From Sulfurimonas lithotrophica (GTDB taxonomy: Bacteria; Campylobacterota; Campylobacteria; Campylobacterales; Sulfurimonadaceae), in assembly GCF_009258225.1 (NCBI RefSeq), contig NZ_CP043617.1:930001-994000 (forward strand): a stretch of 64,000 bases of DNA, given 5' to 3'. Shown here piece by piece: positions 1 to 64,000 of the stretch (its first letter is position 1; each line of letters starts with the position of its first letter). The translations under genes were made by a program, and so were the position numbers. Under the pieces are notes generated by a model. The model did not search any database and was not told the DNA's origin. It worked only from the letters and a program-made list of their open reading frames with translations.

Positions 1-1
1 A

Positions 2-178
2 GCAACTATAGATGCAAATAATTCTTTAAACTTAACTAGTGAAAAACCAGCGAATAAAACATCTGAAATATCTGCTTCTAGTGGTATAGAAGATAAAAAA
101 CACGATGTATCTCAAGAAGATAGAAAAAAATTGTATAAACTGTATAAAAAGTCTAAAGTAGGTAACTATCCTAGATAG
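2..178 (+). CDS. C-terminal fragment of an unknown protein
   Basis: Only the last 58 codons of a frame entering from the left edge are present, ending at TAG 176-178. The visible part is hydrophilic and rich in Ser, Lys, Asp and Asn, ending in KSKVGNYPR. It has no membrane segment and no motif I recognise, so the family cannot be named. That it is coding is inferred from the open frame reaching the window edge and from the hairpin and promoter that follow it. Confidence 0.5.
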   Translation, partial: ATIDANNSLNLTSEKPANKTSEISASSGIEDKKHDVSQEDRKKLYKLYKKSKVGNYPR

Positions 179-191
179 AGTTTATACTGTT

Positions 192-212
192 AACAATTTT
201 GTATAAATTGTT
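192..212 (+). terminator. weak AT-rich hairpin after the first gene
   Basis: AACAATTT and AAATTGTT form an 8-base inverted repeat around a 5-base loop, 14 bases after the stop codon at 176-178. The stem has only two G-C pairs and the following run (TTCCATATTTTTA) is not a clean T-tract, so a terminator role is tentative. Confidence 0.3.
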
Positions 213-310
213 TCCATATTTTTAGAAGCTATCATTTTAGGATGTACGGTGAACTCATTTTTATTGTCTATATTTAAGTCCGTTTTATTTGTATAATAAT
301 AACATCTATA

Positions 311-319
311 TGCTATAAT
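311..319 (+). promoter_or_regulatory. extended -10 promoter for the Dabb/MFS pair
   Basis: TGCTATAAT is an extended -10 element with a perfect TATAAT at 314-319, placed 31 bases before the ATG at 350. No good -35 hexamer is visible, which is common for housekeeping promoters in Campylobacterota. An AAAGAG ribosome site follows at about 338-343. Confidence 0.55.
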
Positions 320-349
320 CCAAACTCAATACAATATAAAGAGTTTAAA

Positions 350-640
350 ATGATAGTCCACATAGTTATGTTCAAGTTTAAAGATGAAAATAAACAAGAA
401 AATCTTTTAGTAGTAAAAAGTAAATTAGAAGAGTTACAATCAAAAATACCAATGTTAGAGAAAATGGAAGTCGGAATTGACTTTAACCAAAGTGAGCGCG
501 CATTTGACCTTTCACTTTATTCTACTTTTGCAACAAAAGAAGATTTAAAAGCTTATGCCGTGCATCCTGCACATCTTGAAGTAGTCGAGCTTATAAAGAA
601 AGTTACAGAGGTTTCAAAAGTAGTAGATTATGAATTATAA
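350..640 (+). CDS. Dabb (stress-responsive A/B barrel) family protein
   Basis: This 96-residue protein has the ferredoxin-like Dabb layout: an opening strand VHIVMFKFKD, a central helix with many Glu and Lys, and the late HPAHLEVVELI helix that is typical of the family. Dabb proteins form small dimeric barrels. Some are enzymes and many have no known role, so no substrate can be assigned. There is no signal peptide, so it is cytoplasmic. The start is supported by an AAAGAG ribosome site and the TATAAT box upstream. The MFS gene begins 15 bases after its stop and probably shares the transcript. Confidence 0.8.
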   Translation: MIVHIVMFKFKDENKQENLLVVKSKLEELQSKIPMLEKMEVGIDFNQSERAFDLSLYSTFATKEDLKAYAVHPAHLEVVELIKKVTEVSKVVDYEL

Positions 641-655
641 TTAAAAAGTTTTATA

Positions 656-1801
656 ATGCATATTTCACCCGCAACAAAGATAACACTTTTGCTAATTTCG
701 ATGCTGACTATGATGTCAAACGTAGCAATAGTGACGATGCTTCCGCATCTAAATGAACATTTTGAACATATAGAAAATATTGAACTTTTTTCGCGTTTAA
801 TGATTACTTTGCCGTCTTTGGCTATAGCTTTGTTGTCTCCGTTTTTAGGTCATTTAGTTTATAAAATAGGTAAAAAAAGAGCATCTGTTATAGCTTTGAT
901 TCTTTTTTCTTTGTTTGGTACGGCAGGTCTGTACCTTCAAGATATTTATAATCTTTTATTTTCAAGGTTTTTGTTCGGTATTGCTATAGCACTTTTGATG
1001 ATAATAGCTACTACGCTTATCGGCGATTATTTTAAAAATGAAGCAAGACACAAGTTTATGGGAACTCAAAGTGCGTTTATATCCATAGGCGGAATCATGT
1101 TTATAGTCGGAGGGGGAATTCTTTCCGATATAGACTGGCGTTATCCCTTTGGCATCTATATACTTGGTTTGTTTGTTTTAGTATTTGTTATAAAGTATCT
1201 TGTAGAGATAAACACACATGAACAAAAAGAGGAAGACGATACATACTTAAACCATAATCTTTGGTATATATATCTTTTAGCGTTTATTTTGATGCTTGTA
1301 TTTTATATATTACCGACTCAGATGCCGTTTTTGATGATAAATGTTTTTGGAGCAAGCGGTACTTTAACGGGAGCTATTATAGCTATGGCATTTGTCTTTA
1401 ATGCACTTGGTGCTATTAGTTTTGCAAAGTTTAAAGCAAAGTTTCATTTTAGTAGCATCTATCTAATCGGAATGGGTATTATAGCTACCGGATTTATATT
1501 GATAGGAAATGTAAATAATGTTTATTTCTTCTTTTTAACATCGCCCATAATGGGCTTTGGCGGAGGACTTTTAATGGCAAATATGACCTCGTGGATGCTT
1601 GATGTCGCACATCATACTAAACGTATAAAAGCATCTGCGTATCTATCGAGTGCTTATTTTTTCGGGCAATTTTGTTCACCTCTAGCTACAATGCCGCTTG
1701 TTAGACAAGTCGGTATTAAAAATTTTTTTATAGTAAGCGGAGTTATCCTTTTTATAGTTATATTAATTGGAAAGTTTTTTACAAAAAGTAGGGCTACTTA
1801 A
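656..1801 (+). CDS. major facilitator superfamily transporter
   Basis: A 381-residue polytopic membrane protein with about 12 hydrophobic segments and a charged central loop near residues 190-200 (EQKEEDD). The loop between segments 2 and 3 carries the MFS motif A as GHLVYKIGKKR (residues 65-75). Size and motif fit a proton-coupled MFS exporter or sugar/drug carrier, but nothing visible fixes the substrate. It follows the Dabb gene by 15 bases with only a weak ribosome site, so it is probably read from the same message. Its 3' end overlaps by 8 bases the end of the cytochrome gene on the other strand. Confidence 0.85.
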   Translation: MHISPATKITLLLISMLTMMSNVAIVTMLPHLNEHFEHIENIELFSRLMITLPSLAIALLSPFLGHLVYKIGKKRASVIALILFSLFGTAGLYLQDIYNLLFSRFLFGIAIALLMIIATTLIGDYFKNEARHKFMGTQSAFISIGGIMFIVGGGILSDIDWRYPFGIYILGLFVLVFVIKYLVEINTHEQKEEDDTYLNHNLWYIYLLAFILMLVFYILPTQMPFLMINVFGASGTLTGAIIAMAFVFNALGAISFAKFKAKFHFSSIYLIGMGIIATGFILIGNVNNVYFFFLTSPIMGFGGGLLMANMTSWMLDVAHHTKRIKASAYLSSAYFFGQFCSPLATMPLVRQVGIKNFFIVSGVILFIVILIGKFFTKSRAT

Positions 1802-2204
1802 ACTCTATACCTTCATACCTGTCGTATATCCACTCAGCTACTGCTTGACTCTCCTGATGAGTTATTTTTCCTTTTAAACTAGGCATTACCCCAAAACGCT
1901 CCAATGCTCCGGCATTACACATAAAATAGTCTAAATTTGGATTTATAATATAATCTTTAATAAACAAAATAACCAAATGACGATGTGTATCTTCATCATC
2001 GTCTTTAATTATAATATTTTCTTTTAGGCGGTTTGAGACTTCAACCATAGGAGGTGCTTTTATTTTGTCAAGATTATTTATTGTTTTTTCTTTGCTTATC
2101 ATCTCTATATGACAACTTGCACATTTGTCTTTATATACTTTGTATCCATCAACAGCAAAAAGTGATGTATAAAAAAATATGGAGTATAGAATCAACTTTT
2201 TCAA
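1794..2204 (-). CDS. monoheme c-type cytochrome, periplasmic
   Basis: A 136-residue protein with a short Sec signal (residues 1-17) followed by the haem-binding CASCH at residues 28-32. The likely distal Met ligand is in FGVMPSLKG near the C-terminus. It resembles the cytochrome at 42988: both share an APP motif after the haem site and the RFG-MPSLKG ending, so the two are paralogues of one small cytochrome family. The expected role is periplasmic electron transfer; partners are unknown. The start is TTG at 2204, chosen because AAAGGA lies seven bases before it and the signal peptide begins there with MKKLILY. Confidence 0.8.
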   Translation of the reverse strand: MKKLILYSIFFYTSLFAVDGYKVYKDKCASCHIEMISKEKTINNLDKIKAPPMVEVSNRLKENIIIKDDDEDTHRHLVILFIKDYIINPNLDYFMCNAGALERFGVMPSLKGKITHQESQAVAEWIYDRYEGIEFK

Positions 2205-2332
2205 TTATTTTCCTTTATTATTAAAATTATAAATATAAAAAATACTTAAATCTTGTAAGTAATTTTTATATACTACTTTTTTTGTATTAAAGATTTGTTA
2301 ATGTATAAAAAAATTTATAGAAGGAGCTTACT

Positions 2333-2524
2333 ATGGGTGAACCTCGTTTAGAAGATATTGCAGATTATGATACTTTAAAAGGTGAAAAGAAAAAGGTGGT
2401 TTTTGCCGTAATCTTGGCAGGCTTAACTATAGGAGTTATATATACTATAGCTTATAATATGTATGATAATTCAGATGAAAATTTAGCACAAGATAAATCA
2501 TATAAAGTTGCCCCTAGAAAATAA
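2333..2524 (+). CDS. small single-pass membrane protein of unknown function
   Basis: A 63-residue protein with an acidic N-terminus, a KGEKKK cluster, one transmembrane helix (about residues 22-41, AVILAGLTIGVIYTIA) and a charged tail ending KVAPRK. The positive cluster before the helix predicts a cytoplasmic N-terminus. A strong AAGGAG ribosome site at 2321-2326 with good spacing supports real translation. It sits between the divergent cytochrome gene and the M48 protease, 50 bases upstream of the latter. I do not recognise the family. Confidence 0.65.
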   Translation: MGEPRLEDIADYDTLKGEKKKVVFAVILAGLTIGVIYTIAYNMYDNSDENLAQDKSYKVAPRK

Positions 2525-2574
2525 TGTTATCCATTATTTAGATAATATTACAAAAATTTTATGAAGGTCAATAT

Positions 2575-3783
2575 ATGTTAATGACAATTGTCACAGTTTA
2601 TTCTATTTACGTACTAATCTCTATATATGTGAGTATTATGCAGATAGGTTATATTAATGAAGTTAAAAATAAAGAAGCAGTACTGTTAAGTCCGAGTGAA
2701 TTTTTAAAAGCTGCTTCTTACTCGGTAGCTAAAGAAAAACTATCTATTTTTACGACATTTTTTGATTATCTGTTTTTCATTGCATGGATGAGTTTTGGTA
2801 TTTCATATTTATCAAATAACATATTCTTTGAAAATGAAGCTGTTTTAAATATAGCAATTGTTATGGGTTTTGTAATTGTAAACTCTATATTGTCACTTCC
2901 TGTATCTTACTATGAAAAGTTTGTACTGGATGCTAAGTACGGGTTTAACAAATCCAGTATGGGCTTATGGGTAAAAGATACCTTAATAAGTTTTGTGATG
3001 ACCTTGATTTTTGGTTCTTTGGTTGTTTGGGGTATTTATGAAATTATATCAAGCTTTACACTTTGGTGGTTATGGAGCTTTTTATTTATTTTTGCAGTTG
3101 TAGTACTTATAAATATGTTATACCCTGCATTTCGTGCAATGTTTTTTGACAAACTGACTCCGCTTAAAGATGAAGAACTGGATGCAGAAATAAAAAGCCT
3201 TATGGATAAAACAGGCTTTAAAAGTTCAGGTGTATTTGTAAGCGATGCATCTAAACGTGACTCAAGATTAAATGCATATTTCGGCGGTTTTGGAAAAGCT
3301 AAGAGAGTAGTGCTTTTTGATACGCTCATTGAAAAACTTACTACAAAAGAATTACTTGCAGTACTTGGACATGAACTGGGACATTTTGCACACGGAGATA
3401 TTTATAAAAACATTGCACTTGTCGGGGGTATGCTTTTTGTTATGTTTGGCATCTTCGGTAACCTTCCCGAGTCGCTTTATCTTGAACTTGGAATATCGCA
3501 AGAACCTTATTTAGTCATGATTTTACTTATGCTTTTTATGCCTGTTCTTGGATTTATAATGATGCCTGTAATGGGGATAGTAAGCCGTCATAACGAATAT
3601 GAAGCAGATAGGATGGGAAGTGAACTAGGCGGTGCAGGCGGTGAAGTAGAGCTTGCAAATGCACTAAAAAAACTTGTTGAAGAAAATAAAAGCTTTCCTC
3701 TTTCGCATCCTTTATATGTGTTTTTTCATTATACGCATCCGCCTGTAATGGAAAGACTTCGTGAACTTGGAGTAGATATATAA
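2575..3783 (+). CDS. M48 family (Ste24/HtpX-like) membrane zinc metalloprotease
   Basis: A 402-residue integral membrane protease. Several hydrophobic segments occupy the first 200 residues. The zinc site is HELGH at about residues 265-269 (LGHELGHFAHGD), and the third ligand is probably the Glu of HNEYEADRMG at about residue 342. This is the CAAX-protease (Ste24) type of M48 enzyme, slightly shorter than eukaryotic Ste24. Bacterial members are thought to act in membrane protein quality control; a specific substrate cannot be inferred. A GAAGG ribosome site seven bases before ATG 2575 decides the start over the second Met two codons later. Confidence 0.88.
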   Translation: MLMTIVTVYSIYVLISIYVSIMQIGYINEVKNKEAVLLSPSEFLKAASYSVAKEKLSIFTTFFDYLFFIAWMSFGISYLSNNIFFENEAVLNIAIVMGFVIVNSILSLPVSYYEKFVLDAKYGFNKSSMGLWVKDTLISFVMTLIFGSLVVWGIYEIISSFTLWWLWSFLFIFAVVVLINMLYPAFRAMFFDKLTPLKDEELDAEIKSLMDKTGFKSSGVFVSDASKRDSRLNAYFGGFGKAKRVVLFDTLIEKLTTKELLAVLGHELGHFAHGDIYKNIALVGGMLFVMFGIFGNLPESLYLELGISQEPYLVMILLMLFMPVLGFIMMPVMGIVSRHNEYEADRMGSELGGAGGEVELANALKKLVEENKSFPLSHPLYVFFHYTHPPVMERLRELGVDI

Positions 3784-3815
3784 CTTCGCTTAATAGATTT
3801 TCTTGACCTATGCAC

Positions 3816-3844
3816 TTAAAGTGTAAATATTACTTAGCTATAAT
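3816..3844 (+). promoter_or_regulatory. promoter of the thioredoxin-like gene
   Basis: TATAAT at 3839-3844 is preceded at 17-base spacing by TTAAAG (3816-3821), a weak -35. Transcription would start near 3851, just ahead of the palindrome at 3853-3866 and the GAGGG ribosome site before ATG 3877. Confidence 0.5.
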
Positions 3845-3852
3845 ATCCCTTG

Positions 3853-3866
3853 TAATTACGTAATTA
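3853..3866. promoter_or_regulatory. 14-base perfect palindrome at the transcript start
   Basis: TAATTACGTAATTA is a perfect palindrome lying between the -10 box (3839-3844) and the ribosome site of the thioredoxin-like gene. Its position suggests a repressor operator, but it is short and AT-rich, so chance is possible. Confidence 0.3.
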
Positions 3867-3876
3867 GAGGGATAAA

Positions 3877-4191
3877 ATGATAGAGATTGAAAATGATTTA
3901 AACATAGTAATGGATGCCGAATTTGAAAAAGGTAACTTTGTTATTTTACAGTTCACATCCGAGCTTTGTGATGCCTGCTCAGCTTTAGAGATGGAACTTG
4001 AGGATATAGAAGAAGACCATAACGATGTATCAATACTTTCAATCGATGTTAGTGAAAATGAATCTGCAGTAGAATATTATGATGTTTACCAGACACCGAC
4101 TATGATAATTTTTAATAATCAAAGAGAGGTTCTTTTTAACGGTATAGGCGTTATGCTCTCGCAAGATATTGAAAAGTTATTGGGTAAATAG
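3877..4191 (+). CDS. thioredoxin-fold protein with CDAC active site
   Basis: A 104-residue cytoplasmic protein of thioredoxin length and fold. The redox motif is C31-D-A-C34 in place of the classical CGPC, and the cis-proline loop is QTPT (about residues 72-75). The acidic helix after the active site (EMELEDIEED) is unusual for a general thioredoxin and suggests a dedicated partner. There is no signal peptide. It has its own promoter with a palindrome at the probable transcript start. The gene after it seems to have a separate promoter inside this gene's 3' end. Confidence 0.8.
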   Translation: MIEIENDLNIVMDAEFEKGNFVILQFTSELCDACSALEMELEDIEEDHNDVSILSIDVSENESAVEYYDVYQTPTMIIFNNQREVLFNGIGVMLSQDIEKLLGK

Positions 4192-4197
4192 TATAAT
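4169..4197 (+). promoter_or_regulatory. consensus-like promoter inside the end of the thioredoxin-like gene
   Basis: TTGAAA (4169-4174), a 17-base spacer and TATAAT (4192-4197) form a good sigma-70 promoter. The -35 and spacer are still coding for the thioredoxin-like protein; the -10 begins right after its TAG stop. It would start transcription near 4204 for the TTG-start gene at 4228 and possibly for the long housekeeping run after it. Confidence 0.7.
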
Positions 4198-4227
4198 ATC
4201 CGATTAAATTTTATGGATTAAATAATT

Positions 4228-4641
4228 TTGAGAATTTTTTTACGATTTTTTTTGGTTTTAAGTCTTTTACACGGTATTGTCTATGGGCTTGATTTTAAAC
4301 AAACGAAAGTTATTAAGCTAAAAAAGGATGAACAAAAGAAAATTCTTGTAAAATACGACAACATTATTAAACTTTTTGAATTTAGATGGACACTGTATAA
4401 AAACGGCGGATTGGTTATCCATAGGTCGTATGATAAGATAATTTCGCAAAATATACTTTATAAAAGATATAAAAATAATTCATTTAGATTAGAACTTAAA
4501 TCGCCTGGTGCGGGTAAGTATTATAATTTGCCGTATATACTTGTCAAGTTTGAAGATTTTGATTTTAAAACAGATGAAGCAATTTTTAAACTATTTTTGT
4601 ATGACGATGCAGGAAACGTTAGTTTAAAAGAGATAAAATAA
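4228..4641 (+). CDS. small exported protein of unknown function
   Basis: A 137-residue protein beginning with a clear Sec signal peptide (residues 1-20, hydrophobic FFLVLSLLHGIVYG). The mature part is mixed beta-like sequence rich in Lys, Phe and Tyr, without cysteines or a motif I recognise. The start is TTG at 4228, chosen because the signal peptide begins there and no ATG in frame precedes it; the ribosome site is poor. It lies 16 bases upstream of the polyprenyl synthase gene and is probably cotranscribed with it. The periplasm is its likely location. Confidence 0.65.
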   Translation: MRIFLRFFLVLSLLHGIVYGLDFKQTKVIKLKKDEQKKILVKYDNIIKLFEFRWTLYKNGGLVIHRSYDKIISQNILYKRYKNNSFRLELKSPGAGKYYNLPYILVKFEDFDFKTDEAIFKLFLYDDAGNVSLKEIK

Positions 4642-4657
4642 GAGCTAAAGAGGATAG

Positions 4658-5545
4658 ATGCAAAGAGTAGAAGATGAAATACTAAGGCTAATAGACGAGT
4701 GTGACTATAGTGAAGTTACACGCCTATTTAAAAATTTAAGCGGTGGAAAAAGACTTCGTGCAAAGCTAATATTAAAAATAGCTTCAAATCATGAAATGGC
4801 TCCGCTTTTAGCTGCAATAGTTGAACTTATACATGCAGCAAGTCTGCTTCACGATGATGTAATAGATGAAGCAGATACTCGCCGCGGCGTAGCTTCGGTT
4901 AATGCGACTGATGGCAGTAAAACGGCGGTAATGCTTGGAGATATATTATATTCAAAAGCTTTTACCGAACTTGTTAATTTTGATAAAGATATCGCAAAAA
5001 CTATAGCATCATCTGTAACGGCATTATCCAAGGGTGAAATGATGGATGTTAAAATGGCTGATGAATTTAATGCAGACGAAGACAAATATCTCGATATGCT
5101 TTATCTAAAAACTGCTACACTTATAGAAGCTGCTGCTGCAGCTGCGGCAATGCTTGTAGGAAAAGATGTAGAAGCTCATGCAATCTATGGTAAAAACCTT
5201 GGTCTGTCTTTTCAAATTATAGATGACATTTTAGATATCACTCAAGATTCTGCTACTCTTGGTAAACCTGCACTAAATGACTTTGTAGAAGGTAAATGTA
5301 CACTGCCTTATATCTATCTTCATAGAAAGTTGGATGATTCGGATAAAAAACGTCTTGAGTCTCTTCATGCCAAAAAATTAGATGAAAACGACAGTGTTTG
5401 GATAAAAGAGAAAATGCAAGAATATAAAACGGTAGAACAGTCCTTTGAGTTGGCGGCACTGCTTTCAGATGAAGCTAAAGGCGTTATGTCTGCAGATGCC
5501 GAGCTTGTAGCTATACTAGATTCAATGATAAAAAGAAGTTTCTGA
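4658..5545 (+). CDS. ispB: polyprenyl diphosphate synthase (trans-isoprenyl chain for menaquinone)
   Basis: A 295-residue trans-prenyltransferase that extends an allylic diphosphate with isopentenyl diphosphate. The first Asp-rich motif is DDVID (residues 66-70) and the second is DDILD (about 189-193). The GGKRLR substrate loop is at 29-34. In Campylobacterota the product is expected to be the menaquinone side chain (usually six isoprene units), so 'octaprenyl' would be a guess. An AGAGGA ribosome site precedes ATG 4658. The stop overlaps the hemA start by one base (TGATG), a sign of translational coupling. Confidence 0.88.
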   Translation: MQRVEDEILRLIDECDYSEVTRLFKNLSGGKRLRAKLILKIASNHEMAPLLAAIVELIHAASLLHDDVIDEADTRRGVASVNATDGSKTAVMLGDILYSKAFTELVNFDKDIAKTIASSVTALSKGEMMDVKMADEFNADEDKYLDMLYLKTATLIEAAAAAAAMLVGKDVEAHAIYGKNLGLSFQIIDDILDITQDSATLGKPALNDFVEGKCTLPYIYLHRKLDDSDKKRLESLHAKKLDENDSVWIKEKMQEYKTVEQSFELAALLSDEAKGVMSADAELVAILDSMIKRSF

Positions 5546-6825
5546 TGCATTATTTAACGGTAAGTTTTTCACATAAAAATTCGACTATTGAGATTAGAGA
5601 GAAGTTAACATATCCAAATGAGAAAAGTGTAAACGGCTGTCTTACAAAACTAAACTCTTCAGATGAGATAAACGAAACTATCCTTATCTCAACCTGTAAC
5701 AGGATGGAGATATTTTGTTCATGTAGCGATATTGTTGCGGCAAAAGAACACGTGTTTAACATGTTAAGCGAGAGGGCCGGCATATCTATTGAAGAGCTTC
5801 AGGAAAGAGCTGACGTATATGATGACTCTACTGCTATTCATCATCTTTTCTCGGTAGCATCCGCCCTTGATTCAATAGTAATCGGAGAGACGCAGATCGC
5901 GGGTCAGTTAAAAGATGCATTTAGATTCTCTTATGATAAAGGTCACTGTGATAAAAAGATAGCACGTGCGGTAAAGTCTGCTTTTAAGTGTGCCGCAAAA
6001 GTCAGAAATATGACAGATATATCTTCAAAACCGGTATCGGTTGCATCTGTTGCCGTTTCAAAACTAAAGTCTGTTTTAGACGATATCGAAGGTAAAAAAA
6101 CTTTGGTTATCGGTGTAGGCGAGATGAGTGAGATAACTGCAAAACATATGATTTCCCACGGTGCCGACGTATATATAATGAATCGTACAAAACAAAAAGC
6201 ACAAATACTCGCAGATGAAGTGGGTGCAAAAGTTTACGACTACGGTCAGCTTGATAAAGCAGTGAATGAATTTGAAATACTTTATACGGCTACAAGCTCA
6301 AACACTCCGATTATCACAGACGATATGATTAAACTGTGTAACTACCAAAGATTTTGGTTTGATCTTGCCGTTCCAAGAGATATAAGCTGTTCATATACGG
6401 GTATGATACAGCTTTTTACTGTTGATGATTTAAAATCTATCGTAGAAGAGAACAAAGGTATAAAAGAGGGTGAAGCCAGAAAAGCTCACGGAATAGTGGG
6501 TCGTAGCGTTGTAGAATTTTTTGAATGGTTGGATGCTTTAAATGTTGAACCTATGATAAAAGATATTTATAAAAAAGCATATAAAACGGCTGAGATAGAA
6601 TCAAAACGTGCAATTAACAACGGTTATTTACCTAAAGAGTATGAGGTTCAGGCTAAAAAGATGGCTGAACAAACATTAAAAAGATTTCTTCACGATATGA
6701 CATCAAAGATGCGTGAAGTATCAACAGAGCCAAAGTCAGACAGTATAAGCGGTGTTATGCAGATGCTTGCAAACAGTGAAAATGACAGTATTCCTGATAA
6801 ATATAAAAATATGGAGAAAAAATAG
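5545..6825 (+). CDS. hemA: glutamyl-tRNA reductase
   Basis: A 426-residue enzyme that reduces glutamyl-tRNA to glutamate-1-semialdehyde, the first committed step of C5 haem synthesis. The catalytic cysteine is C51 in STCNRMEIF; the GETQIAGQ motif follows. The NADPH-binding domain has VIGVGEMSE and the NRTKQKA strand, and the C-terminal part is the dimerisation helix. The gene overlaps ispB upstream and proS downstream by one base each. A second haem gene, hemC, lies four genes later in the same run, so porphyrin and tRNA charging genes share a transcript here. Confidence 0.95.
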
Positions 6826-8132
6826 TGAGAAGATCTAAGGCATTTATTCCAACAACTAAAGAAGCACCTAGTGATGCGGTACTGGCTAGTCATATATTTT
6901 TGTCGCGTGCGGGTTTTATTTCGCAAGTCGCTTCGGGGTTATACTCTTATATGCCCTTAGCTAAAAAAGTAATAAGAAAAATAGAAAACGTTATACATGA
7001 AGAGATGGCAAATGTGGGTGCACAAGAAGTTGAGTTAAGCTTTGTTGCTCCGAGTGATTTATGGATTGAGAGTGGTAGGATAGATAAGTTTGGAAAAGAA
7101 CTTTTAAGATTTTATGATAGAAAAGAAAAGCTTTTTGTTCTTGGACCTACACATGAAGAGATGATGGTTGATTTAGTTCGTAATCGTATAACATCTTATA
7201 AAAACCTTCCATTAAATCTATATCAAATAAAAACAAAGTTCCGTGATGAAGTAAGACCTCGTTTTGGTCTTATGCGCGGGCGTGAATTTATTATGAAAGA
7301 CGGTTACAGTTTTCATGCATCTGTAGAAGATTTAGATAGAGAATTTAATGCACTTGAAGATGCATATAAAAGAATTATAAAACGTCTTGGACTTGACTTT
7401 AGAGTTGTTGAAGCTGATAGCGGTGCAATCGGTGGAACAGGTTCAAAAGAGTTAATGGTGCTTGCAGATAGCGGTGAAGATACTATTGCCGTGTGTGACA
7501 AATGTGAGTATGGTGCGAACATAGAAGTTTTTATGGATATGGAAGAACTCGGTGAAGATTTTGATGCAAGCAGTGTTAGTGATATAAAAGAGTTAAAAGG
7601 TGATGACAACTGTCCACACTGTGATGGTAAACTCTCTCTTACAAAAGGGATAGAGGTCGGGCATATCTTTAAACTAGGTACTACATACTCAAAAGCCTTA
7701 AAAGCAGAGTTTTTGGATGAAGAAGGAAAAAGCAAACCCTTTATAATGGGTACATACGGGATGGGTGTATCTCGTCTTGTTGCAGCCGTAATTGAACAGC
7801 ATCATGATGAAAACGGTTGTATTTGGACCAAGGAGACTGCTCCTTATACTATTAATATTATGATCTCAAATGTTAAAGATGAAGCACAAAATACTTTAGG
7901 TGAAGAACTTTATTTAAAACTTTTAGGTGAAAATATAGAAGTTATGATTGATGACAGAAAAGATAGATTTGGTTTTAAAATGAAAGATGCTGAGTTAATT
8001 GGTTTTCCATTCACTGTTATAATTGGAAAAGAGTTAGAAAACGGTATAGTTCAAATATTTAACAGAGCTACAAGAGAAAAAATTTCTGTACCCTCGGGAG
8101 AGATTTATAAAAAAATTATGGAATTAATTTAA
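6825..8132 (+). CDS. proS: prolyl-tRNA synthetase lacking the INS editing domain
   Basis: A 435-residue class II synthetase that charges tRNA-Pro. Motif 2 is in the [12 protein letters not shown] stretch and motif 3 in [14 protein letters not shown]; the anticodon-binding domain closes the protein. Bacterial-type ProRS usually has about 570 residues with a ~180-residue INS editing domain between motifs 2 and 3. Here that domain is missing: [17 protein letters not shown] is followed by CDKC, a ~35-residue linker, CPHC and then [11 protein letters not shown]. The two CxxC pairs probably bind zinc. Editing of Ala-tRNA-Pro would need another protein. The start is GTG, overlapping the hemA stop (TAGTG). 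Confidence 0.92.
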
Positions 8133-8575
8133 TGATATATTTTATCGTTTATCTGTTTTTAGAGGTGCTTTTATCGGTTAATATTTCATCGTATATAGGT
8201 GGATTATGGACTTTTTTTGAAATACTTCTAAGCGCTTTTATAGGCATATACATATTAGTAAATTTTAAAGAGTCTCTTCGTGAAAATCTTACGGCAGTCT
8301 CTTATAACTGTATAGACTTGCAGGAGTTCCAAAGTTTAAATCTTTTTACTTTAATCGGTGCCGTTTTTCTTATAATACCGGGTTTTTTAACAGATATCCT
8401 CGGTGTACTTATGCAGTTTAGTGTTTTTACTACTATGTTTGTAAATAGATATCAAATGCATAAGACTAACTCATGTAGAAAAGAAGATCAAGAATTTAAT
8501 TCGTATAACTCACATATTACAAAGGAATCAGATGTCATTGATGTTGAAATTATTAGCGATAACTCTACTAAGTAG
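8132..8575 (+). CDS. fxsA: FxsA-family membrane protein
   Basis: A 147-residue protein with the FxsA layout: an N-terminal hydrophobic segment containing an acidic residue (YLFLEVLLSV), a second segment near residues 25-45 and a third near 70-95 containing IPGFLTDILG. E. coli FxsA was named for suppression of F-plasmid exclusion of phage T7; its cellular role remains unclear. The charged cytoplasmic tail is partly encoded by sequence that also encodes the start of the next gene (44-base overlap). The ATG overlaps the proS stop by one base. Confidence 0.75.
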   Translation: MIYFIVYLFLEVLLSVNISSYIGGLWTFFEILLSAFIGIYILVNFKESLRENLTAVSYNCIDLQEFQSLNLFTLIGAVFLIIPGFLTDILGVLMQFSVFTTMFVNRYQMHKTNSCRKEDQEFNSYNSHITKESDVIDVEIISDNSTK

Positions 8576-9356
8576 TACGTTTGTTTATGCTACAAGCAAT
8601 AAACAAGTTGAAGATTTTTTATATAAAAATTTTAAAAGTAATCCAAATATAAAATCTATAAAGATTGGTGTAAGTTCAAAAGTAAAAATAAAGCAAATGC
8701 CGCAATGGGAAGCTTTTATCGTTGATGTTGATGCAACGGTTAAAGGTGATAGAAAAGTTAAACAGAAGATGATATGGTTTTCAAACGGAATAGTGATGTC
8801 TCCTGATTTAATCGATATAAAAACAAATAAATCATTAAAAGACAGTGTCTCTCCAAAATTAGAAGCTAAGCACTATAAAAAAGAAAATCTTATTTACGGA
8901 AATGAAAATGCCAAGCACAAAGTAGCTATATTTTCCGACCCGCTATGCCCGTTTTGCCGCTCTTATGTTCCAGAAGCGATAGAATATATGAAAAAGCAAC
9001 CGGAGAATTTTGCTCTTTATTATTACCATTTTCCGTTGCCGTCATTGCATCCGGCTGCAGTTGAACTTTCAAAAGCAGCTATAGCAGCAGAACTTCAAGG
9101 CGTTAAGGATGTAGTTTTAAAACTCTACAATGTCAAACTTGATTCAAAAGAACGTAACGTATCCAAAATTTTAAAAGCATTTAACGATGCAGTAGGTACA
9201 AAAATAACCGAGAAAGATTTAAAAGATTCGAGTGTAGTTAAACATTTTGAACAAGATCGTAATATAGCAGATGACGTTATGGTTCAAGGTACACCGACAA
9301 TATTTTTTGACGGTGTAAAAGATAAATCAAAGAAAAAATATTTAGGTGTAAAATAG
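8532..9356 (+). CDS. DsbC/DsbG-like periplasmic thiol-disulfide protein
   Basis: A 274-residue exported protein. A Sec signal occupies residues 1-20, an N-terminal ~90-residue region resembles the DsbC dimerisation domain, and a thioredoxin fold follows with the active site C139-P-F-C142 (DPLCPFCRSY). The cis-proline loop is GTPTIFF. Family members isomerise or reduce disulfides in periplasmic proteins, and may serve cytochrome c maturation; which applies here is not shown. An AAGGA ribosome site at 8521-8525 supports ATG 8532, giving a 44-base overlap with fxsA. The hemC ATG follows the stop with no gap. Confidence 0.82.
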   Translation: MSLMLKLLAITLLSSTFVYATSNKQVEDFLYKNFKSNPNIKSIKIGVSSKVKIKQMPQWEAFIVDVDATVKGDRKVKQKMIWFSNGIVMSPDLIDIKTNKSLKDSVSPKLEAKHYKKENLIYGNENAKHKVAIFSDPLCPFCRSYVPEAIEYMKKQPENFALYYYHFPLPSLHPAAVELSKAAIAAELQGVKDVVLKLYNVKLDSKERNVSKILKAFNDAVGTKITEKDLKDSSVVKHFEQDRNIADDVMVQGTPTIFFDGVKDKSKKKYLGVK

Positions 9357-10316
9357 ATGGATAAACTCGTAATTGCGACAAGGGTTTCAGATTTAGCTTT
9401 ATGGCAAGCTTATCATGTAAAAGAAAGGGTGGAAGCTTCATTTCCGAATATAGAAGTTGAGTTAAACAAAATAGTAAGTAACGGTGATAAGGTTTTGGAT
9501 AAACCACTTGCTTTAATAGGCGGAAAAGGTCACTTTACAAAAGAACTTGAAGATGAGATGCTTGCAGGCAATGCACACTTGGCAGTACACTCTTTAAAAG
9601 ATGTACCGACATATATACCTGATGGTTTAGAACTTGTATCCGTAACACAGCGTCAAGATCAAAGTGACGTATTTTTATCTCATAAGTATAAAAGTCTGGA
9701 AGAACTGCCTCAAGGTTCAGTAGTTGGAACAACAAGTCTTAGACGCCGTATGCAGCTTTTACAAAAAAGACCTGATTTAAAAGTAAAAGATTTACGTGGA
9801 AACGTAAATACCAGACTTAGAAAACTAGCAGAAGGGCAATATGATGCCATTATATTAGCTTTCATCGGTTTGCATAGATTAGACTTACTAAAAGATATAC
9901 CTCATACGCAAAAACTATCACTTGATATGATGATACCGCCTATGGGTCAGGCAGCACTTGGTATAGAGATAGTTCAAGGTAATGATAAAGTACGCGAAAT
10001 AGCAGAGTCTTTAAAAGATGAAGATACATTTATCTGTACTCAAATAGAGAGAGACTTTATATCTAAAATCGGAGCAGGGTGTTCAGCTCCTGTTGCTTGT
10101 AATGCCGTTAAAAATGCAAATGAGATTACTTTTAGAGTTATGCTTGGGTTTCCCGATGGCACAAACGTGATGCAGGAAAAAGTAGTTTGTGATGCAAGTG
10201 AGTGTGAAAATTTAGGTAGTGAATTAGCTCAAAAGATGATAGACAACGGGGCACTGGAACTACTTAAACGTGCCGAAGATACTGCATTTAAAGAAGAGAT
10301 GCCTCAAAGATTATAA
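9357..10316 (+). CDS. hemC: porphobilinogen deaminase (hydroxymethylbilane synthase)
   Basis: A 319-residue enzyme that joins four porphobilinogens into hydroxymethylbilane. The dipyrromethane cofactor attaches to C242 in GAGCSAPVACNA. The N-terminal IATRVSDLALWQAY and the SLRRRMQLL and DLRGNVNTRL loops match the family substrate-binding segments. It is the last gene of the run that starts at ispB; its ATG directly follows the previous stop. A perfect 11-base-pair hairpin at 10323-10348, seven bases after the stop, may end the transcript. Confidence 0.95.
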   Translation: MDKLVIATRVSDLALWQAYHVKERVEASFPNIEVELNKIVSNGDKVLDKPLALIGGKGHFTKELEDEMLAGNAHLAVHSLKDVPTYIPDGLELVSVTQRQDQSDVFLSHKYKSLEELPQGSVVGTTSLRRRMQLLQKRPDLKVKDLRGNVNTRLRKLAEGQYDAIILAFIGLHRLDLLKDIPHTQKLSLDMMIPPMGQAALGIEIVQGNDKVREIAESLKDEDTFICTQIERDFISKIGAGCSAPVACNAVKNANEITFRVMLGFPDGTNVMQEKVVCDASECENLGSELAQKMIDNGALELLKRAEDTAFKEEMPQRL

Positions 10317-10322
10317 GGACAC

Positions 10323-10348
10323 AAGAAGATAATGGGGATTATCTTCTT
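10323..10348. terminator. perfect 11-bp hairpin between hemC and the tRNA genes
   Basis: AAGAAGATAAT and ATTATCTTCTT pair perfectly around a GGGG loop. The hairpin sits between the end of hemC and the convergent tRNA genes, so it could stop transcription from both sides. It lacks a clear T-tract on the plus strand, which keeps confidence moderate. Confidence 0.5.
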
Positions 10349-10401
10349 AGGAGAATGAAACAGGTTTATTAAAAGTTGTTTGATTGTTTTAAAAAAATTA
10401 G

Positions 10402-10476
10402 TGGTGACCCCGAGGAGAATCGAACTCCTGTAACATGGATGAAAACCATGGATCCTAACCGCTAGACGACGGGGCC
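10402..10476 (-). tRNA. tRNA-Glu(UUC)
   Basis: Read on the minus strand, the 75 bases fold into a full cloverleaf. The acceptor GGCCCCG pairs with CGGGGTC, the anticodon stem CATGG/CCATG encloses TTTTCAT (anticodon TTC), and the T-arm has GTTCGATTC. The terminal CCA is encoded in the genome. It lies nine bases downstream of tRNA-Lys and shares its promoter. Its product is the substrate of glutamyl-tRNA reductase, encoded 3.6 kb away. Confidence 0.95.
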
Positions 10477-10485
10477 TTAAAAAAA

Positions 10486-10561
10486 TGGTGTCCTGTTCAG
10501 GATTCGAACCTGAGGCCACATCATTAAAAGTGACGTGCTCTACCAACTGAGCTAACAAGAC
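10486..10561 (-). tRNA. tRNA-Lys(UUU)
   Basis: The 76-base minus-strand sequence forms a cloverleaf with acceptor GTCTTGT/ACAGGAC, a D-arm with AGCTCAGTTGGTAGAGC, the anticodon loop CTTTTAA (anticodon TTT), and a T-arm with GGTTCGAATCC. CCA is encoded. It is the first gene of a two-tRNA unit with a consensus promoter directly upstream. Confidence 0.95.
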
Positions 10562-10587
10562 GTTATTCTCTTTGTTAAGAGGTCGAA

Positions 10588-10616
10588 ATTATAGACAAAT
10601 CATTTTTTAATGTCAA
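10588..10616 (-). promoter_or_regulatory. consensus sigma-70 promoter for the tRNA-Lys/tRNA-Glu unit
   Basis: On the minus strand TTGACA (10611-10616) and TATAAT (10588-10593) are perfect hexamers with a 17-base spacer. The -10 lies 27 bases upstream of tRNA-Lys. This is the best promoter in the window, as expected for stable RNA genes. Confidence 0.88.
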
Positions 10617-10665
10617 GAGTTTTTTTGACAAATTTCTAAATTTTTTTAAAACATTACATTTTGGG

Positions 10666-10671
10666 TAAAAT
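10666..10671 (+). promoter_or_regulatory. possible -10 box directly upstream of the first BatA gene
   Basis: TAAAAT at 10666-10671 ends six bases before ATG 10678. If used, the message would begin at or next to the start codon, i.e. be leaderless; no ribosome site is visible. A TTGACA on this strand (10625-10630) is too far upstream for normal spacing. Confidence 0.35.
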
Positions 10672-10677
10672 GCGAAC

Positions 10678-11595
10678 ATGAATTATTTTTCTTTTGAGTA
10701 CCCTTGGTTTATATTGTTACTGATACCGATTATATATTGCCTATATAGATGTAAGGAATATTCAAAGAGTATTTTTTTTGTTCACTTACACCTTATGAGT
10801 GCAAAAAAAAGTTTAAAAAATATAGAGTGGATAATAAAGATACTGATTTTTATATTTTTGGTCGTAGCTTTAGCTTCCCCTATTTTAATAGATAAAACAA
10901 ACCCTCTTAACCGTCACGGAAAAGATATAGTCTTAGCAATAGATGCAAGCGGTTCTATGAACTCATCCGGTTTTGCCGAGGATGAGGAAGAGTTAAAGGG
11001 AAAAAGCCGCTTTGAAATAACAAAACATATAGCAAAAAGTTTTATAAATACAAGACAAAGCGATAATATAGGTGTAGTAATGTTTGGTGATTTTGCTTTT
11101 ATTGCATCTCCGATAACTTATGAGAAAAATATTATTGTAGATATGCTTGATCTGTTGACTCAGGGTATGGCAGGACAAAATACGGCAATCGGTGAAGCTA
11201 TAGCTATAGGTGTGCGTGCTTTTAAACACTCACGTGCAAAAAGTAAGATAATAATACTCCTTAGTGACGGTGAACACAATAGCGGAACGATAAGCCCAAA
11301 AGAAGCGGTAAAAATAGCAAAAGATAAAGATGTTAAGATATATACGATTGCCATTGGGAAAAAAGGTGAGGCTGATGAATCCCTACTTATGAAAATAGCA
11401 TTAGATAGTGATGCACATTTTTATTATGCATCCAATGCTAAAGAGTTAAAAGCGGTATATGAAAATATTGATAAACTGGAGAGTTCAAAGATAAAAAGCA
11501 GAGAGTATTTGTTAAAAGATTATCTTTATGAGATATTTTTACTCTTAGCTACAGCACTTTTAATCTACTTAATATACAGGGAGATAAAAAGATGA
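10678..11595 (+). CDS. BatA-like von Willebrand A (vWA) membrane protein, cluster I
   Basis: A 305-residue protein with two N-terminal membrane helices (about residues 9-23 and 51-70), a vWA domain and a C-terminal helix near 283-300. The metal-ion (MIDAS) site is intact: D89-A-S91-G-S93, then Thr in GQNTAIGEA and Asp in LLSDGEHN. BatA proteins sit in the inner membrane with the vWA domain exposed and act with MoxR ATPases, BatB/C and BatD in envelope stress or enzyme maturation; the exact function is unresolved. It overlaps the next gene by four bases (ATGA). This cluster has no MoxR or DUF58 gene of its own. Confidence 0.85.
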   Translation: MNYFSFEYPWFILLLIPIIYCLYRCKEYSKSIFFVHLHLMSAKKSLKNIEWIIKILIFIFLVVALASPILIDKTNPLNRHGKDIVLAIDASGSMNSSGFAEDEEELKGKSRFEITKHIAKSFINTRQSDNIGVVMFGDFAFIASPITYEKNIIVDMLDLLTQGMAGQNTAIGEAIAIGVRAFKHSRAKSKIIILLSDGEHNSGTISPKEAVKIAKDKDVKIYTIAIGKKGEADESLLMKIALDSDAHFYYASNAKELKAVYENIDKLESSKIKSREYLLKDYLYEIFLLLATALLIYLIYREIKR

Positions 11596-13016
11596 ACTTT
11601 TTAAATCCTGAATTTTTTTGGTTGTTTTTATTTTTACTTGCCGTGTATGTAAAAAAAGACTATAAAAAGTTCAATCCAAGTACATACGGATATGTTGTTA
11701 CATTTATTTTTATTGTTATTGCACTTAGCAGACCTGTAATAGAACAAGAACCTATAAAAACAAAACAATCTTTAAATGATGTAGTCATAGGTGTTGATTT
11801 GTCCTACTCGATGCAGGGAGAGGATATAAGTCCAAACAGACTCTCTAGTGCAAAAGAGTATCTCTCTAATCTCGTAAAAAATAATACAAAAACAAGATTT
11901 GGAGTACTTGGATTTACAACAAATGCAATAGTGCTTAGTCCACTTACACAAGACAGTGAACTGCTTTTGCATCTGTTTAACTCTTTGGATGAATCACTTA
12001 TCGTAACTAAAGGCTCCAGTGTAATGCCTGCGTTAAAACTAGCGAGAAGATTATCTAAAAGTAAAAAACTTTCAGTTGTTCTTTTAACCGACGGCGGGGA
12101 TGAATTAAACTACAGTGATGAATCCGAGTTTGCAAAAGAAAATAAAATGACTGTAAATATTATGATGCTAGCGACAAATAGCGGTTCGACTCTTAAGCTA
12201 AAAAACGGAGATTTGCTTGAAGATGAAAAAGGTGATATTGTAGTAAGCCGAGCAAATTCTGCCATCAAAACTATAGCAGATGCAACAGGTGGAGTCTATA
12301 GTACAAACTTTAGTGATATAATCTCGGCATTATCATCCCAAAGAGAGGCAAATATTAATACTCAGGTCACTATTGTTCAAAATAAGGAACTTTTTTATTA
12401 TTTTATTGTTTTGGCAATACTAAGCTTTTTAGTAAGTGTTACAAGTCTAAAAAGATTTGTTATAGCTTTTTTAATTTTAATCGGTGTAGATGTGCAAGCA
12501 TTTGACTATAAAAGCTTTTATGAGGCAAATAGATTATATACTGAGGGTAAGTATGAAAAAGCCCTGCAAAAGTATAAACAACTTCGCTCTAGCGATGCTT
12601 TAGATAAGTCTATAGTTTTTTATAACATTGCAAACAGCTACGTAAGGCTAAAAGAGTTTAAAAAAGCTAGGGAGAACTATATGAAATCACTTACACTTCA
12701 TTACTCTTTGGAAGCGGATGAAAATCTTTATTTTATAAAAGACGTAGATGAAGAGAAACAGATGAGTACGGGTCAGCAAAAAAGTGTAAAAAAATCTTCA
12801 GATGCCAAACAAAAAGAATCAAGTGAAAAGCAAAAAGAGGGTGGCGGCTCAAATATGAATGTAAGTGCAGCCTCAAGTTCCGCAAGCGATAACAGCGGAA
12901 AAAAAGTAAAATCAAATCAAAGCTCCGTAGATATGAGTAATGGAAAGGCAAAACTAAGTTCGCGTCAATATGAGTTAATAAATAAAAGGGGTGTAAGTGA
13001 AAAACAACCTTGGTAA
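11592..13016 (+). CDS. BatB/BatC fusion: vWA domain plus TPR protein, cluster I
   Basis: A 474-residue protein with two N-terminal helices, a vWA domain with D69-L-S71-Y-S73, a pair of helices around 267-302, and a TPR-like region (about 305-400; YTEGKYEKALQKYKQL and similar). A Ser/Lys/Gly-rich tail follows. In many bacteria the vWA (BatB) and TPR (BatC) parts are separate proteins; here they are one chain. The last codons (KQPW, stop) lie in a 20-base overlap with the start of the BatD gene. The paralogue at 20910 has the same order and a matching EKPW end. Confidence 0.83.
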   Translation: MNFLNPEFFWLFLFLLAVYVKKDYKKFNPSTYGYVVTFIFIVIALSRPVIEQEPIKTKQSLNDVVIGVDLSYSMQGEDISPNRLSSAKEYLSNLVKNNTKTRFGVLGFTTNAIVLSPLTQDSELLLHLFNSLDESLIVTKGSSVMPALKLARRLSKSKKLSVVLLTDGGDELNYSDESEFAKENKMTVNIMMLATNSGSTLKLKNGDLLEDEKGDIVVSRANSAIKTIADATGGVYSTNFSDIISALSSQREANINTQVTIVQNKELFYYFIVLAILSFLVSVTSLKRFVIAFLILIGVDVQAFDYKSFYEANRLYTEGKYEKALQKYKQLRSSDALDKSIVFYNIANSYVRLKEFKKARENYMKSLTLHYSLEADENLYFIKDVDEEKQMSTGQQKSVKKSSDAKQKESSEKQKEGGGSNMNVSAASSSASDNSGKKVKSNQSSVDMSNGKAKLSSRQYELINKRGVSEKQPW

Positions 13017-14091
13017 GATACTGATAATACTAATAATAATTTTTATAAACCTAGATGCCAAAGAGTACATTTGGAGTGCGTCTATAAATAAAAAACAAGC
13101 ATATGTAAATGAAGCCGTGCATCTACACTATAGCTGTAAGTTTAATTCAAGAGACGAGCTACATGTAATAGAGTTTAATCCTGTAGGTACTTACAAAGAT
13201 TACGATATTTATCTCTTAAGCGAGAGTGAAAATATCATAGACGGCAAACGCGTAAATGATTTTGAATTTGTCGCTTTTTTAAAAAAAGCGGGCTTAATAG
13301 AATTTAATTTTGATGTTTTGATGAAAAAAACAAATCAAGACTCCATAAACAATACTGTACTTGGTCGTGACAATGCCGACTATGAACAATTTAGCAAAAA
13401 ACTTATAAAACAGAAAAAACTGAGCATCGATGTCTTAGCAAACGATATTACGCTTCTTGGTGATTTTGAATTTAAAGTAAAAAAAGATAAAACGAGCATC
13501 GATGCTTATGAACCTTACCATTTTGAACTAATCATAGAGGGTACGGGTAATCTTGATAAACTAGAAGATATAGATTTAAAAATACCCGGTGCAAAAGTAT
13601 TTACATCTAGGGCACAAAAGAATTATGTGTTGACAGAAGATGGTTATAAGGGAAAATGGAGTCAAAAATTCGCCATAGTTTCATCTGAAAACTTTGAATT
13701 TCCAAATATTAGCTATGAGTTTTATGAGAAAAAATCAAATACTTTAAAATCATATGAGATAAAATCTTTTGAAGTAAAGGTAAAAGAGTTATATAAAAAA
13801 GAAGATCTTTTAGATGATGTTAAAGAGGAAAGAAATATTTTTAAAACAGAGTATCTGTACTATATTTTAATTTTTATCAGTGGTTTTTTAGCAGGTAAAA
13901 TAAAAATAAGTAAAAATTCCAAAGACGAAAAAAAAGGTGATTTAACTCATAAAGTACAATCTTGTAAAACTTTGGATGAGTTATTAGTATTGTTAATAAT
14001 TATAGATTCTGTAAAATACAGTGACTTGATAAAAAAGCTTGAATCTAAAGAGTTGTCTTTATTAGAAGCTAAAAAACAACTTAGTAAATAG
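12997..14091 (+). CDS. BatD-like membrane protein, cluster I (short form)
   Basis: A 364-residue protein with an N-terminal signal or anchor helix, beta-rich periplasmic domains, one C-terminal transmembrane helix (about 286-302) and a ~60-residue cytoplasmic tail. The LLGDFEFKVKKDKTSIDAYE and GTGNLDKLEDI segments match GDFTIDAKVDKTSI and GLGNLEDIKTL in the BatD at 22753, so they are paralogues; this copy is about 110 residues shorter at the N-terminal side. The start is GTG 12997, supported by AAAGGGG five bases upstream and by alignment with the paralogue. The gene starts inside the previous one. Confidence 0.8.
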   Translation: MKNNLGKILIILIIIFINLDAKEYIWSASINKKQAYVNEAVHLHYSCKFNSRDELHVIEFNPVGTYKDYDIYLLSESENIIDGKRVNDFEFVAFLKKAGLIEFNFDVLMKKTNQDSINNTVLGRDNADYEQFSKKLIKQKKLSIDVLANDITLLGDFEFKVKKDKTSIDAYEPYHFELIIEGTGNLDKLEDIDLKIPGAKVFTSRAQKNYVLTEDGYKGKWSQKFAIVSSENFEFPNISYEFYEKKSNTLKSYEIKSFEVKVKELYKKEDLLDDVKEERNIFKTEYLYYILIFISGFLAGKIKISKNSKDEKKGDLTHKVQSCKTLDELLVLLIIIDSVKYSDLIKKLESKELSLLEAKKQLSK

Positions 14092-14159
14092 CATATTTAT
14101 AAAAAATCTTGTACAATACGGCTACATTACGAAATAAAAAAACATTTGGGGATATTATA

Positions 14160-16427
14160 ATGAACACAAAAAGTATAAAATTTAGAATTACTTCTTTAAT
14201 AGCCGTGGCTATTTTTGTAGTTATATCAAGTATACTTTATATATCTGTATCACGTGCAACCGAGTCTTTGGTTAAGAGTAATATTGATTTACTAGATGCC
14301 GTAAAAGAGTCTAAAAAAGAACATATAAACGATTTTTTCTCATCAGTAAAAAACCTTTTGCTTGCCAAAAGTACGGATAATGCAACTACTCAAATTTTAT
14401 GGACTTTGGATGAAGGCTTTGAAGAACTTGAAGACTATGATGAAGTTGATATGGAAACAATAAAAAAAGAGTTGATTAAACATTATAAGAACGAATATAT
14501 TAACAAAATAAATTATAAGGTCAAAAACTCAGCCCCAAAACGCTCAGCAGAAGAATATCTTCCTAAATCAAAAAGTGCACTTGTAGCTCAATATCTTTAT
14601 ATAATACAAAATCAATATCCGGTCGGTGAAAAAGATAAACTCTTTATGAACAAAGAGTCAAAAGATACTTACTCGCCTAACCATGTACAAGTACATCCTA
14701 CATATAAACATATACTCGACAATTACGGATTATATGATATCTTTTTGGTAAATTCTAACGGTGATATAGTTTATTCCGTAGCTAAAGAAAAAGATTTTGG
14801 AACAAATATTTTAAGAGGCGTATATGCAAACAGCGGTCTTGGAAAAGTCTTCAAAAAAATCCAAAATACCCAAAGAGGTGAAGTTGCATTTTCCGATTAC
14901 TCGCCTTATGAGCCTAGTTTCAATGACCAAGGTCTATTTTTAGCATCTCCGCTTAATTTCGGAAAAGATTTTGAAGGTGCCGTAATCTTCCAACTACCGC
15001 GTTCTAAGATAAACAATGTTATGAACTTTCATGGAAACTATGAAAAAGCTGGTCTTGGAAAAACTGGTATTGCAAATTTAGTTTCAAATGACGGATATAT
15101 GAAAAACGACAGTCGTTTTTTAAAAGATATTACCGATAAAGATGTTATTAATTCAGGAACGACTATCGGTACCGTTCAAATAAAATCAAAATCGGTGGAT
15201 GCAATTCGTGAAGGTAAAAGCGGCAGTTGGATTATAAATAACGATATGGGTGTCAGTGTTATAAGTTCATATGAACCTCTTAATGTTTTTGGAAAAAAAT
15301 GGGGTATTATCGTTGAGATTGAAGAGGAAGAAGTATTAGATAACGTTAATGAGTTAAGAGATGCTATTTTAATGATTTCGGTAGGCTTGTTTTTAGTCTT
15401 TTTCGTATTAAGTGCGTTTTTGATACAAAAAATAGTAGTGAGTAAACTTCAAGTACTTCAAGATGCTACATATGATTTGGCAAAAGGCGAGGGTGACTTG
15501 ACTCAGCGCATTTCCGTACCAAAAGGTGATGAAATATCTGAAGTCGCTACAAATATAAACGATTTTATTAAAAAAGTTCAAACAACCGTATCTGAAGCAA
15601 AAAATTCATCGTCACAAAATACTTCTATAGCATCTACACTCTCGACTACATCTATAAATATGCAAGAAAAAGCTCAGCAAGAAAGTGAGATTGTCGAGGC
15701 TGTATCAACAGAAGGAAACAACCTTAGAGATATATTGACAAGTTCAGTTGAGCAAGCAAAACAAACTAAAGAGAATATTAACTCTGCAGGTATAATTCTT
15801 CGTAATGTAAATAATCAAATTATACATCTTGCAAACGAAGTACAACATCGTGCAGATGATGAACTGCAACTATCACACAGGCTGGAGCAGTTAAGCTCAG
15901 ATGCCGAACAAGTAAAAAGTGTACTTGAAGTTATATCCGATATTGCTGACCAGACAAATCTTTTAGCTTTAAACGCAGCTATAGAAGCTGCCCGTGCGGG
16001 TGAACACGGTCGTGGATTTGCCGTAGTTGCAGATGAAGTTAGAAAACTGGCAGAACGCACGCAAAAATCACTCTCAGAGATTAATGCTACTATCAGTGTT
16101 ATCGTTCAGTCGGTTATAGATGCAAGTGACAGCATCTCTACAAATGCTAAAGAGATGGAGAGTTTGTCTCAGTATGCATCTAAAGCCGAAGAAGATATAA
16201 ATACAAGTGTTGAGTCGATTGAACAGTCTATAACACAAGTTGATGAGACCGTAACGGGATATATAAACAATTCGGCAACGGTTGAATCTATGGTAAATAA
16301 AGTTAATGAGATTGAAGATATATCGTCTCAAAACAAAAGAAGTATAGAAGATATTGCCAATGCATCATCCGAGTTATCTAAGATGACTGCAAACTTGGAC
16401 AAAATGTTAAACGACTACAACACATAA
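14160..16427 (+). CDS. methyl-accepting chemotaxis protein with Cache-type sensor
   Basis: A 755-residue chemoreceptor. The first helix is at about 10-30, followed by a ~370-residue periplasmic region of Cache type ([21 protein letters not shown]), a second helix at about 402-424, a HAMP domain, and the conserved signalling hairpin at about 597-634 ([18 protein letters not shown]). It has no CheR-docking pentapeptide at the end. The ligand is unknown. I chose ATG 14160 over an upstream ATG at 14109 because a TTGGGGA ribosome site precedes it and a TACAAT -10 box (14111-14116) would start the message after 14109. Confidence 0.9.
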
Positions 16428-16430
16428 GTT

Positions 16431-17141
16431 TTGCAAGACAAAATATACTACCTATCTAAAGAACTCTTTGAAGATGACTTTTACTTCAAAGAGGTTATCT
16501 GTAAAAATACCAAAAATAACTACTACTGGAGTGATGAGTGGAGTGAAGAGTTTTATATAAAACTCGCACAACTTGGGTTTATCTCAACTACTTATGATAC
16601 AAAAGACGGTTTAGTTTTGCTTCCTGAGCTTCAACTAGACTATGCCGTTTTAGACTTTAAAGAACTTCACATATCTAAAAAAGTAAAAAAACTTCTGGAT
16701 TCTGATAAATATATTTTTACAAAAAACACTCAGTTTCATAATGTTTTAGAATCCATAGATAAACTGCATAAATACAACTGGTTAAAGGGAAAATATAAAG
16801 ATATTTTAATGTCTTTGTATGCATCTAACGAAGATAGAGATGATTTTGAAATTATGAGTTTTGAAGTGTTATGCTCATCTACAAAAAAATTAGTTGCGGG
16901 CGAAGTAGGTTATAAAACAGGTGGCATATATACAAGTCTCAGCGGTTTTAGCCTTAGAGATAAAGAGTATAACAATTTTGGTAACCTTCAAATGGTTTTA
17001 CTTGCACAGTACTTGGAAAAAAATGGATACTTGTTTTGGAATCTCGGGCATCCTCATATGGAGTACAAGAAAAAACTCGGTGCTAAAGTTTACAGCAGAG
17101 ACGAGTTTTTAAAGAGATTCATACACATGTCTGAAAAATAA
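16431..17141 (+). CDS. leucyl/phenylalanyl-tRNA-protein transferase-like protein
   Basis: A 236-residue protein that aligns by eye with Aat, the enzyme that adds Leu or Phe to protein N-termini for ClpS/ClpAP degradation. Shared stretches include ELHISKKVKKL (E. coli ELHISRSMKRF), a GEVGYKTGGIYTSLSGFSLRD segment matching GGMYGV...ESMFSR, and NFGNLQMVLLAQYLEKNGYLFWNLG. It is divergent, so transferase activity is uncertain; it may be another member of the same acyltransferase fold. The start is TTG, three bases after the chemoreceptor stop, with no clear ribosome site, suggesting coupled translation. Confidence 0.65.
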   Translation: MQDKIYYLSKELFEDDFYFKEVICKNTKNNYYWSDEWSEEFYIKLAQLGFISTTYDTKDGLVLLPELQLDYAVLDFKELHISKKVKKLLDSDKYIFTKNTQFHNVLESIDKLHKYNWLKGKYKDILMSLYASNEDRDDFEIMSFEVLCSSTKKLVAGEVGYKTGGIYTSLSGFSLRDKEYNNFGNLQMVLLAQYLEKNGYLFWNLGHPHMEYKKKLGAKVYSRDEFLKRFIHMSEK

Positions 17142-17145
17142 AGCA

Positions 17146-17616
17146 CTATTTTTTTTGCTCCTCTATTTTTTGTACTACTATACTTTTATCAATACCTGCA
17201 GCATATTTATAAACAAGTGTTCCTCCGCTTCTACCTTGGTAAAGCGAAGCTATCAATACGATTATAATTAAAACAAGAGAAATGTTTTCATATAACACAG
17301 AGTTTTTGGAAATCGCAAACCATTTCACAATGGAAGTAACTACCAAGATGCCTACAACTATAAAACCGAATATTTTATGTTTATTTAAAGAATTTATACC
17401 TTCTTGAAGGATATTTTGATCTGTGATAATTTTTTGTGCATCATCTATCCCGCTAACTACTGCGAGAAAAGAAGCCAGCATCGCAAAACCTATAATTCTC
17501 AAAGCTGCTTTGGAATACGCTTTATCTTTTGTAATAAAATATGTAAACTGTGAAAATAAAGCGATAATCGGTAACGCTACCACAAAATGTACAAACGGAG
17601 GATGTAAGATATTCAT
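17146..17616 (-). CDS. DUF2231-family four-helix membrane protein
   Basis: A 156-residue membrane protein with four hydrophobic segments and the opening HPPFVHFVVALPI that typifies DUF2231 (the two His residues are conserved in the family). Members are uncharacterised; the paired His in membrane helices suggests haem or metal binding, but this is inference. An AAGGAAG ribosome site precedes ATG 17616. It is transcribed away from the second Bat cluster across a 187-base divergent region. Confidence 0.75.
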   Translation of the reverse strand: MNILHPPFVHFVVALPIIALFSQFTYFITKDKAYSKAALRIIGFAMLASFLAVVSGIDDAQKIITDQNILQEGINSLNKHKIFGFIVVGILVVTSIVKWFAISKNSVLYENISLVLIIIVLIASLYQGRSGGTLVYKYAAGIDKSIVVQKIEEQKK

Positions 17617-17647
17617 TTTTCTTCCTTTTTAGTTAGAGGGTAGATAG

Positions 17648-17653
17648 ATTGTA
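17648..17653 (-). promoter_or_regulatory. -10 box of the DUF2231 gene
   Basis: TACAAT on the minus strand, 31 bases before ATG 17616, within TACTACAAT. The same nine bases form the -10 region of the divergent MoxR promoter at 17774-17782. No clear -35 is visible. Confidence 0.4.
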
Positions 17654-17724
17654 GTATTAAAAAAATTAATAATATATTAAATTGTTTTAATAACTCTTAA
17701 GTAAGTAAAATAAGTGTTAATACT

Positions 17725-17737
17725 GTCATAAAATGAC
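17725..17737. promoter_or_regulatory. operator-like palindrome upstream of the MoxR gene
   Basis: GTCATAAAATGAC has five-base arms around AAA and lies midway in the divergent region. Its inner 11 bases, TCATAAAATGA, are identical to the core of the two half-sites of the palindrome upstream of the TetR gene (24717-24747). A regulator binding site is possible but unproven. Confidence 0.35.
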
Positions 17738-17753
17738 TATATTTAACCAAACA

Positions 17754-17782
17754 TTTACCACCCTAAGATATACTACTACAAT
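17754..17782 (+). promoter_or_regulatory. promoter of the second Bat cluster
   Basis: TTTACC (17754-17759), a 17-base spacer and TACAAT (17777-17782) precede ATG 17804 by 21 bases. Two mismatches in -35 and one in -10 make it a moderate sigma-70 promoter. Confidence 0.5.
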
Positions 17783-17803
17783 TTCAAAAAATAGGCATAT
17801 TTA

Positions 17804-18748
17804 ATGAGTAAATTAACAGATATTAAAAAAGAAGTAAGTAAAGTAGTGGTGGGTCAAGAGAAGATGATTGATTCACTTCTAATCGCACTTTTATGTGAAG
17901 GTCACATACTTATAGAGGGTGTACCGGGACTTGCAAAAACTACGACCGTAAACGCACTTGCAAAATCTCTGGGGCTAGGCTTTAAACGTGCACAGTTTAC
18001 ACCGGATTTACTGCCGTCGGATATCTTGGGTGCTGAGATATACGACCCTCAAAATAATGCTTTTAAAATCAAAAAAGGTCCTATTTTCACAAATCTTTTA
18101 CTTGCAGATGAGATAAACCGTGCCCCTGCCAAGGTTCAGTCCGCTTTACTTGAAGTTATGCAGGAAAAGCAAGTTACATTGGGTGATGAAACGTTTAAGC
18201 TAGAACCTCCGTTTTTTGTAATGGCTACACAAAATCCTGTTGAGCAAGAGGGTGTGTATCAACTTCCAGAAGCACAGCTGGACAGATTTATGTTAAAGCT
18301 TGTAGTAGATTACAATTCAAAAGATGAAGAGTTAGAGATTGCAAGACGCATTTCAAGTGGAAATTTTGAAGATATAGAAGCTGTTGTAAGCAAAGACGAT
18401 ATAGATGAACTTAAAAAACAAATCAAAGATGTCCATGTAGATGCAGAAGTAGAAGAGTATATGATAGAGCTTGTAAATGCTACAAGAAACCCTAACGAGT
18501 ACGGACTTGAAGAGTTGACGGATTTTATTCAGTTTGGAGCAAGTCCTCGTGTAAGTATAGATATGTTCAAAGCCGTTAAAGCTATGGCTTTTATGCGTGA
18601 GAAAGATTTTGTAACGCCTGTTGACGTGGCATATATTGCAAAAGAGCTTATGCGTCACCGCATCGTTTTAACATACGAGGCAGAAGCAGAGGGAATCACT
18701 ACCGATGAGATTATCCAAAAAGTTTTAGAGACAGTAAAAATACCGTAG
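17804..18748 (+). CDS. MoxR-family AAA+ ATPase
   Basis: A 314-residue ATPase with Walker A GVPGLAKT (residues 39-46), Walker B around ADEINRAP (about 102-106), the sensor segment ATQNPVEQEGVYQLPEAQLDRF, and the C-terminal lid. MoxR ATPases act as chaperones that help insert cofactors or metals, or assemble complexes, together with vWA proteins. It is the first gene of a six-gene cluster (MoxR, DUF58, small membrane protein, BatA, BatB/C, BatD) with gaps or overlaps of eight bases or fewer after the DUF58 gene. It may also serve the vWA proteins of cluster I, which has no ATPase. Confidence 0.93.
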   Translation: MSKLTDIKKEVSKVVVGQEKMIDSLLIALLCEGHILIEGVPGLAKTTTVNALAKSLGLGFKRAQFTPDLLPSDILGAEIYDPQNNAFKIKKGPIFTNLLLADEINRAPAKVQSALLEVMQEKQVTLGDETFKLEPPFFVMATQNPVEQEGVYQLPEAQLDRFMLKLVVDYNSKDEELEIARRISSGNFEDIEAVVSKDDIDELKKQIKDVHVDAEVEEYMIELVNATRNPNEYGLEELTDFIQFGASPRVSIDMFKAVKAMAFMREKDFVTPVDVAYIAKELMRHRIVLTYEAEAEGITTDEIIQKVLETVKIP

Positions 18749-18755
18749 GTAAATT

Positions 18756-19586
18756 ATGAGCAAACTGCAAAAAATATTAGTTAGGGCTCGTCGTCAAGTC
18801 TTTTCTGAAATGGTCGGAAATAATCCTTCCATTTTTCAGGGCGAGGGTTATGACTTTATAGAGCTTCGCGAATATATGCCCGGAGATGATATCAGGCATA
18901 TTGACTGGAATATCACAGCCAAGATGCAAAGTCCTTACATCAAGATTTTTCGTGAAGAGCGGGAATTAAATGTCGTACTTGTTACTATTTTGAACGGTAG
19001 TGTTCATTTTGGATCTAAAAAGTTTAAGCAAGAAAGTATAGCCGAAATAGCGGCACTGCTAGGTTTTTCAACTCTTAAAAATGGTGACTTGTTAAGTTAC
19101 TATAGCTTTACCGATAAGATGGATAACTTTTACAAACCAAGCAAAAAAATACACCAAATCCAATCTATCACAAAAGATATTTTAGACTTTGAAGCCCTAA
19201 ATAAAAAGGTTGATTTTAAATTTATAGCAGATACTTTATATAAAAGATTAAAAAGAAAATCTCTTATTCTTTTTGTAGGTGACTTTTTTGAAATTCCTGA
19301 CTTTAAACTGCTTGCTAAAAAACATGAAGTAGTATCTTTGATAGTAAGAGATAAACTGGAAGAAAAACCGCCTCAAATGGGTTTTGCATCTTTGGTTGAT
19401 CCTGAGAGCGGAGCTACACTAGAAGGAGATTTTAACCGTTCAAGTGTAGATTCATATGCAAAAAAAGTCCATGCACACGACCATAAACTATATGACACGT
19501 TTAGAAAACATCAAATACGTTTTACAAAAGTATATACGGACGATAACCCAAGCGTAAATTTACGTCGTCTGTTTGAGGGTAGGTAG
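18756..19586 (+). CDS. DUF58 domain protein of the Bat cluster
   Basis: A 276-residue protein with the DUF58 signature ELREYMPGDDIRHIDWN (residues 37-52) followed by a vWA-like fold without a complete MIDAS site. DUF58 proteins are consistently encoded directly after MoxR and are thought to link the ATPase to its membrane partners. It starts seven bases after the MoxR stop, and its own stop is directly followed by the ATG of the next gene. Confidence 0.9.
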   Translation: MSKLQKILVRARRQVFSEMVGNNPSIFQGEGYDFIELREYMPGDDIRHIDWNITAKMQSPYIKIFREERELNVVLVTILNGSVHFGSKKFKQESIAEIAALLGFSTLKNGDLLSYYSFTDKMDNFYKPSKKIHQIQSITKDILDFEALNKKVDFKFIADTLYKRLKRKSLILFVGDFFEIPDFKLLAKKHEVVSLIVRDKLEEKPPQMGFASLVDPESGATLEGDFNRSSVDSYAKKVHAHDHKLYDTFRKHQIRFTKVYTDDNPSVNLRRLFEGR

Positions 19587-19991
19587 ATGCAACAGCAAAG
19601 TTATGACATACCTTTACACGATATAAAAACTATAGTTGAAGTAGAAGAGTACTCGCTTTATTACCTTTTAGGTATCTCGGCAGCAGCTATTGTTGTTCTT
19701 TTTGGAATAGGCTATTTGATATATAAATACTTTAAAAACAAGAATAGATATAACGAAAGAAAAGAGCATTTTAAAATTATAAATAGTTTAGATTTGAGCG
19801 ATACTAAAAAAGCTGCATATGCTATTAGTCTGTATGGAGCTACATTTAAAGATGACGGCGATAGACAAAAAGGGATGTATGAAAATCTGACAGACAGACT
19901 AGAAGCTTATAAGTATAAAAAACAAGTTGATTCTTTTGATAAAGATACACTGAGTTATATTGAACTGTATAAGGGTATGATTGATGTTTGA
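19587..19991 (+). CDS. small single-pass membrane protein of the Bat cluster (DUF4381-like position)
   Basis: A 134-residue protein with an N-terminal periplasmic stretch (QQQSYDIPLHDIKTIVEVEE), one membrane helix (about 28-48) and a basic cytoplasmic domain. Its position between DUF58 and BatA and its architecture match the DUF4381-type proteins of other Bat/MoxR clusters, but sequence similarity is too weak for me to assert the family. ATG directly follows the previous stop, and the 3' end overlaps the BatA start. Cluster I has no counterpart. Confidence 0.7.
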   Translation: MQQQSYDIPLHDIKTIVEVEEYSLYYLLGISAAAIVVLFGIGYLIYKYFKNKNRYNERKEHFKIINSLDLSDTKKAAYAISLYGATFKDDGDRQKGMYENLTDRLEAYKYKKQVDSFDKDTLSYIELYKGMIDV

Positions 19992-20913
19992 TGGCATCTA
20001 CTTTGAGTTTCCAAAACTTATATTTGTTATATTTTTCTTTATAGCGTGTGCTAGTTTATGTAAGATGAAACTTCCGTCTTTGTATTTTCCACATACTGCA
20101 TCTTTTATGAAAAATACCGCAAGTAAATCAAAACTTCTGTTTTTTCTAAAATGGACGGCAATAAGCATGATGATAGTAGCACTTATGAGTCCTGTAAAAG
20201 ATGAGCCGTATGAGTTAGAACCTAAAGACGGATATGAAATGACGCTTGTTTTAGATGCATCGCAGTCGATGCAGGCACGCGGTTTTGACATAACATCTCC
20301 TACATCTACGCGTTTTGATGTTGTAAAAGAGATAGTAAGCGATTTTATAGATAAAAGAAAAAATGACAATATAGGTCTTGTAGTCTTTGGCGCTTACTCT
20401 TTTATAGCATCTCCTCTTACATATGATGAAAATATTTTAAAAGGAATAGTGAAAGAACTCTACATCGGTATGGCAGGAAAATATACGGCACTTTACGAAT
20501 CGCTTGCACAAGGGGTAAACCTTTTAAAGATGAGTGATTCAAAATCAAAAGTCATCATACTTTTGACGGACGGTTTTAATACGCCTGATAATCGTTTTCC
20601 TCTTGATGTAGCACTCGATATGGTAAAAAAAGAGAAGATTAAAGTTTATCCTATCGGAATAGGTGGACAAAATGAGTACAATAAACAAGTACTTATAAAA
20701 ATTGCAAAAGAGAGTGGCGGTGTCGCCTTTGGTGCTGCAAATGCAAATGAACTTCAAGATGTTTACAAACGTATAGACGAGCTTGAAAAATCCGAGATTA
20801 AAAATGAGACCTTTTCTTATCTTGAATACTACTATATATACCCGCTGTTTATAGGATTTTTAGCTTTAATGTTTTACGTATATCTGAGAAATAAAATAGG
20901 AGCAAGCGAGTGA
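19984..20913 (+). CDS. BatA-like vWA membrane protein, cluster II
   Basis: A 309-residue protein with N-terminal helices (about 9-27 and 52-70), a vWA domain with the MIDAS core D91-A-S-Q-S, the Thr loop GKYTALYES and the Asp loop LLTDGFN, and a C-terminal helix. It is the paralogue of the protein at 10678: both have the TY-KNI/ENI and GMAG-(N/Y)TA segments. I chose ATG 19984 over the TTG one codon earlier because AAGGG at 19971-19975 gives better spacing. It overlaps the previous gene by eight bases and the next by four. Confidence 0.87.
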   Translation: MFDGIYFEFPKLIFVIFFFIACASLCKMKLPSLYFPHTASFMKNTASKSKLLFFLKWTAISMMIVALMSPVKDEPYELEPKDGYEMTLVLDASQSMQARGFDITSPTSTRFDVVKEIVSDFIDKRKNDNIGLVVFGAYSFIASPLTYDENILKGIVKELYIGMAGKYTALYESLAQGVNLLKMSDSKSKVIILLTDGFNTPDNRFPLDVALDMVKKEKIKVYPIGIGGQNEYNKQVLIKIAKESGGVAFGAANANELQDVYKRIDELEKSEIKNETFSYLEYYYIYPLFIGFLALMFYVYLRNKIGASE

Positions 20914-22775
20914 GTTTTTTACATCCCGAATTATTATATTATCTGCTTCCTCCGATGTTTATATTATTTGGACTTTTACTTACCCAAAAAGAATCGCAAG
21001 CTCATTTTTTCAGTGACGACGTGATAGATAAATTAAGAGTCTCAGCCAATATGCTTACTCTAAAGGCAAGGAATGCACTCTTTTTACTGACTGGTGTATT
21101 AATAGTTTTGGCACTTGCTCAACCTGTTATAAAAGATGGTAGTGTAGAGGTTAAAGCTAAAAGTGCGGATATTATGATAGCACTTGACATAAGTGATTCT
21201 ATGCTCGCAACAGACGTTTATCCTTCAAGACTCGAATCTGCTAAGAAAAAGGCTCTTATGTTACTCTCAGATGCACCAAACGAGCGTTTAGGCGTAGTGG
21301 CATTTGCAAAAAACTCTTATCTTGTATCGCCACTTAGTTTTGATTCATCTGCAGTTGCGTTTTTGCTCTCAAAACTCGATACTGCATCCATTACACAAAA
21401 GGGAACCGATTTTTTATCGATGCTTGAGGTTGTATCAAATGCAAAAAGCAAAAGCGAGAAAAAATATTTGCTAATTTTAAGTGACGGTGGCGATAAAAAA
21501 GACTTTTCAAAAGAGATTGAATTTGCAAAAGAGAAAAACATAATAGTATTCATACTCGGTATGGGTACAAAAAAAGGTGCACCTATAAAACAAAAAGACG
21601 GTAGTTTTATAAAATATAACGGGGATATAATAATCTCAAAACTAAATGAAGAAGTGTCTGATTTAGCTACTAAGACGGGTGGAGTTTATATACAAAACAG
21701 TGTAAGTGATAAAGATATAAAAACAATGTTTGCCGAGATGCAGCGTGTTAGTGATAAAAAAGAGTTAAAAAGTCAAAATATAAATAAATATATACCGCTA
21801 TTTTATTATCCTCTTGGTTTGGCACTTTTTATACTTTTAATAGCTACAAGTTCGATGAGTAAAAGGGTAAAGGTTAATCTGCCAAATATTTTTGTTTTAT
21901 TTTTAATATCTTTTGCATCTGTAGATGCGGAAGCAGGAGTGTTTGACTTTATAGAACTTGACAAGGCTAAAAAAGCTTATGAAAAGGGTGAGTATAAAGA
22001 TTCTGCAAAAATATATGAACAATATGCATCTGAGCATCAAAACGGGCAAAGTTATTTTAATGCCGCAAACTCGTACTATAAACAAGAAGATTATAAAAAA
22101 GCATTAGAGAACTATGAAAAGGCCACATTTAACGATAAGTATGAAAGAGCTAAGAACTTTGCAAATATGGGAAATGCATATGTAAAATCAAAAACTCCCG
22201 ATGGACTAAACAAAGCAGTGGAAGTTTATGAGAAGTCTTTAGAAATAAAAGAAGACAAAAAGGTCAGAGAAAACCTTGAAGCTGTTAAAAAAGAGCTAGA
22301 AAAACAAAAGAAAAACCAACAAAACAAAGATTCTAAAAACGATAAGAAAAAAGATAAAAAAGAGGATAAGAAAAAAGACAATCAGTCAGAAGACTCGGAT
22401 AATAAAAATTCGGATGAAAAATCAGACGATAAAGATCAAAAAGACAGTTCAAAATCTAAAGAGTCAAAAGATAAACAGCAAGAACAAAAAGATTCAAAAA
22501 GCAAAGAAGAAGAGCAAAAAGATCAAAAACAAAACAAAGACAATAATGAATCAAAACAACAAGAACAGCAAAAACTCCAAAACCTGAGTGAAGATAAAAA
22601 TGAAACAAAAGAACAAGATAAACAAAGCAAGCAGGAAAAACCTGCTCAGATGCAGCAGATGAGTGATGCGGAGTTGGAAAAATGGATAAATCAACTTCAA
22701 ACTAAACAAAAAACATATCTATATCAGTTAAATAAATCAAGTAAAAGGCAAGATGAGAATGAAAAACCTTGGTAA
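20910..22775 (+). CDS. BatB/BatC fusion: vWA-TPR protein with long charged tail, cluster II
   Basis: A 621-residue protein. Two helices open the chain, then a vWA domain with D93-I-S95-D-S97, two further helices near 295-345, TPR repeats (about 350-455; YEKGEYKDSAKIYEQYA), and a low-complexity tail of Lys, Asp, Ser, Glu and Gln (about 463-577) ending in EKPW. The vWA and TPR parts are BatB and BatC joined, as in cluster I, but this tail is much longer. The start is GTG 20910 with AGGAG upstream, overlapping the BatA stop. The 3' end overlaps the BatD start by 23 bases. Confidence 0.87.
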   Translation: MSFLHPELLYYLLPPMFILFGLLLTQKESQAHFFSDDVIDKLRVSANMLTLKARNALFLLTGVLIVLALAQPVIKDGSVEVKAKSADIMIALDISDSMLATDVYPSRLESAKKKALMLLSDAPNERLGVVAFAKNSYLVSPLSFDSSAVAFLLSKLDTASITQKGTDFLSMLEVVSNAKSKSEKKYLLILSDGGDKKDFSKEIEFAKEKNIIVFILGMGTKKGAPIKQKDGSFIKYNGDIIISKLNEEVSDLATKTGGVYIQNSVSDKDIKTMFAEMQRVSDKKELKSQNINKYIPLFYYPLGLALFILLIATSSMSKRVKVNLPNIFVLFLISFASVDAEAGVFDFIELDKAKKAYEKGEYKDSAKIYEQYASEHQNGQSYFNAANSYYKQEDYKKALENYEKATFNDKYERAKNFANMGNAYVKSKTPDGLNKAVEVYEKSLEIKEDKKVRENLEAVKKELEKQKKNQQNKDSKNDKKKDKKEDKKKDNQSEDSDNKNSDEKSDDKDQKDSSKSKESKDKQQEQKDSKSKEEEQKDQKQNKDNNESKQQEQQKLQNLSEDKNETKEQDKQSKQEKPAQMQQMSDAELEKWINQLQTKQKTYLYQLNKSSKRQDENEKPW

Positions 22776-24180
22776 GATAATAATTTTTTTAACCTTTTTT
22801 ATAAGTGCTTTAAACGCCTCAGTTGTGGCAAGTGTAGATTCTTCAACTATCACTAGAGGTGAGATGGTAACCTTGTCTTTAAAGCTTGAAGGAGAAGATA
22901 TTGAAACTCCAAATATACAAACTGTATGTGGCGAAGACGTAATATCTACAAATTCTCAGACCAGTATAGAGATGATAAACGGGAATTTTAGAAAAAACTA
23001 TGTACTTTCATATAAATTTTTACCTCAAAAAAGTTGTGTAATTGAGCCAATTGCGGTAAATATAGGCGGAAAAACAGAATATACTAAAAAGATAAGTATC
23101 AATGTAGAGACTCAAAAAGTAACAAAAGATTCCCCGTTTATATTAACTTTAGAATCATCAAAAGACGAAGTTTTTGTGGGTGAGAGTTTTGAAGTTACAC
23201 TTTTATTTAAACAAAAAAACAATGCAACGGCAGTTGACAGTGAGTTTGTACCGCCAAATTTACAAGGATTTTGGATAAAAAATGAATCAAAACCTGAGCG
23301 TTTTAAAGATGCGGAATATACAACTACAAAGGTTGTATATACGATGGCAGCCCAAAGAGAAGGTATGCTTAAAATATCTGAAGCTAAGATGAAGATTGCC
23401 TTGCGTAGCCATATAACCGATAGTTGGGGCTCATGGGTACCACAGATAAAATGGAAGACATACTTCTCAAACGATTTAGAGATAAAAGTTAAAAAACTTC
23501 CTGCAGGGATTGAGTTAGTAGGTGACTTTACTATAGATGCTAAGGTAGATAAAACATCTATAAACCCTAACGAAGCCGTAAATTTAAGTATAGAGTTAGT
23601 AGGTCTTGGAAATTTAGAAGATATAAAAACTCTAAAACCAAGTATAGACGGAGTTAGTATATTTGATGAAAAGGTCGAAGTTAATTCTAATAAACTTACG
23701 CAAAAAATAGCTTTTGTATCTGACAAAGATTTTACAATACCTCCAATTACACTAAGATATTTTGATCCACAAACAAAAGAGATAAAAACTATAAGTACCA
23801 AAGAGTTTAAGATAGATGTAAAAGGTGTAGAAAATAAGAGTGAGGCATTAAATATTAAGCGTCAAGAAGTGCCTGATAACGAAACCGCTACTTCAACAAG
23901 TGAAAATTTGCCTTTTTTATGGGCTGTGTTAATATTTATATCCGGTATTTTAGTCGGAATAGTTATTATGTTGTTCAAGCCTTCTATAAATAAAGATACA
24001 AATAATGGTTTTGATATTAAAGATGAGAAAAAACTTCTTATAAAACTTCTTCCGTACGAGGATGACAAAGAGGTTAAAGAGTTGATGAACAAACTCGAAG
24101 CAAATATCTACTCGGCTAAAAAAGAGCCTGTAGATAAAAAAGCCTTAAAAGAGTTGATTAAAAGATTAGGAATTTCCTAG
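22753..24180 (+). CDS. BatD-like membrane protein, cluster II (long form)
   Basis: A 475-residue protein with a Sec signal (about 1-22, cleaved after an LNAS-like stretch), several beta-rich periplasmic domains, one helix at about 387-408 and a short cytoplasmic tail. BatD proteins are the large periplasmic partner of BatA/B. The sequence aligns with the shorter BatD of cluster I over its C-terminal two thirds. ATG 22759, two codons downstream, is the start that matches cluster I and may be the true one. This is the last gene of the MoxR-led cluster, convergent with the DsrE-like gene ten bases away. Confidence 0.83.
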   Translation: MRMKNLGKIIIFLTFFISALNASVVASVDSSTITRGEMVTLSLKLEGEDIETPNIQTVCGEDVISTNSQTSIEMINGNFRKNYVLSYKFLPQKSCVIEPIAVNIGGKTEYTKKISINVETQKVTKDSPFILTLESSKDEVFVGESFEVTLLFKQKNNATAVDSEFVPPNLQGFWIKNESKPERFKDAEYTTTKVVYTMAAQREGMLKISEAKMKIALRSHITDSWGSWVPQIKWKTYFSNDLEIKVKKLPAGIELVGDFTIDAKVDKTSINPNEAVNLSIELVGLGNLEDIKTLKPSIDGVSIFDEKVEVNSNKLTQKIAFVSDKDFTIPPITLRYFDPQTKEIKTISTKEFKIDVKGVENKSEALNIKRQEVPDNETATSTSENLPFLWAVLIFISGILVGIVIMLFKPSINKDTNNGFDIKDEKKLLIKLLPYEDDKEVKELMNKLEANIYSAKKEPVDKKALKELIKRLGIS

Positions 24181-24190
24181 TCTTTTGTTA

Positions 24191-24613
24191 TTAGTGGTAT
24201 GGAATTAAAGCATAACCACTATTTTGTAATTGAATTACACGTGTTATAGAGTTTTTAACGATATCTGCTTCAGAAATAATATCATCTTTTTTATATCCAA
24301 ATTTATTTGTAGCAATTTTACAAGCTTCGATTTTTACATTGTGTTCACGTTTTAACTGTGTTAGCTTTTGATGGATTGCTTTAATATCTTTATTGTCACT
24401 TTTTTTATTCACTATCGGTGTACATTTTGAATGGATTGTCAAAACAAAATCATACGGTATATTTTTTTGTTTTAATTCTTTTGCCGTCATATCAATTAAC
24501 TTCATTCTTGTTAAAACAAACTTCATATCCCCTGCAGCACAATCAAATACGGCTTTTTGTTCTGCTGATAAAATGCTAAAAAGCATTACAAAAGAAACTA
24601 ATATTTTCTTCAT
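24191..24613 (-). CDS. periplasmic DsrE-like protein
   Basis: A 140-residue protein with a Sec signal (about 1-17) and a DsrE/YchN-like alpha/beta fold. The MKFVLTRMKLIDMTAKELKQKNIPYDFVLTIHS run matches the family's first strand-helix-strand unit. Cysteines occur at about residue 24, in IHSKC and in EACKIA; the last lies at the usual DsrE position. DsrE-type proteins carry or relay sulfur, but exported versions are poorly understood. AAGGAT precedes ATG 24613. A 19-base palindrome covers its probable transcript start. Confidence 0.7.
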   Translation of the reverse strand: MKKILVSFVMLFSILSAEQKAVFDCAAGDMKFVLTRMKLIDMTAKELKQKNIPYDFVLTIHSKCTPIVNKKSDNKDIKAIHQKLTQLKREHNVKIEACKIATNKFGYKKDDIISEADIVKNSITRVIQLQNSGYALIPYH

Positions 24614-24644
24614 TATATATCCTTATTTTTTTAAATGGTAAAAA

Positions 24645-24663
24645 CGTTAAGTTTAACTTAACG
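24645..24663. promoter_or_regulatory. 19-base perfect inverted repeat at the DsrE-like gene promoter
   Basis: CGTTAAGTTTAACTTAACG has perfect seven-base arms around TTTAA. On the minus strand a TAAAAT box (24671-24676) lies directly upstream, so the repeat would cover the transcript start 32 bases before ATG 24613. Operator or 5' mRNA hairpin are both possible. Confidence 0.5.
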
Positions 24664-24716
24664 AAATGATATTTTATTAGGTTTTACTTAAGAGTTATTT
24701 AAAGTCTTTTAATACA

Positions 24717-24747
24717 TTCATAAAATGAATTAAGTTCATTTTATGAA
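24717..24747. promoter_or_regulatory. bipartite operator upstream of the TetR gene
   Basis: TTCATAAAATGAA (24717-24729) and its exact reverse complement TTCATTTTATGAA (24735-24747) are separated by five bases. Each 13-mer is also a near-palindrome (TTCAT-AAA-ATGAA), so the site can hold two dimers. Candidate -10 boxes TATATT (24752-24757) and TAAAAT (24757-24762) place it over the core promoter, as expected for TetR autorepression. Confidence 0.65.
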
Positions 24748-24790
24748 CTTATATATTAAAATAGTTAAAAGATTTTAAAGGGAAGAGTGT

Positions 24791-25381
24791 ATGAGTTTAA
24801 AGAAAAAAATAGAAGAGATAAAAAGAGATTTAATACTCGAAGAAGCATCAAAACTCTTTCAAAGTGAGGGTTACGAAAATATGAAGATAGCTGATTTAGC
24901 TTCTATTGTCGGAGTATCTGTAGGTTCTATTTATACACTTTTTGGCTCAAAAGAAAATCTTTATAATAACTATATATTAAATCAAATTGATTATTATTTA
25001 GAGATACTGGAAAATGAAATCAAGAATGTAAAAGATCCGTATGAAAAACTTAAAATACTCACAAATATCAAGTTTCAAGCCTTTACATCGCATAAAAACA
25101 TACTACATATAGGTGTAAATCATCCGTTGTTTTATATAAATACTTACAATTTTACCGACGAAGATGACGTTATGATGCATGTATATATGTTTATAAGTGA
25201 AAATATCATGGAACCTTTGAGGAAAAAAATCTCAACTACTAAGACTGCACTGGAGATGACTTTACTGTATGATAGTCTTAGTACCGCTATGGTTAAACAC
25301 TGGGTTATCGTAAACGATGATTTAATGCAAAGAAGTGATGAACTTTTAGAAAGTTTTTTATTAATAACCAAAAATAGATAA
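24791..25381 (+). CDS. TetR family transcriptional repressor
   Basis: A 196-residue regulator with the TetR helix-turn-helix at about residues 32-53 (MKIADLASIVGVSVGSIYTLFGS) and a helical ligand-binding domain that is unlike any I can name. It leads an efflux operon: the next gene starts 11 bases after its stop. The strong bipartite palindrome 44 bases upstream is its likely own operator, giving ligand-induced expression of regulator and pump together. The inducer is unknown. Confidence 0.88.
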   Translation: MSLKKKIEEIKRDLILEEASKLFQSEGYENMKIADLASIVGVSVGSIYTLFGSKENLYNNYILNQIDYYLEILENEIKNVKDPYEKLKILTNIKFQAFTSHKNILHIGVNHPLFYINTYNFTDEDDVMMHVYMFISENIMEPLRKKISTTKTALEMTLLYDSLSTAMVKHWVIVNDDLMQRSDELLESFLLITKNR

Positions 25382-25392
25382 AAGGGAGTGTT

Positions 25393-27741
25393 ATGATTAA
25401 AGTTAAACTATTTTTAATGCTGTTTTTTGCAACTGTTGTTTTAGGTGCTGATTCATTATCACAGGAGATAAAAGTTGGTATTATTATGGATGCACAAACT
25501 TCTGGATATCAAAAGATAAAAGATGAACTCTCAACAGAACTAAAGCTTATGACACAAAGTGAATTTAATGTTCATTTTGTAAATCCAATCATTATTGACT
25601 GGTCAATTATAAAAGCACAAGCTGCTTTGGAAAAATTGCAAAATAATCCTGATATCGACTTGATAATAACTATAGGACTAGTAAGTGCAAATATAGCTTT
25701 AAAAGAAACAAAACTTACAAAACCAACTTTTGCACCGTACCTACTTCATTTTGAACAGCAGCCAATAGTTGTTAAACAAAATTTAAACTATCTATATTTT
25801 AGTACACCCTTTGATATAGCACTTAAAAATTTTTTAGATGTTGTTAATTTTAAAAATATGACACTTATTGTGGATGAAAAACTTTCTTCATCGCTTCCTG
25901 AAGCAATGAAAAGTTTAAAAAAATCTGCTTTGGAAAAAGGTATAAATCTTCATCTATTTGTAATTAATTCTAAAAATTCTTTTAAACAAATACCATTAGA
26001 TACCCAAGCTGTTATGCTTACACCTCTTCCGTCTTTAGATTTTGAATCTAAAAAAGAATTAATAGATGATTTAATAAAGAGACGGATTCCAAGTTACTCT
26101 TTTGGAGATGATTTGAGTGTTTATGACGGAGTTATGATCTCTTCGTTCTCAAGGGAAAATATCTCCAGAAGAATTAGACAATTGGCATTAAATATACACT
26201 CCGTTCTAAGAGGTGAAGACCCGCGACAACTGCCTAATAAATTTGAAGATAAACATCAACTGATAATTAATCTAAAAACGACAAATAAAATTGGCGTATA
26301 TCCTCCATTTGATATTTTAAACAAATCAAAACTTATAGAAGATGATAAAGAGTCGCAAGGTGATGAATTTAGTTTAAGTGATGTTGCAAAGCTCGCAATA
26401 AAAAACAACCTTAATATTATTGCGGGAGAGTTGGAAATAAAACTAGAAGATGAAAATATTAAAGAGATACGTTCTGTTTTACTACCTCAAGTAACAGGTG
26501 ATATTACATATACGCAACATAATAGTGATAATATTTATGTAAAAAACGGTTTTTATGCCCACAAGAGTTCAACCGGAGCTATTAAGCTTCATCAAGTTCT
26601 TTTTTCAGAGAAGGCTTTGGCTGCTTTAGATATACAAAAAAAATTTAAGACTGCTAGCGTAGCGCAACAACGTACATTGGAGATGGATATTGTTGAACAG
26701 ACCAGTACGCTGTTTTTAGATATATTGATTGCACAAACGCAATTAAAAGTAGAACAAGAAAATTTAAAATTAACCAAATCCAATTTAGATATGGCGCAAG
26801 CACGTGTCGATGCAGGAAGTTCCGATCTTTCAGAGCTTTACCATTGGGAGAGTAGAATTGCTACTTCAAAACAAGGTGTACTTCAAGTAAAAGCAGTACT
26901 TGAACAAGCCCAAGATGCACTTAATCTTATTTTACATCGTCCAATAACAAGTAGAATAAAAACCATACCTGCTACTTTAGATGACCCTTCTTTACTCATA
27001 AGCAATAAAGAACTTTTATCTTTAATTACAAATGAAAATGAGATAAAGCTTATAAACAACTATTTTGTAAAAGAGGGATTAAAAAGTGCATCTGAGTTAC
27101 AGATGTATGATGCTTACATAGCTGCTCAAAAACGTAAACTTGTATCTCAGAGCAGGGCTTACTATTCGCCTGATATTGAATTGGTTGGGGAAATGTCTAG
27201 GGTTTTTGACGAAAAACGTAATCCCTCAACGGGTACCAGTTTAGAAGATCAAACTAATTGGAGTGCGAGTTTTGTACTTTCACTGCCTTTGTATGAAGGA
27301 AGTGCCAGAAGTGCTCGTTTTTCAGAATCACAGCTTAAATTGCAACAGTTACAATTATCAAAAGATTATCAAAAAAACTCAATAGAGCAGCAAATTCGCT
27401 ATGATTTACATACTATTCGTTCTAGTTATCCTTCTATTAAACTTACTAAACAAGCGGCAAAAGCAGCAAAAAAAAGCTTTAACCTTGTGCAAAATAACTA
27501 TGCAAAAGGGACTCGTTCTATGAGTGATTTACTTATAGCTCAAAATGAAACTATTTTAGCCGATCAAAAATCTGCAAGTGCAATCTATAAGTTTTTAAAA
27601 GATCTTATGAATTTGCAAAGAGATATAGGAAAATTTGATTTTTTTATGGATGAATCTGAACGTAAGCTTTATACAAACAGGTTTTCACAAATCATAAATA
27701 ATTCGGATAACCAATCATCCCCAATATCAAAGGTGAAATAA
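25393..27741 (+). CDS. fusion of an ABC substrate-binding-like domain with a TolC outer-membrane channel
   Basis: A 782-residue exported protein. After a signal peptide (about 1-18), residues 25-315 resemble the periplasmic ABC_sub_bind (PF04392-type) fold: VGIIMDA start, AVMLTPLPSLDFESKKELIDDL, and the closing INLKTTNKIGVYPPFD. From about 335 the chain becomes a TolC-type protein with the usual two helical repeats (LKLTKSNLDMAQARVDAGSSD and SFNLVQNNYAKGTRSMSDLL). TolC proteins are normally 430-490 residues. An AGGGAG ribosome site precedes ATG 25393. The stop overlaps the HlyD start. Confidence 0.82.
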   Translation: MIKVKLFLMLFFATVVLGADSLSQEIKVGIIMDAQTSGYQKIKDELSTELKLMTQSEFNVHFVNPIIIDWSIIKAQAALEKLQNNPDIDLIITIGLVSANIALKETKLTKPTFAPYLLHFEQQPIVVKQNLNYLYFSTPFDIALKNFLDVVNFKNMTLIVDEKLSSSLPEAMKSLKKSALEKGINLHLFVINSKNSFKQIPLDTQAVMLTPLPSLDFESKKELIDDLIKRRIPSYSFGDDLSVYDGVMISSFSRENISRRIRQLALNIHSVLRGEDPRQLPNKFEDKHQLIINLKTTNKIGVYPPFDILNKSKLIEDDKESQGDEFSLSDVAKLAIKNNLNIIAGELEIKLEDENIKEIRSVLLPQVTGDITYTQHNSDNIYVKNGFYAHKSSTGAIKLHQVLFSEKALAALDIQKKFKTASVAQQRTLEMDIVEQTSTLFLDILIAQTQLKVEQENLKLTKSNLDMAQARVDAGSSDLSELYHWESRIATSKQGVLQVKAVLEQAQDALNLILHRPITSRIKTIPATLDDPSLLISNKELLSLITNENEIKLINNYFVKEGLKSASELQMYDAYIAAQKRKLVSQSRAYYSPDIELVGEMSRVFDEKRNPSTGTSLEDQTNWSASFVLSLPLYEGSARSARFSESQLKLQQLQLSKDYQKNSIEQQIRYDLHTIRSSYPSIKLTKQAAKAAKKSFNLVQNNYAKGTRSMSDLLIAQNETILADQKSASAIYKFLKDLMNLQRDIGKFDFFMDESERKLYTNRFSQIINNSDNQSSPISKVK

Positions 27742-28739
27742 TGAATAAAAGTATTTTAAAAAAGGTTTTTTTAGGAGTTTTGATTGTAGGAGGTTTCATT
27801 GTATATTATATGATGGAAAATTTAAATTCGAATCAGCTACCGGATGCATTTGTATTTGGAAACGGACGTCTTGAAATGACTGAAGTTGACATAGCTACAA
27901 AATACCCCGGAAGAGTAAAAGAAGTGTTAGTCCAAGAAGGTGATATGGTTTCTAAAGGGCAACTAATGGCTAAGTTAGACACAAAAGAGTTAGAAGCAAA
28001 ACTAAAACAAACCAAAGCTATGGTTGAACAGGCTGTGCAACAAAAAGAGTATGCAAAAGCAATAGTAGCTCAGCGTAAAAGTGAACTATTGCTTGCAAAA
28101 AAGAATTTAGAACGTTCCAAGTCACTTTATATAAATAAAAATATATCCTTGGTGCAGTTACAACAAGATGAGACAAAACTTATAAGTTCAAACGCAGCAT
28201 TAGAAGCTGCAAAAGCTCAAGTAGTGAGTGCTGATGCTTCTATAGAAGCTGCAAAGGCACAGGTGGAAACTATAAAAGTAAATATTGAAGAAAGTAATTT
28301 GTTCGCACCGATCGAGGGAAGAGTGCTTTATAAACTTGTTGAACCCGGAGAAATTGTAGGCAGTGGTACAAAACTATATACTCTTTTAGACCTAAGCGAT
28401 ACATATATGACAATTTTTCTTCCTACGGCAGATGCAGGGCGAGTAGCTATAAATACTCAAGCACGTATTGTTGTTGATGCAATGCCAAATATGCCGATAC
28501 CGGCTTTTGTATCTTTTGTTTCTCCAGAAGCACAATTTACTCCAAAAGAGATTGAAACTGAAAAAGAGCGTGCAAAATTGATGTTTCGAATAAAAGTAAA
28601 AGTTGATTTTAAAATGTTTAACGGTGGTTTTAAAAATGCAAAAAGCGGTCTTCCCGGTATTAGTTATGTACGTTTAGATGATTCAACGCCATGGCCGAAT
28701 TATCTTCAAGTTAAAAAGAATAATAAAATTGTTCCATGA
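27741..28739 (+). CDS. HlyD/YhiI-like membrane fusion protein
   Basis: A 332-residue periplasmic adaptor with one N-terminal membrane helix (about 8-25), a lipoyl-like half-motif ([26 protein letters not shown]), a coiled-coil hairpin at about 80-180 with an AKAQV repeat, the second lipoyl half ([23 protein letters not shown]) and a beta-barrel. It should bridge the inner-membrane ABC pump and the TolC fusion. Order and size match YhiI in the E. coli yhiI-rbbA-yhhJ group. It overlaps the genes on both sides by 1-4 bases. Confidence 0.88.
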
Positions 28740-31456
28740 AACCTGTTGTACGCATAGAAAATCTTTCTCATCACTACGGTAATACGATTGCAGTAGATAA
28801 GATAAGTTTAGATATACCTTCTGGATGTATGGTTGGTTTTATAGGTCCCGACGGTGTAGGAAAATCGAGTGTACTTGCATTAGTCTGTGGAGTGCGTAAA
28901 CTTCAAGAAGGTTTTATCGAAGTTTTTGATAGTAATATTAATCTACAAAGCAACAGAAATGCTATAGGACCACGTATTGCATATATGCCACAAGGTTTAG
29001 GAAAAAACCTTTATATGTCGCTCTCAGTTGAAGAGAATATTGATTTTTTTGGTCGTTTATTCGGTCAAAGTAAGAGTGAAAGAAAAGCAAGAATAACGGA
29101 ACTGTTGGCAAGTACAGGGCTTACTAATTTTAGGGATCGTCCGGCAGGAAAATTATCGGGAGGGATGAAACAAAAGCTTGGACTTTGTTGTGCACTAATT
29201 CATGACCCAGAACTTTTGATACTGGATGAGCCGACTACAGGTGTAGATCCACTTTCCAGACGTCAGTTTTGGGAGCTTGTTGAGAGAATTCGTCAAAGAC
29301 GAGAAGGTATGAGCGTTATTATTGCAACGGCATATATGGAAGAGGCTGAACATTTTGACTGGCTTGTGGCTATGGATGAAGGCAAAATTTTATCTACGGG
29401 CACACCAAAGGAACTTCTCTTAAAAACTAAAACTACTAATCTTGATGAAGCATTTATCGCTTTACTCCCTGAAGAAAAACGTCAAGGGCATGAAATTTTA
29501 CATATAGCTCCAAGAAAAGCTCAAAAAGAAGAAACTAAGGCTATTATTGCCAAAGGTTTAACGATGCGTTTTGGTAATTTTACTGCTGTTGAAAATGTGA
29601 GTTTTTCTATAAAACGCGGTGAAATATTTGGATTTTTAGGTTCTAACGGTTGTGGAAAAACAACAACTATGAAGATGCTGACAGGCTTATTGACGCCAAC
29701 AAGCGGAGAATCATGGTTGTTTGAGCAAGCAACGGATGCTCAGGACATACAAACAAGAAATCAGGTTGGTTATATGACTCAGTCTTTTTCTCTTTATACG
29801 GAGTTAACGGTATATCAAAATCTTATCTTACATGCACGATTGTTTCATATACCAAAAGAGAAAATTAAAGCTCGTGTAAATGAGATGATAGAGAGATTTA
29901 ACCTTCAACATTATCAATATATACTCACTGCCGATTTACCTTTAGGAATTCGTCAACGTCTTTCTTTGGCAGTAGCGGTTATACATTATCCTAAAATACT
30001 TATACTTGATGAGCCTACTTCAGGCGTAGATCCGATATCAAGGGATCGTTTTTGGGAGTTGCTAATAGACCTTTCACGTAATGACGGTGTAACAATATTT
30101 GTCTCAACACACTTTATGAATGAAGGTGAGCGTTGTGACAGAATATCGCTAATGCATGAAGGACGTGTTCTTGCAAGCGATACTCCACAAGCACTAACAA
30201 AACAACGAAATAAAGAGACTCTAGAAGAAGCATTTATTGAATATTTAGAAGAAGCCGGCGGAACTAAAAAGGAAAAAAACACTGAACCTATAGAGCTTGA
30301 GTTTGAAAAATCTAAGATGCCAAACCGTTTTTTCAGTCCTTTACGTCTATTTGGATATAGTTACAGAGAAACACTTGAACTACTTCGTGATCCTATAAGA
30401 CTTATGTTTGCATTATTGGGTACGATTTTACTTATGCTGACTTTAGGATACGGTATTACAATGGATGTAGAAGACTTACGTTTTGCCGTACTTGATCGAG
30501 ATCAGACTCCTCAAAGCCGTGATTATATTCAAAATCTCTCAGGTTCCAGATATTTCCTTGAACAAGAAGCTATTAAGACTCAGTATGAGTTAGATCAGCG
30601 TATGAGAAGTGGAGAACTATCTGTTGCACTTGAAATACCTTCAGGTTTTGGGCGTAGCCTTAAGCAGGGGCGTGAAGTTGAGATAGGCGTTTGGATTGAT
30701 GGTGCTATGCCTTTTAATGCTGAGACAATTAAAGGTTATATGGGTGGAATGCACTATGACTATTTAGTAAATTTGACACGTCAAACAATGGGATATACAC
30801 CTAAGTTATCAGCTGCAAATATTGAAATGCGTTACCGTTATAATCAGGATTTCAAAAGTATTTATGCAATGGTTCCTGCGGTTATTCCTATGTTACTGGT
30901 ATTTATTCCTTCGATTTTAATGGCATTAAGTATAGTCCGTGAAAAAGAACTTGGTTCTATAACCAATTTTTATGCGACACCAGTAACACGTTTTGAGTTT
31001 TTACTCGGTAAGCAGCTTCCTTATATAGTAATAAGTATGATAGGCTTTTTTGGTCTTTTGCTTTTTGCAATATTTCTTTTTGGAGTACCGCTTAAAGGAA
31101 GTTTATCGAGTCTTATTTTAGGAGCATTGCTTTTTGTTACTACTACGACAGGTATGGGATTGTTAATGTCTGCTTTTGCCAAAACACAAATTGCAGCAAT
31201 TGCGGGAACGGCAATCGTTACTCTTTTGCCGACAATTAGTTTCTCGGGACTAAAAGACCCTGTCAGTTCTTTAGAGGGTGTAGGTGCTTTAATCGGGCAT
31301 ATATTCCCTGCAACTTTTTTTATTAATATAAGTCGTGGTGTTTTTAGTAAAGCGTTAGAATTTAAGGATTTAACTAATGACTTTATAGGTTTGATAGCAG
31401 CAGTAATTGTAATTACCGTGTTAAGTGCAATAGCACTGAAAAAACAGGAAATGTAA
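28736..31456 (+). CDS. rbbA: RbbA-type ABC transporter: two ATPase domains fused to a permease
   Basis: A 906-residue protein with NBD1 (about 5-235; Walker [10 protein letters not shown], signature [11 protein letters not shown], Walker [13 protein letters not shown]), NBD2 (about 265-490; GSNGCGKTT, Walker [13 protein letters not shown]) and an ABC2-type permease (about 535-900, six helices). The NBD2 signature is LPLGIRQRL instead of LSGGQ. E. coli RbbA has 911 residues and the same order and is flanked by the same partner types. RbbA was described as ribosome-associated; in this operon with HlyD and TolC a drug or toxin exporter is more likely. Confidence 0.85.
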
Positions 31457-32583
31457 TGAAAAAACGGGTATTAAACGTATTATATTTGGGTATTAAAGAA
31501 CTTCAAAGTCTTTGGCAAGATAAAGTTATGTTGTTCTTAATCATATACTCTTTTTCTTTGGGTGTTTACATAGGTGCTACTTCTGCTAGTTCGGAACTAA
31601 ATAAAGTACCAATTGCATTTGTAGATGAAGATCACTCACCGTTATCTGCACGTTTAATGAAAGCTTTTCATGAACCTATGTTTATCTCCCCCGATATAAT
31701 TAATGCAGATGAAGTAGATAAAAATATGGATGAGGGGATATATACTTTTGTAATCACTATACCTCCTTCTTTTGAAAAAGAGTTATTACAAGAAAAAAAT
31801 CCTACTATACAAGTTAATATCGATGCAACTCAGATGTCTCAAGCAGGAATAGGGGCTGGTTATATACAGCAAATGATAAATGATGAATTAAATATATTTC
31901 TTAACGGTTATAAAACTGGTGCAACTTTGCCGATTAATTTGGTAACAAGGATAAAGTTTAATCCAACTCTTGATAGTTTGTGGTTTGGAAGCATAATGAA
32001 ACTAATTGAGCAAATTTCAATGCTCTCAATTATACTCTCTGGTGCGGCATTAATCCGTGAACGCGAACACGGAACGTTAGAACATCTTTTGGTTATGCCT
32101 CTGAGTGCTACAGAGATAATGCTCTCAAAAGTATGGTCGATGGCTTTAGTCGTGGTTGTTTCATCGGCACTCTCTTTGTTTTTTCTTATTAAATGGATAT
32201 TGGCGGTTCCTATTTTAGGTTCGGAAATATTGTTTTTATTTGGAGTGTTATTAATGCTTTTTGCTACAACATCAATGGGGATTTTTATGGGAACGGTTGC
32301 ACGTACCATGCCCCAACTTGGATTAATAGTTATACTGACAATTTTACCGTTGCAAGTACTCTCAGGCAGTGTTACCCCTTTTGAGAGTATGCCTGAAGGT
32401 ATTCAAGACGTGATGCTAATTATGCCTACGAGCCATTTTGTTAAAATGGCGCAAGGGGTTTTATACAGGGGTGCGGGTATAGATGTTGTATGGCCTGAAC
32501 TTTTAGCTATTGTTTCTATCGGTATGGTGTTTTTTCTTATATCTTTGGCAATTTTTCGTAAAAGTTTGGCAAGTTCCCAATAA
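31456..32583 (+). CDS. ABC2-type permease (YhhJ-like)
   Basis: A 375-residue membrane protein with one N-terminal helix, a large periplasmic domain (about 45-175) and five C-terminal helices; REREHGTLEHLLVMPLSATEIMLSKVW is the typical ABC2 coupling segment. It should pair with the permease half of the RbbA-like protein, as YhhJ does in E. coli (similar length). ATG overlaps the previous stop by one base. It closes the TetR-led operon and is convergent with tyrA 14 bases away. Confidence 0.87.
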   Translation: MKKRVLNVLYLGIKELQSLWQDKVMLFLIIYSFSLGVYIGATSASSELNKVPIAFVDEDHSPLSARLMKAFHEPMFISPDIINADEVDKNMDEGIYTFVITIPPSFEKELLQEKNPTIQVNIDATQMSQAGIGAGYIQQMINDELNIFLNGYKTGATLPINLVTRIKFNPTLDSLWFGSIMKLIEQISMLSIILSGAALIREREHGTLEHLLVMPLSATEIMLSKVWSMALVVVVSSALSLFFLIKWILAVPILGSEILFLFGVLLMLFATTSMGIFMGTVARTMPQLGLIVILTILPLQVLSGSVTPFESMPEGIQDVMLIMPTSHFVKMAQGVLYRGAGIDVVWPELLAIVSIGMVFFLISLAIFRKSLASSQ

Positions 32584-32597
32584 GAAAATATTATATT

Positions 32598-33437
32598 TTA
32601 GTCGAATATATCGTGTAGTTTTTTACCGTTTTGGATATCTTTATGTACATTCTCCCAATCATCGTTTTGTATATTTGATTTCAATATTTGGAGTTCTTCT
32701 TCAAATAATTTTATAGCTTCTAAAAGATTTGATTTATTTTGTCTAAATATATCTTCCCACATATCAGGGCTACTTTTTGCCAAACGGCTCATCGAACGAA
32801 AACCACCTGCTGCCAAAGCTAGAATATTGTGTTTGTTCTCTTGATTCATAACCGTATTTGCTATAGAGTATGATATAGCATGAGGCATATGCGATATAAA
32901 AGCAGCGTGACGGTCATGTTCACTTGAACCCATAAAATATTTTTTCATTTTAAGAGAGCGAAAAATTTTTTTAGATATATCACGTTGTAGCTCTCCACTA
33001 TCCTGTATATCGCATAGTACTACCACTTTATCTTCGTATAATCCTTCTATAGCAGCACTTGGACCAAAATTCTCAGTCCCTGTCATGGGATGTGCCGCTA
33101 TAAAGTTTTTACGGATTGATTTTGGAATAGACTGAACGATTTTTTCTTTTGTACTTCCAAGGTCTATAATAGTTGTGTCTGCATCCACATCTGTTAGATT
33201 GTTTAGTGCAGATATTACGCCATCTACGGGTATAGCCAAAAATATTACATCGTATTTTTTTACATCTTTAAACTCAACTATCTCTTCAACTAAACCAAGT
33301 TTTAAAGCTTCACGTTGATGTGTTTCATTATGATCGCTACCTACTATTCTTTTTACAAAATCCAATTTTTTTAAACTAAGTGCCAATGATCCGCCCATTA
33401 GTCCTAAACCTACTATCGCTATATTCATATGTTTCAT
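32598..33437 (-). CDS. tyrA: prephenate dehydrogenase
   Basis: A 279-residue NAD-dependent enzyme of tyrosine synthesis converting prephenate to hydroxyphenylpyruvate. The dinucleotide site is IVGLGLMGGSLALSL near the N-terminus; AAHPMTGTENFGPSAA and the HDRHAAFISHMPHAISY segment carry the conserved catalytic His and substrate residues. It is a monofunctional form without chorismate mutase or ACT domain. It is divergent from bamA, an arrangement I also know from Campylobacter. A second Met three codons downstream could be the start. Confidence 0.92.
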   Translation of the reverse strand: MKHMNIAIVGLGLMGGSLALSLKKLDFVKRIVGSDHNETHQREALKLGLVEEIVEFKDVKKYDVIFLAIPVDGVISALNNLTDVDADTTIIDLGSTKEKIVQSIPKSIRKNFIAAHPMTGTENFGPSAAIEGLYEDKVVVLCDIQDSGELQRDISKKIFRSLKMKKYFMGSSEHDRHAAFISHMPHAISYSIANTVMNQENKHNILALAAGGFRSMSRLAKSSPDMWEDIFRQNKSNLLEAIKLFEEELQILKSNIQNDDWENVHKDIQNGKKLHDIFD

Positions 33438-33531
33438 CTTTTTATACCAAATTTAAAGTTGTTTGAAAGTTTACCTAATATTAACCTCATAAAAGGTAAA
33501 ATCTTTTCTTATTTTACATTATGGATAATCT

Positions 33532-35775
33532 ATGAAACTACTTTTAGCTATATTGCTAACTTTTTTAATCACAGAAAATATTTTTGCACAAACGATAAAG
33601 TCTATTAAATATGACGGTATTGTTCATATCTCGGAATCGGTTGCACTAAATATGCTTGACTTTGAAGTCGGTGACGAACTTGACGAAAAAAAGATAAACG
33701 AAGCTATAAAAAAATATTTTAAACAGGGATACTTTACAGATATTAGAGCAGAAATCAAAGATGGCGAGCTTACATTTTACTTTGTTGAAAAACCATTAAT
33801 CTCAAAAATAGAGCTTAAAGGTTACAAAGAAAACGATGAGGAAGTTAAAAATAGTATTATCCAAATTAAACGCGGTTCATTGTATGATGAGAAAAAACTT
33901 CAAGCTGCTAAAAAAAGACTTATAGATGCTATGAGTCAAGACGGTAAGATTGATTCAGTTGTGGAAATACAAAAAGAGTATTTAGAAAACGGTAGTATAA
34001 AAGTTACTTTTATCGCAAATGAAGGTGAAGAAATAATCATCGAAAAGCTTAAGTACTCAGGCTTAAAAGGTATAGAAGCAGATGAATTTGATGATGTAGT
34101 GGCAAACAAAGAACATCAATGGATGGGTTGGTTTTTTGGGCGAAATGATGGAAAAATGCATCTGCAGGATTTAGCATACGATCATCTTCGAATACGTGAT
34201 TATTATATGCAAAACGGTTATTTGGATATTAAAGTCGAACAACCTTTTGTAAAAGCCGATTTTAACAACTATACTGCTTTTATGAGTTATGTCATAGAAG
34301 AGGGTGAGGTATATGAAATAAGTGCTATAAGTATAAATCAAGTTAAAAAAGTAATTGATGATGAAAAAATTAAAGAGGTCATCTCTTTAAAAGCGGGTGA
34401 TGCTTTTAATATTAAAACATTTAGGGAAGATTCCAAAAGAATTAAAACGCTTATAGGTGATTTGGCATATGCTTTTGTTCAAGTAGTACCTGATTTAAGA
34501 AAAAATGAAAAAGATAAAACCGTTGAAGTCGTATTTAAAATAATGCCAGGTGATAAAGTAAAGATAAGAAATGTTTTAATTTCCGGAAACAATAGGACTT
34601 TAGACAGGATTATAAGACGTGAGTTATATCTTGGTCCTGGAGATATGTACTCTATGACGGATTTAACGGATTCAAGAAACTCACTGGGGCGTTTAGGCTT
34701 TTTTGAAGGTCAAACAATCGAAGAAAAAAGAATAGACAATCAGACAATGGACTTAATCGTAAAGGTTAAAGAAGCACCGACCGGTAATGTTCAACTTGGC
34801 GGTGGTTACGGTTCATACGGCGGATTTTTACTTAATATTTCCGTTGAAGACAGAAATATATGGGGTTCCGGTATAAATGTTGGAGTCAAAGCTGAAAAAT
34901 CAGAGACTACAAGAAACTACTCGTTTAATATATCAAATTCTAGATTAAACGACAGTGACTTCAGCGGAAACTTCTCTATATATAAATCTTCATACGACTA
35001 TAACGATTATACAACAAACAGCAGTGGTATAAACATGGGTATCGGGCATAGATTTTCAAGACATGTTAGCGGTTATTTGGCATACGGATATTCAAGTCAT
35101 GATTATGAAAATATAGATTCGAGTATTACTACGAACCCATACTACTTTGAAGATTATTCAAAAAGTTCAATCTCCATGAGTATAAGCTTTGACAATACAG
35201 ATGACTATTATCTTCCTAGAAGCGGCTATACTCTTAGTCAGGTTTTTGAAAAAGCAGGACTCAATGCAGATGCAAACTATGTTAAATCACGTACTAAATT
35301 CAATGTATATAAAGGCTTGAATGACTATTTTGGTTTTGATGCTATATTTAGGTATAAATCAAGATACTATTTAGCAGTAGATACGGGATACCTTCCTATA
35401 GCTGAAAGATTTTATATGGGTGGTCTTGGCTCGGTTCGCGGATATGATTCATACTCAATATCTCCTAAAATTTTACAAACAAGTGCAGATGGTATAGTTA
35501 GTGAGATAAGAACAGGAGGAAAGCAAACATTTTCAAACTCTTTGGAACTGAGTTTTCCTTTAGTTGAAAAAGCTAAAATGCGTCTTGTAACATTCGTAGA
35601 TTGGGGTTTTATAGGAGATTCCAAACTTGATGAATTTTCACGTGGCGGCTACGGAGTAGGACTTGAATGGTTTAGTCCGGTAGGACCAATTCAGCTTATG
35701 TATGCAAATCCGCTTAATGAGAAGGTGGGTGACAATACTTCTGCCTTCGAGTTTACAATGGGTCAAAGATTTTAG
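33532..35775 (+). CDS. bamA: outer membrane protein assembly factor BamA
   Basis: A 747-residue Omp85 protein that inserts beta-barrel proteins into the outer membrane. A Sec signal (about 1-19) is followed by five POTRA-like repeats (to about residue 410) and a 16-strand barrel. The conserved loop-6 motif appears as GSVRGYDS, and the chain ends in Phe (FTMGQRF), as required for barrel recognition. The ribosome site before ATG 33532 is weak. Its stop lies two bases from the stop of the convergent ppx gene. Confidence 0.94.
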   Translation: MKLLLAILLTFLITENIFAQTIKSIKYDGIVHISESVALNMLDFEVGDELDEKKINEAIKKYFKQGYFTDIRAEIKDGELTFYFVEKPLISKIELKGYKENDEEVKNSIIQIKRGSLYDEKKLQAAKKRLIDAMSQDGKIDSVVEIQKEYLENGSIKVTFIANEGEEIIIEKLKYSGLKGIEADEFDDVVANKEHQWMGWFFGRNDGKMHLQDLAYDHLRIRDYYMQNGYLDIKVEQPFVKADFNNYTAFMSYVIEEGEVYEISAISINQVKKVIDDEKIKEVISLKAGDAFNIKTFREDSKRIKTLIGDLAYAFVQVVPDLRKNEKDKTVEVVFKIMPGDKVKIRNVLISGNNRTLDRIIRRELYLGPGDMYSMTDLTDSRNSLGRLGFFEGQTIEEKRIDNQTMDLIVKVKEAPTGNVQLGGGYGSYGGFLLNISVEDRNIWGSGINVGVKAEKSETTRNYSFNISNSRLNDSDFSGNFSIYKSSYDYNDYTTNSSGINMGIGHRFSRHVSGYLAYGYSSHDYENIDSSITTNPYYFEDYSKSSISMSISFDNTDDYYLPRSGYTLSQVFEKAGLNADANYVKSRTKFNVYKGLNDYFGFDAIFRYKSRYYLAVDTGYLPIAERFYMGGLGSVRGYDSYSISPKILQTSADGIVSEIRTGGKQTFSNSLELSFPLVEKAKMRLVTFVDWGFIGDSKLDEFSRGGYGVGLEWFSPVGPIQLMYANPLNEKVGDNTSAFEFTMGQRF

Positions 35776-35777
35776 AT

Positions 35778-37241
35778 TTAGTTAAATACTATTTCTAAAT
35801 CTTCCAAGGCTTTAAGATTCTCAATATCCTCTTTTGCCAAGTACATTCTATTTTTAGAATCTATAATTAGCTTGTTACCTTCAAGGGAGCATCTAAAATC
35901 TATATTTCTAGGTCTGTGATTAAGTAGATAGATGCTTAGAGTCAATATGTAACTAAGTGTGTTTAATGTTTTTGTATCAGGCAATAATACTTTATACTTT
36001 TCAATATGTACATTTGATGGGAGTTTTCTTTTTGCATATCTTACAAGCGTAGATATTAAAACCATCTGCTTTTGTGTAAAACCATACTCTAAAGAACTTT
36101 GGATAAGATAGTAGCTGTGCCTGTTTTGTGCAAACTGATGGATACTGCCGCCTGAAGGGTACAGTTTAGCTGCGATTGCCAAATCTCTTCTATATTTAGC
36201 ATCTAAATTAAATTTATCCTGCAAGATATCAAAAAGTTCTTTTGAGAGTTTATTTAAGTTATTTGAGTATTCTTTGTCGCTGACGTGGGCATCTAATATA
36301 TGTCTAACCGATGTATTATAGTTCGCAGGTAGCTTGTCTTTTGATGTTCTTAGTAAATCACTTAAATATACACCTTCACGGACACCTACGCCACTTGCAA
36401 TAAGTTCATTTATGTTGAGCTTTTTTATTACCCTTTGAAGTATTAAAGAACCGGGTTTTATTATATCAAATCTATTTTCTTTAATATTTAATTTGCAAAG
36501 TTCTTCTTCATCGGCATTTAGTACAGCTTTTAAAAATGTTTCAAACTCATCGGATTTAGACTCATATGCATGAATTTTACGTAGAGGAAAACTTTTTTGC
36601 TTCATTATTGCAGTGATTATGGCACGAAATGTTCCGCCTATACCTATTAGTTTAGAAGCATCAATATCATTTAATACTTCTAATTTTTCATCTATATATT
36701 TTTTTGCACCGTTTATATCGTTATTGTCGAAAAATAACTCTTTTAATCTAACCGTACCCAAATCAATAGATATAGTATCTGTCACATTTTTATTGTCTAT
36801 ATAAGCAAATTCCGTTGAACCACCCCCTACATCTATTGTAAGGGCATTGTTTTGATTGGGTAGAAGGTTTGCACAGGCTATACCGCCAAGATATGCTTCA
36901 CGTTCTCCGTCAATAACTTTGATGTTTAGTTTTAGTTCATCTCTGATACGTTTTATAAAATCATACTTGTTTGGTGCATCCCGAAGGGCGGAAGTAGCTA
37001 CACATAGTGTTTTTCTAGCTTTAAAAGATGATATTATATTTACAAAATCAGCCAGTGCAAAAAATGTTCTCTCCATTGCATCTTGTTGTAGGTTTGAATT
37101 GTTTTGGTAGGCATTTTGTGATAGACGAACCTTACTTTTAGATTCGTATAAAAGATGGAAGGCAAAGCGGCTTGTTTTTTCATAAATAACCATTCTAACA
37201 GAGTTAGAACCGATATCTATTACAGCTACTCGCTTTGCCAA
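35778..37241 (-). CDS. Ppx/GppA phosphatase family protein
   Basis: A 487-residue protein of the exopolyphosphatase / pppGpp phosphohydrolase family. The ASKHA ATPase fold shows VAVIDIGSNSVRMVIYE at the N-terminus and TIDVGGGSTEFAYID near 140; an HD-like helical domain forms the C-terminal part. Polyphosphate or (p)ppGpp cannot be told apart as substrate from sequence. The start is TTG 37241, three bases after the ferredoxin stop, so the two are probably translated together. A phosphatase gene follows fdxB in Campylobacter too. Confidence 0.85.
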   Translation of the reverse strand: MAKRVAVIDIGSNSVRMVIYEKTSRFAFHLLYESKSKVRLSQNAYQNNSNLQQDAMERTFFALADFVNIISSFKARKTLCVATSALRDAPNKYDFIKRIRDELKLNIKVIDGEREAYLGGIACANLLPNQNNALTIDVGGGSTEFAYIDNKNVTDTISIDLGTVRLKELFFDNNDINGAKKYIDEKLEVLNDIDASKLIGIGGTFRAIITAIMKQKSFPLRKIHAYESKSDEFETFLKAVLNADEEELCKLNIKENRFDIIKPGSLILQRVIKKLNINELIASGVGVREGVYLSDLLRTSKDKLPANYNTSVRHILDAHVSDKEYSNNLNKLSKELFDILQDKFNLDAKYRRDLAIAAKLYPSGGSIHQFAQNRHSYYLIQSSLEYGFTQKQMVLISTLVRYAKRKLPSNVHIEKYKVLLPDTKTLNTLSYILTLSIYLLNHRPRNIDFRCSLEGNKLIIDSKNRMYLAKEDIENLKALEDLEIVFN

Positions 37242-37244
37242 GCT

Positions 37245-37499
37245 TTATTCTTCTTCAGCTAAAATTGTTTTATATTTAAATTGAAGTTCGGTAATTGATT
37301 CTACATTGTCTTTATCTAAAACTATACAATCAACAGGACAAACGGATATACATGCAGGCTCATCATACACTTCTACACATTCAGTACATCTATCAGAATC
37401 TATAAAGTATATAGGGTCACCTTCTTCAATAGCCTCAGTAGGACATTCTTCCCTACAAGCATCACAAGCTATACATTCATCATTTATCATTAAAGCCAT
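37245..37499 (-). CDS. fdxB: 2[4Fe-4S] ferredoxin
   Basis: An 84-residue ferredoxin. The first cluster uses CIACDACREECP, the second CTECVEVYDEPACISVCPVDC, where the spacing between the second and third Cys is enlarged as in Allochromatium-type ferredoxins. This type has low-potential clusters and is common in Campylobacterota. AAGG lies eight bases before ATG 37499. It lies between the ppx-like gene and the kinase, matching the Campylobacter order except that there the kinase is absent. Confidence 0.9.
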   Translation of the reverse strand: MALMINDECIACDACREECPTEAIEEGDPIYFIDSDRCTECVEVYDEPACISVCPVDCIVLDKDNVESITELQFKYKTILAEEE

Positions 37500-37566
37500 T
37501 TAAAAACCTTGTTTTTATAATCAGTAATTTTTATTAATCAGATTTATATCAAATTAAAGCTTTAAG

Positions 37567-38868
37567 TTATCTTTTGCTAGGAATTATGCATGATAACTTT
37601 GAATTTATCTGTAAGCAAGCTATTGTTCCGCTTATCCCGTCTGTTCTGTTTCTTATATTTATTCTAGCTCCTAATGCATCAGCCCCGCTTTTTGCCAAAA
37701 ATAAGCCAAGACCTACTCCGCTTTTGTTTCCTTGACGTTTAAAAGGTGCAAAAAGATCTACACTTTCATCTATACCGCAACCTTCATCCAAAACTTCAAT
37801 TAAAAGTCCATAGTCGTCTTGACTACTTCTAATATGTACTTTTTTATCTACCGGTGTAAATTTAAGTGCATTTTGTAAGAAATTTTGAACTATTTGGTTA
37901 AGAAGACCAATCTGCAACATTGCCATAAAACCGTCCGGTTTAAAATCCATGGTAAGTTCTTTACCTTCATTTTCTGCTATTAATTTAAAATCGTTCGCTT
38001 TGTTTTTCAAAAATTTTATTACATCCACTTCTACCGGTTTTTCAAGTTGTGCACCCTCTTGACGACCTATATTAAGAATATTTGATACGATGATATTCAT
38101 ATCATCTACGGATTTATTTGTAGTCTCTATTGCCTCTATATATTCTTCGGGTGAGCGTTTTTTTATTAATGTAACTTGATTTTTTAACTTTATCACCGCA
38201 AGTGGAGTTTTCATCTCATGGGCAGTACCGATGAAGAGCTCTTTTTGATATTTTACAAAGTTTTGGATGCGAAGAATCAAGTGATTTATCGTTTCACCAA
38301 GTGGTTCAAATTCTTCGGGAAGTTCCTCGACTTTTACAGGTCTCATAAGATGCTCATTCATGTTTGAGAGTTTATTTGAGAGTGATTTTATCGGTTTAGT
38401 CAACATTTTAGAGAGTGCAATTGCATATATAATTACAAGACCAAATCCTACTATATTTATAACAAGTATATATTTTAAAATTTTCTCTAGAAGTTTTTTT
38501 GTAGGTGTTATCTCTTTGGTAATTTTGAGATAGCTAAAGTCATCAATATTAAATGGATAAATTAGAGTTAAAAATGTACGTTCATTTTTTGTGTTTTCAT
38601 AAAGATCTATTTTATTTTCCATATTTTTTTTCAAAGATATAACTCCTACAGCCAGATTTAAATAAGAATCTGTAGAATCTGTTGCTAGTTCTATGATAGA
38701 TCTGTTTGAAGATATGTTCTTTGCATACTGTAAAAGTTCACTATGTTTTTCATCATATATAGATTTTTCTATGTAAAAGTATAAAAAAGATGAAAAGACA
38801 AATATTAATAAAATAGATGAAAATATAAGTTGAAATAAAAAATTTCTTCTAATACTGTTTGAAAACAT
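37567..38868 (-). CDS. sensor histidine kinase adjacent to the CosR/HsrA-type regulator
   Basis: A 433-residue membrane kinase. Helices at about 11-33 and 135-158 flank a ~100-residue periplasmic sensor; HAMP follows (about 155-207). The H-box is intact (GTAHEMKTPLAVIKLK, His near residue 216), as are the N-box (QNALKF), G1 (DEGCGID) and G2 (GVGLGLFLAKSG). It should autophosphorylate and pass phosphate to the response regulator encoded 82 bases upstream. Known homologues of that regulator in Helicobacter and Campylobacter have no linked kinase. The signal sensed is unknown. Confidence 0.9.
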   Translation of the reverse strand: MFSNSIRRNFLFQLIFSSILLIFVFSSFLYFYIEKSIYDEKHSELLQYAKNISSNRSIIELATDSTDSYLNLAVGVISLKKNMENKIDLYENTKNERTFLTLIYPFNIDDFSYLKITKEITPTKKLLEKILKYILVINIVGFGLVIIYAIALSKMLTKPIKSLSNKLSNMNEHLMRPVKVEELPEEFEPLGETINHLILRIQNFVKYQKELFIGTAHEMKTPLAVIKLKNQVTLIKKRSPEEYIEAIETTNKSVDDMNIIVSNILNIGRQEGAQLEKPVEVDVIKFLKNKANDFKLIAENEGKELTMDFKPDGFMAMLQIGLLNQIVQNFLQNALKFTPVDKKVHIRSSQDDYGLLIEVLDEGCGIDESVDLFAPFKRQGNKSGVGLGLFLAKSGADALGARINIRNRTDGISGTIACLQINSKLSCIIPSKR

Positions 38869-38950
38869 ATAATATCCATAAATTAAGATGTAATATTATA
38901 TCTAAAAGGGAAGGGAAAATGTAAAGGGAACTTATCCCCTTACTTGTTTT

Positions 38951-39625
38951 TTAGTTTATCTCTTTAGGAAAACAAAAACGGTAACCACGACGACGAACAG
39001 TCTCAATTGTAGTAATACCTAATGGTTTATCCATTTTTTGGCGAATTTGATTAATAGCAACTTCAATTACATTTGGAGTAACTAGTTCAGGTTCTTCCCA
39101 GATAGCATCTAAAAGTTGTTCTTTAGACACGATTTGGTCACGGTGACGAGCTAGATGAGTTAATACTTCAAAAGGTTTACCTTTAAGTTCGATCTCTTGC
39201 TCTTTATAGTTGATTTTTTCCTCTTCAGGATTAATAGTTAAATCTTCTATCTCAATTATATTGCTTCCGCCAAAACGTAAACGTGCTTCAAGACGAGCTA
39301 CTAGTACGTCAAAGTCAAACGGTTTACGAATATAATCATCCGCACCTGCTCTTAAAGCTTCAATCTCACTGTCATTATCATCACGAGCAGATAATACAAC
39401 TACGGCAGTTTTTGGTGTATTTGTTTTAATATCACCGATAATGTCAACTGAATTTCCATCCGGAAGCATCCAATCCATTAAAACTAAATCGTAATTACGA
39501 ATATCTAAATAGTATTCACCGTCTTTTAAAGTCTCTGTAACATCACTTTGGTAACCAAACTCTTTTAGTCCCTCTGCTAACATTTTGTTTAGAGTAACTT
39601 CGTCTTCTATAATTAATATACGCAT
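38951..39625 (-). CDS. cosR: OmpR-type response regulator, CosR/HsrA (HP1043) homologue
   Basis: A 224-residue regulator. The receiver domain has the acidic pair E7/D8, the phospho-acceptor D51 (LVLMDWMLPDG) and KPFDFD. The winged-helix domain is nearly identical to what I recall of HP1043/HsrA: KGKPFEVLTHLARHRDQIVS, VTPNVIEVAINQIRQKMDKP and ETVRRRGYRF. Its neighbours folB, plsY, fdx and ppx match the Campylobacter cosR locus. In H. pylori HsrA the acceptor Asp is missing and the protein is an orphan; here the Asp is present and a kinase follows. It probably controls redox and metabolic genes. Confidence 0.9.
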   Translation of the reverse strand: MRILIIEDEVTLNKMLAEGLKEFGYQSDVTETLKDGEYYLDIRNYDLVLMDWMLPDGNSVDIIGDIKTNTPKTAVVVLSARDDNDSEIEALRAGADDYIRKPFDFDVLVARLEARLRFGGSNIIEIEDLTINPEEEKINYKEQEIELKGKPFEVLTHLARHRDQIVSKEQLLDAIWEEPELVTPNVIEVAINQIRQKMDKPLGITTIETVRRRGYRFCFPKEIN

Positions 39626-39723
39626 ATATATTTTTCCTATTAAATGAAAATTTGGTGGAATTGTAGCATAAAAATAACTTAGTTTAAAGTATTTTTAATA
39701 ATTCGTCAAAGTTTTCTTTAAAT

Positions 39724-40047
39724 TTAGACAGAAAAGGTATCGCTTACACTTACGGTGCAATCTGCTAAAATAGAGGGTTTAGAGATTTTTAAGGTATATG
39801 AGTTTATTAAAGGAAATTCTTTTGAAATTTCTGATTTTAAACTTAAAATTGCGTCTTCTATAAGCTTAAATTTAGAAAAAATCATCTTTTTTTTGATTAA
39901 ATCTACGATTTGGGTATAGTTTATATACTCATTTTTAAATTCATATTCACATTCAAAATTTATGATTACATCTTGTTCTTGAATGCGTTCATGCTCTAAA
40001 ATTCCAATTATGCATTGAAACTTTAGATCTTCTATATGAATTTTCAT
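39724..40047 (-). CDS. folB: dihydroneopterin aldolase-like protein
   Basis: A 107-residue FolB-fold protein: MKIHIEDLKFQCIIGILEHER matches the N-terminal strand with the conserved GILEHER-type active-site segment, and the sequence ends with a short beta strand. FolB cleaves dihydroneopterin in folate synthesis. I placed the start at ATG 40047 rather than at a GTG eight codons earlier because the family begins at MKIHIEDL and AAAGAG precedes it. It is one base downstream of the plsY stop, consistent with coupling. Confidence 0.8.
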   Translation of the reverse strand: MKIHIEDLKFQCIIGILEHERIQEQDVIINFECEYEFKNEYINYTQIVDLIKKKMIFSKFKLIEDAILSLKSEISKEFPLINSYTLKISKPSILADCTVSVSDTFSV

Positions 40048-40048
40048 C

Positions 40049-40663
40049 TTATATAACTCTTTTTTCTTCACCTTTAAACAAACGAATAAAGTTAGGGATA
40101 TGTTTATAAAAAAGTATAAATGCTATGATTAAAACAGGTGCATGAGCCATTTCAGGTTTAAGTACAAAACTTGCAATAACTAATGCTAAAAGTGCAGTCA
40201 TTGAAGACAAAGATGATATACGAATAACTTTAGCACCTATTGCCCAAACAACTAACGCTATTATAGTCTCAATCGGTAGCATAACCATCATAACACCCAT
40301 CCCCGTTGCAACGCCTTTACCGCCTTCAAAGTTCAGATACGGAGAAAAGCAGTGTCCGATTACCGCCAGTACGGCTATACCCCAAAGTGTAGCCTCGCTT
40401 AATCCTACAGCCATGGCTATAAGTAAAACTACTATACCTTTTAGTGCATCTAGGGCAAGAGTTGCAGCTCCCAGTTTTTTAGCAAGTATCGGATTTGTCT
40501 CTTTTACGACGCGTAAAACATTTGTAGCACCGATACTTCCGCTACCGCTAGCTTTAACATCGACACCTGCAAACCATTTAGCTAAAAGCAGACCAAAAGG
40601 TATACCTCCCGCTAGATATGCTAAAATAAAAAATTGAACATTAGTATTATTTAAAAATTCCAT
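40049..40663 (-). CDS. plsY: glycerol-3-phosphate acyltransferase PlsY
   Basis: A 204-residue membrane enzyme that transfers acyl groups from acyl-phosphate to glycerol-3-phosphate at the start of phospholipid synthesis. The conserved loops are present: AGGIPFGLLLAKW, GSGSIGATNVLR and NFEGGKGVATGMGV. Five to seven helices are visible. CAGGA precedes ATG 40663. It is the first gene of the plsY-folB-regulator run on this strand. Confidence 0.93.
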   Translation of the reverse strand: MEFLNNTNVQFFILAYLAGGIPFGLLLAKWFAGVDVKASGSGSIGATNVLRVVKETNPILAKKLGAATLALDALKGIVVLLIAMAVGLSEATLWGIAVLAVIGHCFSPYLNFEGGKGVATGMGVMMVMLPIETIIALVVWAIGAKVIRISSLSSMTALLALVIASFVLKPEMAHAPVLIIAFILFYKHIPNFIRLFKGEEKRVI

Positions 40664-40749
40664 AAGTGTCCTGAAAATAAATTATTGTATTTTACTTAAA
40701 TCTTAATAATATATAGATAAAATGATGCAAAATAAGCAGGAGAAACAAT

Positions 40750-42897
40750 ATGTTGGATTTTTTCATAAAACTTTTTAAAACTTTTAACTCTTCACAAACT
40801 CCTTGGCAGATGTCTTTATCAATATCACTCGGAATGGCTATGGGACTTACGCCTTTTATAGGCTGGCAGAGTATAGTTATTGTACTGTTTGTACTTGTAA
40901 TAAACATACATATAGGACTTTTTATAGTCTCAAGTGCTTTTTTTGCAGGTATCGCTTATCTTTTAGATCCGACTTTTGAGTCTTTGGGCTATAATATATT
41001 AACAAATCCAAATCTGCAAGACTTATTTACAACTGCTTACAACTCTTCACTTATGAGGATGACATACTTTAATAATACTCTTGTAACGGGTTCGTCTGTT
41101 GTAGCTTTTGCTTTACTGATTCCAATGTATTTCGTATTAAATTCTTTGGTATATATTTATAGAGATAAAATAGCAGGCGTACTTCAAAAATATACTATTT
41201 TTAAATTTTTAGGTATTGAAGTAAGCGGTAAAAAAGATAGGTTTTTAAGAATCTGGGGATTTGGTGTTTTCGCAATTTTAGGGACTTTAATCGGTGTTTT
41301 TATTTTAGTGTTTTTAGACCCATTGGCTAAAATTGCACTTGAAAAGTCTATAAGTAAAGCTACGGATAAAAACGTACAGATAGATAATGTAAACTTGTCT
41401 CTAAAAGAGGGTGCTTTAAAGATTGATAATTTAAATATATTTGAAAACGGTGTTAGCTCTTTTAGGTCTAAAAATATAGGGGTGGATATAGATTTTAATC
41501 AGCTTTTGTTTAATCGTTATCATGTAAATAATCTATCGGTTAAAGGTATGGAATTTAAACAAAGCACGGATGCAAAGGTTCAACAAAAAGAGATAAAAAA
41601 ACAAAAAGAATCTTCTTCGCCTAGTTTAGACTTTGGTTCTATAGATTTGCCTAAACCCGAAACGCTAATAGCAAATATGGGACTTAGTTCAACTACTAAC
41701 TATGAAAATGCAGAAAAAGAATTTAATTCTATAGAAAAAAAGTATAAAGATATTGTAGATAAATATTTTTCCAAAGATGAACTAAAAAGCATCAAGGCTG
41801 ATGTTGAAAAAATAAAATCAAATTTGAAAAAAATTCAAAAAATTAAAAAATTAAAACCGGAACATTATGATTTAATTTCAAATGCTTTAGAAGATATTGA
41901 AAAGTTAAGAAAAACTATAAAACAAAAAAGAAAAGTTTTAAAAACTCTCAAAAATGACTTTGAAAAAGATAAAAATATACTTAGAAAGTTTTCCGATGAG
42001 CTTATTAACGGTGCAAAAAATGATTATGAAAATCTGTCTAAAAATTATAGGTTTGATGAACAAGGCGGTATAAATGTAGTCGGAGCTTTGTTTGGAAATA
42101 ATATAAAGGGATATTTAAAAACTTTTTTAGATTATTATGAAGTGGCAAAACCCTATCTTTCAAGCAAAGAGGAACCGCCTGCACCTCCAAGAGGAGAGGG
42201 TAGGTGGATAAAATACAAAGAACTTAACTCTTTAGCTGATATTTATGTAAAAAATATAGATATAGACGGTATATACGAGACACATAAATTTTTGGCAAAT
42301 ATTAAAAATATAAGCTCAAACCAAAAGCTTATAAACAAGCCTGTAAGCTTAAACATAAAGAGTGACGGAAAACTTTCCAAAAATATAGACTTTAAAATAG
42401 TGAAATTGCAAAAAGCTGACTATAATTTAAATTTAAATGCCAAAACACTTGATTATATAACGATAGATGCAGATGCAAAAATAAACTATGCAAAAACTCA
42501 GTTTTCAAGTAAAAATTTAAAAAACCTAAAAGAATTTTATATAGATATTATACTTAGCAAAGAGATATATTCTCCAAATATTAAAGTTAAGTCGGATTTG
42601 GATAAGAAGTTAAAAGATATATTTCAAAAAGCTATAGAAGAACAAGTGTTAAAATATAAAAACAGACTTAAAGAGTTAATAGATTCCAAAATGCAGGAAA
42701 AACTGAAAAAACTTGGTTTAAAGAATTCGGAAATAGTAAAATTAGGGGCACTTTTAAATGGTTCACTTGACGACTTTTCAAATACGGAACAATTACTGAA
42801 TTCATATGAAAAAGAACTTAAGTCACAAGCTAAAAACAGGCTAAAGGAGAAAGCTACGGAAAAAGTAGGTGATTTACTAAAATCATTTAAATTTTGA
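40750..42897 (+). CDS. large membrane protein: apparent TIGR03546-TIGR03545 fusion
   Basis: A 715-residue protein. Residues 1-150 contain several helices and the opening WQMSLSISLGMAMGLTPFIGWQ, as in the small membrane family TIGR03546. A further helix at about 172-195 leads to a long periplasmic part with an AsmA-like beginning (VQIDNVNLSLKEGALKIDNLNIF), a coiled coil (about 320-410, Lys/Glu-rich), and a C-terminal Lys-rich coiled segment. The second part fits TIGR03545. These two families are normally encoded as a gene pair; here they appear joined. Function is unknown; an envelope lipid-transfer role is only a guess from the AsmA-like part. Confidence 0.7.
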   Translation: MLDFFIKLFKTFNSSQTPWQMSLSISLGMAMGLTPFIGWQSIVIVLFVLVINIHIGLFIVSSAFFAGIAYLLDPTFESLGYNILTNPNLQDLFTTAYNSSLMRMTYFNNTLVTGSSVVAFALLIPMYFVLNSLVYIYRDKIAGVLQKYTIFKFLGIEVSGKKDRFLRIWGFGVFAILGTLIGVFILVFLDPLAKIALEKSISKATDKNVQIDNVNLSLKEGALKIDNLNIFENGVSSFRSKNIGVDIDFNQLLFNRYHVNNLSVKGMEFKQSTDAKVQQKEIKKQKESSSPSLDFGSIDLPKPETLIANMGLSSTTNYENAEKEFNSIEKKYKDIVDKYFSKDELKSIKADVEKIKSNLKKIQKIKKLKPEHYDLISNALEDIEKLRKTIKQKRKVLKTLKNDFEKDKNILRKFSDELINGAKNDYENLSKNYRFDEQGGINVVGALFGNNIKGYLKTFLDYYEVAKPYLSSKEEPPAPPRGEGRWIKYKELNSLADIYVKNIDIDGIYETHKFLANIKNISSNQKLINKPVSLNIKSDGKLSKNIDFKIVKLQKADYNLNLNAKTLDYITIDADAKINYAKTQFSSKNLKNLKEFYIDIILSKEIYSPNIKVKSDLDKKLKDIFQKAIEEQVLKYKNRLKELIDSKMQEKLKKLGLKNSEIVKLGALLNGSLDDFSNTEQLLNSYEKELKSQAKNRLKEKATEKVGDLLKSFKF

Positions 42898-42987
42898 TTT
42901 TGTATCATTTACTTGATAGAGGTCATAGGAAAATGATTTACATAGTATTATAATTTGTATAAATTATTTTTATAAAAAGGTTTTGTA

Positions 42988-43365
42988 ATGAAAAAGATTA
43001 TAGGTATGGTTATTTTATTTTTATTGCTTGCATCTCAGGCACAAGCAATAAGTGAAGGTGAAAATTTAGCAAACGAAAAATGCGGATCTTGTCACTTAAT
43101 GGGTCAAATAACAAAAGAAAAATTAAATAGAATGGCTGCACCGCCTTACTGGATTCTTGGTAAAAAAGTTAAAGCCGTTAGTAAAAATGAAGAAGAAGCC
43201 GTAAATTTTATAGTAGATTACGTATATAATCCATCTGAGGATAAGATGTTGTTTCCAAAAGAAACAAAGGAAAGATTTGGTTTAATGCCTTCTTTAAAGG
43301 GTATTGTTACCGAAGATGAATTAAGAAGCATTGCCAAATATATTTTAGATAACGCTTCAAAATAA
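42988..43365 (+). CDS. monoheme c-type cytochrome, periplasmic
   Basis: A 125-residue exported cytochrome: Sec signal at about 1-20 (cleaved after AQA), haem site CGSCH at about 33-37 and the likely Met ligand in RFGLMPSLKG. The APPYWILGKKV segment and the ending match the cytochrome at 1794, so they are paralogues. The expected role is soluble electron transfer to a terminal oxidase or reductase. AAAAGG precedes ATG 42988. A short AT-only hairpin with a T-run overlaps its stop. Confidence 0.85.
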   Translation: MKKIIGMVILFLLLASQAQAISEGENLANEKCGSCHLMGQITKEKLNRMAAPPYWILGKKVKAVSKNEEEAVNFIVDYVYNPSEDKMLFPKETKERFGLMPSLKGIVTEDELRSIAKYILDNASK

Positions 43366-43382
43366 TATATTATTTTTTTTGA

Positions 43383-43388
43383 TATAAT
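43383..43388 (+). promoter_or_regulatory. -10 box of nadA
   Basis: A perfect TATAAT lies 29 bases before the TTG start of nadA at 43418, after a T-rich stretch typical of Campylobacterota promoters. No -35 hexamer is evident. Confidence 0.5.
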
Positions 43389-43417
43389 TACGAAAAATAA
43401 GTTTTAGGAATAATTTT

Positions 43418-44416
43418 TTGAGTTTATCAAATAAAGAATTAATAGAAAAAATAAATGAATATAAGAAGAAGTTGAGCGTAACTATCGTAGCTCACTTCTA
43501 CCAAAGAGACGAAGTATTTGAGATGGGTGACATTACAGGTGATTCACTTGAACTTGCAATGCGTACAAAAGCCGATGATGCTGAGTTTGTAGTTTTTTGC
43601 GGTGTAGGTTTTATGGGGCAAAGCGTAAAAGTTTTAAGCCCAAACAAACGTGTAGTTATGCCAAAAGTTGCTTGTTGTGCAATGGCCAGTATGATTGATG
43701 CACTTCAGTACGATAATACGGTAAAAGCATTAAACGATGCCGGAATACCAAATGAAAATATACTCCCTATAACTTACATAAATTCAGATGCAGGTGTTAA
43801 AGCAAAAGTCGGTGAAATGGGTGGTATGGTTTGTACAAGTTCAAATGCCAAAAAAATTATTACTACTGCTTTAGAAGAGGGTAAAAAAATCCTTTTCGTA
43901 CCTGATAGATGCCTTGGTCAAAATATTGCAAATCAGATGGGACTTAAATCTTGCGTAGTAGGTGACGGAACCGATTTAAATGAAGCGGATATCATCTGTT
44001 TTGACGGTTTTTGTTCAGTTCATCAGCTTTTTACGGTTGAAGATATAGAGTTTTACAGAGAAAAATACCCTGGAATTTTAATAGCCGTGCATCCGGAATG
44101 TGACCCTGCTATTTGTGACAAAGCAGATTTTGTAGGTTCAACTTCTCAACTGATTAAATATATTACAGAACTAGACCCTGAACAAAAAGTAGCGGTAGGA
44201 ACAGAGTTTAATATGGTAAACCGCTTGCGTCCTAAAAATACTTATGTTTTAAGTTCTACCAAGCCAGAATGTCCTACTATGAATGAAACTACACTAAAAG
44301 ACTTGTATGATGTACTTAAAGCAATTGACGAGGGTGAGCCTTTAAATGAGATTCATGTAGATGAATCAACTCAAAAATGGGCTAAAATAGCACTTGAAAG
44401 AATGTTAGAACTATGA
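43418..44416 (+). CDS. nadA: quinolinate synthase A
   Basis: A 332-residue [4Fe-4S] enzyme that condenses iminoaspartate with dihydroxyacetone phosphate to quinolinate, in NAD synthesis. The cluster cysteines are expected in PKVACCAMA, HPECDPAI and KPECPTMNETT; VGFMGQSVKVLSP and the GGMVCTSSNAKKI loop are also typical. The start is TTG 43418 with AGGA nine bases upstream; no better ATG is in frame. It overlaps nadC by four bases, so the two consecutive NAD-synthesis steps are coupled. Confidence 0.95.
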   Translation: MSLSNKELIEKINEYKKKLSVTIVAHFYQRDEVFEMGDITGDSLELAMRTKADDAEFVVFCGVGFMGQSVKVLSPNKRVVMPKVACCAMASMIDALQYDNTVKALNDAGIPNENILPITYINSDAGVKAKVGEMGGMVCTSSNAKKIITTALEEGKKILFVPDRCLGQNIANQMGLKSCVVGDGTDLNEADIICFDGFCSVHQLFTVEDIEFYREKYPGILIAVHPECDPAICDKADFVGSTSQLIKYITELDPEQKVAVGTEFNMVNRLRPKNTYVLSSTKPECPTMNETTLKDLYDVLKAIDEGEPLNEIHVDESTQKWAKIALERMLEL

Positions 44417-45234
44417 TGAACCTTGAAGAGTTTGTAAAATCTACATTAGCCGAAGATATCGGTCGCGGTGATCTTTACGCACTTGTTGAAGAAGCCGTAG
44501 AAGCGGAAGCTTATGTTATTGCAAAGTGCGACGGCATTATGGCAGGGCAAACATATGTGAATACTTTGGCTTTTATAGAAGAACTGGAAATAGAATGGTT
44601 AAAAAATGATTCGGAATCGTTTGTAGATGGTGATATTTTACTTAGAGTTCGTGCAGACAGTCATAGAGTTTTAAGAACGGAACGTACCCTTTTAAATATG
44701 CTTTTACATGCAAGTTCTATTGCAACTCTTACAAAAAAATATGCCTCTATAGTTGAACCTTACGGTGTTAAATTATTAGATACAAGAAAAACAAGACCAC
44801 AGCTTAGAGTATTTGAAAAGTATGCTACGAGATGCGGTGGTGCGGTAAATCACAGACTTGGGTTAGATGATTCGCTTATGATTAAAGATACTCACCTAAA
44901 GACTATAAAAAACTTAAAAAATTATATTCAAAAAGCTAGAAGGCAGATACCTTTTACAACAAAAATAGAAGTAGAAGCTGAGACTTTTGATATAGCAAAA
45001 GAAGCATTTGAATCGGGTGCAGACGTAGTTATGTGTGATAATATGACACCTGAGCAAATAAGGGAAATAGTAGCTTACAGAGATGCAAACTATGCACATA
45101 TTACACTTGAGGCGAGCGGAAATATCTCACTTAAAACGATAGAATCTTATGCAAAAACCGGTGTAGATGCAATTAGCAGCGGTGCTCTGACTCATCAGGC
45201 AAATTGGATAGATATATCAATGAAAGTACAGTAA
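44413..45234 (+). CDS. nadC: nicotinate-nucleotide pyrophosphorylase (quinolinate phosphoribosyltransferase)
   Basis: A 273-residue type II phosphoribosyltransferase that converts quinolinate and PRPP to nicotinate mononucleotide. Conserved segments are LAEDIGRGDL, the DTRKTRPQLRVFEKYA core with substrate-binding Lys/Arg, KDTHLK, IEVEAETFDIA and DVVMCDNMTPEQI, and the final LEASGNISL. It begins at an ATGATG overlapping the nadA stop. It is followed by a 103-base gap with the promoter and palindrome of the TorD operon. Confidence 0.95.
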   Translation: MMNLEEFVKSTLAEDIGRGDLYALVEEAVEAEAYVIAKCDGIMAGQTYVNTLAFIEELEIEWLKNDSESFVDGDILLRVRADSHRVLRTERTLLNMLLHASSIATLTKKYASIVEPYGVKLLDTRKTRPQLRVFEKYATRCGGAVNHRLGLDDSLMIKDTHLKTIKNLKNYIQKARRQIPFTTKIEVEAETFDIAKEAFESGADVVMCDNMTPEQIREIVAYRDANYAHITLEASGNISLKTIESYAKTGVDAISSGALTHQANWIDISMKVQ

Positions 45235-45280
45235 AGGTAAACTATTTTTCTTAACTAACAATAGTTTCAGTAAAATTTGA

Positions 45281-45286
45281 TAAAAT
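45281..45286 (+). promoter_or_regulatory. -10 box of the TorD cassette
   Basis: TAAAAT lies 51 bases before the TorD ATG and ten bases before the perfect palindrome at 45296-45312. An identical TAAAAT at 45271-45276 is an alternative. Confidence 0.4.
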
Positions 45287-45295
45287 TATCACACT

Positions 45296-45312
45296 TAAGT
45301 AGGTCCTACTTA
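45296..45312. promoter_or_regulatory. 17-base perfect palindrome upstream of the TorD cassette
   Basis: TAAGTAGGTCCTACTTA has perfect eight-base arms around a central T, with G+C-rich inner arms (AGG/CCT) that stand out from the AT-rich surroundings. It lies where the transcript should start, 25 bases before ATG 45338, and has no T-run after it, so an operator is more likely than a terminator. Confidence 0.55.
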
Positions 45313-45337
45313 CTTGAAACCAATATAAAGATTTTTT

Positions 45338-45955
45338 ATGCAACAAACACAAGCAAGAGTAAATATTTATGCACTTTTATCCAGAGTTTTACTTCAAGAA
45401 CTTGATTTAAAACTTTTAAAAACTATTAAAAATGATGAGAATATTTTAGAGTTTTTTCCAACTTTTAAAGATTGGAAGGCACTTAAAGAATTAAGCGATG
45501 AAAAGTTAATAGAAGAAGTTATAAATCCTGATTTTGTAAACCTATCGGTTCTTCATTTAATTCCTTATGAAACATTTTATACAAGAGATGACCAGATGGT
45601 TGAAACCGGTGGTGCAAACCCCGTTACGGATATGTACAGTGCTTATGATTTTATGGTTGATTTTGAAAAAGCTCGTACGGTCTCGGCTGATCATATAGGT
45701 GTGGAGTTAGAATTTATGCATCACTTGGCAACTGCAGAATTAAAAGCACAAGAAGCTGATGATAAAAAAGCTGCAGATGAGCTAAAAGAAGTACAACATG
45801 AGTTTTTAAACAAACACTTATTAAGGTGGGCTCCGATGTATTTAATAAACTTAAAATATGAAGCTCGTACACCGCTTTACTATGATGCAGCTGATTTGGC
45901 TTTAGAATTTATTCTAAGTGATAACGAGTACTTAACAGAAGAGTTAAAAAAATAA
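45338..45955 (+). CDS. TorD/DmsD-family molybdoenzyme chaperone
   Basis: A 205-residue all-helical cytoplasmic protein. YETFYTRDDQMVETGG, DHIGVELEFMHHLA and FLNKHLLRWAPMY are the family landmarks (other members have DHIATELEFL and FLREHLLPW). TorD proteins bind the Tat signal and help cofactor loading of a molybdenum or tungsten reductase or formate dehydrogenase. No such catalytic gene is adjacent in this window. It is first in a four-gene unit with small gaps and lies just behind a strong palindrome. Confidence 0.88.
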   Translation: MQQTQARVNIYALLSRVLLQELDLKLLKTIKNDENILEFFPTFKDWKALKELSDEKLIEEVINPDFVNLSVLHLIPYETFYTRDDQMVETGGANPVTDMYSAYDFMVDFEKARTVSADHIGVELEFMHHLATAELKAQEADDKKAADELKEVQHEFLNKHLLRWAPMYLINLKYEARTPLYYDAADLALEFILSDNEYLTEELKK

Positions 45956-45959
45956 GTTT

Positions 45960-47066
45960 ATGATTAATCTAAATGCAGGTGCATGTGTACGCTCATTAAG
46001 CGTAGAATCCAAGTGTGATAATTGTGAAGTTATATGTCCCACACAGGCAATAGCTTTTGTTGAATCAAACCCTATTCCGGCAATAAACCACTCTTTATGT
46101 GTGGGCTGTGGAGCCTGTGATGCCGTGTGTCCTAATGAAGCATTGCAACTTGATGATTTTAAATCGCATGAGTTTTTCTTTGATTTTTTAGAGGATAAAG
46201 AAAATTTAATTTCGTGTAGAAAAAATGTACCGTGTATAGCTGCACTAAATGTTGAAAATCTTATATCAGTAGCTGTAATAAAAAAAGATATAGTTTTTGA
46301 TATGGGGCATTGTGATGAATGTGAAATAGCACATACCTGTAAGCCAAAAATAATTGAAAATGCAGAAGAAGCTTCTTATTTACTTGAGGCTATGGAAAAT
46401 AAAGCTACGATAAGTCTAAAAAAAGTAAAGTATGAACCTGCAGAGGTTGAAGATCAAACAAGCAGACGTGATTTTTTTCGTTTGGCTAATTTAAAAACAG
46501 TCGGTAAGGTTCAAAAAAACTTTGAAAACGAGATAAAAAAAGCAACGGATGAACTTACTGAGCACACACTCGGTAAAACTGATATCGCACTGCTTAGAAA
46601 AAAAACAATACCGACAAAACGAAAGCTTTTTTACACAGCGATAAAAAGGGTAGAAAAACCGAGTCAGTATCATGTAGTAGATGCAACAGAGGTCTCTTTT
46701 ACATCTTCAAAACTTCTTGATTCAGATAAATGTACGGCTTGTCAAATGTGTTATCGCATCTGTCCGACAGGTGCACTTACAAGCGATATAAAGAATTCAA
46801 AAATAGATTTTGACCCGTTTGTATGCATCAAATGTAATACTTGTCACGATGTTTGTGAGCCTGAAGCGCTGACTCTTAGTCCATCTTATAACGTAAAAGA
46901 ATTTTTTGAACCTAGTGTAGTAAATCTTATAAATTTTAACGTAAAAAGATGTAATGAATGTAATATGATTTTTAGCACAAACGATACAGATGCAAAACTA
47001 TGTTACAGATGTAAAGTAGAAGAGGAAGAGGCAAGAGAGCTTTGGGGGATAAATGAGGAGTATTAA
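45960..47066 (+). CDS. multi-cluster 4Fe-4S ferredoxin protein of the TorD cassette
   Basis: A 368-residue protein with two cluster motifs near the N-terminus (CDNCEVICP and CVGCGACDAVCP), isolated CRKNVPC and CDECEIAHTC pairs, two more clusters at about 255-305 (CTACQMCYRICP and CIKCNTCHDVCE) and a final CNEC...CYRC pair that may bind zinc. Between the halves is SRRDFFRLA (about residue 164), which looks like a Tat signal motif but is internal. It probably relays electrons or helps assemble clusters of a molybdoenzyme. It lies four bases after the TorD stop. Confidence 0.82.
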   Translation: MINLNAGACVRSLSVESKCDNCEVICPTQAIAFVESNPIPAINHSLCVGCGACDAVCPNEALQLDDFKSHEFFFDFLEDKENLISCRKNVPCIAALNVENLISVAVIKKDIVFDMGHCDECEIAHTCKPKIIENAEEASYLLEAMENKATISLKKVKYEPAEVEDQTSRRDFFRLANLKTVGKVQKNFENEIKKATDELTEHTLGKTDIALLRKKTIPTKRKLFYTAIKRVEKPSQYHVVDATEVSFTSSKLLDSDKCTACQMCYRICPTGALTSDIKNSKIDFDPFVCIKCNTCHDVCEPEALTLSPSYNVKEFFEPSVVNLINFNVKRCNECNMIFSTNDTDAKLCYRCKVEEEEARELWGINEEY

Positions 47067-47068
47067 AG

Positions 47069-47824
47069 ATGATGAACAATGATAACCAAATATCTAAAGA
47101 GACCAAACTTTTTGGATATATCGGTGAACATGCTGGTGTCAGCCGTTTTTCGGCTATAAGTAACAAACTATACAAAGCTGATGGATTTGATGCTATGATG
47201 ATACCAATGAATATACGTGAGGATGATTTGTACTTTACGGTGGCAAATATGAAAAAGTCACACGTAAACGGAGCCGTAATATCAAGTGAATATGTTAGCG
47301 ATGTTTTAGAGATAGTTGATGATGCAACAAGTTTAGCTAAGCGAAGCGGAATGTGTGATATCATATTCCGTGAGGGTGAGAGTCTAAGCGGCGATGTGTT
47401 TTCTATCAGGGTTTTAACGGAGCTTTTAAAAGATATGCATATACGACGTGTAGCACTAATAGGTATAAATCATTATGCAAAAGCATTCTCATTTTTAGCA
47501 TGCGGATTTGAAGTAAGTTACTTTAATGAAAATTTAGAAGAACTGATGGCTTTTACAAAAGATGTAGATTTAGCACAAGCAGATATAAACCGTATAGCTG
47601 ATGGTATGAATATTGATTTCTCGGCATATGATGCGGTTTTGGATTTTTCGGATTTGGAGGATTTTTCCATGATTGAAAAATTGGCTGAGTTTAACTTTGA
47701 TATGAAAAATACAAAGCAGTTCTCGGCATTAAAACAAAGATGCAACGAACTAGGTAAAAAATATATCTCATATGATGATATGTTGGATAATTTAGCACAA
47801 GCAGTTTATAAAAGAATAAAATAG
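47069..47824 (+). CDS. shikimate-dehydrogenase-fold protein, probably catalytically inactive
   Basis: A 251-residue protein whose N-terminal half follows the AroE substrate domain: LFGYIGEHAGVSRFSA in place of the usual GxPVxHSxSP, then FDAMMIPMNIREDDL and HVNGAVISS. The catalytic Lys of the NVTIPHK motif is missing, the Asp of NTDG may remain as D109, and the nucleotide loop GAGGAA is replaced by GINHYA. The fold is therefore inferred from pattern and enzyme activity is unlikely. Its place directly after the ferredoxin gene suggests an accessory role in the same pathway. Confidence 0.55.
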   Translation: MMNNDNQISKETKLFGYIGEHAGVSRFSAISNKLYKADGFDAMMIPMNIREDDLYFTVANMKKSHVNGAVISSEYVSDVLEIVDDATSLAKRSGMCDIIFREGESLSGDVFSIRVLTELLKDMHIRRVALIGINHYAKAFSFLACGFEVSYFNENLEELMAFTKDVDLAQADINRIADGMNIDFSAYDAVLDFSDLEDFSMIEKLAEFNFDMKNTKQFSALKQRCNELGKKYISYDDMLDNLAQAVYKRIK

Positions 47825-47841
47825 ATAAAGGAATATACAAA

Positions 47842-48354
47842 ATGAACCACCATGATATAGATGATTTAAAAGCAGAGTTTGATAAGTTTGTAAAAGATAA
47901 GTGTTCACTAAATTCGGAAGAAAACATATATGAAAATCAAAATCCGGACGCAGGCGATAAAGAGGATGAGGAACCGGTTCCTCAGTTTGTAGATGCACTT
48001 ACGTCAAAACTTTTAGCACCTGCAATAAGCGGTGTGTATCTTTCACGTTTAGATATAAAAAGGATAGCTGAGGCTATAGATGAATCTATACCAATAAAAG
48101 AGCGTACAAAGATGGTAAAGGCATTATTCCGCCATACAACAAAAAGAAAGTATCTCGAAGATGCATTTACAGAAGTTAACAAGCATATAAACGGTCGTAT
48201 TTTAATGTATAAAGAACTCAGTGAATCGTTTCCTGCTTCAAAAGAGATATTTGACGATTATATCCAAAAAGCAAATAAAACAATGAAAATGTTTGAACAG
48301 ATAATTAATGATTATGAAGAGATAGAACCTACAGACGACCCAATGTTTGTATAA
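47842..48354 (+). CDS. unknown acidic protein, last gene of the TorD cassette
   Basis: A 170-residue soluble protein without signal peptide or cysteine-rich motif apart from one Cys near the N-terminus. The first 50 residues are acidic and probably disordered (NPDAGDKEDEEPVPQ); the rest is predicted helical (SGVYLSRLDIKRIAEAIDES, MFEQIINDYEEIE). I do not recognise the family. AAAGGA precedes ATG 47842, 17 bases after the AroE-like stop, so it belongs to the cassette. It is convergent with the hybrid kinase gene. Confidence 0.7.
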   Translation: MNHHDIDDLKAEFDKFVKDKCSLNSEENIYENQNPDAGDKEDEEPVPQFVDALTSKLLAPAISGVYLSRLDIKRIAEAIDESIPIKERTKMVKALFRHTTKRKYLEDAFTEVNKHINGRILMYKELSESFPASKEIFDDYIQKANKTMKMFEQIINDYEEIEPTDDPMFV

Positions 48355-48375
48355 ATAGTTATCATCTTCGTTTAA

Positions 48376-50514
48376 TTAAGAGTTTATGGATATATATTTA
48401 TCTATTGATTCTTTTAATATATCTAGGTTTTCTTTATATCTTTTTGCATATTCAGGAAGTATCTCATACTTTTTGAATATAATTTTTTGTAGTATTTCAC
48501 TTGATAGCTCTTGCATATCATCAGCTCCAACGGCACCTGCTAAGCCTCTCATGTCAAGACATAACATTCTAGCTTGCTCAAATCTGTGTTCTTCAATCAA
48601 GTTATCAAATACTTTGTCACTCTCTCCGTATGCATCTATAAACTCTTTTAAAACCTCTATATAAAAAATAGGATTATCGTTAGTCTGCCTAAGACCGCTT
48701 TGTATATTTAAACCATCAAGTTTATCTAATATTTCAGCATCTATGTTTTTAGGTAAAGATTCTGTTATATTTTCATTTTTTTTATTTATAAAAGTATCAA
48801 AAGCACTGTATAATCTTTCTTTTTCCAAAGGTTTGGCTAAATAACCGTTCATACCTACATGAAAAACTTTATTTATTTCATCTGTCGCAGTCAAAGCACT
48901 TAATGCTACTATCGGCACCATATTAAGAGAAGGGTTTTTTCTAATTCTTAGTGTAGCTTCATATCCGTCCATAATCGGCATATTAATATCCATTAGTACC
49001 ATATCGAATTTATTGTCGTTGTATAGGATGTCAACGGCTTCTTTACCGTCATTTGCAATAGTTACGTGCATATTTGATTTTTTCAAAATACTTGTTAAAA
49101 CTTTTTGGTTTATATGGTTGTCTTCAACAATAAGTAATTTTGAATCACTAAAATGGGAAAAACTCTCTAAAGATATATTTTTTGCATATATAAAACGTTC
49201 TTTTTGAACTTTAAGTATATTGTTTTGTAAATTATTTTCACTCGTTAAAGCATCTTTTTTTGTATCTAAAAGTGTATAATAGATACTCTCTTTTGTAAGT
49301 GGCTTGTAAAGTTTTGATGCAGTTAACTTTAATTTGTTTGTTTTTGAAAAAATATTCCCTAGTATTATTACTTTTGGTTTATGGTTTTTATCTATTTTTG
49401 AAATACTTTCAATAACTTTAGAGTTAGCTAGTTTTTCATCAAGTATAATTGTAGTATATTTTGAAAAATCCGGAAGTTGTTCTAAAAATTCATCTTTATT
49501 TTGTGTATTTACATCACACCTTAGCGTTTGTAAGATTCTTTTTATGGCAAGAGTAGTTTCTATAGATGAATCAAGAAGATATATTTTTTCATCTTGTATT
49601 TTTTTGGTATCTAGTTTATGTTTTTTTAGTGTAGCGGAATCGACTTCGTTAAATGGAAGGTTTAAAACAAACTCGACATTAGAATCTTTATAATTATTTC
49701 TTGCAATTATGCCCCCGCCAAGCAGTTTTGAGAGTTCATTTGATACAAATAAAGACATTCCGTCGTATTTTTTTGTATTTTCATTATAGGTTGTTTGGAA
49801 GATATCGGCGCTGACTTTAACTTTTGTATCGGCATAGAGTACAAAATGAAGTGTAGTCGGTGCATTGAATTTACTTCTTTTTGAAACTTGAATTACTATT
49901 TGTTTAGATGAGTTTATGATACAAAACTCTATTAAAGTTACTAAAATTTTTGAGATACCCAAAGTATCGGAATTCAACATATCCGGAATATTATCATCAA
50001 CATCAAAAATAAGTTCTAAATCACTCTCTTTATTATTCGATTTAACTTGACCTAAAATATCGTTAAGAAGATTTTCGAGTTTAAATATTTTATTTTTTGG
50101 ATGAATCTTTTGTGCTTTTATTTGCAAAAATTCTATTAAATCGCTTGTAGCATCTATAATCGTATTTTCGGAATTAATAACTTTGCTTATATGATCTTGC
50201 ACAGATTCGTTTTTTGTTTTTAATTTTGTCGTATCTCCAAGTGTTTCTTTTGTGATGTTTTGGATGTTTTTACTCATCTCGACAAGTAGTTCACTCTGTC
50301 TTTTTTCTATCTCTTGTTGTTGTTCTCTCATTTTTTTGTGTTCAGACTTTAAGCGTGCTAATTGTTGTGAAGACAAATACAAGGCTGCTATACCTATAAA
50401 AGCAAGTCCAAAAAGAGCTATCCACATTGTTTGTTGTTCTGCTATATCAACTTCGATTGAGTCTGCAAAAAGTGAGATATTTAGAAAAAGCAGTAGTGAA
50501 AAAATATTTTTCAT
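48376..50514 (-). CDS. hybrid kinase-like protein lacking both phospho-accepting histidines
   Basis: A 712-residue membrane protein with a signal or first helix (1-17), a second helix (about 30-48), a coiled coil, a HisKA-like region, a weak HATPase, a degenerate receiver (about 310-415), a good receiver (about 465-580) and an HPt-like end. In the H-box the usual MSHEIR reads MSKNIQ (K82). The second receiver keeps its Asp (VLMDINMPIMDG) and CheY-like Lys. In the HPt motif the usual AHxLKG reads CLDMRG (L653, codon CTT). It may be a scaffold or phosphate acceptor for another kinase. AAGGA precedes ATG 50514. Confidence 0.82.
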   Translation of the reverse strand: MKNIFSLLLFLNISLFADSIEVDIAEQQTMWIALFGLAFIGIAALYLSSQQLARLKSEHKKMREQQQEIEKRQSELLVEMSKNIQNITKETLGDTTKLKTKNESVQDHISKVINSENTIIDATSDLIEFLQIKAQKIHPKNKIFKLENLLNDILGQVKSNNKESDLELIFDVDDNIPDMLNSDTLGISKILVTLIEFCIINSSKQIVIQVSKRSKFNAPTTLHFVLYADTKVKVSADIFQTTYNENTKKYDGMSLFVSNELSKLLGGGIIARNNYKDSNVEFVLNLPFNEVDSATLKKHKLDTKKIQDEKIYLLDSSIETTLAIKRILQTLRCDVNTQNKDEFLEQLPDFSKYTTIILDEKLANSKVIESISKIDKNHKPKVIILGNIFSKTNKLKLTASKLYKPLTKESIYYTLLDTKKDALTSENNLQNNILKVQKERFIYAKNISLESFSHFSDSKLLIVEDNHINQKVLTSILKKSNMHVTIANDGKEAVDILYNDNKFDMVLMDINMPIMDGYEATLRIRKNPSLNMVPIVALSALTATDEINKVFHVGMNGYLAKPLEKERLYSAFDTFINKKNENITESLPKNIDAEILDKLDGLNIQSGLRQTNDNPIFYIEVLKEFIDAYGESDKVFDNLIEEHRFEQARMLCLDMRGLAGAVGADDMQELSSEILQKIIFKKYEILPEYAKRYKENLDILKESIDKYISINS

Positions 50515-50568
50515 TATATTCCTTGGTTAAGTTTAAAAGATTATAACAAAATAATTAATAAAAAAAAA

Positions 50569-51066
50569 TTATATAATTTTTAAGATTCCTTGCCAAATAA
50601 CTGCACTTAAAATCCCGGCTGCAAAACCTGCAACTATGTCATCTGCCATAACGCCGACTCCGCCTTTTGCTTCACGATCTAATCTACCGATAATAGATGG
50701 TTTTGTTATGTCGAAATATCTAAATAATATGAAAGATAAAACAGATTGAATTAAAAAACCGTTTTCAAAAGTTGAAAGTTCATTTAAGTCGATGCTTATA
50801 GCCGGTGCTACACTCAGTGCAAACCACATACCTGCTAGCTCATCAATAACAATTCTTTTATCATCGTGAATACCAGATTTTTCTTCATATCTATTTATCT
50901 CTTTTATGGCGATTGCAGTTATTAAAACAGTAGCCATAAAAAGTGTTTCTGCACTAAAATATATTAGTATTAGCATTCCAAGCGGCAGAGAAATCAATGT
51001 ACCTATGGTTCCCGGAGCTTTTGGTGCAAGACCAGAGTAAAAAAGTGTTATAAAAAACCAGTTCAT
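50569..51066 (-). CDS. pgpA: phosphatidylglycerophosphatase A
   Basis: A 165-residue membrane enzyme that dephosphorylates phosphatidylglycerol phosphate. The family landmarks are GLAPKAPGTIGTLISLPLG near the N-terminus, the acidic KRIVIDELAGMW segment and GVMADDIVAGFAAG near the end. Several helices are visible. It follows the Sat-like gene by 11 bases, the same neighbour relation as in Campylobacter jejuni (Cj1609-Cj1610), so it is probably the last gene of the ispDF-led operon. Confidence 0.92.
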   Translation of the reverse strand: MNWFFITLFYSGLAPKAPGTIGTLISLPLGMLILIYFSAETLFMATVLITAIAIKEINRYEEKSGIHDDKRIVIDELAGMWFALSVAPAISIDLNELSTFENGFLIQSVLSFILFRYFDITKPSIIGRLDREAKGGVGVMADDIVAGFAAGILSAVIWQGILKII

Positions 51067-51077
51067 ATATTTGCCTG

Positions 51078-52268
51078 TTATGTTAAAGATGTTGTTTGAT
51101 AAAGCTTCATGAGTTCTAAATAAAAATCTTTTTCGGTATGTTCTTCCAATAAGCCCTCGATAGGCAACAAATCGTAATAAAGCTTTTCTAAATTTTTAAA
51201 TCTGTTTGGATGCAGTTTTGATAAGATTTGTGCCGAGAGTTCTTTTCTTATCAATATAGTCGGTGGAAGAATACCTAATTCAAGGAGCTCCAAAATAGAA
51301 TCGGAATGAAAAGATATCTGATGATGCTGACCATGCGGACAGGTGTTTTTGCTGACAAGTGTAGTACATTTATCACAGTAAACATATTGACTAGCCACCG
51401 TTATCTCTATATCTATCCCTATAACTTTATCTATAATAGATTTATTTGAATTAGAATCATAAAACATACCCAGACCTGCATGGTTTAGACCTACCGTCAG
51501 CCTGTCACAGCCATAATTTTTTGATACTATAGCATCTAAGATAATTTCATTATATCCTGCAAATATATAACTGTTCTCAAGCGGTACGATAAGCACTTCG
51601 TTTTTTGTTAAAAAATTATTTATAAAGTATTCTAAAGATTCTTTTCTGATATCATAACTAAGATTTGATTCCGTATATGGTTTAAGTAAAAAAATTATTA
51701 ATAAACCCGTGTTTTCTAAAGTTTGACGTATAAGCCTTTCATGTCCACGATGCAAAGGATTTGCAGCCATCATTAAAGCCGTCGTATGTTTAGCATTTAC
51801 TCTTTCTTTGGCATCTTCAATCATTTTTTTGCATTGAAATTGCTTTGGATTTGAAATGGTAAAGTCACCGCTTATGGCTAGAGAACCTATTCTGTTGTAC
51901 GTTGCCTGAACACCAGGATGGGAAGCATCGTCAGTTCCGTATATTTGTCTGATACGATCTTTTGGGTCAATTTCAAAAACTTCTTCAACAATCATTTTTG
52001 CAAATTCTACTTTGTCGGATATCAATGTTATCTCTTCCCCGACCTCTAAAGATTTTAAAACATCATGATTCATTTTTCCAGAAGGTGCCAGTATAAACGG
52101 AAACGGAAAAGTCTGTCCGTTTATAAGTCCTGTTTTTAATACTTCTTCACTCTCTTTTGAGTTCATCAGTTTAGTCGCAGGTTTTAAAAGACCGTTTTTC
52201 AACATCTCCAATGCAGATGCAGCTTCTGCATCTATAAAAAGTGTTTTATTTTTTCTTGACGATGTCAT
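51078..52268 (-). CDS. ATP-sulfurylase-like protein with altered active-site motifs
   Basis: A 396-residue protein of the Sat (sulfate adenylyltransferase) family: PUA-like N-terminal domain, NPLHRGHERL, KNYGC and CDKC...CPH are all recognisable. Key motifs have changed. The usual QTRNP reads MAANP, so Gln and Arg that bind sulfate are missing; the usual GRDHAG reads GLNHAG; and the C-terminal GTKVR loop reads HSDSIL. Sulfurylase activity is therefore doubtful. It overlaps the regulator gene by 23 bases. The order ispDF, regulator, Sat-like, pgpA is as in Campylobacter (Cj1607-Cj1610). Confidence 0.82.
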   Translation of the reverse strand: MTSSRKNKTLFIDAEAASALEMLKNGLLKPATKLMNSKESEEVLKTGLINGQTFPFPFILAPSGKMNHDVLKSLEVGEEITLISDKVEFAKMIVEEVFEIDPKDRIRQIYGTDDASHPGVQATYNRIGSLAISGDFTISNPKQFQCKKMIEDAKERVNAKHTTALMMAANPLHRGHERLIRQTLENTGLLIIFLLKPYTESNLSYDIRKESLEYFINNFLTKNEVLIVPLENSYIFAGYNEIILDAIVSKNYGCDRLTVGLNHAGLGMFYDSNSNKSIIDKVIGIDIEITVASQYVYCDKCTTLVSKNTCPHGQHHQISFHSDSILELLELGILPPTILIRKELSAQILSKLHPNRFKNLEKLYYDLLPIEGLLEEHTEKDFYLELMKLYQTTSLT

Positions 52269-53133
52269 ATTTTTTACGTTTCTCCCATAAGCTTTTACGC
52301 GATATACCTAGTTTTTTAGATAACTCTGTATCCGGAAATTTATTTTGATAATTCAGTACGATAAATTTTACATAATCCTCAATAGGAAGTATCTCTCCTT
52401 GGTCAAAAATATTGTTTTCGCTTTTTATTTCTATTATATTATAATCGATATCATCTATTTTATCGCTACTTGCCACAATGGCTTGTTTATCTGCTATAGC
52501 TTCAAAAAATGCCTTTTTCTCACTTTTTTTAAGTGACTGATAATCAATTATGTAAAGGATTGTATTCGGTCCGGTTGCATTTATTTCGGCCAGTGCTTTT
52601 GGATCTGTTAAAGTAACAAAACTTAAAGCCTTGTTTTTTACACGCGCGTGTTCAAATGCAAAGGCATCTGCATTTTTTACAAAACCGGATGATATAAACA
52701 CAGGAAGTTCAATATCTTCATGGTTGTAGTCGTTTGATATATTGGAAAAAGAGTGACTTAGGTATTTTTCATAAGCAATATTACGTTTTTTAACTTTTTC
52801 GTAGTCTTGATAATGATTTATCTTTCTTACAAGCTCTTCAATCATAAAAGGTTTTAAAATATAATCTTTAGCCCCTGCAGCAAGAGGTTTTGATACCGTA
52901 TCGTTTGATATATAAGAAACCATCAATATTATAATAGAATTTTTAAACGTATCTATTACCGGATTAAAGTCTTGCCCGTTGATGTTTGTCGATAGCAGCA
53001 CTACATCATAGTTATTGCTTTTAATTGCATCTCTGGTTGAAGTACACATTTCACATACATGTCCTAAGTCACCTAGCTTTGTAGCTATACTTTGTGCTAA
53101 ATATACTTCATTTTCTATAATTAATATCTTCAA
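52246..53133 (-). CDS. atypical response regulator, HP1021/CemR (Cj1608) homologue
   Basis: A 295-residue protein: receiver-like domain (1-120), a middle region without ATPase motifs, and a C-terminal Fis-type helix-turn-helix (ELSKKLGISRKSLWEKRKKY). The phospho-acceptor Asp is replaced by S48 (VVLLSTNING), while the Lys of LKPF remains. Length, Asp-to-Ser change and ispDF neighbourhood match HP1021 of Helicobacter and Cj1608, which control replication initiation and metabolic or redox genes independently of phosphorylation. Only two cysteines, C27 and C30, are present. The start is TTG 53133, 18 bases after ispDF. Confidence 0.87.
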   Translation of the reverse strand: MKILIIENEVYLAQSIATKLGDLGHVCEMCTSTRDAIKSNNYDVVLLSTNINGQDFNPVIDTFKNSIIILMVSYISNDTVSKPLAAGAKDYILKPFMIEELVRKINHYQDYEKVKKRNIAYEKYLSHSFSNISNDYNHEDIELPVFISSGFVKNADAFAFEHARVKNKALSFVTLTDPKALAEINATGPNTILYIIDYQSLKKSEKKAFFEAIADKQAIVASSDKIDDIDYNIIEIKSENNIFDQGEILPIEDYVKFIVLNYQNKFPDTELSKKLGISRKSLWEKRKKYDIVKKK

Positions 53134-53151
53134 AATACTTTACCCTTATTC

Positions 53152-54276
53152 TTATTTTATTTTTTGCCAATCAAAATATTTTAAATTAGCATTAGCTATT
53201 ACTCCAACACCCTCGGCTCGACCTATAAAACCGAGCTTTTCAGTTGTTGTAGCTTTTACGTTAACTCTTTGCATCTCACAATGTAAAATTTTTGCCAAAG
53301 TTTCTCTAATCTGCATTTTATATTTTCCTATACGAGGTTTTTGAGCAGCTATGGTTATATCTACGTTCACAATGATAAACCCGTAACTATATATTTTTTT
53401 TACTACAAGTTTTAAAAGTTCTTTTGAATCGATACCTTTATATTTGTCATCATTGTCAGGAAACATCATACCTATATCGCCCATTCCGGATGCACCAAGT
53501 AATGCATCTATAAGAGCATGTATAACTACATCTCCGTCACTGTGAGCTTTAAATCCAAAATCTGAATCAATTTTTACACCGCCTAGATACATTTCACCCT
53601 TGTCATCAAACGCATGTACGTCAAAACCGTTTCCGCTTAATGTGTCATTTGATGGAGCTTCAAGGCAAGGTATCTTGTTCAAATCGCCAATATAGGTAAT
53701 TTTATGTGCAGCTTCATCACCTTGGATAAATTCTCTTGTACCCCCTGAATCAATAATGGCACTACTCTCATCCGTAAACTCTTTATCCGTATTTAATGCC
53801 GATCTGAGTGAAGATGTTTTTGATAATTGGGGAGTTTGAATACGTTTTACTTTGTTTCTGTCTATGGTGTCGTTATCATATACTATTGTATCATTTACGG
53901 GTAAGTACGGAACGATGCAGTCTGCATCCGAAGATAGTGATATGATTTTGTTTAAAAATGAATTATCTATACAGGATCTTGCTATATCACTTACTAATAC
54001 ATAATCTGTTTCTACGAATTTCAAAGAGTTTTTAAGTGATTGCTGACGGGTATCTCCGCCCTCTGCATATGTGAAGTTACCGTAGTTTTTCATAAACTCT
54101 ATATCTTCTTTTGAAGATGAAATTATGATTTTACTGAAAAAACCTGTCTTTTGCAGTTTGTTTGCTACGAAATACCACAGTGGATCGTGACCAATTCTAA
54201 GCCATTGTTTTTTAATATCTAACTCAAATCGGCTAGAACTGCCTGCTGAGAGTAAGACTAACGTTAAGTCTCTCAA
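53152..54276 (-). CDS. ispDF: bifunctional IspD/IspF enzyme of the MEP isoprenoid pathway
   Basis: A 374-residue fusion. The IspD part (about 1-205) has LVLLSAGSSSRF and the KKQWL Lys, for CDP-methylerythritol formation. The IspF part (about 212-374) starts with GNGFDVHAF and has AHSDGDVVIHALIDALLGA with the metal-binding Asp/His, for cyclisation. IspE is not in this window. Such fusions are typical of Alpha- and Campylobacterota. The start is TTG 54276 with GGGG ten bases upstream. It heads the four-gene operon ending at pgpA. Confidence 0.93.
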   Translation of the reverse strand: MRDLTLVLLSAGSSSRFELDIKKQWLRIGHDPLWYFVANKLQKTGFFSKIIISSSKEDIEFMKNYGNFTYAEGGDTRQQSLKNSLKFVETDYVLVSDIARSCIDNSFLNKIISLSSDADCIVPYLPVNDTIVYDNDTIDRNKVKRIQTPQLSKTSSLRSALNTDKEFTDESSAIIDSGGTREFIQGDEAAHKITYIGDLNKIPCLEAPSNDTLSGNGFDVHAFDDKGEMYLGGVKIDSDFGFKAHSDGDVVIHALIDALLGASGMGDIGMMFPDNDDKYKGIDSKELLKLVVKKIYSYGFIIVNVDITIAAQKPRIGKYKMQIRETLAKILHCEMQRVNVKATTTEKLGFIGRAEGVGVIANANLKYFDWQKIK

Positions 54277-54411
54277 AAAATAACCCCATAAAAACTAAGT
54301 GTTACAAAATTATACATCTTATAAACTTTGGCAATCTTGAAACGCATATATTTTTTAATATTTTCATGTTTGTATAATGGTGTTTTTTTGGATATATCAA
54401 TAATAAAAAGT

Positions 54412-54424
54412 GTGATATAATCAC
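54412..54424. promoter_or_regulatory. -10 box inside a palindrome directly before ubiD
   Basis: GTGATATAATCAC has five-base arms around ATA and contains TATAAT at 54416-54421, ending six bases before ATG 54428. If this promoter is used the ubiD message is leaderless; the ATG has no ribosome site. Another TATAAT at 54373-54378 could give a 43-base leader. Confidence 0.45.
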
Positions 54425-54427
54425 GCT

Positions 54428-56242
54428 ATGAAAAATACTATCAATTTACTAAAAAAATACAATGAATTAACAGTTATAGATACACCGCTTGATATCTATT
54501 TGGAAATCCCGCACTTGGCATATGCAGAGGTTAAAAAAGAGGATGGGGGAAAAGCTCTTTTATTTACCAATGTTATAGAAGAAAAAACCGGTAAAAAATT
54601 TGATGAACCCGTACTTATGAACTTGTTTGGCTCTTACAAAAGATGTGAATTGCTTTTTGGTCGCACTATAGAATCAGTTGCAGATGAGATTACAAAACTT
54701 CTTCATATGAAACCACCCTCAGGTCTTAGAGACAAAATATCTATGGCAAGTGAATTGTTTAATTTGAAAAACATATTTCCAAAACGCTTAAAAGGCAAGG
54801 GTGCATGTCAAGAGATTGTATATAAAGATGAAGACGTAGATCTTTCACGCATACCTGTACTTACGACATGGGAGCAAGACGGTGGACCGTTTATAACAAT
54901 GGGACAGGTTTATACGCAGTCGCTTGACGGTGAAATGGTTAATCTTGGAATGTATAGACTTCAAGTATATAACAAAGATACTTTGGGAATGCACTGGCAG
55001 ATACATAAAGACTCTTCACACTTTTTTGATCAGTATCAAAAAGCAGGTAAAAAGATGCCCGTTTCAGTTGCAATAGGTGGAGACCCTCTCTATACTTGGT
55101 GTGCTACGGCTCCTCTTCCATATGGTGTAAATGAACTTTTAATGTACGGTCTTATTACTAAAAAACCTGCGCAGCTTGTAAAATCGCTTACAACACCGCT
55201 TTATGTACCAAAAGATGTTGATTATGTTATTGAGGGTTGGGTCGATACAGAGCAGTTAAAACTTGAAGGTCCTTTTGGAGACCATACAGGTTATTATACT
55301 TTAGAAGAGATGTATCCGTGTATGAAAGTAAGTGCTATCACAACCAAGAAAAAACCTACTTTCCTAGCTACGGTAGTTGGTAAACCGCCATTGGAAGATA
55401 AGTATATGGGTTGGGCAACAGGAAAAATATTTTTTCCGCTTTTAAAAACAACGGCACCTGATCTAATTGATTATCATATGCCTGAGAACGCAGGTTTTCA
55501 TAACCTCATTTTGGCAAAAATGCAACCACTTTATAAAGGACATGCTAAACAATTTATGCATGCATTTTGGGGAGCAGGGCAGATGAGTTTTGTAAAACAT
55601 GCAATTTTCTTGGATGAAAATGCTCCTAAATTAGAAAATTATGAGGCATTAACGACATATATTTTAAACAGGTTTACTCCAAAATCTCTTTTTATATCCG
55701 AGGGTATTCTGGATGCACTTGATCATTCGTCTCCCGAAGAATTAGTCGGTGGAAAGTTAGGTATAGATGCAACTGCGGCACATAAAGTTGAAGCTCCAAA
55801 TCTTCTCAGTGATGAAGATTTGTTAAACCAAGTAAAAGAGTTGATTCCGGATGCAGTTGATTTGCATCAGTTTATGAGACGTACAAAAAATCCTATAACC
55901 GTAATAAGCATCAATAAAACAAAAAATGTAAAAGAGTATTTTGAAGCTCTTGTTCCTTTAAGTACAAATATCCGTATAGTTGTATTTATTGATAATAAAG
56001 CCAATGATGTTTTTAATTCATATATGACAATTTGGAGGGTTACAAATAATATTGATGCACTAAGAGATATTTTTATATCCGGACTTATGGTCGGAGTAGA
56101 TGCTACAAATAAAAACTCACTTGACGGTTTTAGCAGAAGATGGCCGGATGATGTTGACTGCACTCCAAGTGTTATTGAAAGACTCAAAGAAAAAGGTGTA
56201 TGGGACTTTTCTGACAAACTACATAAGAAGTATCAAATATAG
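54428..56242 (+). CDS. ubiD: UbiD-family decarboxylase (menaquinone biosynthesis)
   Basis: A 604-residue prenylated-FMN-dependent decarboxylase. It contains family landmarks such as LFTNV, FGSYKR, a central DGGPFITMGQVYTQS, QIHKDSSHFF, EGPFGDHTGYYTLEE and the KPPLEDKYMGWATGKIFFPLL region. Campylobacterota make menaquinone by the futalosine route, whose last decarboxylation uses a UbiD-type enzyme, so that is its likely role. A partner UbiX is not in this window. The start lacks a ribosome site (see the adjacent palindrome). Confidence 0.92.
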   Translation: MKNTINLLKKYNELTVIDTPLDIYLEIPHLAYAEVKKEDGGKALLFTNVIEEKTGKKFDEPVLMNLFGSYKRCELLFGRTIESVADEITKLLHMKPPSGLRDKISMASELFNLKNIFPKRLKGKGACQEIVYKDEDVDLSRIPVLTTWEQDGGPFITMGQVYTQSLDGEMVNLGMYRLQVYNKDTLGMHWQIHKDSSHFFDQYQKAGKKMPVSVAIGGDPLYTWCATAPLPYGVNELLMYGLITKKPAQLVKSLTTPLYVPKDVDYVIEGWVDTEQLKLEGPFGDHTGYYTLEEMYPCMKVSAITTKKKPTFLATVVGKPPLEDKYMGWATGKIFFPLLKTTAPDLIDYHMPENAGFHNLILAKMQPLYKGHAKQFMHAFWGAGQMSFVKHAIFLDENAPKLENYEALTTYILNRFTPKSLFISEGILDALDHSSPEELVGGKLGIDATAAHKVEAPNLLSDEDLLNQVKELIPDAVDLHQFMRRTKNPITVISINKTKNVKEYFEALVPLSTNIRIVVFIDNKANDVFNSYMTIWRVTNNIDALRDIFISGLMVGVDATNKNSLDGFSRRWPDDVDCTPSVIERLKEKGVWDFSDKLHKKYQI

Positions 56243-56326
56243 TTAAAAAATAATTTTGTTTTTTAACTATTAAGGTGCATATAATATTTTGTAATGTACT
56301 ATAGCCATTATATTTTAAGGTCAATT

Positions 56327-56680
56327 ATGAAAAAAGCTTTTTTTATTATTATCTCAATATTTTTCTTCACGGTTATACCATCTCAAGCTGCACTTTACAA
56401 GGGACAAAAAGTATATTCAAAGGTTTGTATGAAGTGCCATACTAACGGTGAAGCATTCGTATCAAATAAAAAGCAAAAAGAATGGAACTCCCTTATGAAA
56501 AACAAGGGGAAAAAGTTAGCTGAACTACACTTAATATCAGAAGATTTTAAAAAAGAAAAACAATATCAAAAATATAAAAAATATTTTGAAGGAAACGAAT
56601 TTAAGAAAAAATCTAAACATTTAAAGCAGTTTTTAGTAGAGTATGCTAAAGACAGTGGAAATGTACCTGCTTGCAACTAA
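56327..56680 (+). CDS. small c-type cytochrome-like protein
   Basis: A 117-residue exported protein. The signal peptide (1-21, cleaved after SQA) is followed by a single haem site CMKCH at about residues 33-37; the rest is Lys-rich and helical, with one Cys at the end (VPACN). It is unrelated in sequence to the cytochromes at 1794 and 42988. A distal ligand is not obvious. I chose ATG 56327, where AAGG lies upstream and the signal begins (MKKAFF), over the ATG 11 codons earlier. Confidence 0.75.
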   Translation: MKKAFFIIISIFFFTVIPSQAALYKGQKVYSKVCMKCHTNGEAFVSNKKQKEWNSLMKNKGKKLAELHLISEDFKKEKQYQKYKKYFEGNEFKKKSKHLKQFLVEYAKDSGNVPACN

Positions 56681-56725
56681 CTTAACTATAGTCTATAAAA
56701 ATTTTGTAATCTCCCTTTATTTAGC

Positions 56726-56731
56726 TAAAAT
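56726..56731 (+). promoter_or_regulatory. -10 box of argH
   Basis: TAAAAT 32 bases before ATG 56764, with TTTGTA at 56703-56708 as a weak -35 at 17-base spacing. An AGAGGA ribosome site follows. Confidence 0.4.
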
Positions 56732-56763
56732 ACGAAACTTATTTTCTTAGAGGATATATTAAT

Positions 56764-58149
56764 ATGGAAAAAATGTGGTCGGGTCGTTTTTCACAATCTG
56801 CGTCGTCTCTTTTAGATGAATTTAATGCATCTATTATGTTTGACAGAGAACTTTATATAGAAGATATAGAAGGCTCTATCGCTCATGCTACTATGTTACA
56901 AAAGCAGGGAATATTAACGCAAAAAGAATTAGAAAATATAATTACGGGTTTAAATCAAGTCCGCTCAGAAATTGAGAGTGGTGAATTTAAGTGGAATATA
57001 TCGGACGAAGATTTACATATGGGTATTGAAAAGCGTCTAACCGTGCTTATAGGGGATGCCGGTAAAAAACTTCATACTGCACGTAGTAGAAATGATCAAG
57101 TTGCAGTTGATTTTCGTCGTTGGACACTAAAAAAGAACCTCGCTATAGTAGAGGCTATTAAAAAGCTAATGGCAGAAATTTTAGTAGTTGCCAAGCAACA
57201 TACAGAGACTTTAATTCCGGGTATGACACATTTACAACATGCACAACCTACTAACTTCGGGTTTCATCTTGGAGCATATCTTTCAATGTTTAAGCGTGAT
57301 ATTGCAAGATTTGAAGACTCTTTTAAAAGAAATAATATCTCTCCTCTTGGTTGTGCGGCACTAGCAGGTACGCCACATAACGTAGATAGAAAAATGACAG
57401 CAGAACTACTTGGTTTTGATAGTGTAAGTACAAATTGTTTAGATACCGTAAGTGACAGAGATTTTGCTTTGGAGATTTTATTTAACATCTCTACAATGAT
57501 GATGCATATCTCACGCCTCAGTGAAGAGCTTATTATGTGGAGTTCTTACGAATTTGGGTTTGTAGAATTAAGTGATGAATACTCAACCGGAAGTTCAATT
57601 ATGCCACAAAAGAAAAATCCTGACGTACCTGAGCTTCTTCGTGGAAAAACAGGACGTGTATATGGTTCTTTAATGGGACTTTTAACCGTAATGAAAGGTC
57701 TTCCGCTAGCATATAATAAAGATACTCAAGAAGATAAAGAGGGTGTGTTTGATGCAGTAAAAACTGCTGAAATATCACTAGAGATTTTAAAAGAAGCTAT
57801 TAAAACTATGGAAGTAAAACCACATAATATGGAAAAAGCTTGTGCTATAGGGCATTTAAGTGCTACGGATTTGGCTGATTATCTAGTTGAAAAATGCGAT
57901 ATTCCATTTCGTGAAGCTCATTTTATTACGGGTCGTGCCGTTGCAAAAGGTGAAGAGTTAAACACAGACTTAAGCCAGATGGAATTCAAATATCTTAAAG
58001 AGATAGATGAAAGAATCAAAGAAGACGTAATGGAGTATTTAGTGTTACGTAACTCTATGAATGCAAGAACTTCAGAGGGTGGAACCGCTACAAAAAGAAC
58101 AAAAGAACAATTGGCATATTTTAAAGATTTTTTAGAAGGAAAAAACTAA
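56764..58149 (+). CDS. argH: argininosuccinate lyase
   Basis: A 461-residue enzyme of the fumarase/aspartase superfamily that splits argininosuccinate into arginine and fumarate. The superfamily signature [12 protein letters not shown] is at about 278-289; [13 protein letters not shown] and [10 protein letters not shown] carry conserved substrate and catalytic residues. An AGAGGA site precedes ATG 56764. Its stop overlaps the start of the OsmC gene by one base. Confidence 0.96.
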
Positions 58150-58616
58150 TGAAAGTCACAGTCTCTCATCAAAATGATATGAAATTTGAAGCTAAGACTT
58201 CAAAAAGCAGTTTTATAATCGATTGTCCTACTATTTCACCGGTTGAATATTTTTTATCCGGACTTATAACATGTAGTGCTACAGATATTATATTGATACC
58301 AAAAAATCAAGGTAAATCTGTGACTGATTTGGTTGTAGAAGGTGATGTTATTCGTGCCGAACCGCATCCGGCGAAGTTTGACAAACTGCATCTAACATAC
58401 AGTTTTAACTCAGATGCAGATGATGATACACAAGCTGCACGCTGGGTAATGGCTTCTCTTGAGACATATTGCTCAACTATCAATACTATACGCGATACTA
58501 CGCAGATTACTTACACGATTATCCACAATGGTAAGACTATCCGTGAAAACGAAAAGATGATATCAGGCGGTGGTTCAAATATAGATCTTGGTGATATATC
58601 AGGATGTCCGTCTTAA
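58149..58616 (+). CDS. OsmC/Ohr-family protein
   Basis: A 155-residue protein of the OsmC fold, probably a thiol peroxidase for organic hydroperoxides. The two redox cysteines are at C42 (LITCSATDII) and C108 (LETYCSTINTI), at the family's usual spacing. No signal peptide is present. It shares a transcript with argH (one-base overlap) without an obvious metabolic link. A true hydroperoxide reductase and an OsmC-like protein of other function cannot be told apart from sequence alone. Confidence 0.85.
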   Translation: MKVTVSHQNDMKFEAKTSKSSFIIDCPTISPVEYFLSGLITCSATDIILIPKNQGKSVTDLVVEGDVIRAEPHPAKFDKLHLTYSFNSDADDDTQAARWVMASLETYCSTINTIRDTTQITYTIIHNGKTIRENEKMISGGGSNIDLGDISGCPS

Positions 58617-58620
58617 TATT

Positions 58621-59784
58621 TTAACTTCCGTAAATCTCATTATACGCAGCCATACGTTTAGAAACTTTTTTTAAGTAGCGTTTTGGCTCATCAAACCTTA
58701 AATTTTGTAATAGTTTAGCGTAAACTTCTTGAGGTGATAGTTTATTTATTATCGGTGCAGCTTTATTCATATTGTATTCTTTTGTAAAAGCATATGCTAT
58801 ATTCCCCGTACCGGTATTATATGCTGCAATTGTGCAGTAGAGCCTACTATCTGGATTTTTGATTTTTCTTAAATACTTATAATATAAAATATGTAAGTAT
58901 GCACTTCCCATTTTGATGTTATTTTTAGAGTTGTAAAGGTAAGCTCCAGATACAAGTTTATCCTGATTGTATAAAAACTTATATGTATCACGACCGGCAG
59001 TATTTGGAACTATCTGCATTAATCCATATGCCGGTACGTGACTGCGTGCACGTGGATTAAAGCTACTCTCAGAATGTATAACGGCAAAAATTAGAGGTTT
59101 TGGCAGTTTACGTTTTTTAGCATGTTCTTTTACGTCGGCAAGGTATATTTTGGAACGTTTAATCATAGTATCGTTTGGTAGTTTTACTACTACACTGTAA
59201 ATTTTTGCATGTTTTAATTTCTTAGATTCTATAACATCTATTTTTGAATCCGATATATGTTTGTTAACATATTTTTTTACAGAATTTTCAGTAGGTTTTT
59301 TATCAAATACTACCGTTGAGAGTATAGGTTTGTTATCCACTTTTGAATCTTTTATGTCAAAAGGTTTTGCTATTTCAGATAACTTTTTCTCCAGCCCATC
59401 ATTTTCTTGGAGAGTTTTTGTGTCTATTGTTACGGCTTTGGCAAGGGCAATTTGTAGGTTTCTTTTAGCCTCGTCTTCCGAAGCGGCTATAGTTTCAAGG
59501 GTTATTATATTGTCTTTAAAATTTACGTCTGAACGTGTTTTTTTGTCATCTGAGTATGATAACCAACTCTCCTGTGTTGAGAGTTTGGCATCATTCCAAA
59601 AAAGGTTTATCTCTTTTTTGTAGTCTTTATAAACTTTTGTTTGAGCTTTTTGATAAGCCTCAAACTCTGCTTCTTGAGATTGTTTATATCTGTTGAAATC
59701 CTCCATACTTTTTCTAAAATCATCAGCATTTAAAACAAATGCCAAAGAAAAAAGAAGCAATACAGCTAGGATTTTTTTTAGCAT
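58621..59784 (-). CDS. MltC-like lytic murein transglycosylase
   Basis: A 387-residue exported protein: signal peptide (about 1-20), an N-terminal DUF3393-like domain (about 25-210; DVNFKDNIITLETIAASEDEA) and a C-terminal SLT domain. The catalytic Glu lies in AVIHSESSFNPRA (near residue 240), followed by YGLMQIVPNTAG and AAYNTGTGNIAYAF. E. coli MltC has the same two domains but is a lipoprotein; here no lipobox Cys is present, so it is periplasmic or anchored by its signal helix. It overlaps the HIT gene stop by one base. Confidence 0.88.
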   Translation of the reverse strand: MLKKILAVLLLFSLAFVLNADDFRKSMEDFNRYKQSQEAEFEAYQKAQTKVYKDYKKEINLFWNDAKLSTQESWLSYSDDKKTRSDVNFKDNIITLETIAASEDEAKRNLQIALAKAVTIDTKTLQENDGLEKKLSEIAKPFDIKDSKVDNKPILSTVVFDKKPTENSVKKYVNKHISDSKIDVIESKKLKHAKIYSVVVKLPNDTMIKRSKIYLADVKEHAKKRKLPKPLIFAVIHSESSFNPRARSHVPAYGLMQIVPNTAGRDTYKFLYNQDKLVSGAYLYNSKNNIKMGSAYLHILYYKYLRKIKNPDSRLYCTIAAYNTGTGNIAYAFTKEYNMNKAAPIINKLSPQEVYAKLLQNLRFDEPKRYLKKVSKRMAAYNEIYGS

Positions 59785-60140
59785 CAGAAGTTATCTTTCG
59801 GGTTTGAATCGCTAAAGTGTCCCCATTTGAGTTTTGCACCGCCCAATATATGAAAATGCAGATGCTTGACTTCTTGTCCGCCATCATCCCCTATGTTTGT
59901 TATAACTCTGTAACCGGTATTGTCAATACCCATTTTCACTGCTATCTCTTTTATAAATTCCGTCATCCCGGACATAATAGATGCATCAACGTCATGGAAG
60001 CTGTCTACGTGTATTTTAGGTATAGCTAAAATATGTACAGGTGCCTTTGGATTGATGTCGTGAAATGCTAAAAAATCATCGTTTTCAGCTACTATATTTG
60101 ATGGAATTTCTTTATTAATTATTTTACAAAATAAACACAT
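59784..60140 (-). CDS. HIT family nucleotide-binding protein
   Basis: A 118-residue protein of the HINT branch of histidine-triad hydrolases. The triad is H93-L-H95-F-H97 (HLHFHILGG), and the N-terminal CLFCKIINKEIPS is typical; two Cys near the N-terminus could bind zinc. HINT proteins hydrolyse AMP-amine conjugates. AAAGGT precedes ATG 60140. It is cotranscribed with the transglycosylase and diverges from pheS. Confidence 0.92.
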   Translation of the reverse strand: MCLFCKIINKEIPSNIVAENDDFLAFHDINPKAPVHILAIPKIHVDSFHDVDASIMSGMTEFIKEIAVKMGIDNTGYRVITNIGDDGGQEVKHLHFHILGGAKLKWGHFSDSNPKDNF

Positions 60141-60244
60141 GTATTACCTTTATAGTCGAATTTTTACAATTGTATCATATATTTGTTGATGGTATATTTA
60201 TTGTGCTAGTAGATTTATACAAGCTATTTATAAATATTATTTAA

Positions 60245-60250
60245 GTATAA
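60245..60250 (+). promoter_or_regulatory. -10 box of the pheS-pheT-aroA operon
   Basis: A perfect TATAAT that would start transcription at about 60257. No matching -35 is visible. Confidence 0.55.
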
Positions 60251-60267
60251 TCCTTTCCAAATTTAAT

Positions 60268-61275
60268 ATGTGGGTGAGACTGTTGGAAGAATGGTATGAT
60301 GAGATAAAAAACGCCACTGCTGTTGAGCGTATAGAAGAGATAAGAATCTCCGTATTTGGTAAAAAAGGGATTTTAGCCGCAGAATTTGCTAAGATGAAAT
60401 CAGCACCAAACGAAGAAAAATCAAAAATAGCTAAAGAATTAAATACTCATAAAAGCTCTTTGATGGAACTACTGACAAATAAAAAAATAGAACTTCAAAC
60501 AAAAGAGTTAGAAGAAAAAATGAAAGAAGAGGGTATTGATGTCTCTTTATTTGGTACTAAAAGTGAAGCAGGTGCACTTCATCCGGTAATGGAAACCATG
60601 GATAGAATGGTTGAGTATTTTGTTGCTTTAAACTTTTCTGTAAAAACAGGAAACATAGTAGAAGACGATTTTCATAACTTTGAAGCATTAAACCTTCCAA
60701 AATATCATCCGGCTCGCGATATGCAAGATACTTTTTACTTTAAAGACGAGATGCTGCTTCGTACACATACGTCACCGGTACAGATTCGTACGATGATGAG
60801 CCAAAAACCACCGATTAGAATGATAGCACCGGGAGCTGTTTTTAGACGTGATTACGATATTACGCATACACCTATGTTTCACCAAATTGAAGGACTTTTA
60901 GTCGATGAAGAAGGTAAAGTTTCTTTTGCCAACTTAAAGTATATTATGGAAGATTTTTTAAAATATATGTTTGGTGATGTGGATGTAAGATTTCGCCCGT
61001 CTTTCTTCCCGTTCACGGAACCATCCTCAGAAGTTGATATCTCATGTGTTTTTTGTAAAGGTGACGGTTGTCGAGTTTGTTCACATACAGGTTGGATAGA
61101 GATTTTAGGCTGCGGTATAGTTGATCCAAATGTTTTTGAAGCAGTAGAATATGAAAATGTTAGCGGATATGCATTTGGTTTAGGTGTTGAGCGTATTGCA
61201 ATGCTTATACATCAAATAGGTGATTTACGTTCACTTTTTGAAGGAGATATTAAGTTGCTGGAGCAGTTTCAATGA
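60268..61275 (+). CDS. pheS: phenylalanyl-tRNA synthetase alpha subunit
   Basis: A class II synthetase alpha chain (335 residues from ATG 60268): N-terminal coiled coil, then the catalytic core with [48 protein letters not shown] (motif 2) and [11 protein letters not shown] (motif 3). It contains [12 protein letters not shown], a Cys-rich insertion that may bind zinc. The true start may be TTG 60283, which has GGGTGAG upstream and gives an LEEWYDEI beginning; the ATG lacks a ribosome site. It overlaps pheT by four bases. Confidence 0.95.
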
Positions 61276-63611
61276 TAGTTACAAAATCTTGGTTAAATGA
61301 ATGGATAGATATAAATGAGATTTCAACTGATGATTTATGTAAAACGTTTAATGCTATCGGTTTAGAAGTTGATAGAGTAGTCAACTATGATATACCTAAT
61401 AAAATAATATTCGGTAGAGTTGTAGAATGTGAACAACATCCCGATGCCGATAAACTCAGCGTGTGTAAGGTAGATATAGGTACAAGCATCCGTCAAATCG
61501 TATGTGGAGCTTCAAATGTTCGTACGGGACTAGACGTAGTGGTAGCTACAATCGGTTGTACGATGCCTGGCGGTATGGTTATAAAACCGGTAAAGCTTCG
61601 CGGTGTAGAATCTGAGGGTATGATATGTTCCTCATCTGAAGTAGGACTTCCTGATATCGGTGAAGGCATTATGGAAGTTGATAGCAGTATCGGTGATTAT
61701 GAACTTGGACAAGAGGTAAATACTCATCCGATATTTAATGATGATTTAATAGAGATAGAATTGACCGCAAATCGCGGTGATTGTTTGAGTATTCGTGGTG
61801 TTGCACGTGATTTGAGTGCGGCATACGGAACACCTTTAAAAAGTACAACTATCAAACAAAACGATGATAAACGTTTGGGAATCGGACGCATACTTAGTTT
61901 AAATCACGATAATGATTACAATGTCAACCTTAGATATAAGGCTATGGATATAAAAGGGTTGATATTACCTTTTATAGTTAGATTGAGACTCGCTCAAATC
62001 GAAGAAAATAGAGAATCGGACATAATGTCTATGATGCTTTATGCTACACATAGCAGTGGAGTTATTTTAAGGGCATATGAACATTCATTTTTTCAAGAAA
62101 ACAGTGATAAGATGGCAAAAATAGATCTTGTAAACGATGATAAAAATTTTGCTTCAATAATGACTCATGAGGGGAAAAAAGCTTCAACTGTAGGTATTAT
62201 TCAAGAAGAAGAATCAAAAGTTTCTTCTAAAGAAGGAATAGTTTTATTAGAAGCCAGTTATATACCACCCGATATAATATCTAAAAAAATGCTAGATAAT
62301 AAATTAGAATCAGGTCCTCTTTATTATAGAACTTCACGTGGAAGTGAACCTGAATTAAATAGAGGTTTAGATTTTTGTATAAAACTAGTTGAAGCAAATT
62401 CAGATTCTACTACTTACGGCGGAACAATTGAATTGTGTGATAATTATGAAGAAATAATTGTTAGTGTTTCAAAGTCTGAGATAGATGAAATAGTAGGTGC
62501 TAAGATTGATAAAACTAGAATAACAAAACTTCTAAAAGATCTTGGGTTTGATACGTCAAAATCTCAAGGAGATTCTTATGTTGTTTCAATACCTAGATAC
62601 CGACACGATATTACAAACAAACAAGATATTGTTGAAGAGATAGTTCGTATGGTAGGGATTGATAATATTGAATCAAAACCTTTTGAGATTAGAGAAGAAA
62701 ATCGTTTAGAGGATGATTATTTTTGGTATAAAAAAAGAAAAACATATAGGCATAAAGCTGCTTCATCAGGTTTTTTTGAGTCAATTCACTTTGTGTTTGA
62801 CGAGAAAAAAGTTTTAAATGAATATGGTTTTAAAACATTAGACGATAAAAAAGACTTACTTAATCCAATAGCAAAAACATTAGATACCCTAAGACCTACG
62901 CTTTTAACTTCTCTCTTAAAAGCAGCTTCTTCAAATGCAAAGAACGGGTATTCGTCTATTAAACTTTTTGAAGTCGGTTCTGTATTTTCAACTTCAAGAG
63001 AAGAAAGCGTGAAAATGTCTTTGCTTTTTAGCGGGACAGTTTCTAAAGACGGCATCCGAAATAACGGTAAGCCAAAAATGGTTGATTTTGGATTTTTTAC
63101 TCAAAAAATATCTGATATCGTAGGAGAGTTTGAGTTAGTGAAATATGAAACAACTCATAATCTTTCTCATAAGTATCAGTGTGGCGCAATAATACAAAAT
63201 AAAGAAAAAATAGGAGAGGTTTTTCGAGTTCATCCAAATGTCGAAAAAACATATGATTTAGATGTTACATATATGTGTGAACTTGATTTTGAAAAACTTG
63301 CATATACACTTAAAACTGCTATAAGTAGATCAAAGTATCAAGCTTCTCAAAAAGACTTAAGTTTAATTATGCCTAAATCGATGGATTATTCGGTAGTTAA
63401 AAAAGTCATTAGTGATGCAAAACCTGATGAAATAATAGAATTTTATCCCGTAGATAGGTATAGTGATAATGAATTGGGCGATAATATGAGTTTAACTATA
63501 CGTTTTGTCTTACAAAGAGATGACCGTACATTAGAAGAAGAAGATATCACATCATCTATGGAAGCGGTGTTGGAAGTATTGAAAAAAGAGTTAAAAATAG
63601 GTCTTAGATGA
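61272..63611 (+). CDS. pheT: phenylalanyl-tRNA synthetase beta subunit
   Basis: A 779-residue beta chain with an EMAP-like tRNA-binding domain (about 40-150; [18 protein letters not shown] and [18 protein letters not shown]), B3/B4 editing region, B5 domain, catalytic-like core and a C-terminal FDX-ACB domain ([20 protein letters not shown]). With PheS it forms the alpha2-beta2 enzyme and edits Tyr-tRNA-Phe. ATG overlaps the pheS stop; its stop overlaps the aroA start. The order pheS-pheT-aroA is conserved in Helicobacter. Confidence 0.96.
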
Positions 63612-64000
63612 GCAAAATAGTAGTTAATCCAGTCGATAGTTTTTCACTGAATATTTCTGATATAGCACCGGATAAATCTATATCTCATAGAAGTGCTATG
63701 TTTTCAATGCTTGCAGATGGTGAGAGTCAAATAACGAATTTTTTAAGAGCAGAAGATACTATGAACTCTTTAAAAATAGTACAAAATCTTGGTGCTAATG
63801 TTGAAGATGACGGAGAGATTATTAAAATATCTTCAGACGGTATAAAAGAGCCATTTGAAATACTTGACTGTGGAAATTCCGGAACGGGTATGAGACTTTT
63901 TTGCGGGCTTCTTAGTTCCGCAAATGGTCATTTTGTTTTAACAGGTGACAAATACCTTCGTTCTCGCCCTATGAAGCGAGTTACAAGACCTTTGATGGAG
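63608..64000 (+). CDS. aroA: 3-phosphoshikimate 1-carboxyvinyltransferase (EPSP synthase), 5' part
   Basis: The first 131 codons are present before the window ends. The EPSP synthase N-terminal core is clear: IAPDKSISHRSAMFSMLADG (substrate-binding Lys and Ser), LRAEDTMNSLKIVQNLGA, and the DCGNSGTGMRLFCGLL segment, followed by LRSRPMKRVTRPL. The enzyme adds the enolpyruvyl group of PEP to shikimate-3-phosphate. ATG 63608 overlaps the pheT stop (ATGA). Truncation is by the window edge, not by mutation. Confidence 0.95.
   Translation, partial: MSKIVVNPVDSFSLNISDIAPDKSISHRSAMFSMLADGESQITNFLRAEDTMNSLKIVQNLGANVEDDGEIIKISSDGIKEPFEILDCGNSGTGMRLFCGLLSSANGHFVLTGDKYLRSRPMKRVTRPLME

Follow-up and report, generated by a model that had tools for sequence, protein, structure and literature searches.

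A torD cassette in Sulfurimonas lithotrophica as the probable maturation half of a split psr operon

The window analysed here, a 64,000-nucleotide stretch of the Sulfurimonas lithotrophica genome, carries four closely packed genes encoding a TorD chaperone, a multi-cluster ferredoxin (FDX), an AroE-fold protein (AROE') and a small helical protein (ACID). We consider it likely that this cassette is the maturation half of what was formerly a psr operon of seven genes (psrB-psrC-psrA-torD-FDX-AROE'-ACID) which split between psrA and torD in the window's Sulfurimonas lineage, and that its four proteins mature PsrA. The genomic partnership of the cassette with psrBCA is firm, while the biochemical roles are inferred. 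The set would include two helper proteins without a known role in molybdoenzyme assembly, one of them apparently a dead copy of an amino-acid-pathway enzyme.

The cassette and its distant enzyme

The features of the region are as follows.

45265-45286, + strand: promoter-like element TTTCAG-N10-TAAAAT upstream of torD, which also occurs at other loci of the clade
45297-45311, no strand: palindrome AAGTAGGTCCTACTT, not counted as part of the cassette
45338-45955, + strand: torD, 205 aa, TorD/DmsD/NarJ chaperone (PF02613)
45960-47066, + strand: FDX, 368 aa, multi-cluster ferredoxin (Fer4 families)
47069-47824, + strand: AROE', 251 aa, AroE-fold protein (PF08501, AlphaFold model)
47842-48354, + strand: ACID, 170 aa, small helical protein with no family match at cut-off
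48376-50514, - strand: hybrid histidine kinase gene, between ACID and the pgpA-like gene
50569-51066, - strand: pgpA-like gene (named by eye), which borders the cassette and the intact operons on their downstream side

The four + strand reading frames (G000 C1:975338-978351) are separated by gaps of 4, 2 and 17 bases and the strand switches at the kinase gene behind them, as the original prediction had it. The pgpA-like gene is present at 37 of the 46 window-type loci, and the contigs of the other nine stop short of it. The cassette had been described as lacking its enzyme, which is true locally but not of the genome, since a PsrA-like molybdoenzyme of the polysulfide-reductase type (C1:1776542-1779931) is encoded with PsrB and PsrC 0.80 Mb away on the same contig. 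This protein has the molybdopterin domains and Tat motif of the PsrA/PhsA family, and its Cys232 aligns with Cys173 of 2vpw, a position that we take to be the molybdenum ligand. With the PhsA equivalog model it scores 126.1 bits against a cut-off of 694, and its substrate, judged from the family, would be polysulfide or sulfur. The Tat motif RRxFLK occurs in 40 of 42 PsrA sequences. Among the eight molybdopterin-type reading frames checked in this genome, only NapA and PsrA carry a Tat motif, and NapA is flanked by its own NapD- and NapF-like neighbours.

Gene order and co-occurrence with psrA

The intact order, hisD-psrB-psrC-psrA-torD-FDX-AROE'-ACID followed by zero to five genes and pgpA, is found in five loci (L098, L103, L105, L173 and L174). 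In all eight of the split genomes fetched (L157-L164) psrBCA is without an adjoining cassette; HisD lies upstream of it with at most one reading frame between in six, and the contigs of the other two begin at psrB. The genome's own psrBCA also lies downstream of HisD, with two small reading frames between. As the window's Sulfurimonas clade has psrBCA at one site and torD...ACID at another, the operon appears to have broken between psrA and torD, which would have put 0.80 Mb between psrBCA with its hisD neighbour and the cassette with pgpA. In the split genome G220, psrA and torD are 14.3 kb apart on one contig, so the route from the intact operon to the present distance is not one known step.

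Across 248 genomes of the order, with at most two psrA candidates scored per genome, the PsrA-like enzyme type was found in 91; 88 genomes hold both psrA and this torD, 3 psrA only, 4 torD only and 153 neither, a co-occurrence for which the Fisher values ignore kinship. All 46 genomes with window-type cassettes hold psrA, and psrA and torD lie within 4 kb in 67 of the 88 genomes having both (in G194 a psrA fragment near the cassette was used). Where a genome has both FDX and TorD, the two lie no more than 2.5 kb apart in 88 of 92 cases, and ACID and AROE' do so in 56 of 62, although the FDX, AROE' and ACID counts are biased upward by the weak rows kept. The exceptions are family f23, in which the cassette genes are scattered, one genome each of f5 and f6, and the hybrid G076. 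Separate occurrence in relatives, which the original prediction had named as a counterargument, does not hold in general but does in part, and the reading of a molybdoenzyme-maturation-like cassette conserved as a unit is upheld by synteny and by co-occurrence with psrA. Nor are AROE' and ACID absent wherever TorD works, the second counterargument, as, of the 88 genomes having PsrA together with TorD, AROE' was recognised in 64 and ACID in 80. They went undetected in 27 (AROE') and 10 (ACID) of the 91 psrA genomes, however, so neither can be called indispensable. Short AROE' proteins of the N-terminal domain can escape BLAST; at L135 an unlabelled 121-aa reading frame stands in the place of AROE'.

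For these counts, AROE' rows were kept down to E 7e-4 and six of 74 genomes dropped (G033, G075, G088, G109, G113, G228), their frames of 257-277 aa with 20-29% identity being judged housekeeping AroE. Genomes with second-class paralogues only were also dropped (ACID 19 of 104, TorD 23 of 115, FDX 17 of 111), the TorD classes being parted by a gap between E 1.3e-35 and 2.4e-29. Eight weak FDX rows overlapping the paralogue class were kept (G006, G035, G039, G050, G053, G092, G095, G152), seven of them for their position beside TorD or PsrA, and four weak ACID rows likewise (G017, G035, G050, G215). The alignments comprised the window and representatives (ACID 36 of 37, AROE' 40 of 51, FDX 23 of 33, TorD 22 of 22).

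Three draft genomes (G076, G250 and G253), perhaps representing only two independent events, are hybrids with a diverged type-a enzyme. Their TorD and ACID are nearest to type-a, whereas FDX and AROE', located apart from the enzyme, are nearest to those of the split type-b Sulfurimonas, the resident type; each hybrid has one TorD match and one FDX match. A 64-aa reading frame behind AROE' in the hybrid locus L049 was rejected as an ACID remnant, since BLASTP against 84 ACID proteins gave nothing at E <= 10. In addition, a second Tat-motif molybdoenzyme, of DMSO-reductase type II, comes with a paralogous pair of its own, TorD2 and FDX2; ACID2 lies nearby in several instances, and at L171 it adjoins a Mrp/ApbC-like Fe-S carrier gene.

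The promoter-like element, sought as TTTCAG-N4-16-TAMAAT, lies upstream of torD at 22 of the 46 loci assigned to the split class (comprising the window, 42 of L047-L092, L149, and L095 and L099, which were placed there by default) and at 5 of 11 intact type-b loci; it was found at none of 20 type-a, 3 hybrid and 5 other-family loci, and in 23 of 8500 background stretches. A consensus promoter scan of 45100-48500 gave no site upstream of torD, a result that argues against a standard sigma-70 promoter at this place; its single promoter-like site, at 48176 inside ACID, compares with a mean of 14.9 in shuffles, and the + strand showed no terminator-like site. The palindrome reported ahead of the cassette is real, but among 85 regions upstream of torD only one was found to contain it, that of the closest relative (L047) not being the one, and it is therefore neither a conserved part of the cassette nor a conserved operator. 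Rfam returned no match at gathering score over 42500-48700, and the torD leader RNA folds with a z of -1.15 (24 of 200 shuffles equally or more stable).

The four proteins and their proposed roles

All four proteins would act in the cytoplasm on apo-PsrA, ahead of Tat export. The identity of TorD is confirmed by its PF02613 match (E 1.8e-17, 64.1 bits against a gathering score of 22.2), the only one in the genome, and its genetic link to a CISM molybdoenzyme lies in the co-occurrence and synteny with psrA. It resembles the TorD/DmsD/NarJ chaperones (REMPs) as a PF02613 member beside a CISM-type molybdoenzyme with an NrfD-type anchor, and excerpts of one source link TorD to bisC-hybA-nrfD operons (PMC4464133). 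The present TorD differs in coming with FDX, AROE' and ACID and, in the window's clade, in being separated from its enzyme. It may be an enzyme-specific member of the set that binds the PsrA leader or apoenzyme, protecting the latter during cofactor insertion.

FDX matches Fer4 families and has 25 cysteines, in agreement with the multi-cluster ferredoxin originally proposed. Two dicluster regions, extra cysteines and a C-terminal CxxC..CxxC make up its layout, and an internal twin-arginine motif, SRRDFF (residues 168-173), is present, of which R169-R170 is invariant in 24 of 24 aligned sequences; RRx[FLMI] falls within residues 131-230 in 89 of 89. The precedent is NapF, a multi-[4Fe-4S] protein of the periplasmic nitrate reductase, which according to the sections consulted is likewise without export signal and tied to a Tat-exported molybdoenzyme (PMC10609526). 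An RR motif before the clusters is seen in the genome's own NapF-like protein. However, FDX has roughly double the length of NapF, carries in addition an N-terminal dicluster region, further cysteines and the C-terminal CxxC pair, and scores 37.3 bits against a cut-off of 102.2 with the NCBIfam napF equivalog model, so it may be said to work like NapF rather than to be NapF. It would supply or reduce the [4Fe-4S] clusters of apo-PsrA.

AROE' is the least conserved member. Its AroE-fold identity stands on a PF08501 match just above cut-off (E 3e-6, 27.8 bits against 27) and on an AlphaFold model (pLDDT 95) that matches AroE chains (Foldseek E 3e-16; 4omu_B, Z 23.2, rmsd 3.0, 235 aligned). The second, Rossmann-like domain is kept in the window's clade, although many relatives have roughly the N-terminal domain alone (28 of 90 copies are shorter than 160 aa), and the glycine-rich loop is not retained. 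Shikimate dehydrogenases use the Lys of PHK and the Asp of NTD in catalysis. When aligned with the genome's own AroE, a housekeeping-type gene located elsewhere, the Lys column holds Lys in none of 41 sequences (Val in the window) and is preceded in most copies by E-Y/F in place of PH, and the Asp column holds Asp in one of 41 (Ser in the window). AROE' therefore has the predicted fold of shikimate dehydrogenase without the residues used in catalysis, and is most likely a dead copy of this amino-acid-pathway enzyme. Its fold may have been kept for binding, as a scaffold or as a cofactor or FDX adaptor.

ACID has no family match at cut-off, and its Foldseek search gave a best E of 0.72, with none of 172 matches at E <= 0.001. 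The best VIA match (Z 6.8, 83 aligned, rmsd 3.3) is in a range that the tool calls common for helical proteins, and the Pfam matches seen among ACID proteins, with RhoGEF in 12 of 37 and a best value of 4.2e-5, were taken as chance. The protein is acidic (pI 4.82), as noted originally, but so are TorD (4.69) and AROE' (4.82), and acidity does not distinguish it. Co-inheritance links it to TorD and suggests a second enzyme-specific assistant, probably a TorD partner. TorD and ACID would go with the enzyme type, with FDX and AROE' interchangeable.

FDX could instead be an electron-transfer partner, and we give a small chance to FDX and AROE' being an electron-transfer or regulatory pair that serves Psr or cytoplasmic sulfur/NAD(P)H metabolism and happens to lie in the same operon. 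The ferredoxin matches, the Rossmann-like domain retained in the window's clade and the position of the pair apart from the enzyme in the hybrids agree with this, and HydN/YsaA, ferredoxin-like proteins of formate dehydrogenase H, are read as alternative electron routes in the part of the source consulted (PMC6004506). Nonetheless, PsrA carries a Tat motif and FDX has no N-terminal signal by eye, so FDX would not meet the mature enzyme. The paralogous pair also accompanies another Tat-motif enzyme, and many AROE' copies leave no room for a second domain, nor is the glycine-rich loop retained.

Other clients, known systems and implications

It is very improbable that the cassette serves another molybdo- or tungstoenzyme of the genome, for example the FdhA-like protein of 689 aa or one of the Nas-like enzymes. 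FdhA-like reading frames do exist here, and TorD-type chaperones serve formate dehydrogenases elsewhere, as excerpts of PMC4464133 state, but neither the FdhA-like nor the Nas-like frames carry a Tat motif, all 46 genomes with window-type cassettes have psrA, and TorD and ACID change with psrA type in the hybrids. In the fetched flanks, labelled by BLASTP against this genome's molybdoenzymes only, no fdh link was found and the labelled adjoining molybdoenzyme was PsrA-like. The distant formate dehydrogenase or reductase originally envisaged as client has thus become a PsrA-like reductase, beside the cassette in most relatives, and the formate dehydrogenase is rejected on synteny, Tat motifs and co-occurrence. 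That the cassette is a relic decaying after separation is scarcely credible: AROE' is degenerate as an enzyme and some genomes are without members, but the nine split Sulfurimonas genomes sampled keep the enzyme and show no internal stop in their matches to any of the four genes, the ten aligned ACID rows from split Sulfurimonas share 70-82% identity with the protein of the window, and TorD and FDX are single in the hybrids.

Among known systems, Sulfurimonas NW10, of the same genus, has psrA1B1CDE (PMC10045233, in the part consulted), whose D and E genes may belong to the present cassette; the portions of the Campylobacterota PsrABC literature consulted contain no description of a four-gene cassette, a split or an AroE-fold member. 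In the MOLY cluster MolyABC, a TorD-type chaperone similarly goes with a CISM enzyme that belongs to sulfur metabolism, but it is proposed for Desulfobacterota and Nitrospirota, and the excerpts consulted mention no FDX, AROE' or ACID (PMC12998232).

If the cassette matures PsrA, a tentative extension is that maturation draws on two separable modules. TorD and ACID, the latter as a novel type of co-chaperone, would be specific to the enzyme, whereas FDX and AROE' would be shared between divergent enzyme types, the shikimate-dehydrogenase fold of AROE' having been turned into a non-catalytic scaffold that delivers cofactor or clusters. Natural recombinants may already have made this swap. How exported molybdoenzymes gain their metal centres is not fully settled, a question raised for Nap in the sections consulted of PMC10609526. 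The set offers two candidate factors without assigned function, one with a metabolic-enzyme fold minus its catalytic residues, and shows that an apparently orphan TorD gene can have a far-off client after an operon split. The natural hybrids point to which factors should be enzyme-specific and which shared, making the question directly testable by gene removal and swaps.

The cassette and its candidate enzyme

The genome that holds this stretch (contig C1, 930001-994000) is 2.4 Mb in size, and the cassette within it joins torD to genes for a multi-cluster ferredoxin (FDX), an AroE-fold protein (AROE') and a small helical protein (ACID):

45338-48354, + strand: torD-FDX-AROE'-ACID, with intergenic gaps of 4, 2 and 17 bases

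The tight packing and strand switch of the original prediction were borne out, with the strand changing after ACID. TorD is the sole PF02613 protein of the genome, FDX has Fer4 matches and 25 cysteines, AROE' has a weak match (E 3e-6) to the shikimate-dehydrogenase substrate domain, and ACID gave no family above cut-off in the domain search. Most related loci found carry Sulfurimonas in their titles. A 15-base palindrome upstream of torD (45297-45311) is probably recent in this lineage, because the closest relative (L047) lacks it in an upstream region that is otherwise similar.

TorD-family proteins hold an apoenzyme or its leader until the cofactors have been inserted. A PF00384 search of the genome returned seven matches, by context two Nas/FdhA-like proteins, NapA, FdhA-like proteins of 689 and 577 aa, a PsrA-like protein of 1130 aa whose neighbors are PsrB- and PsrC-like, and NuoG. 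Among eight molybdopterin-type ORFs checked, a twin-arginine motif was found only in NapA, which adjoins NapD- and NapF-like genes (identified by eye), and in the PsrA-like protein, here taken as the client of the cassette. Cys232 of this protein aligns with Cys173 of Thermus 2vpw. As it scores under every NCBIfam cut-off listed, we infer a polysulfide reductase identity at the family level only. PSR homologues are reported in all genome-sequenced Sulfurimonas species in an excerpt of a review of the genus (PMC4584964). RRxFLK occurs within the first 60 residues in 40/42 PsrA proteins of this kind; the excerpted text of PMC10045233 says that all four PsrA of Sulfurovum indicum lack a typical twin-arginine motif.

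In a sample of 248 genomes of the order, with rows selected case by case (some dropped, some kept), psrA was present in 91 and this TorD class in 92 (both in 88, psrA only in 3, TorD only in 4, neither in 153; Fisher p 5e-58, a statistic that ignores kinship). FDX accompanied psrA in 89 of the 91 genomes, AROE' in 64 and ACID in 81. The psrA-torD distance is below 4 kb in 67 of the 88 genomes having both, and psrA is present in 46/46 genomes with a window-type cassette (L047-L092).

A study of NW10 reportedly names psrA1B1CDE. That work may cover part of the four-gene set, which was not found described in the portions available of the literature on psr operons, Sulfurimonas TorD and AroE-like molybdoenzyme maturation (PMC10045233, PMC10092268, PMC9122950, PMC10609526, PMC12998232, PMC6004506, PMC4674564, PMC12029903, PMC4464133, PMC4584964, PMC2628731). 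TorD linkage to NrfD-type operons was already known, according to an extract of PMC4464133.

Operon order and the position of the break

Type-b PsrA proteins are at least 74% identical to that of the window genome and type-a proteins ~54-66%, depending on the method. This division resembles the grouping seen in part of PMC4584964, where non-vent Sulfurimonas PsrA are grouped together near Sulfuricurvum, with a vent PsrA placed elsewhere. The operon order HisD-PsrB-PsrC-PsrA-TorD-FDX-AROE'-ACID, followed by 0 to 5 further genes and then PgpA on the opposite strand, was read in five loci (L098, L103, L105, L173, L174; labels HisD, AroK, Trx and PgpA assigned by eye). Where psrBCA and the cassette are split, other genes come after psrA in 8/8 genomes fetched and HisD lies upstream of psrB in six (one ORF between in two of these); the contigs of L163 and L164 start at psrB. 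In the window's own genome two small ORFs separate psrBCA from HisD, which lies upstream. On the cassette's side, PgpA is retained in 37/46 window-type loci, the remaining nine contigs ending before PgpA, and in the window a hybrid histidine kinase gene sits between it and the cassette. With the HisD side kept by psrBCA and the PgpA side by the cassette, the break is therefore, judged by gene order, between psrA and torD. The distance between the halves varies: it is only 14.3 kb on one contig in a relative (G220) and 0.80 Mb in the window genome.

A promoter upstream of torD may predate the break. TTTCAG-N4-16-TAMAAT was found there in 22/46 loci classed as split and 5/11 intact type-b loci (background rate 23/8500 stretches), and in 0/20 type-a, 0/3 hybrid and 0/5 other loci; a consensus promoter scan of 45100-48500 in the window gave no site at this element. 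Where the operon is intact, the gap between psrA and torD contains a strong hairpin (mean best -15.1 kcal/mol for 23 type-a and hybrid loci, -15.4 for 11 type-b loci), and the hairpin upstream of torD is weaker in split loci (-8.1, n = 46). A near-invariant stem-loop of the TTAAAGCCCACTTCAAGTGGTGCTTTAA type occupies the gap in 23/23 type-a and hybrid loci examined (type-a loci L102-L126, e.g., L112).

Several further arrangements were observed. In one genome (G169, L173) the intact ACID is accompanied, ~3 kb away, by another copy that is partial and contains stop codons. Two genomes of family f23 (L140:6132-7880, L142:8396-10098) have an AROE'-like gene immediately after one read by eye as DnaJ-like, and far away from their torD, FDX and ACID. 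Many type-a psr operons and some of type-b (e.g., L104, L107-L109, L145, L148) have, close to their ACID end, homologues of the genes at 10678, 11592 and 12997 of the window (10678-14091).

A putative role in maturation

FDX resembles NapF in having clusters, in lacking a signal (by eye) and in carrying a twin-arginine motif ahead of the C-terminal clusters (89/89 FDX), but falls below the napF model cut-off. In the passages available of PMC10609526, NapF is cytoplasmic with four tetra-cysteine motifs and was required for cluster reconstitution of Rhodobacter NapA, although E. coli and Wolinella were only marginally affected by its loss. In other Campylobacterota genomes a paralogous TorD2-FDX2 pair, present in 6/6 loci fetched for it (L167-L172), stands behind a DMSO-reductase type II enzyme that carries a Tat motif; in L171 (2162-12032) the beta subunit of this enzyme is above the NCBIfam cut-off and alpha and gamma are below. 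FDX2 has the twin-arginine motif in 4/6 loci. An ACID2 is labelled in three (L168, L170, L171), in L171 beside an Mrp/ApbC-like gene (match below cut-off). The NapF likeness of FDX, together with the TorD2-FDX2 pair beside a second Tat-motif enzyme, supports a maturation role tied to Fe-S clusters; the individual steps by TorD, FDX, AROE' and ACID are ones that we infer.

AROE' is modelled with the AroE fold (pLDDT 95; Z 23.2, rmsd 3.0, 235 aligned). Across 41 aligned copies the catalytic Lys is kept in 0 and the catalytic Asp in 1, and the PH preceding the Lys is replaced by E (39/41) and Y or F (40/41). Copies shorter than 160 aa (28/90) comprise approximately the N-terminal domain alone. 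A second AroE with a stronger domain match lies at C1:1407292 of the same genome. The ACID model is helical (pLDDT 85.6), structure comparison gave no confident fold relative, and F13, P60, G64, D71, R88, M91 and K143 are invariant in 37 sequences.

Natural recombinants between enzyme types

Just two of the 46 genomes with a window-type cassette, G250 and G253, have a type-a psrA, and theirs are the cassettes without TorD and ACID between the flanking genes (L049, L052). A third such hybrid, G076, came from the 248-genome sample. All three carry type-a PsrA-TorD-ACID together without FDX and AROE' (L165, L148 and L166, which starts inside psrA), and in all three FDX-AROE' still adjoin PgpA (L049, L052, L147). 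Each hybrid has one TorD and one FDX match; AROE' and ACID are single in G076, the one genome in which they were counted. In trees, TorD and ACID of the three are nearest type-a and FDX and AROE' nearest split type-b; two of the three could be placed in the PsrA tree, both as type-a. Since G076 and G250 are each other's closest neighbors in both the TorD tree and the FDX tree, the hybrids may represent only two independent events. On these comparisons, the simplest reading would be that a match to the enzyme type is required of TorD and ACID but not of FDX and AROE'.
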